The notes beneath the pieces are model-generated. The model saw only the letters and a list, made by a program, of their open reading frames with translations. It had not been told where the DNA came from and did no database searches. Shown here one piece after another: positions 1-20,145 of a stretch of DNA of 20,145 nt. Within the stretch, counting starts at the first letter, position 1, and each line of letters begins with the position of its first letter. The position numbers and the translations under genes are program-made. The stretch comes from a virus: positions 1 through 20,145 of IMG/VR virus record IMGVR_UViG_3300042868_013112; one strand, 5' to 3'.

Positions 1-1155
1 ATTAGCTAATCTTACTATAAACTTGTTTGGTATACTTTCTTCTCCATTATATGTAATAGAGTGTGCATAAGCTAAACCATCTATATAATGTTTTATTTTA
101 TCAAATTCTTCAGCATATACAGTTGTGAGTTTTCTATATACTTGATTACCTGAATCTAAATCTATATAATTTTCTGGAAGCATTGTTCTCAGCATTATAT
201 TAGTTTTTTCATCATCAATAGTTCTAGCTGCTATTAAAATAGAATTTGCATAATTTTCAAATAATGGTCCATACCCATCTGGTGCGAATTCATCTATACT
301 ATAAGGCCAAGTGTATTTAACTCTACTATATGTATCTGTATCTGTATCAGGAACTAAAAAAGTACCATCATTCAAAAGTTGTTTCTCTAAACTTGGTAAA
401 GTTTTATTAAATTGACCATATCTTTGTCGAGAAGGTCTTATTAAAATTGGATAATTAAATTGTGTACCACTATTAGTTTCTAAAGGAAGTAAAATACCTT
501 TTATTTTAAATTCTAAATAATTATTTATAGAATAATTATACTCTAAAATATCATGTATAGTATTTAAGAAAGTAGTTCCAGTAGTTGGGTTTTGTGAATT
601 ACCACTTAATTGAATTGAAAATTGAGAAGTATCATTATATAAATCAATTTGTTGTTCTGATTGCTCTGTACGTCCAGAAACATAAATTATTCCTCCTTGA
701 TTTGTTATTGAAGAAAAAGAAATTTTAAAAGTTGAAAAATCTTGAACTAAATCATAAGTATAATCATATATAGTAATACCACTACTAACAGGTCTAGAAA
801 CTAAAGCATAAGGAAAATTATCTACAATATTATTTATCGCATTTGCTATCTTTGTATAAAAAGAACTAAAATAAGCATAACTACTAGCATCTTCTGGTGG
901 TAAATTTAATTCATTTTCTTTTGTTGTAATTATTTTTAAAACATCAAAATTATTTGAATTAGAATTGTTAATTGTTGCATAAGAAGAAAAAGATAAAGTA
1001 TTTCCAGTATTATCTAAAAAACCTTGTTGAACACTTTTATCTATTCTAAAATTACCAAAAGAAAAAATTGAATCTGAAGCTGTTGCTGCAAACCTTAAAT
1101 CTTGACCAGGAGTTGGTGTTATATCTAATGTTGTACCTGAATTTATATTTACCAT
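1..1155 (-). CDS. Large virion structural (baseplate/tail-like) protein, N-terminal part, runs off the left edge
   Basis: An open minus-strand frame starts at ATG 1155-1153 and has no stop before base 1, giving 385 residues of an incomplete protein. It is rich in Ser, Thr, Asn and Tyr, with many short beta-prone stretches and no signal peptide or membrane segment, as is typical of phage tail and baseplate proteins. The visible C-terminal part has a charged helical stretch (LTTVYAEEFDKIKHYIDGLA), preceded by a segment around LPENYIDLDSGNQVY. I associate this style with long structural proteins of large phages but cannot assign it to a named family. The start is supported by a purine-rich leader (AAAGGAAAA) directly upstream. 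It is divergent from the structural operon at 1343, which supports a virion role. Structural role is an inference from composition and context; the specific function is unknown. Confidence 0.7.
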   Translation of the reverse strand, partial: MVNINSGTTLDITPTPGQDLRFAATASDSIFSFGNFRIDKSVQQGFLDNTGNTLSFSSYATINNSNSNNFDVLKIITTKENELNLPPEDASSYAYFSSFYTKIANAINNIVDNFPYALVSRPVSSGITIYDYTYDLVQDFSTFKISFSSITNQGGIIYVSGRTEQSEQQIDLYNDTSQFSIQLSGNSQNPTTGTTFLNTIHDILEYNYSINNYLEFKIKGILLPLETNSGTQFNYPILIRPSRQRYGQFNKTLPSLEKQLLNDGTFLVPDTDTDTYSRVKYTWPYSIDEFAPDGYGPLFENYANSILIAARTIDDEKTNIMLRTMLPENYIDLDSGNQVYRKLTTVYAEEFDKIKHYIDGLAYAHSITYNGEESIPNKFIVRLAN

Positions 1156-1342
1156 TTTTCCTTTTATCTTTAAACATAAATATCTCTTGAAAAAAAGTTA
1201 TAAAATTTAATTTTCTATTTTTTTTTATAATCTATTTATTACCAAGGATAAATTAATTTTTTTTATTTTTAATCAATCAAAAGTTTACTTTAAAACTTTT
1301 TTTGTTATATTATAAGAAATTCCTAAAAAGAGTAAATAGAAA
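1156..1342. promoter_or_regulatory. Divergent intergenic region, probable promoters for both structural transcription units
   Basis: This 187-base gap separates two divergent structural genes, so it must hold a promoter for each unless they are read from elsewhere. It is almost pure A/T with long T runs. On the minus strand it contains TAATAAATAG (around 1231-1240), one inserted base away from the T4-type late core TATAAATA and suitably placed for the minus gene. On the plus strand the stretch TTGTTATATTATAAG near 1303-1317 is the best -10-like element ahead of the gene at 1343. No clear match to the Bacteroidota TTTG / TAnnTTTG promoter was found. I see no ORF or RNA gene here. The assignment rests on geometry and weak motif likeness. 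Confidence 0.35.
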
Positions 1343-3391
1343 ATGGGATATATTTTAAATGAACCTAAAACATTTATAAACATCAAACTTACAGATGTTG
1401 GTAGAAGACAACTTTCACTTGGAAGTTTAAGATTTACTAGTGCAGTTTTGTCTGATAGAGAAATAAATTATGGTATAGATAGAACAGAGAAATATGATAT
1501 TTCTAAAAATAGGATTTTATCTCCACTAGATACTCATCCTTCTTTTGTTGTGAATTTTGATGGAAGTAACGCTGTCCCATTAAGTGGTAATCAAGTTGTT
1601 TCTGCAAAACAATATGCAACTGGAGCAACTGAAAGTTATGGAATGTTTACTGGAACTACTATTTCTAGTGCGACAACTGCTATAGATATAACAAAGTTAA
1701 TAGGTGGTAAATATAATACTATAACTTATAGTAATTCTCCTTTAAGTGGTACTACACAAGTAAAATTAGATAATTTTTCTGGTTCATATTATCCACAAGC
1801 TGGAGATTTAGCTTTTATTCCTTGGGAACCAATTCAAAATAGTGGAAATACATATTCTGGATTAATTCTTAATGAAGTAAATCCTACTGTAGCTATGTGG
1901 TATAGAGTTTTAAATGCATCTAGCGGTGCTACTGGAGAAATAACATTAGATAGACCAGTCCCAGATTTTGGAAGCTCTATAACTTCACAAAAAATAAATA
2001 CTTATTTCTATCCATTTAATGGTGTAGAAACATATTATGGTACTGGTTCAACTATTGATTGTTCTGTATGGAATATGAATATTGTAAGAACTAAAAATAT
2101 AGAAGGCGTTCCAGATACTATAAGTGGATATACTTCTTATGGTTCAATTGAATATAATGGTACTAAACAATATTTAGGATTTACTGGAGATACAAGTGCT
2201 TTAGGTATTTTACATTTCACTAATGAATTTACTGGAAATACTTATGCAGAACAATTTTTAGAAAAAAGTGTAAGAATAGATTTACCATATGTTTTATGGC
2301 ATGGAACACAAGTAACAAATGGACAAGGATTGACTTATGGCTTAACTTTATATGATTCTTATGGTGATAAATATAATGATTCTATATCAAATAGTACTTA
2401 TAGAGAATTAAGAGATGGAGTTGCTTCAACTAGTATGATTGTTGGAAGAGTTTATCATAAATTAAAAATAATTGTAATAACAGACCAAGAACTTTTAACT
2501 GCTTTAACTTATAAATCTAATAGAAATTATACGTTACCAGCATTACAAGTTAATTTAACTTCAACTCCAAAATATCCATTATCAACAAATACTGCAACTG
2601 GACTTTGTAAATCAGGTAAGACTTATTTTGTTACATATGTAACTGAAAGTAATCCAGTTTATACTTCAGGTTCTACATTTGGATATCCACAAGCTTTACA
2701 TTGTGGTTATGTTCAAAGAATAGATGGAAATGTTGATTCTCAAGGTAATTATCAATTTTTAACAACATCTTTTCCAGCAAATGGATTTCCGTATTTAAGA
2801 AATAGTGCAGATATGGATTATAATTCTTCTTTTTCTGGAACAGGTTGGAATGCTAATAAAGTACAATTATTAGTAAGTGAACAAGATAATACTTCAGGCC
2901 CTATTACATTACAAGATGTTAAATCAATAGAATGGAAATTAATATCAACTGGAGTTGGTAATGGTATTTATACAGGTGATACTACTGATTTAACTATTGA
3001 TTCAAATAAGTTAAATGGTTATCAATTTACTGTATCTCAAGAAGATTATGATAGTGGAAGTACTTATGTTTTAGATACTGTTTTCACAGATAATTCTGAC
3101 CATACTTTAACAGGATTGACTTTTGGAGATGAATCATTTTTATTCGGAAATTTAAAAGCAGATGTTGTAGCCACTACTTATAAAACAGTAATAACTGCTT
3201 ATGCTCAAAATGATGTTTATAATAGTTCTGTAAATGCAAGTTATAATTCAACTTTAGATAGCAGTACTTATATAACTGAAATTGGTATTCTAGATGATAA
3301 TCAAAATTTGGTGGCAATAGGAAAACCAACATATCCAATTAGAAAAGATGAGGGTAGATTTTTAACCTTTCAATTACAAATAGATTTTTAA
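1343..3391 (+). CDS. Phage tail/baseplate structural protein (tail-fibre-like)
   Basis: The 682-residue protein is rich in Gly, Ser, Thr, Tyr and Asn, predicted largely beta, with no signal or membrane segment. The N-terminus has a block (residues ~11-47) with LTDVGRRQLSLG, RF and LSDREINYG. This block recurs in altered form in the next gene (LTEVGRKYLFQEG, then LGDPDVNYQ). The C-terminus (about the last 45 residues) has TEIGILDDNQNLVAIGKP and then a short beta ending in a terminal aromatic. The same block closes the protein at 4540-5694. That EIG...G.LVA...P..K pattern resembles the phage tail-collar fibre N-terminal family (DUF3751-like), here placed C-terminally. It is the first gene of a four-gene plus-strand operon that ends at the 5712 terminator. 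It is likely a virion surface or baseplate component; its exact position in the tail is unknown. Confidence 0.75.
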   Translation: MGYILNEPKTFINIKLTDVGRRQLSLGSLRFTSAVLSDREINYGIDRTEKYDISKNRILSPLDTHPSFVVNFDGSNAVPLSGNQVVSAKQYATGATESYGMFTGTTISSATTAIDITKLIGGKYNTITYSNSPLSGTTQVKLDNFSGSYYPQAGDLAFIPWEPIQNSGNTYSGLILNEVNPTVAMWYRVLNASSGATGEITLDRPVPDFGSSITSQKINTYFYPFNGVETYYGTGSTIDCSVWNMNIVRTKNIEGVPDTISGYTSYGSIEYNGTKQYLGFTGDTSALGILHFTNEFTGNTYAEQFLEKSVRIDLPYVLWHGTQVTNGQGLTYGLTLYDSYGDKYNDSISNSTYRELRDGVASTSMIVGRVYHKLKIIVITDQELLTALTYKSNRNYTLPALQVNLTSTPKYPLSTNTATGLCKSGKTYFVTYVTESNPVYTSGSTFGYPQALHCGYVQRIDGNVDSQGNYQFLTTSFPANGFPYLRNSADMDYNSSFSGTGWNANKVQLLVSEQDNTSGPITLQDVKSIEWKLISTGVGNGIYTGDTTDLTIDSNKLNGYQFTVSQEDYDSGSTYVLDTVFTDNSDHTLTGLTFGDESFLFGNLKADVVATTYKTVITAYAQNDVYNSSVNASYNSTLDSSTYITEIGILDDNQNLVAIGKPTYPIRKDEGRFLTFQLQIDF

Positions 3392-3409
3392 AATAATAAA
3401 TAAATAATA

Positions 3410-4099
3410 ATGGGCGCAATTACATCAGCAAGCACGGTTTATGCAACAGCTTACTTAACAGAAGTGGGAAGAAAATATTTATTTCAAGAAGGAAATAATG
3501 TTAGATTTGTCACTTTACCTGACGGAACAAAAATAGATAAATTAAAAATAGAAAGATTTTCATTAGGAGACCCTGATGTAAACTATCAATTACCTTATTT
3601 TTTAGAATCTGGTGATATTCCAGATTTATCTGGAGAAAATGAAAGTTCTATCACTGGAACTAAAGGAAGAAATTTAACTAATTTAATAAATCCAACAGAA
3701 GCAACAATGGGAACTGGTAATGATATTTTAGAATATACTTCTTCAGCAGATGTTATTATGTTCGATTTAAATAAAACTCTTAATCAAATTCCTATAGTAA
3801 AAACTCAAGAATTAATAACTTTATTAAATAATGCGCCAACTTTAGAAGCTGCTTACACAGTTTTACCAAAAAACTTTGGAGATAATCAAGTTGTTAATAA
3901 TCAATTAGTAATTACTTTATTAGAACCTACAAATACCACTCCTGGATATAGAATGAGAATTTTCTATCCTTCAATTGAAAATAATCATAATAAGCTTACA
4001 ATTCAATTTGAAAAAGCTTTTAAAACTATTATGACTACAGGACAATTTAACAGTGCTTCATCTCAAGCTACTTCTAGTGATTTAGGCGTAACTCAATAA
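3410..4099 (+). CDS. Phage structural protein, paralogous N-terminus to the preceding gene
   Basis: The protein has 229 residues and begins 18 bases after the preceding gene, with an A/T-only leader and ATG. Residues ~12-60 (YLTEVGRKYLFQEG ... RFSLGDPDVNYQLP) match the N-terminal block of the 682-residue protein in order and spacing style, suggesting a shared assembly or attachment domain. The central part (from about residue 70) is rich in Asn, Thr and Ser. A segment around residues 155-195 (NQLVITLLEPTNTTPGYRMRIFYP) looks beta-rich. The tail is low-complexity Ser/Thr/Gln. No enzymatic motif, signal peptide or transmembrane segment is visible. Its position between tail-like genes argues for a tail or baseplate component. 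The specific function is not recognised. Confidence 0.7.
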   Translation: MGAITSASTVYATAYLTEVGRKYLFQEGNNVRFVTLPDGTKIDKLKIERFSLGDPDVNYQLPYFLESGDIPDLSGENESSITGTKGRNLTNLINPTEATMGTGNDILEYTSSADVIMFDLNKTLNQIPIVKTQELITLLNNAPTLEAAYTVLPKNFGDNQVVNNQLVITLLEPTNTTPGYRMRIFYPSIENNHNKLTIQFEKAFKTIMTTGQFNSASSQATSSDLGVTQ

Positions 4100-4109
4100 T
4101 ATTAATAAT

Positions 4110-4523
4110 ATGAAAAATTTTAATTTAAATCCATCTTTACAAGTTGAATCTAGTTTTAAACCTACAATTTATACTGGTTCTTTAGGACCAGTGAAACCAG
4201 CTAATTATCAAAACCCTGTTTTAGCTGCTCAGTCAAACTCAAATCAAACATTAGCCGTTAATGAATGGCAAGCTATGGAAGTATTTGATGAAGGATTAAG
4301 ACAAGCTTTGATTGGATGGGTAAATACAACAAAAGAAGGAATTGTTGTAACAAATGCAAGCGGTTCTACTAGAAGTAAAACTATTAACTTTCAATTTTTT
4401 GGAAGTCCTTCAAAAGATATTATTGGCGCAGGAGATGTAGGTCAATTTTCAATTGTTTTTAAATTTACAACTCAAATTGTAACGCCTCAAAATTCAATTG
4501 CACCAAACGTAGTAAACTTTTAA
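4110..4523 (+). CDS. Small phage structural protein of unknown function
   Basis: This 137-residue protein sits inside the structural operon, with 10 bases before it and 16 after it. It starts MKNFNLNPSLQVESSFKP and ends in a Phe (PNVVNF), like its neighbours that end in aromatic or hydrophobic residues after a beta segment. Composition is neutral to polar, rich in Asn, Gln, Ser and Val, with alternating hydrophobic stretches (GQFSIVFKFTTQIV at about 111-124) that suggest a beta-sandwich. I do not recognise the family. The operon context suggests a tail, collar or baseplate accessory protein. It has an ATG start, an A/T-rich leader and no Shine-Dalgarno. Confidence 0.65.
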   Translation: MKNFNLNPSLQVESSFKPTIYTGSLGPVKPANYQNPVLAAQSNSNQTLAVNEWQAMEVFDEGLRQALIGWVNTTKEGIVVTNASGSTRSKTINFQFFGSPSKDIIGAGDVGQFSIVFKFTTQIVTPQNSIAPNVVNF

Positions 4524-4539
4524 TTAAAATAAAGAAATA

Positions 4540-5694
4540 ATGATTGTAGATTCAAGATTTACCAAAAAAGTAGATTCATATGTTGCATTACAAAGAGAAA
4601 GCTCTAGAATTAAGAGTTTATCTGAAAGCTCATTAAAATTTACTTTATGTGACAGAGATAGTTTAACAGATAAAAAAGGTAATTACTTTATGTCTTTTAA
4701 TTTACCTCACAAAACGAGTGCATTACCAACGACTAGCACTGTTTCAAAACTCTTCCCAGAACTTCAACAATTAAATGTTGATAAGATAATTGTGTCAAGT
4801 ATACCAGCTTCTTTTTATAGTGAATTTATAGATGGTAAAACTATCAAAATGACTGTTCCAGTTAGTGGAAGTACAAATCCAAATGTTTTATCTGGTGTAA
4901 CTCTTGTTTCAAGTACTTATAGTGCTGTAAAGCCTTTAAAATATGAATCAAATATACTATTAGGAGATAATATTGTATTTTTATTTTCTGATGATATCAA
5001 TAGACCTTATAGTGGAAAAACGAGAAATGAGTTAGGAGATGCAATTAACAATGCTACTAGTTTATCTTGGAATCCAACTGGAGAATATAATGATAAACCA
5101 GGAGCTACAGCTTATTCTGAAATTCAAGACTTCTATAATACAGATACAAGAACAAATGCAAAATATGCAGTAACTGTTCCATCTAATTACCCAGATAATA
5201 GAGCTGGTTATAACTATGATATTCCTTGTGGTTTTGTTATTTTAGATAAAGGTTATGTAGTATTAACTCATCCTCAAATTGTAGATAATTTTCCTTGGAC
5301 TTCTGGATTTACTTCATCAAATATTGCTTATACAGAAGATTATAATGTTTCAAGTAAAACAAATATTCATTTTACTGGAAGTAGTCATGTAGATTTAAGC
5401 GCAGAAGGTGCATTACTTTCTTTTAAAGATATTGATACTTCATTTAAAATGACATCTGTTTGTATTGCTTTACCTAAAGAATTTTATATTTCAAATAATA
5501 AAACTTGGGATTATCAAAAAGTTATAGATAATTTAAATGGTCAAAATGATGTTATAAATTATGATTCTGTATTTATCACAGAAATAGGTTTATATAATCC
5601 TTTTGGAGAGTTGGTTGCTGTAGCTAAGTTGAGTGAACCAGTTGAAAAAACTTATGTTAACGCTTTAACTTTTGAGATTAATCTCGAAATGTAA
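4540..5694 (+). CDS. Phage tail/baseplate structural protein with tail-collar-fibre-like C-terminus
   Basis: This 384-residue protein is the last gene of the structural operon. The N-terminal ~45 residues are charged and helical (VALQRESSRIKSLSESSLKF). The body is beta-rich and polar. The C-terminal ~45 residues (FITEIGLYNPFGELVAVAKL, then P-V-E-K and a final beta strand) align by eye with the C-terminus of the 682-residue protein upstream. Both resemble the EIGL/I...dG.LiAV.k..p..K pattern of phage tail-collar fibre proteins (DUF3751-like). Shared ends on otherwise different bodies point to a common docking module. No catalytic motif is seen. The stop is followed within 20 bases by a hairpin terminator. 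It is probably a baseplate or fibre-attachment protein; a precise T4 equivalent cannot be named. Confidence 0.72.
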   Translation: MIVDSRFTKKVDSYVALQRESSRIKSLSESSLKFTLCDRDSLTDKKGNYFMSFNLPHKTSALPTTSTVSKLFPELQQLNVDKIIVSSIPASFYSEFIDGKTIKMTVPVSGSTNPNVLSGVTLVSSTYSAVKPLKYESNILLGDNIVFLFSDDINRPYSGKTRNELGDAINNATSLSWNPTGEYNDKPGATAYSEIQDFYNTDTRTNAKYAVTVPSNYPDNRAGYNYDIPCGFVILDKGYVVLTHPQIVDNFPWTSGFTSSNIAYTEDYNVSSKTNIHFTGSSHVDLSAEGALLSFKDIDTSFKMTSVCIALPKEFYISNNKTWDYQKVIDNLNGQNDVINYDSVFITEIGLYNPFGELVAVAKLSEPVEKTYVNALTFEINLEM

Positions 5695-5711
5695 TTAAAA
5701 AAATAATTATT

Positions 5712-5742
5712 AAAGCCTGTTCTGAAAAGTTCAGGCTTTTTT
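5712..5742 (+). terminator. Intrinsic terminator of the structural operon
   Basis: Inverted repeat AAAGCCTG (5712-5719) / CAGGCTTT (5732-5739) encloses a 12-base loop and is followed by a T run to 5742. It lies 17 bases after the stop of the last structural gene and before the RuvC-like gene, separating the structural and replication modules. Confidence 0.8.
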
Positions 5743-5788
5743 ATTTACTTTTTTTCAAAAAAAGCTATTTTTAAATAAAACAATAAAA

Positions 5789-6394
5789 ATGACATTAGGT
5801 TTAGATATATCAACATCAGTAATAGGAATTGCTTTATTTGATAAAGAAGGTAATATTTGTAGTTTAGAATATATTAAGTTTAAAAATAAAATTAGTATGT
5901 TTCAAAAATTAGATGATTTTATTAAACATATTGATAATTTAAGTGAAGCTTTAAATTTAGAAACTGGAGAAAATAAAATACAAAATATTTCAATTGAAGA
6001 ACCTTTGAAAAAATTTAAAGGTAAATTTTCAAATGCAGATACCATCCAAAAACTTACTCAAATAAATGCTATGGTTAGTATTTATTTGTATAGAAAATTT
6101 AAAGTTGAACCTAGATATTATAATGTAAATACTGCAAGAAAAATAGTTTTTCCTGATTTAGTAATTCCTCAATCAGCTCCAAATAAGAAATATTTAGTCT
6201 GGGAAAAAGTTGTAGAAATTGCACCTCAAATTAATTGGAAATATTCTAAAAAAACACATCAACTAATGACTGAAAATTTTGATATGTCAGATAGTTTAGT
6301 TGTTGGACTTTGTGATATTATTGTTAGAAGAAAATCTTTAGACATTCAAGAAGTAGTTGAAAAAGTTGAAAAAATTGAAAAAATAAAAAAATAA
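5789..6394 (+). CDS. RuvC-like Holliday junction resolvase (RNase H fold endonuclease)
   Basis: The 201-residue protein would cleave four-way DNA junctions left by recombination and replication before packaging. It begins with the RuvC first strand LGLDISTSVIGIAL, giving catalytic Asp6. The second acidic site is in ISIEEP (Glu70, possibly Glu71). The C-terminal acidic pair is in NFDMSDSLVVGLCD (Asp165 and Asp168). This D...E...DxxD order is the RuvC/RNase H-like nuclease signature and the length is normal for the family. The C-terminal ~15 residues are a lysine/glutamate repeat (VEKVEKIEKIKK) that may bind DNA or simply be disordered. It opens the replication block, 49 bases before the primase. 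T4 itself uses the unrelated endonuclease VII (gp49), so this phage appears to use a RuvC-type enzyme for the same step. The family call is strong; the substrate is inferred. Confidence 0.85.
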   Translation: MTLGLDISTSVIGIALFDKEGNICSLEYIKFKNKISMFQKLDDFIKHIDNLSEALNLETGENKIQNISIEEPLKKFKGKFSNADTIQKLTQINAMVSIYLYRKFKVEPRYYNVNTARKIVFPDLVIPQSAPNKKYLVWEKVVEIAPQINWKYSKKTHQLMTENFDMSDSLVVGLCDIIVRRKSLDIQEVVEKVEKIEKIKK

Positions 6395-6428
6395 TTTGTT
6401 AAATAAATATTAAACATTTATATTTGCC

Positions 6429-6444
6429 AGATATTTTTATATCT
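6429..6444 (+). promoter_or_regulatory. Small hairpin overlapping the primase start codon
   Basis: AGATAT (6429-6434) and ATATCT (6439-6444) form a perfect 6-bp stem with a TTTT loop. Flanking CC and GG could extend it around a bulged T. The last stem base is the first base of the TTG start at 6444. It could hide the start and lower translation. The stem is A/T-rich and weak, so the effect is speculative. Confidence 0.35.
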
Positions 6445-7493
6445 TGGAAGAAAAAACACAAATAGTAGTTTCAATTTTAAACACAATTTTAGGCAACCCA
6501 AAAAGAAGTGGGAATTTGCAAGAATTTGAATTTAATTGTAATTCTAAAGTTTGTAGGCTCGATAGAGAAAAATATAACTTATCTTATAATTCAAAAAGCA
6601 ATAAATTTCATTGCTGGAAATGCAAATATGGTGGTTCTATTAATAGATTAGTAGAAGATTATGGAAATAGTGAAGATATAAAGAAAATTAATTATATTTT
6701 ACCTCAAGAAAAATCATTTAAAAAAGAAATTAAAAAAGATTTTGATTTTAATGACATGATTGTTTGCAAACTACCAGAAGATTTCAGACCTTTAAATGTT
6801 CCAAATAATAGCAGTAGACATTATGTTGCAGCAGTTAAATATGTTGTAGAAAAAAGAAAAATTTCTTGGGATGTTATAAATAAGTTTAATATAGGATATA
6901 CAGAAGATAAAGGCAATAGGAAATATAGGATAATTATTCCATCTTATAATTCTTTTGGCAAAATCAATTATTATGTTGCTCGTTCTTATTATGAATCAGT
7001 AAAACCCAATTATATGGCTCCTCCAAAAGAGGAAGTTGCTAGAACTGAAATTATTTTTAATTTAAAAAATGTTAATTTTGATTTGCCAGTAATATTAGTA
7101 GAAGGAGCTTTTGATATGTTTCCTTTGTATAATGTTATCCCAATGTTAGGTAAAGAACCTTCTAAGTTAATTTTAAATAAATTAAAAGAATATGGTAGTA
7201 GAGTTATTCTTTGTTTGGATGAAGATGCTTTATTTGATACAGTAAAACTTTATAATTTATTAACCTCTTATGGTTTAGAAGTTTTTTATATAGAAGTAAA
7301 AGATGACATAGATGAATTTGTTAAAAAAAATGGTAAAGATGCAATTGTTAATTTAATGAAATCTTGTCAAAACTTACATTTACAAAATGCATTTAAAAAA
7401 CTTTGTGATAAAGAAAAAGAAAATCCAAGAGAGTATGTAGAAGAGTTAGAAATAAAAAAAGAATTTGAATTAATTAAACAAGAAAATAAATAA
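6444..7493 (+). CDS. DNA primase, DnaG-type (zinc finger + Toprim)
   Basis: This 349-residue protein would synthesise RNA primers for lagging-strand replication. The N-terminal zinc-binding domain has Cys32, Cys37, Cys57 and Cys60 (FNCNSKVC ... FHCWKCKYGGS), as in phage CHC2-type primases, though the first pair is spaced CX4C rather than the usual CX2C. The Toprim core follows: PVILVEGAFD (Glu220), ILCLDEDA (Asp259 and Asp261) and an acidic VKDDIDEF near 286-292. The start chosen is TTG at 6444. An in-frame stop lies at 6411-6413, no ATG occurs between it and the zinc finger, and the next in-frame ATG (about residue 105) would delete that finger. Two bases separate its stop from the Mre11-Rad50 fusion, so the two are probably co-translated. 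The primase call is firm; the exact first codon is not. Confidence 0.87.
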   Translation: MEEKTQIVVSILNTILGNPKRSGNLQEFEFNCNSKVCRLDREKYNLSYNSKSNKFHCWKCKYGGSINRLVEDYGNSEDIKKINYILPQEKSFKKEIKKDFDFNDMIVCKLPEDFRPLNVPNNSSRHYVAAVKYVVEKRKISWDVINKFNIGYTEDKGNRKYRIIIPSYNSFGKINYYVARSYYESVKPNYMAPPKEEVARTEIIFNLKNVNFDLPVILVEGAFDMFPLYNVIPMLGKEPSKLILNKLKEYGSRVILCLDEDALFDTVKLYNLLTSYGLEVFYIEVKDDIDEFVKKNGKDAIVNLMKSCQNLHLQNAFKKLCDKEKENPREYVEELEIKKEFELIKQENK

Positions 7494-7495
7494 TT

Positions 7496-10400
7496 ATGAA
7501 AGTAGAAATTAAAAATTTAATAGCGCATATTTCAGATATTCATATTAGATATGGTAGTAGACATGAAGAATATAGAATTGTTTTTCAAAGAGTTATTGAT
7601 GATTTACAAAATAAAGGAGTAAAGAGAATTGTTTTTTCTGGGGATTTGTTTCATATTAAGATAACACTTTCACCTAATGCAGTTATGTTGGCTGGATGGT
7701 TTTTGGAAGAGCTTTCAAAAATTGCACCTGTTGATATTATTTTAGGTAATCATGATTTAAATTTACAATCTTTAGAACAAGGAAATGCTATTGAACCTAT
7801 TATTAAACTTTTAGATGGTGGTTATATTATTGAAAAAGGAACAGAAAACATACCATTACATCAAGGTTCTAATAATGGAATATTTTTCTTTGTACATAGT
7901 GGATTTTATAATATAGATAACAATATTGTTTATGGAGTATTTTCTTGTTATGATAATGAAATGCTATCATTAAAATTAGAAGATAAAAAAGAAGATAAAA
8001 AATATATCGCTTTATTTCATGGACCAGTTTACGGATGTAGAGGTAATAATGGATATGAATTAAAAGGAGACCATTTAATGAATTTATCTGCTTTTGATAA
8101 TTTTGATATGGTTTTACTTGGGGACATTCATGAACATGAAAGTTTTAAAACAAAAGATTCAGAAGTTCAAAACATTGCTTATGCTTCCTCTTTGATTCAA
8201 CAAGATTTTTCAGAATCTATAGAAAAAGGGTATTTAATTTGGGATTTAGAAACAAATACATTTGAAAGATGTTTTATTGAAAATGATTATGGATTTGCAA
8301 AATTAAATATTTCAAGAGGTGAGTTGGTAGAAGAAAGGATTGAAGAATTAAAAATGTCAAAAAATCCTAAAAAAACTAAAGTTTCTATTGTTTGGGAAGA
8401 ATATCAAGAAAATTATTCTGTAGAAAAAGAAAAACAAATTGAAAGACTTGTTAAAACTAAATTCGGTTGCGAAACTGTAAGTGTTGATTGTCAATATATT
8501 TCTAAACAAGAAGAAATAGAAAATTTAAATATTGATGAAGATGCAGATTATTCAGATACAGAAGAATTTGAAACATTATTAAGAGAATTTGTAGAAAATA
8601 GCGAATACGATAATGAGGAAGAAGTAATTGAATTATCTAATGAAATAGATAAAATATTAAACTATACCTCCCAGAAAGGAAAAAAATGGTATTTAGATAA
8701 ATTAGAAATATGGAATTTATTTAGTTTCCCAAACAAAGTAACAACTTTTGATTTTAATAATTTAAGTGGAATAACTGGTATATTTGGTAAAAACTTTAAT
8801 GGTAAATCAAATATTATTAGAGCAGTAGTTTGGATTCTTTATAGAAAAATATTAGGAGGAGGAGAAGCTCATAGATTAACTAATATGTATACTGGAGAAG
8901 AAACAGCTGGTGGTAGAATATTTATTACAATAGATTCTGAAAAATATCTTATTGAAAGAACTGTAAAAGTAAAAACAAAAAAAGATGGAACACCAGATGT
9001 TTCTTATGGTATTGAATATAAAAAACTTGAAGGTTTAGAAGGAGAAGATAAAAAATGGAAAAATATAGACTCTGATAAAGCTGCAACAGAGAAAAAAGAA
9101 AAAAGTAATATTATTGTAGAATCAATAGGTACATTTGAAGATTTTACAAAAGTTGTTCTTCAAGCTCAAAGTGGAGAAGGTAACTTTTTAAATATGAGTC
9201 AACAACCTAAAAATGATTTAATAAATAAATATTTAGGTTTAGAAATATTTAGAGATCCTAAAGAATATGAAATTAAAATAGAAGAAGAAGAAAAATTAAT
9301 TGTTGAAAATGAAGAATCAATTAAAGAATATACTATAGAAAAAGAGGAAACTGAAAATAAAGTAGAACAAATTGATAATAAAATTCTTGAATTAACTAAA
9401 TCAATTACAAAAGTAGAGCAAACAAAATTTTCTACAACTCAAGAAGTTAACAATGCAATTGAAAAACAAAAAGAAACAAATGAAAATTCTTCTAATCAAA
9501 TACAAGATTTAGAAACTTTCTTATCTACAAACTTCAAAAAAGAATTACCAAATGAAGATTTAGATTCTCCATCTGTTATTGAAAGTAAAATAATTGATGA
9601 ACAATCTTCTTTTGCTTCAAATAAAGAAAATTATATAAAAATAGAAAAATGGTTATCTGAAAATCCTAAAAAACAAGAATTAGATATAGAACCATTAAAT
9701 AAAAAAGTAACAGATATAGAAAGTGCAATTTCTAAATTGAATGATAAACTTATTATTTCAAAAGGAAAAAAATGTCCAACTTGTAATAGCGTACAACAAG
9801 TAGCAGATGCAGAACTTGAAAATAAATGTGTTGAGGATATAAAAAGAGGACAAGAAGCTTTAGAAATTGCAAAAGCAAGCGTTTTAGAGTCTAAAAACAT
9901 ATCTATACATAACAACAATTATGATAGAGAAGAAAATCGATTAGGAGCGTTAAAAAACACATTACAAACAAATAAACTTAATCTTGATAAGTATAAAAAA
10001 GATTTAGAATTATCAAAAAGTATTTTTGAAATAAAAAGTCATAATAAAATTGTTAATGAAAAAACTTTAAGTTTAGATTCTTTTAGAAAAATATTAATTA
10101 ATGGTGAAAATGATATTTTAGAACTTGAAAAAGAAATTAAAATAATCGATTCAAATAAAGAGTTCATTTCTAAAAATTTAACTATAAATGAAGAAATTAA
10201 AGAATATGAATTTGAAAAGAAAAGCCAAAGACTTATTGTACATCAATTAAATGAAAAAATTGTTGATTTAAAATCTAAAAATAGTGTTTCAAATAAAAAT
10301 ATTGAAAATTTTAAACAAAATTTAGAATCTATAAAAGAAGCAGAAAAATCTTATAGAAAATATACAATTTATTTACAAGCTGTACATAGAGATGGAATAC

Positions 10401-10891
10401 CAGCAAAAATAATTAAAAAGAAACTTCCTGTTATTAATTATAAAATAAACTCTATATTAAGAAATTTAGTAGATTTTAAAATAGAAATTTTAATAAAAGA
10501 TAACGGAGATATTAAAGAAATGTTTTACTTTAATTCACTTGAAAAAGATGCTTTACCAATGTCTATGGCTTCAGGTGCTCAAAACTTTGTTGGAAGTGTA
10601 GCAATTAGAGATTCTTTACATTTTGTTAGTACATTAACTAAACCATCTTTATGTATAATTGATGAGGGGTTTGGAGCTTTAGATGATGATTTAACTATTG
10701 CTATGGAAGGTGTATTTAATTATCTTAAAAATAAATATAAAAACACATGGGTTATAACTCACAAAAATGAAATAAAAGATTTTGTTGATAATATCATTCA
10801 AGTTTCCAAAACTCAAGTTGGATTAACTGAAGAACAAATAGAAGAAAATCCTAAATGTGGTATATCAGTATTTGATATTCAAAAAAATTAA
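7496..10891 (+). CDS. Single-chain Mre11-Rad50 (SbcD-SbcC; T4 gp47-gp46) recombination nuclease/ATPase fusion
   Basis: The 1131-residue protein joins both subunits of the complex that resects DNA ends for recombination-dependent replication. Residues 1-~260 are the Mre11/SbcD phosphoesterase: AHISDIH (Asp14, His16), FSGD (Asp50), LGNHD (Asn85, His86), FHGP (His175) and LLGDIHEHE (Asp210, His212, His214). A highly acidic linker of about 130 residues follows. The Rad50/SbcC ATPase begins at ~396 with Walker A GKNFNGKSN (Lys437) and a Q-loop region at VVLQAQSGEG. A long Lys/Glu-rich coiled coil carries a zinc hook CPTC (Cys760, Cys763). The ABC signature is SMASGAQNF (~1023-1031), Walker B is CIIDEGFGALD (Asp1056, Glu1057), and the H-loop is WVITHK. 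All key residues of both partners are present in one uninterrupted frame. T4 and E. coli encode two proteins; the order here matches sbcD-sbcC. Domain calls are strong. Confidence 0.93.
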   Translation: MKVEIKNLIAHISDIHIRYGSRHEEYRIVFQRVIDDLQNKGVKRIVFSGDLFHIKITLSPNAVMLAGWFLEELSKIAPVDIILGNHDLNLQSLEQGNAIEPIIKLLDGGYIIEKGTENIPLHQGSNNGIFFFVHSGFYNIDNNIVYGVFSCYDNEMLSLKLEDKKEDKKYIALFHGPVYGCRGNNGYELKGDHLMNLSAFDNFDMVLLGDIHEHESFKTKDSEVQNIAYASSLIQQDFSESIEKGYLIWDLETNTFERCFIENDYGFAKLNISRGELVEERIEELKMSKNPKKTKVSIVWEEYQENYSVEKEKQIERLVKTKFGCETVSVDCQYISKQEEIENLNIDEDADYSDTEEFETLLREFVENSEYDNEEEVIELSNEIDKILNYTSQKGKKWYLDKLEIWNLFSFPNKVTTFDFNNLSGITGIFGKNFNGKSNIIRAVVWILYRKILGGGEAHRLTNMYTGEETAGGRIFITIDSEKYLIERTVKVKTKKDGTPDVSYGIEYKKLEGLEGEDKKWKNIDSDKAATEKKEKSNIIVESIGTFEDFTKVVLQAQSGEGNFLNMSQQPKNDLINKYLGLEIFRDPKEYEIKIEEEEKLIVENEESIKEYTIEKEETENKVEQIDNKILELTKSITKVEQTKFSTTQEVNNAIEKQKETNENSSNQIQDLETFLSTNFKKELPNEDLDSPSVIESKIIDEQSSFASNKENYIKIEKWLSENPKKQELDIEPLNKKVTDIESAISKLNDKLIISKGKKCPTCNSVQQVADAELENKCVEDIKRGQEALEIAKASVLESKNISIHNNNYDREENRLGALKNTLQTNKLNLDKYKKDLELSKSIFEIKSHNKIVNEKTLSLDSFRKILINGENDILELEKEIKIIDSNKEFISKNLTINEEIKEYEFEKKSQRLIVHQLNEKIVDLKSKNSVSNKNIENFKQNLESIKEAEKSYRKYTIYLQAVHRDGIPAKIIKKKLPVINYKINSILRNLVDFKIEILIKDNGDIKEMFYFNSLEKDALPMSMASGAQNFVGSVAIRDSLHFVSTLTKPSLCIIDEGFGALDDDLTIAMEGVFNYLKNKYKNTWVITHKNEIKDFVDNIIQVSKTQVGLTEEQIEENPKCGISVFDIQKN

Positions 10892-10900
10892 TTATATACA

Positions 10901-10936
10901 AAAAAATCTGCATTAAAACAATGCAGATTTTTTTTT
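10901..10936. terminator. Bidirectional intrinsic terminator
   Basis: A perfect 14-bp inverted repeat has arms 10901-10914 and 10920-10933 (core ATCTGCATT / AATGCAGAT) and loop AAAAC. It is flanked by A and T runs, so it works on both strands. It separates the convergent Mre11-Rad50 gene and the minus-strand operon, and its T run touches the minus-strand stop codon. Confidence 0.88.
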
Positions 10937-11552
10937 AATTTTCATTTCCCCCAATCCTCGTCTCTGGATTTTGAATAGGCTGTTCCAAAGGTCGTTCATT
11001 TTTATCTTTAAATAATTTAACAATATTTTTTTGTTCTCCAGCCTCTTGTTGTTTTTTTAATAAATCTTCTTGAAAAGCTTTTATTTTATTTAAATCTGTA
11101 TAAACTTCAACAGTTGTCATTCCTTTATCATTTGAATTATAACCATTTAATGGTCCTTGAAAGAAATTTCCAGTAAACCACATTCCTTTTATATTATTTG
11201 TTTTAAATAATCTCCAAACATTTTTAATTTCAGCACTTCTAACCCCAGTCATTTTTGCTTGTTTTTCAGATTGACCTTGCTTATGTATTGCTCTGACAAC
11301 TTTATTTCCTTTTTTTGAAGTTCCCATAGCAACTGGATAAATAATTCTATATTTACCAGAACCAGCAAGCATAGAATCTCCTTTATATAAAATACCAACT
11401 TCTCTACCTTCTTGAATAGCTTGAGTCATTAAATCAATATTAAAAGGGACTCTATTATTACTTAGAGCGAAAGCAGTTTCATTATCAACATCTTCATTTA
11501 ATAATCCTGCCAACTTTTTCAATCTATTCTTAAAACTTTCTGATAATAACAT
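10935..11552 (-). CDS. Tagged, probably packaged protein with WYL-like (SH3-type beta-barrel) domain
   Basis: The 205-residue protein is the last gene of the minus operon. Residues 1-20 are a basic amphipathic tag (LLSESFKNRLKKLAGLL then NE). The next gene upstream encodes nearly the same tag before an unrelated body. Residues ~38-155 resemble a WYL-type domain: a helix with AIQEGREVGILYKG, strands YRIIYPVAMG and NKVVRAIHKQG, a segment VRSAEIKNVWRLF, and an aromatic-rich end. The classical W-Y-L triad is not evident, so this is a tentative fold suggestion. The last ~45 residues are a charged, Gln/Glu-rich tail. The tag ends in LxE (LNE20), like capsid-targeting peptides cut by T4-type prohead proteases. 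Prediction: an internal virion protein delivered into the host. The function of the body is unknown. Confidence 0.72.
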   Translation of the reverse strand: MLLSESFKNRLKKLAGLLNEDVDNETAFALSNNRVPFNIDLMTQAIQEGREVGILYKGDSMLAGSGKYRIIYPVAMGTSKKGNKVVRAIHKQGQSEKQAKMTGVRSAEIKNVWRLFKTNNIKGMWFTGNFFQGPLNGYNSNDKGMTTVEVYTDLNKIKAFQEDLLKKQQEAGEQKNIVKLFKDKNERPLEQPIQNPETRIGGNEN

Positions 11553-11559
11553 AATTAAT
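11479..11559 (-). repeat. Tag repeat copy 1 (81 bp), 5' end of the WYL-like gene
   Basis: This copy matches 12093-12173 at 78 of 81 positions by eye. It spans the last bases of the upstream gene (its stop codon), the intergenic bases, the ATG and the first ~24 codons. Outside it the two genes are unrelated, so it behaves as a discrete module rather than the remnant of a whole-gene duplication. Confidence 0.9.
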
Positions 11560-12166
11560 ATAAATCGTATTTTGTTATTTCATCTTTCGATGTAATTTGT
11601 TTAATATCTTTAATTTTTTTCATATTATAAAGAACCATCATTTTTTCCCCCCACCCAAAAGGATTATCAACAATTTCATAATCAATATTATTATTAATTA
11701 AAAATTCTCTTAAATTAATTGTGTTTTTAGGTTTTAAAGCTTTTTCATTAAGTATTATATTATTAAAGATAAAAGCTTTTATTTTATTTTCTTGATTGTA
11801 TTTTTCTAATCTTTCTAAAATTTCTTTTTGTTTATTTTTAATAACATTATTTAATACAAATTCTTTAACATCATCTAGATTTAAAAAAGAATTATTTATA
11901 TCATTTCCTTTATCTACTGTTATTAAATATAATTTTCTACTACCTTTAGAATATTTTAAAGCTGTATCGTAATGGGTTGTTAAATATAAACCAGCACCAT
12001 ATTCATATCTACCATTTTTTTGAGCAATATTTTCATCGTAATCATTTAAGTTACCTCCATGCCAAAATTGCATATTATTTTCAAAACTAATATCATTATC
12101 AACACCTTCAGTTAATAATCCTGCCAACTTCTTCAATCTATTCTTAAAACTTTCTGATAATAACAT
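11555..12166 (-). CDS. Tagged ADP-ribosyltransferase-like protein, probable packaged host-takeover enzyme
   Basis: The 203-residue protein would transfer ADP-ribose from NAD+ to a host target. After the 20-residue tag (LLSESFKNRLKKLAGLL, then TE), residues 32-85 carry the ART core pattern: FWHGGN (His36), then YGAGLYLTTHYDTALKYS (Tyr61) and a strand KLYLITVDKG. This resembles the H-Y-E (PARP/diphtheria-toxin-like) class. Glu174 in FGWGEKMMVLYNMKKI is the best candidate for the catalytic Glu, before the last core strand. The tag ends LTE20-Gly21, a good match to the (L/I)xE cleavage site of T4 prohead protease gp21. T4 Alt is a known packaged, gp21-processed ADP-ribosyltransferase, although its sequence is different. 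The gene lies 2 bases from both neighbours in a tight operon. ART fold: moderate confidence. Packaging and target: inferred. Confidence 0.75.
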   Translation of the reverse strand: MLLSESFKNRLKKLAGLLTEGVDNDISFENNMQFWHGGNLNDYDENIAQKNGRYEYGAGLYLTTHYDTALKYSKGSRKLYLITVDKGNDINNSFLNLDDVKEFVLNNVIKNKQKEILERLEKYNQENKIKAFIFNNIILNEKALKPKNTINLREFLINNNIDYEIVDNPFGWGEKMMVLYNMKKIKDIKQITSKDEITKYDLY

Positions 12167-12173
12167 AATTAAT
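12093..12173 (-). repeat. Tag repeat copy 2 (81 bp), 5' end of the ART-like gene
   Basis: Partner of 11479-11559, with three substitutions by eye. It includes the stop codon of the kinase-fusion gene (12169-12171), the start of the ART-like gene and its tag codons. Equal length and colinearity across a stop/start junction suggest recent copying or gene conversion. Confidence 0.9.
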
Positions 12174-13584
12174 TTGTTGAATAATAATCTTGATAAACAT
12201 CTGAAGTTAATCCATAATCAACTAAAACAATTGTATCTTCACCATTTCTTTTTACAATTCCATAAGAATTAACTCTCCTTAAATCACCAGAAGGAATACC
12301 ATAAGTTCCAATTAAATCGAACATATCTTGCATGAATTCATTTTCCCACATTGCATCCAAAATATCTTTATCTAAGTCCATTTTTCCATATCTTGTCTTA
12401 CTATTACTAGCGTCTATTTCATGATTAAATAAAGCGGAAGAATAGTCTTCAAATGAGAATCCTACAATTTTTTTGAAATCAGATTTTTTAGCTCTTACAG
12501 CTAATTCCATTTCTAACCACAAATTGTTTTCTTCGTAATCAAAAACTTTTGCTAAAACTCCCTCTAAACCATCATAATGACTATAATCAATTTCAACTTC
12601 ATTTTGAGCCAATCCTTTTTTATTTTTTGCTAATTTCAAAACTTTTTCATCATCAATTTTAAAAACAACTCTTGATGAACCTGAAGCTAATCTTTCTAAA
12701 TGTTCAGTACAATAATTAATTCTTTGTACAAATGAAGTTAAAGTTTTAAAAAATTCCATATCGAATGATTGAGGATATTCTTCTGTTAAACTTTCTTTCA
12801 TTAACGCTTTAGCTTTTTTCCATAAATCATTATCCGCTTTTCTTGCACCGCCAATTCCAGTTATAAAACTATTAACTCTTCCCATAGCCCATTGGTCTTG
12901 TGCAGTGCCTGGTCTATGACCTGTGTTCCATGCGGCCTTACCTTTTTTATAAACTTTTTTAAGAATAGATAAAGGTATTTCTGATTTTTCTGATTTATTT
13001 TTTAAAGCAGTTATTATATTGTCGCTAATTTCATTTAAATCTTCTTCTTCTTTAAACAATTTATTATAAGCCTTAGTTGCTTCAGACTCTTTAGTTTTTA
13101 TTCTCTCTTTTTGTTTTTCGTCTTTAAAATCAGCTTTCCAATCTTTTTTATATTCATCTTTTCCTTTAAATTTTTCTATCTCTTTTTTCATTGCTGATTT
13201 AGAGCCAAACTCTCCAGAATCTTTAAGACCTTTTAGATATTTTTTTGGAACTTCATTTTCTAAAAATAAATTTAAAGTTTTTTTAATTGTTTCATTTAAA
13301 TTTTCTGAATCATCTAAATTAATTTTAAAAACTTTTATAAATAAATCATCATTTCCTTTTATTACTCTATGGTATTGACCAGACTCTATAAATATAGGAT
13401 TATTTGGAGTTAAGCTTATTGGCAATTCATTATCTAATTGTATTTTCCAATCATTTTCTTGTAAAGGAATTATGATTCTATCTTCTCTATCTCTATGCCA
13501 AACTAATTCTTGTTCATTTATGGAATTATCAAACTGTCTGATTGATAAATTTTCATTTAATATTTTTTCTATATATGGCTTCAT
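12169..13584 (-). CDS. Cupin + DUF5824-like + protein-kinase-like fusion protein
   Basis: A 471-residue, three-part protein. Residues ~26-90 match a cupin-like phage domain: ELVWHRDREDRIIIPL, then a W..Q.D..LPI..T run, ending GQYHRVIKGNDDLFIKVF. Residues ~205-265 carry a conserved phage block (WNTGHRPGTAQDQWAMGRVNSF) that I recognise as DUF5824-like, preceded by a charged helical linker. Residues ~285-471 look like a divergent kinase fold. They have a SGSSRVVFKI loop (301-310), a VLKLAKNKKG lysine (Lys317), an NEVE helix acid (Glu329) and a hinge-like LEMELA. Next come GDLRRVNSYGIV (Asp434, Asn439, HRD-like) and VLVDYGLT (Asp456, DFG-like). The N-terminus MKPYIEKILNE also ends in an LxE-like site. 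It is the second gene of the operon. Kinase activity is plausible but untested, and the HRD His is missing. Domain boundaries are approximate. Confidence 0.78.
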   Translation of the reverse strand: MKPYIEKILNENLSIRQFDNSINEQELVWHRDREDRIIIPLQENDWKIQLDNELPISLTPNNPIFIESGQYHRVIKGNDDLFIKVFKINLDDSENLNETIKKTLNLFLENEVPKKYLKGLKDSGEFGSKSAMKKEIEKFKGKDEYKKDWKADFKDEKQKERIKTKESEATKAYNKLFKEEEDLNEISDNIITALKNKSEKSEIPLSILKKVYKKGKAAWNTGHRPGTAQDQWAMGRVNSFITGIGGARKADNDLWKKAKALMKESLTEEYPQSFDMEFFKTLTSFVQRINYCTEHLERLASGSSRVVFKIDDEKVLKLAKNKKGLAQNEVEIDYSHYDGLEGVLAKVFDYEENNLWLEMELAVRAKKSDFKKIVGFSFEDYSSALFNHEIDASNSKTRYGKMDLDKDILDAMWENEFMQDMFDLIGTYGIPSGDLRRVNSYGIVKRNGEDTIVLVDYGLTSDVYQDYYSTN

Positions 13585-13626
13585 TTGTTTTTGTTTTTAT
13601 TTTTTCTGGGAAGGTGTGTTTGTTTT

Positions 13627-14220
13627 TTACCAATAAAAATTTCCTCCTCCAACTAAACCTAAAAGTTTTGCATATCTAGGTAAATTACAAGACCAATAAC
13701 CTGGTTTAGTTCTATCTTTTTTATCTTTACAATTATGTCTATCAGCAAAGTTTTTTCTTGCTTGAGGGTCTTTTATTTTAACAGCTAAATTCCCACCGCC
13801 ACTTTTTGCTCCAAATGAAACTTTTTTTATTTTTCCAGTTTGGGGGTTTTTTACGTAAACGAAATATTTTTTAGAACCACCTCTCTTAGGTTTATTTAAA
13901 TCAACTTCTTTTCCTTTATATTCTGCTTCATTAATTTCTTTCTCTTCAAAAGGTAAATCTAAAGGAACTAGTCTATGATTAAATAAAGCCTTTTCGCCAG
14001 CATCAGAATTAATTATATATTCATCTGATTTTGAAATTAAAATTTCATTTTTTAAATATAAGCTTCTTACTTCTTTTATTAATTTTAAATGTTTATTTGA
14101 ACCGTATCTAAAAATAGTTTCAGAAACAGTAATGTTATTGTTTAAATGATATTGTAAATCTTCACTAATTAAAGATTTTGATTCTTTTAAAACTATTTTT
14201 GAATCACTTAAATTCTCCAT
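13627..14220 (-). CDS. Conserved T4-like/marine phage protein with DUF5872-like Cys/His C-terminus
   Basis: The 197-residue protein is the first gene of the minus operon. Residues ~20-95 follow a pattern I recognise from T4-like marine phages: SEDLQYHLNNN, SETIFRYGS, and NHRLVPLDLPFE. Residues ~100-197 form a second conserved module: YKGKEVDLNKPKRGGSKKY, VYVKNPQTGKIKKVSFG, then DPQARKNFADRHNC ... PGYWSC (His162, Cys164, Cys178) and a GGGNFYW end. The His/Cys set may bind a metal. The module resembles the phage DUF5872 family, often found near or fused to head-assembly proteins. The N-terminus (VLKESKSLISEDL) has two (L/I)xE motifs. The start lies ~30 bases from the TATAAATA palindrome, so late expression is likely. 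The biochemical function is unknown. Confidence 0.75.
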   Translation of the reverse strand: MENLSDSKIVLKESKSLISEDLQYHLNNNITVSETIFRYGSNKHLKLIKEVRSLYLKNEILISKSDEYIINSDAGEKALFNHRLVPLDLPFEEKEINEAEYKGKEVDLNKPKRGGSKKYFVYVKNPQTGKIKKVSFGAKSGGGNLAVKIKDPQARKNFADRHNCKDKKDRTKPGYWSCNLPRYAKLLGLVGGGNFYW

Positions 14221-14240
14221 AAAAAAAATAATAATTTTAA

Positions 14241-14258
14241 GATATTTATATAAATATC
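14241..14258. promoter_or_regulatory. Palindromic bidirectional T4-type late promoter candidate
   Basis: GATATTTATATAAATATC is a perfect 18-bp palindrome in the 95-base gap between two divergent operons. It carries TATAAATA, the T4 late-promoter core, on the plus strand (14249-14256) and on the minus strand (14250-14243). Expected start sites a few bases past each core would give short leaders to the ATGs at 14220 (-) and 14316 (+). A second, imperfect core TATAAATT lies at 14298-14305. It could instead be a dimeric regulator site. Confidence 0.5.
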
Positions 14259-14315
14259 AAAAAATATTCTTATTCACTTTACTTTTTTAACTAATAGTAT
14301 AAATTATATATAATT

Positions 14316-14606
14316 ATGTATTCTAGAAATGAAATTTTAAGAAATCAAAATACTTTTAGCTATGAAATAAGAAAGTGGCTTAAAAAAGATTTTTCTCAAT
14401 CAAAATCTGACCTTTTTAATATCAAAACAAAAGATGATGAAATATTAAAAGAAAAGAAAAAATTAGAATTAAGATTTGAAAAAGTTAAAATTGAAAAAGA
14501 AATTGAAAAATTCATAATTAACGAAAAAAATATTTATCCTAAGTTTTACGCTTGGTGGGATGAAATTAATGAAACTGTAGAAATATTTTTATATGAAGCC
14601 AAATAG
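14316..14606 (+). CDS. Small hypothetical phage protein
   Basis: The 96-residue, Lys/Glu-rich protein is predicted mostly helical. Residues ~40-70 (a KDDEILKEKKKLELRFEKVK stretch and following) look like a short coiled coil. The C-terminal end has aromatic residues (YPKFYAWWDEINETVEIFLYEAK). No signal peptide, membrane segment or catalytic motif is visible and I do not recognise the family. It is first in a plus-strand operon of small genes, downstream of the TATAAATA palindrome, and overlaps the next gene by 14 bases, implying translational coupling. Confidence 0.6.
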   Translation: MYSRNEILRNQNTFSYEIRKWLKKDFSQSKSDLFNIKTKDDEILKEKKKLELRFEKVKIEKEIEKFIINEKNIYPKFYAWWDEINETVEIFLYEAK

Positions 14607-14979
14607 AAAAAACACAAAAAATGTATTAATAGATTTATCTTACGATGGTTCTATGAATGAATTTGAAGAATTTTATGGATTCTCAATAACCTATCAAGAA
14701 CTTGAGCAACAAAGTTATATTGAGTTTAAAGAATTAATGTTTGAATATATTAATAAAAAAATTAAATTTAGAAAATTTGGAAGAATTGGACACATATTAA
14801 CTGTTAGAGCAGAGATGTATGATTCAGAAATAGAAGAACTTGAAAATTTAATTTTAAAAAATAAGATTAAGACTATTTATGGATGGATAGCTAAAGATGT
14901 CACTTTAATAAATGAAGAAGAACAATCTTTAAAAGTATTATCTACAATTAACGAACAAAATGAAGATTATTATGAATGA
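14593..14979 (+). CDS. Hypothetical phage protein
   Basis: The 128-residue protein overlaps the previous gene by 14 bases and the following one by up to 20 bases. It reads as a compact alpha/beta protein: an N-terminal basic strand (KNVLIDLSYD), an acidic/aromatic segment (FEEFYGFSITYQELEQQ), and a helix-strand pair around 70-105 (FGRIGHILTVRAEMYDSEIE and following). It ends in an acidic tail. I do not recognise it. The tight packing suggests it is made together with its neighbours. Confidence 0.6.
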   Translation: MKPNRKNTKNVLIDLSYDGSMNEFEEFYGFSITYQELEQQSYIEFKELMFEYINKKIKFRKFGRIGHILTVRAEMYDSEIEELENLILKNKIKTIYGWIAKDVTLINEEEQSLKVLSTINEQNEDYYE

Positions 14980-15670
14980 TAAAGGAAATTCAAAAAAAGA
15001 AATGTTAGAAAGGTTTGAAAAATTGGGAATTCCAGTTCCATTGAAACCTGTTGCGCCTTCTGCAAGTTCTAAAAATCCAGATTTAGCTAGTAAAATGGAT
15101 TTAATTAGAAATGGTGGATTGAAAAACGAATACTCTAGCTTTATTGAAAAGGCTGAAAAAGTTACAGCAGCACCCTCTTATATCCCAGTTCCTAAAGTTG
15201 GTAAAAAACCTGGAGAGGTTTCAAAAGACACTCCTTCTTTAGAAAGTTTTTCAAAAAATTCAAACTCTGAAGCTTCTTTGTATGAAAGTATGTTATATGG
15301 AGAGGTTGATTCAAATACTCGCAGTACTCAATCTGCAAAAGATGTAACTGATTTTGGACCATCAAATTTAGATACAAGAGCTAAATTACAAGAAAGATTA
15401 AAAGAAAGACAAAATCAAGCAATTGAAAATGTTTCAACACAAAATTTTATTGGAGGAATTCAATTAACGGAAGCTGAATTGACTGAAAAAATTACAGAAA
15501 TAGCAAAAGAAATTTCTAAGAACATGATTAAAACAATTTTGACTGAATTTTCTAAAAAAGAAGGAGGAATTATTGTTGAGAGTAAAAATGTTAAAAAAGC
15601 TGAAATTGTTGGAAAAAATAAAGTGAAAATTGGCAATACTATTTATGAAGTTAAAAAAGTTCCACAATGA
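14960..15670 (+). CDS. Hypothetical phage protein, possible virion or head-assembly factor
   Basis: This 236-residue protein has three parts. An N-terminal Lys/Glu helix leads into PVPLKPVAPSASS. A long Ser/Pro/Ala/Asn-rich, probably disordered region follows (~30-130). A C-terminal helical domain (~140-210, LQERLKERQNQAIENV, TEAELTEKITEIAKEISKNM) ends in a small basic beta unit (VGKNKVKIGNTIYEVKKVPQ). This architecture is common in phage scaffold or virion accessory proteins, but no family is recognised. ATG 14960 is used. ATG 14972 is equally possible and would shorten the overlap with the preceding gene from 20 to 8 bases. Its stop overlaps the next start as ATGA, indicating translational coupling. 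Confidence 0.65.
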   Translation: MKIIMNDKGNSKKEMLERFEKLGIPVPLKPVAPSASSKNPDLASKMDLIRNGGLKNEYSSFIEKAEKVTAAPSYIPVPKVGKKPGEVSKDTPSLESFSKNSNSEASLYESMLYGEVDSNTRSTQSAKDVTDFGPSNLDTRAKLQERLKERQNQAIENVSTQNFIGGIQLTEAELTEKITEIAKEISKNMIKTILTEFSKKEGGIIVESKNVKKAEIVGKNKVKIGNTIYEVKKVPQ

Positions 15671-16089
15671 TAAATTCATCTTTAAATATAAATACTGGAA
15701 TAGTTAAAAATAATATTTTAATTCAAATAGAGTCATCTTTTAAGGATGAATTTACTAATGATGTTTATTTTTTGGAATCTTTTTCAAAAAATCACAATAT
15801 GGATAATCTTTCTTTTTTGTTGTTGAAAAACGGAAAAGAAATTTCAAAATTAGAATTAAAAAATAAAAATATTGATAATTTTTTAAAAGAAGTTTATAGC
15901 CAAACAAATGATTTTGATTTTAATAATAATTTCAAAAAGAAGCATGCTTCTGAATTTTCTGAAAAAGTTTCTAAATTTTTAGAACAAATTGATTCTTCAG
16001 TTGTTGTTAATGGGAAATTGATGGAAGGCTATAAGTCTAAAATGAGAATGATGAGTGGAATTGAAGATTTAAATAGAAATATCAGATAA
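15667..16089 (+). CDS. Hypothetical phage protein
   Basis: The 140-residue protein starts in a 4-base ATGA overlap with the preceding stop. The N-terminal half looks beta-rich (GIVKNNILIQIESSF, SFLLLKNGKEISKLELKN). The C-terminal half is helical and basic (SEFSEKVSKFLEQIDSS, then KLMEGYKSKMRMMSG). The Met/Lys/Arg-rich end, with RMMSGIEDLNRNIR, loosely recalls the RMKRLAGL-type tag ending of the gene at 16572, but too weakly to claim. No known motif is seen. It is co-transcribed with its neighbours and its function is unknown. Confidence 0.62.
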   Translation: MINSSLNINTGIVKNNILIQIESSFKDEFTNDVYFLESFSKNHNMDNLSFLLLKNGKEISKLELKNKNIDNFLKEVYSQTNDFDFNNNFKKKHASEFSEKVSKFLEQIDSSVVVNGKLMEGYKSKMRMMSGIEDLNRNIR

Positions 16090-16133
16090 CCCCCCAGAAA
16101 AAAAGTAATAATTTTTCATAACTATTTATTATC

Positions 16134-16343
16134 ATGGAAGAATTTTATATTTTATCAGAATCAACTGGAGATAGTTTAACAAAAACTGAAATCAAAAAAA
16201 TCGTAAGAGATGAGTTTGAAAAGCAGTTTAATAAAACAAAACAATTAGACGCTTCAGATGTTAAGAAAATTGTAAAAGATATGATGGTTGCACAATATAA
16301 ATTCTTCTGGGAAAAAAGAAGTTTTTGGACTAACAACATTTAA
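16134..16343 (+). CDS. Small conserved phage protein (helical, ends in RSFW motif)
   Basis: The 69-residue protein is predicted as two helices. The first contains SLTKTEIKKIVRDEFEKQF, similar to the start of the gene at 17126-17590. The second is DASDVKKIVKDMMVAQYKFF followed by WEKRSFWTNNI. The ending (helix, KFFWEKRSFW, a few residues) is a pattern I recall from small proteins of T4-like marine phages, of unknown role. It has an ATG start with no Shine-Dalgarno. The next gene begins one base after its stop. Confidence 0.65.
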   Translation: MEEFYILSESTGDSLTKTEIKKIVRDEFEKQFNKTKQLDASDVKKIVKDMMVAQYKFFWEKRSFWTNNI

Positions 16344-16344
16344 G

Positions 16345-16551
16345 ATGAATAGAGAAGAATTACAAAAATTAATAGATGCAGAAGTATCAAAATTTCTTTC
16401 AAATAATTATATGGAAGAAACTAAACCTGAACAACCTAAGAATGTTCAAATTCAAAATCCTATTCCCCCAACAAATCAAATAGCCAACTTAACAGAAGAG
16501 GAGTTAGATGATATATTATTTTATGGAGGAAAGAAACCAGAGGATATTTAA
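16345..16551 (+). CDS. Small hypothetical phage protein
   Basis: The 68-residue protein has an N-terminal helix (MNREELQKLIDAEVSKFLSN), a Pro/Asn/Gln-rich middle (IQNPIPPTNQ) and an acidic end (LTEEELDDILFYGGKKPEDI). The ATG at 16345 is preferred over the in-frame ATG at 16288. The earlier start would overlap the preceding conserved gene by 56 bases, while 16345 follows its stop by one base, as expected for coupled genes. No family is recognised. Confidence 0.6.
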   Translation: MNREELQKLIDAEVSKFLSNNYMEETKPEQPKNVQIQNPIPPTNQIANLTEEELDDILFYGGKKPEDI

Positions 16552-16571
16552 AACATATATAACAAAAGAAA

Positions 16572-17051
16572 ATGACAGCACAAATAACACAAGCGGAAAT
16601 CAATCAATTAAAATCTCAATTTAATAAAAAGTTGGGTAAATTTTCAGTTATATTTGATAAAGATGAAAACGGAGAAGAAAACTTTAAAATTTATAATGGT
16701 AAAAGTGGAGCTGATGCTTATTGGTCAGGTAAAATAATTTTACAAAATGATTATAGTATCTCTTGGAATTTTTCTTTATTGGATGGACTTACATTAAGTT
16801 CTGAAGCTTTTAAAATTGATGAAAATACAAAAGATATAGTTTTATACATAAAAGACATGTATGATATTTGGTATCAAAATATATCACCATATATTGGAGA
16901 TGAAATATCTAATCCAACTGGTCCATCAAAAGCAAACGCTGAAGCTCCAATAGAAGAACAGTTACCAATAGCTGAATCAATTAATTTAAATGATAGACAA
17001 AAAGTTATTAATGAAAATAATGACAGAATGAAACGTCTTGCTGGATTATAA
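16572..17051 (+). CDS. Hypothetical phage protein with C-terminal tag-like motif
   Basis: The 159-residue protein is last in the plus operon. Residues 1-~115 form an alpha/beta domain: an N-terminal helix (AEINQLKSQFNKKLG), then several strands with GKSGADAYWSGKIIL and ISWNFSLLDGLTLSS. A Pro/Ala/Glu linker follows (~118-135). The final 15 residues, NENNDRMKRLAGL at the very end, match the tag of the two minus-strand proteins (SESFKNRLKKLAGL) in the pattern E-x2-[KD]-R-[LM]-K-[KR]-L-A-G-L. The tag is therefore used at either end of a protein. If it directs proteins into the prohead, this would be another packaged protein. Function is otherwise unknown. A terminator follows 21 bases after the stop. 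Confidence 0.65.
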   Translation: MTAQITQAEINQLKSQFNKKLGKFSVIFDKDENGEENFKIYNGKSGADAYWSGKIILQNDYSISWNFSLLDGLTLSSEAFKIDENTKDIVLYIKDMYDIWYQNISPYIGDEISNPTGPSKANAEAPIEEQLPIAESINLNDRQKVINENNDRMKRLAGL

Positions 17052-17072
17052 TAAACACAAACAACAATAAGT

Positions 17073-17109
17073 AAAAAACCCCTCAACTTAATTAATTGAG
17101 GGGTTTTTT
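17073..17109. terminator. Bidirectional intrinsic terminator
   Basis: A perfect 14-bp inverted repeat has arms 17073-17086 (AAAAAACCCCTCAA) and 17096-17109 (TTGAGGGGTTTTTT) with a 9-base loop. The G/C-rich core is flanked by A and T runs, giving termination in both directions between the convergent genes ending at 17051 and 17126. Confidence 0.92.
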
Positions 17110-17125
17110 GTTTATATAATTATTT

Positions 17126-17590
17126 TTACAATCCTTTCCAACTTTGTAAAGGATTTGTTTTGTATTTTAATTCAGTTCTTCTATAAACTTCAAATTCAAT
17201 CACTTTACCTTCTTCTAAAGTATCATTACCTTTTAACTTAACGTAATCACCTTCTTCAAGTTTTCCACTATTTTCAGCATCCACAACTTTAAATAAATCT
17301 TCAAATTGTCTTTGTAATTTAATGGTTACACCTTCAAAGTTTAAAATAATTGTTGAACCTGGATTTTTAGCAACATCATAAATACTTTGTGAATCTTGAG
17401 ACTTTTCTTCCGTTGGAACAACATTAGAATATTCATTTGTTTGATTTAAAACTGGCATACCTTCATTTTCATTTAAGAAAGCCAATTCTTTTTCAATAGA
17501 ATTTAATTTTTTTAAAAGCTCAATTTTTTTTATATTATTATTTAAAGATTCTTTAATTAATTCTTTTAATTCTGTTTTAGTAATTTTCAT
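17126..17590 (-). CDS. Hypothetical phage protein with KITKTELKELIKESL N-terminus
   Basis: The 154-residue protein is transcribed alone on the minus strand. The N-terminal ~45 residues are a charged helix starting MKITKTELKELIKESL. A polar, probably disordered segment follows (45-75), then a beta-rich domain (~78-154: GSTIILNFEGVTIKLQRQF, EEGDYVKLKGNDTLEEGKVI). The phrase EEGDYVKLKG...EEGKVIEFEVYRR suggests a small barrel. The opening helix resembles the SLTKTEIKKIVRDEF stretch of the gene at 16134, and I recall similar openings in many marine phage proteins. LKE and IKE motifs lie within the first 15 residues, as possible prohead protease sites. Family and function are unknown. Confidence 0.65.
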   Translation of the reverse strand: MKITKTELKELIKESLNNNIKKIELLKKLNSIEKELAFLNENEGMPVLNQTNEYSNVVPTEEKSQDSQSIYDVAKNPGSTIILNFEGVTIKLQRQFEDLFKVVDAENSGKLEEGDYVKLKGNDTLEEGKVIEFEVYRRTELKYKTNPLQSWKGL

Positions 17591-17652
17591 AAAATAACTT
17601 TTTATAATAAATATTAGGAATTTTTATTTTTTTTTCTTTTACTTGTCTTATT
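17591..17652. promoter_or_regulatory. Divergent intergenic region, probable promoter of the SNF2 helicase gene
   Basis: This 62-base gap lies between divergent genes. On the plus strand it contains TATAATAAATATTAGG near 17602-17617, a variant of the TATAAATA late core with two extra bases, about 35 bases before the helicase ATG. The remaining bases are T runs. Assignment is by position and weak motif likeness only. Confidence 0.3.
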
Positions 17653-20145
17653 ATGTCAAATAAAGTAATAATAACAAAATTAAAAGCCAATTATAAGGTA
17701 GAATATGAATTCAGAAGAAATTTGAGTGATTTTATAAAAGAATTTCCTGAAGAACATAGACAAATTAAAGTTGAAAACTTTCAAGATGATTTTGGAAATC
17801 CTTTTCAAAAATGGTATCGACTTGTATCTGAATATTATATAGGTAAGGTAATAGGATTCTTAAAAGATAATAATGTACCTTTTAATTTTAGTAATTTAAC
17901 TACTGAAGAAGTAGAAAAATTAAAAAATGAATTCAATCAAAGACAAGAAAGATTAATTAAATCTTTATCAATAAAAGCTGATAATATAAAAACAGATGAT
18001 GTTGATTTTTCTTATATGAAATTAGAGCCCTATGAATATCAAAAACAAGCTTCTGTATTTTTTGATATGTGTGATGGAAAAGCTATTTTGGGGGATAGCC
18101 CAGGAGTAGGTAAATCACTCAAAATCAACACTTTAGTTTCAACAGAAAAAGGTTGGGTAAAAATGGGTGACTTGAAAATTGGCGATAAAGTATTACATCA
18201 TGATGGAAATTTTTATCCAATTACAGGAGTTTATCCACAAGGTCAACAAGAAAATTATAAATTTATATTAAATGATGATTTTGAGACCGATTGTAATATG
18301 GAACATCTTTGGATGGTAAGAGATTTTAATAGAAGAATAAAAGGGAGGGGATGGACCGTAAAAACACTAAGAGAGCTTGTTGATATGGGTCTAACATATA
18401 ATAATCCTAGCGGTAAAAGAGCGGAAACAAATAGAAAACCAACTTTAAAATGGGAAATACCTTTAGTGCAAGCTGCTAATTATCCAAAACAAAAATATAT
18501 AATAGAACCTTATGTGTTAGGAGCTTTAATAGGTGATGGAACTTTTGTTGGTAATAGTAGTATAGCTATATCAATACCAGATTTTAAAATACCTATAAAA
18601 AATAGAATAAAAACCTTAATTCCAGAATTAATAAAAATAAAAAAGAAAAAAATAACAAATGATAAAGAATGTCCAACTTATTTAATTTCTAAAACAAGTG
18701 GTAATGAAAATATTTTTAAAACTGAATTAAAAAAATTAAAAATTAATGTAAAATCTCCTAATAGATTTATACCAGAAAATTATTTAATTGGAGATAAAGA
18801 ACAAAGATTAGAACTTTTAAGAGGTTTAATGGATACTGATGGAAGTGCTAGTAAAAATAGAATACATTATCATACATCATCAAAACAATTAGCATATGAT
18901 GTAGCTCAACTTGTTCAATCTTTAGGTGGACAAGCCTTAATAAAAGAGTATATAAGGGAAAAAGAAGGAAAATCAACTGAATGGAGAGTTAATGTTCGTA
19001 TGAATGTTTGCCCTTTTCATTTAGATGCTAAAAAGAAAGAGTGGTGGGTAGCTCAAAAAAATGGAGCTGTAAGATATATAAAAGATGTTGTTTATACAGG
19101 AATGGAAGAACATATTTGTATTTCAGTAGACTCACCAGATAATACATTTGTTGTTGAGAATTATATTGTTACTCATAATACAGCTTCAGCAATGACATAT
19201 GCAGCTGGAAAGAAACAAAAAACATTAATTGTATGTCCTTCAAATCTTCGTTTAAATTGGAGAAAAGAAATTGAATTATTTACTCATGAAAAAGCTTTTG
19301 TGTATAAATGGAAACCAACAAAGAAGTCTGGTAAAATTAATCATTCAAAAGAAGATTCTTTATTTCATGTAATAAGTTATGATTCTTTAGCTTCTTATGT
19401 TGAGATTGCAACTTCTCATACTTGTAAAAATGTATTTTGTGGTTGGAAAGAAAAAAATAGCAAAAGAAGATATAAAGATAAGATTTGTCCTAAATGTGGA
19501 GTGAGAGCAATGATAACTTCTCGTGCAACAAAAGATTTTACTTTCGTTGAAGATAAACAAGGTCATAAGCTTAATCCAGAGGACTATCAAATATTAATTA
19601 TGGATGAAGCTCATTATATTAAAAACGGTGAAGCAGATAGGACTAAAATCATAAAAAAGACACTAAAAGATATTCCAAGTAGAATATTATTAACTGGAAC
19701 TGCAATAAAAAGTAGACCTTATGAATTTTTTTCATTATTAAACTTTGTTTCTCCTGAAGAATGGAAAAATTCTCATTCATTTGGAGTTAAATATTGTGCC
19801 GCCGAAAAAGGTGCTTTTGGTTGGAATTATAATGGTGCTTCAAATTTAGATGAATTATTTGAAAAAATATCTCCATTCTTTTTAAGAAGATTAAAAAAAG
19901 ATATCTTAAAGTTTTTACCTCCAAAAACATATACTATTATTCCTATTGAATTAAATGATGTTGAAACGAGAGAATACAAAAAAATTGAAGAAGGAATCAT
20001 AGAGGAAGGTCAAGAAGATGATAATAAATTAAATCATTTAACTAGAATACAAAAATTAAAACAATTTACTTCTGAAATTAAAATGAAAAAAGCTTTTGAG
20101 TTTATTCAAGATATAGTTGATAGTGGTGAAAAAGTTGTTGTATTT
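17653..20145 (+). CDS. SNF2-family DNA helicase/translocase precursor containing an in-frame intein, runs off the right edge
   Basis: An open frame of 831 residues from ATG 17653 reaches the window end without a stop. After removal of the intein (precursor residues 155-509) the host protein reads as an SNF2-type ATPase. It has an N-terminal helical region, the Q-like EPYEYQKQA, and Walker A GDSPGVGK joined to Thr510. Then come motif Ia (TLIVCPSNLRLNW), a CX4C-X15-CX2C zinc-finger-like insert (Cys591, 596, 612, 615), motif II DEAH (651-654), motif III LLTGTA and FLRRLKKDI. The window stops as the second RecA lobe begins (GEKVVVF). Such phage helicases remodel forks or recombination intermediates. 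Activity depends on splicing, because the intein splits the nucleotide-binding loop. The gene is divergent from 17126-17590. The family call is strong; the partner process is inferred from the nearby recombination genes. Confidence 0.92.
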   Translation, partial: MSNKVIITKLKANYKVEYEFRRNLSDFIKEFPEEHRQIKVENFQDDFGNPFQKWYRLVSEYYIGKVIGFLKDNNVPFNFSNLTTEEVEKLKNEFNQRQERLIKSLSIKADNIKTDDVDFSYMKLEPYEYQKQASVFFDMCDGKAILGDSPGVGKSLKINTLVSTEKGWVKMGDLKIGDKVLHHDGNFYPITGVYPQGQQENYKFILNDDFETDCNMEHLWMVRDFNRRIKGRGWTVKTLRELVDMGLTYNNPSGKRAETNRKPTLKWEIPLVQAANYPKQKYIIEPYVLGALIGDGTFVGNSSIAISIPDFKIPIKNRIKTLIPELIKIKKKKITNDKECPTYLISKTSGNENIFKTELKKLKINVKSPNRFIPENYLIGDKEQRLELLRGLMDTDGSASKNRIHYHTSSKQLAYDVAQLVQSLGGQALIKEYIREKEGKSTEWRVNVRMNVCPFHLDAKKKEWWVAQKNGAVRYIKDVVYTGMEEHICISVDSPDNTFVVENYIVTHNTASAMTYAAGKKQKTLIVCPSNLRLNWRKEIELFTHEKAFVYKWKPTKKSGKINHSKEDSLFHVISYDSLASYVEIATSHTCKNVFCGWKEKNSKRRYKDKICPKCGVRAMITSRATKDFTFVEDKQGHKLNPEDYQILIMDEAHYIKNGEADRTKIIKKTLKDIPSRILLTGTAIKSRPYEFFSLLNFVSPEEWKNSHSFGVKYCAAEKGAFGWNYNGASNLDELFEKISPFFLRRLKKDILKFLPPKTYTIIPIELNDVETREYKKIEEGIIEEGQEDDNKLNHLTRIQKLKQFTSEIKMKKAFEFIQDIVDSGEKVVVF
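18115..19179 (+). mobile_element. Full-length LAGLIDADG homing-endonuclease intein in the helicase P-loop
   Basis: A 355-residue in-frame insertion runs from Ser1 to Asn355, with Thr as the +1 extein residue. Block A is SLKINTLVSTEKGWVKMGDL then KIGDKV. Block B ends CNMEHLW (His64). The two DOD endonuclease motifs are VLGALIGDG (Asp141) and LLRGLMDTDG (Asp242). Block F includes EHICISVDSPDNTFVVEN and block G is YIVTHN (His354, Asn355). All splicing and endonuclease elements are present, so it looks intact and mobile. Excision restores a canonical Walker A, GDSPGVGK-TASA. Two departures from the norm are Ser rather than Cys as first nucleophile and Asn instead of Thr three residues before the block B His. 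Confidence 0.93.
19423..19497 (+). other. Zinc-finger-like insertion between helicase motifs Ia and II
   Basis: Within the helicase gene, four cysteines are spaced CX4C-X15-CX2C (TCKNVFCGW ... KICPKCGVRA), surrounded by basic residues. They are absent from the core SNF2 motifs and look like an accessory zinc ribbon that could contact DNA or a partner. Metal binding is inferred from spacing only. Confidence 0.5.

Follow-up and report, generated by a model that had tools for sequence, protein, structure and literature searches.

Can a single gene of a large tailed phage encode the whole Mre11-Rad50 complex as one polypeptide, and would joining the two subunits change how they are arranged? The window, by which we mean the whole stretch of 20145 bases analysed here, raises this question with one uninterrupted ATG-to-stop frame of 1131 codons, encoding an Mre11/SbcD nuclease and a Rad50/SbcC ATPase, both complete. 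Such fusions have a precedent. In 2011, Yoshida, Claverie and Ogata reported them from eukaryotes and bacterial plasmids as well as from Mimivirus (R555) and a Bacillus phage; genes like R555 were, by their inference, abundant among aquatic viruses (PMC3175470). The novelty implied by the original prediction is thereby lost, and the window fusion is a well-formed example of an already described kind, not new in kind.

Anatomy of the fusion protein

The gene and its parts are:

7496..10891, plus strand: Mre11-Rad50 fusion gene, 1131 aa plus stop (open frame, Pfam/PHROG halves, Foldseek)
7496..8275, plus strand: Mre11 phosphoesterase domain, residues 1-260 (Pfam Metallophos at 9-213, family invariance, AlphaFold2 model)
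8276..8500, plus strand: Mre11 capping domain, residues 261-335 (AlphaFold2 pLDDT high over most of the stretch)
8501..8557, plus strand: flexible acidic stretch, residues 336-354, with 8 D/E against 1 K/R
8558..8659, plus strand: helix-loop-helix, predicted Rad50-binding domain, residues 355-388 (AlphaFold2 helices 355-368 and 374-388)
8660..8683, plus strand: covalent connector NYTSQKGK, residues 389-396, about 8 residues, without predicted structure (AlphaFold2)
8684..9325, plus strand: Rad50 N-lobe, residues 397-610 (Pfam AAA_23 at 402-636, family invariance)
9326..10345, plus strand: Rad50 coiled coil, residues about 611-950 (long helices in the AlphaFold2 model)
9773..9784, plus strand: zinc-hook CPTC, residues 760-763, in the coiled coil
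10346..10888, plus strand: Rad50 C-lobe, residues 951-1131 (signature SG 1026-1027, Walker B DE 1056-1057, H1089)

The expectation that all Mre11 and Rad50 motifs share one frame was borne out by the frame itself, by the Pfam and PHROG matches and by a 75-member family alignment. PHROG 100 (SbcD-like) matches the N-terminal part and PHROG 77 (SbcC-like) the C-terminal part. Foldseek searches of both halves against the PDB returned the C. thermophilum MRN complex, T. maritima Mre11:Rad50 (3tho, 3qg5) and E. coli SbcCD (6s6v, 7yzo). The fusion resembles the latter two in the fold of both halves, the capping domain and the helix-loop-helix; unlike it, both are built from two chains, and E. coli SbcC is longer (1048 aa). 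An AlphaFold2 model computed from the 75-sequence alignment (mean pLDDT 81) places the elements E266-272, H278-282, E294-303, H309-323 and E327-335 in the capping domain. Its pTM of 0.45 makes the relative placement of the Mre11 and Rad50 halves unreliable.

The region between the two catalytic parts had been read as an acidic linker of about residues 260-395. The acidity stands, since residues 336-388 are acid-rich and 21 D/E face 5 K/R over 336-396, but most of the region is predicted to be folded capping domain and Rad50-binding helices. Within residues 260-395, pLDDT drops below 50 at 338-346 only, and the connector proper comprises about 8 residues; in the 75 relatives, 9-12 residues stand ahead of the conserved W398 at this point. 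The predicted helix-loop-helix matches that at the C-terminus of T. maritima Mre11 in position, and in the T. maritima complex the gap between the separate Mre11 and Rad50 chains spans about 28 Å, or 9-12 residues (PMC3175470). Fusion does fix a 1:1 stoichiometry, if trivially, whereas a special constraint on the nuclease-ATPase geometry, also proposed at the outset, is unsupported, given a connector of roughly the same length as this gap. The same arrangement, a single polypeptide in which the Mre11 half precedes the Rad50 half, with a helix-loop-helix followed by some 9-12 extra residues before Rad50, characterizes the fusions of the 2011 study, whose authors judged the helix-loop-helix and short connector compatible with the complex (PMC3175470).

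Catalytic residues

The Mre11 half shows the motifs DxH, GDxx, GNHD, H and GxxH, with the phosphoesterase ligands D14, H16, D50, N85, H86, H175, D210 and H212. Seven of these (D14, D50, N85, H86, H175, D210 and H212) are invariant in the 75-member alignment, and H16 is kept in 73/75. In the Rad50 half, Walker A (GKNFNGKS, 431-438), Q-loop, ABC signature, Walker B, D-loop and H-loop are all present, distributed over two lobes that are split by a coiled coil with a CxxC zinc hook at its apex. Here N433, G436 and K437 of Walker A, Q558, S1026-G1027, D1056-E1057 and H1089 are invariant in the same alignment. The coiled coil is the region of lowest identity between close relatives, and a CxxC lies within it in 64 of the 75. 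A relative at L023:5625-9692 encodes a fused protein of about 1353 aa, the extra length falling in the coiled coil, with near-repeated segments (WL..NFKK.L..).

One metal ligand departs from the textbook motif. The equivalent of P. furiosus His206, the first His of GHxH, is Asp210 (GDIH) without exception in the 75 fused proteins of the alignment, and catalytic properties could differ as a consequence. Asp also occupies this position in pT24, PTm1, MA9V-1 and LR756501, and among the sampled fused phages it is common to all but PAU, which has His, as do those two-gene proteins whose motif could be located. The fused proteins also carry H53 (GDxxH) in 74/75 cases. Mimivirus R555 likewise combines GDxxH with Asp for His206 (PMC3175470), and by its published description it further shares with the window protein the Mre11-Rad50 order, the retained helix-loop-helix and the short connector; it differs in size (1351 aa) and in coming from an amoeba virus.

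Fused homologues and their origin

How common is the fused arrangement? After near-identical sequences were collapsed, 205 non-redundant complete fused homologues were found in viral contigs and phages. Profile scans were required for this, as the first scan of viral contigs with a single sequence found only a distant two-gene locus. The original prediction would have been undermined had all relatives kept two genes at this locus. Two half-protein queries, chosen as not presupposing fusion, gave the opposite picture. With Rad50 alone, 70 of the 76 loci newly listed were fused and the other 6 ended at a contig edge; with Mre11 alone, 68 of 79 were fused and the remaining 11 were two-gene loci, all distant (<=28% identity). 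Among the loci counted as fused are, for either query, a few whose frame is broken at another place.

The fused frame also occurs in isolated large tailed phages, namely PAU (gp288), pT24 (gp019), PTm1 (ORF-075), MA9V-1 and Mel-JY01 (WWT39521), whose records carry 'metallo-phosphoesterase / DNA repair' annotation and leave the fusion unmentioned. PAU, pT24 and Mel-JY01 are just about 20-29% identical to the window protein over the alignment, and fusions of the PAU type reach about 1300 aa. With the entire window as query, megablast matched no phage and hence gave no named near relative. A plasmid search returned just one weak nuclease-domain match, and contigs of bacterial and archaeal genomes gave 11 matches, of which the longer ones lie on short MAG contigs and are probably phage. 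Mre11-Rad50 fusions are common in large phages.

Did these genes arise once? A single branch in our trees separates the 27 fused phage proteins sampled, without exception, from two-gene phages and E. coli (SH-aLRT 100 for the concatenated alignment, 93 for Mre11 alone and 99 for the Rad50 heads alone). The trees were computed quickly, and they contain few two-gene rows and several long branches. The comparators were T4, S-SSM7, two Bacillus phages, Moorella phage MTATph1, IMG/VR two-gene loci and E. coli. The topology is compatible with a single fusion origin in phages, judged from sequence. Several independent fusions across phage lineages would also agree with the function proposed below. 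Repeated fusion across life was the proposal of the 2011 study, whose 13 fusions were polyphyletic (PMC3175470); several of them, from Clostridium, eukaryotes and Bacillus phage 0305phi8-36, are absent from our sampled set. Against this, the grouping of the 27 proteins and their Asp at the His206 position, PAU excepted, make repeated fusion unlikely, if still deserving of serious consideration.

One frame, probably one chain

A fused frame might still deliver two subunits that act as usual, if the single translated chain were processed afterwards or if a separate Rad50 were also produced by internal initiation. The short connector is likely to be exposed and might be cleaved. An internal start fares worse: the stretch between codons 287 and 464 of the window fusion lacks any in-frame ATG, GTG or TTG, so that an intact separate Rad50, one that starts from strand 1, keeps Walker A whole and includes no Mre11 sequence, is not expected from starts of these kinds. 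Altogether we regard such a return to two subunits as highly improbable.

The junction itself was compared with that of the closest relatives, which are about 62% identical and join the two halves in the same, gap-free way. Between the window and relative L012, differences across the junction number 12/11/28 at codon positions 1, 2 and 3, with 0 gaps over residues 336-395, and the hidden stop or start in the linker that had been named as a possible refutation does not appear. The suspicion that a stop codon was lost in assembly or sequencing between the two genes of an sbcDC-type operon could appeal to the window being a single metagenomic virus record of IMG/VR and to the adjoining sbcD and sbcC genes of Herelleviridae, both spanned by one tblastn piece, but it has practically no chance of being right, as the conserved junction shows substitutions of the coding type and the 205 fused homologues, isolated sequenced phages among them, refute it through independent assemblies. 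The Mre11-Rad50 fusion is real, and nothing in it points to an overlooked stop or a shift of frame.

Relatives that are split again

More unusual than the fusion itself is a side observation on its relatives. In four loci, the fused frame is broken inside Mre11, just past the GDIH loop, leaving an Mre11-N piece of 224-255 aa and an Mre11C-Rad50 piece of 860-941 aa:

L003:5980-10166 (LR756508), split fused locus
L021:6977-11000, split fused locus
L026:3955-9784, split fused locus
L172:3304-6547, split fused locus

A further scan added two more, L350 and L353, the latter showing the N piece only, and met the contigs of L026 and L021 again (as L348 and L349). Where the intact close relatives L351 and L352 have a short loop following GDIHEYQTF, the split loci have other sequence instead. 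The pieces are separated by about 2.4 kb in L348, 0.57 kb in L349 and 1 kb in L350; L172 has no gap, its two ORFs overlapping by 14 nt. Between the pieces of L003, L021 and L026 lies an ORF or remnant of a PD-(D/E)XK-type endonuclease (Pfam, TnsA-like or PvuRts1I-like, some of these matches falling under the curated cut-off). In the L350 gap no endonuclease was seen, and a 162-aa ORF there is similar to a 159-aa ORF of L026.

Self-splicing introns were considered as the cause of the break and rejected, with no Rfam match at gathering in the window and L003 and none at E 0.5 in L003, L021, L026 and L172. Inteins were rejected as well: the tails measure 25-34 and 13-15 residues and by inspection lack splice-site residues.

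The tails of the N pieces are acidic (net charge -5 to -10), the heads of the C pieces carry +1 to +6, and nothing matched the acidic tail when other phage sequences were searched. Phage genes that were split by endonuclease insertion and yet stay functional are known, for instance nrdA of Aeh1 (PMC2988022, PMC3653736), and we liken the Mre11-Rad50 pieces to this split ribonucleotide reductase. By that analogy, the fused family may have been split anew after GDIH, mostly with inserted genes, and the acidic and basic tails may keep its pieces associated in trans, a reading for and against which we see the balance as even; we infer that Mre11-N and Mre11C-Rad50 would assemble. The re-split relatives may then be another natural enzyme kept working in pieces. 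Separately, the fused frame at L286:5977-9420 is divided by one in-frame TAG (618 + 528 aa), which may be a sequencing error or a true stop.

Gene neighbourhood

Around the fusion gene, three features were assigned:

5789..6394, plus strand: RuvC-like resolvase (phrog_827 and phrog_159, weak), before the primase
6444..7493, plus strand: DNA primase (phrog_47, E 9.7e-36), directly upstream, 2 nt gap to the fusion
10900..10934, plus strand: terminator-like hairpin with a T run, just 3' of the fusion gene

A primase ends less than 600 nt upstream in 230 of the 294 fused loci that have enough flank, reminiscent of R555, whose ocean-metagenome homologues share scaffolds with primases (PMC3175470). 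In the scanned region, 2 terminator-like hairpins were seen against 0.5 expected, and promoter-like matches near the fusion gene were no more numerous than by chance.

Large relative genomes were also searched for additional copies. In nine IMG/VR records (170-237 kb, not certified complete), the PHROG search gave no separate SbcD match; PHROG 77 matched only within the long fused frame (1043-1170 codons), and so did PHROG 100, which had no match in two of the nine. The large relative genomes examined thus contain no recognisable separate second Mre11 or Rad50.

Elsewhere in the window, the proteins encoded at 10935-11552 and 11555-12166 (both minus strand) share the start MLLSESFKNRLKKLAGLL(N/T)E, and the protein of 16572-17051 (plus strand) ends in NDRMKRLAGL. 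The shared start and this end are possible capsid-targeting or prohead-protease (LxE) signals of packaged proteins; the shared-start proteins presumably resemble T4 internal proteins. The product of 11555-12166 has weak ADP-ribosyltransferase matches (ART-PolyVal, E 0.0025; DUF3990, E 0.00086), both under the curated cut-off, and given its shared-start tag it is possibly a packaged ART like T4 Alt.

Proposed function and significance

The fusion very probably represents the T4 gp47/gp46-type (SbcD-SbcC) complex of a large tailed phage in one polypeptide, presumably acting as an M2R2-equivalent dimer in recombination-dependent replication. It resembles T4 gp47/gp46 and the SbcD/SbcC of cyanophages and Herelleviridae in domains, gene order, short coiled coil and the presumed role of a phage recombination nuclease, whereas those phages have two genes and GHxH, not GDIH, at the metal motif. 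The usual Mre11 order of phosphoesterase, capping and Rad50-binding domain leads through about 8 residues into strand 1 of a Rad50 ATPase with a short, zinc-hooked coiled coil. Family knowledge suggests how such an enzyme would work. Two chains would together correspond to the usual M2R2 complex. By binding and hydrolysing ATP, the Rad50 dimer would gate the access of Mre11 to DNA ends, and end resection by the enzyme would serve repair and recombination-dependent replication, together with the products of the adjoining primase and RuvC-like genes.

What is settled is that the Mre11-Rad50 fusion is widespread among large environmental phages as well as real, and that the idea of a long linker has been corrected. 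The isolated phages PAU, pT24, PTm1, MA9V-1 and Mel-JY01 are where the fusion question can be tested, and a compact single-chain Mre11-Rad50 of 1131 aa with a short coil could be a convenient structural target.
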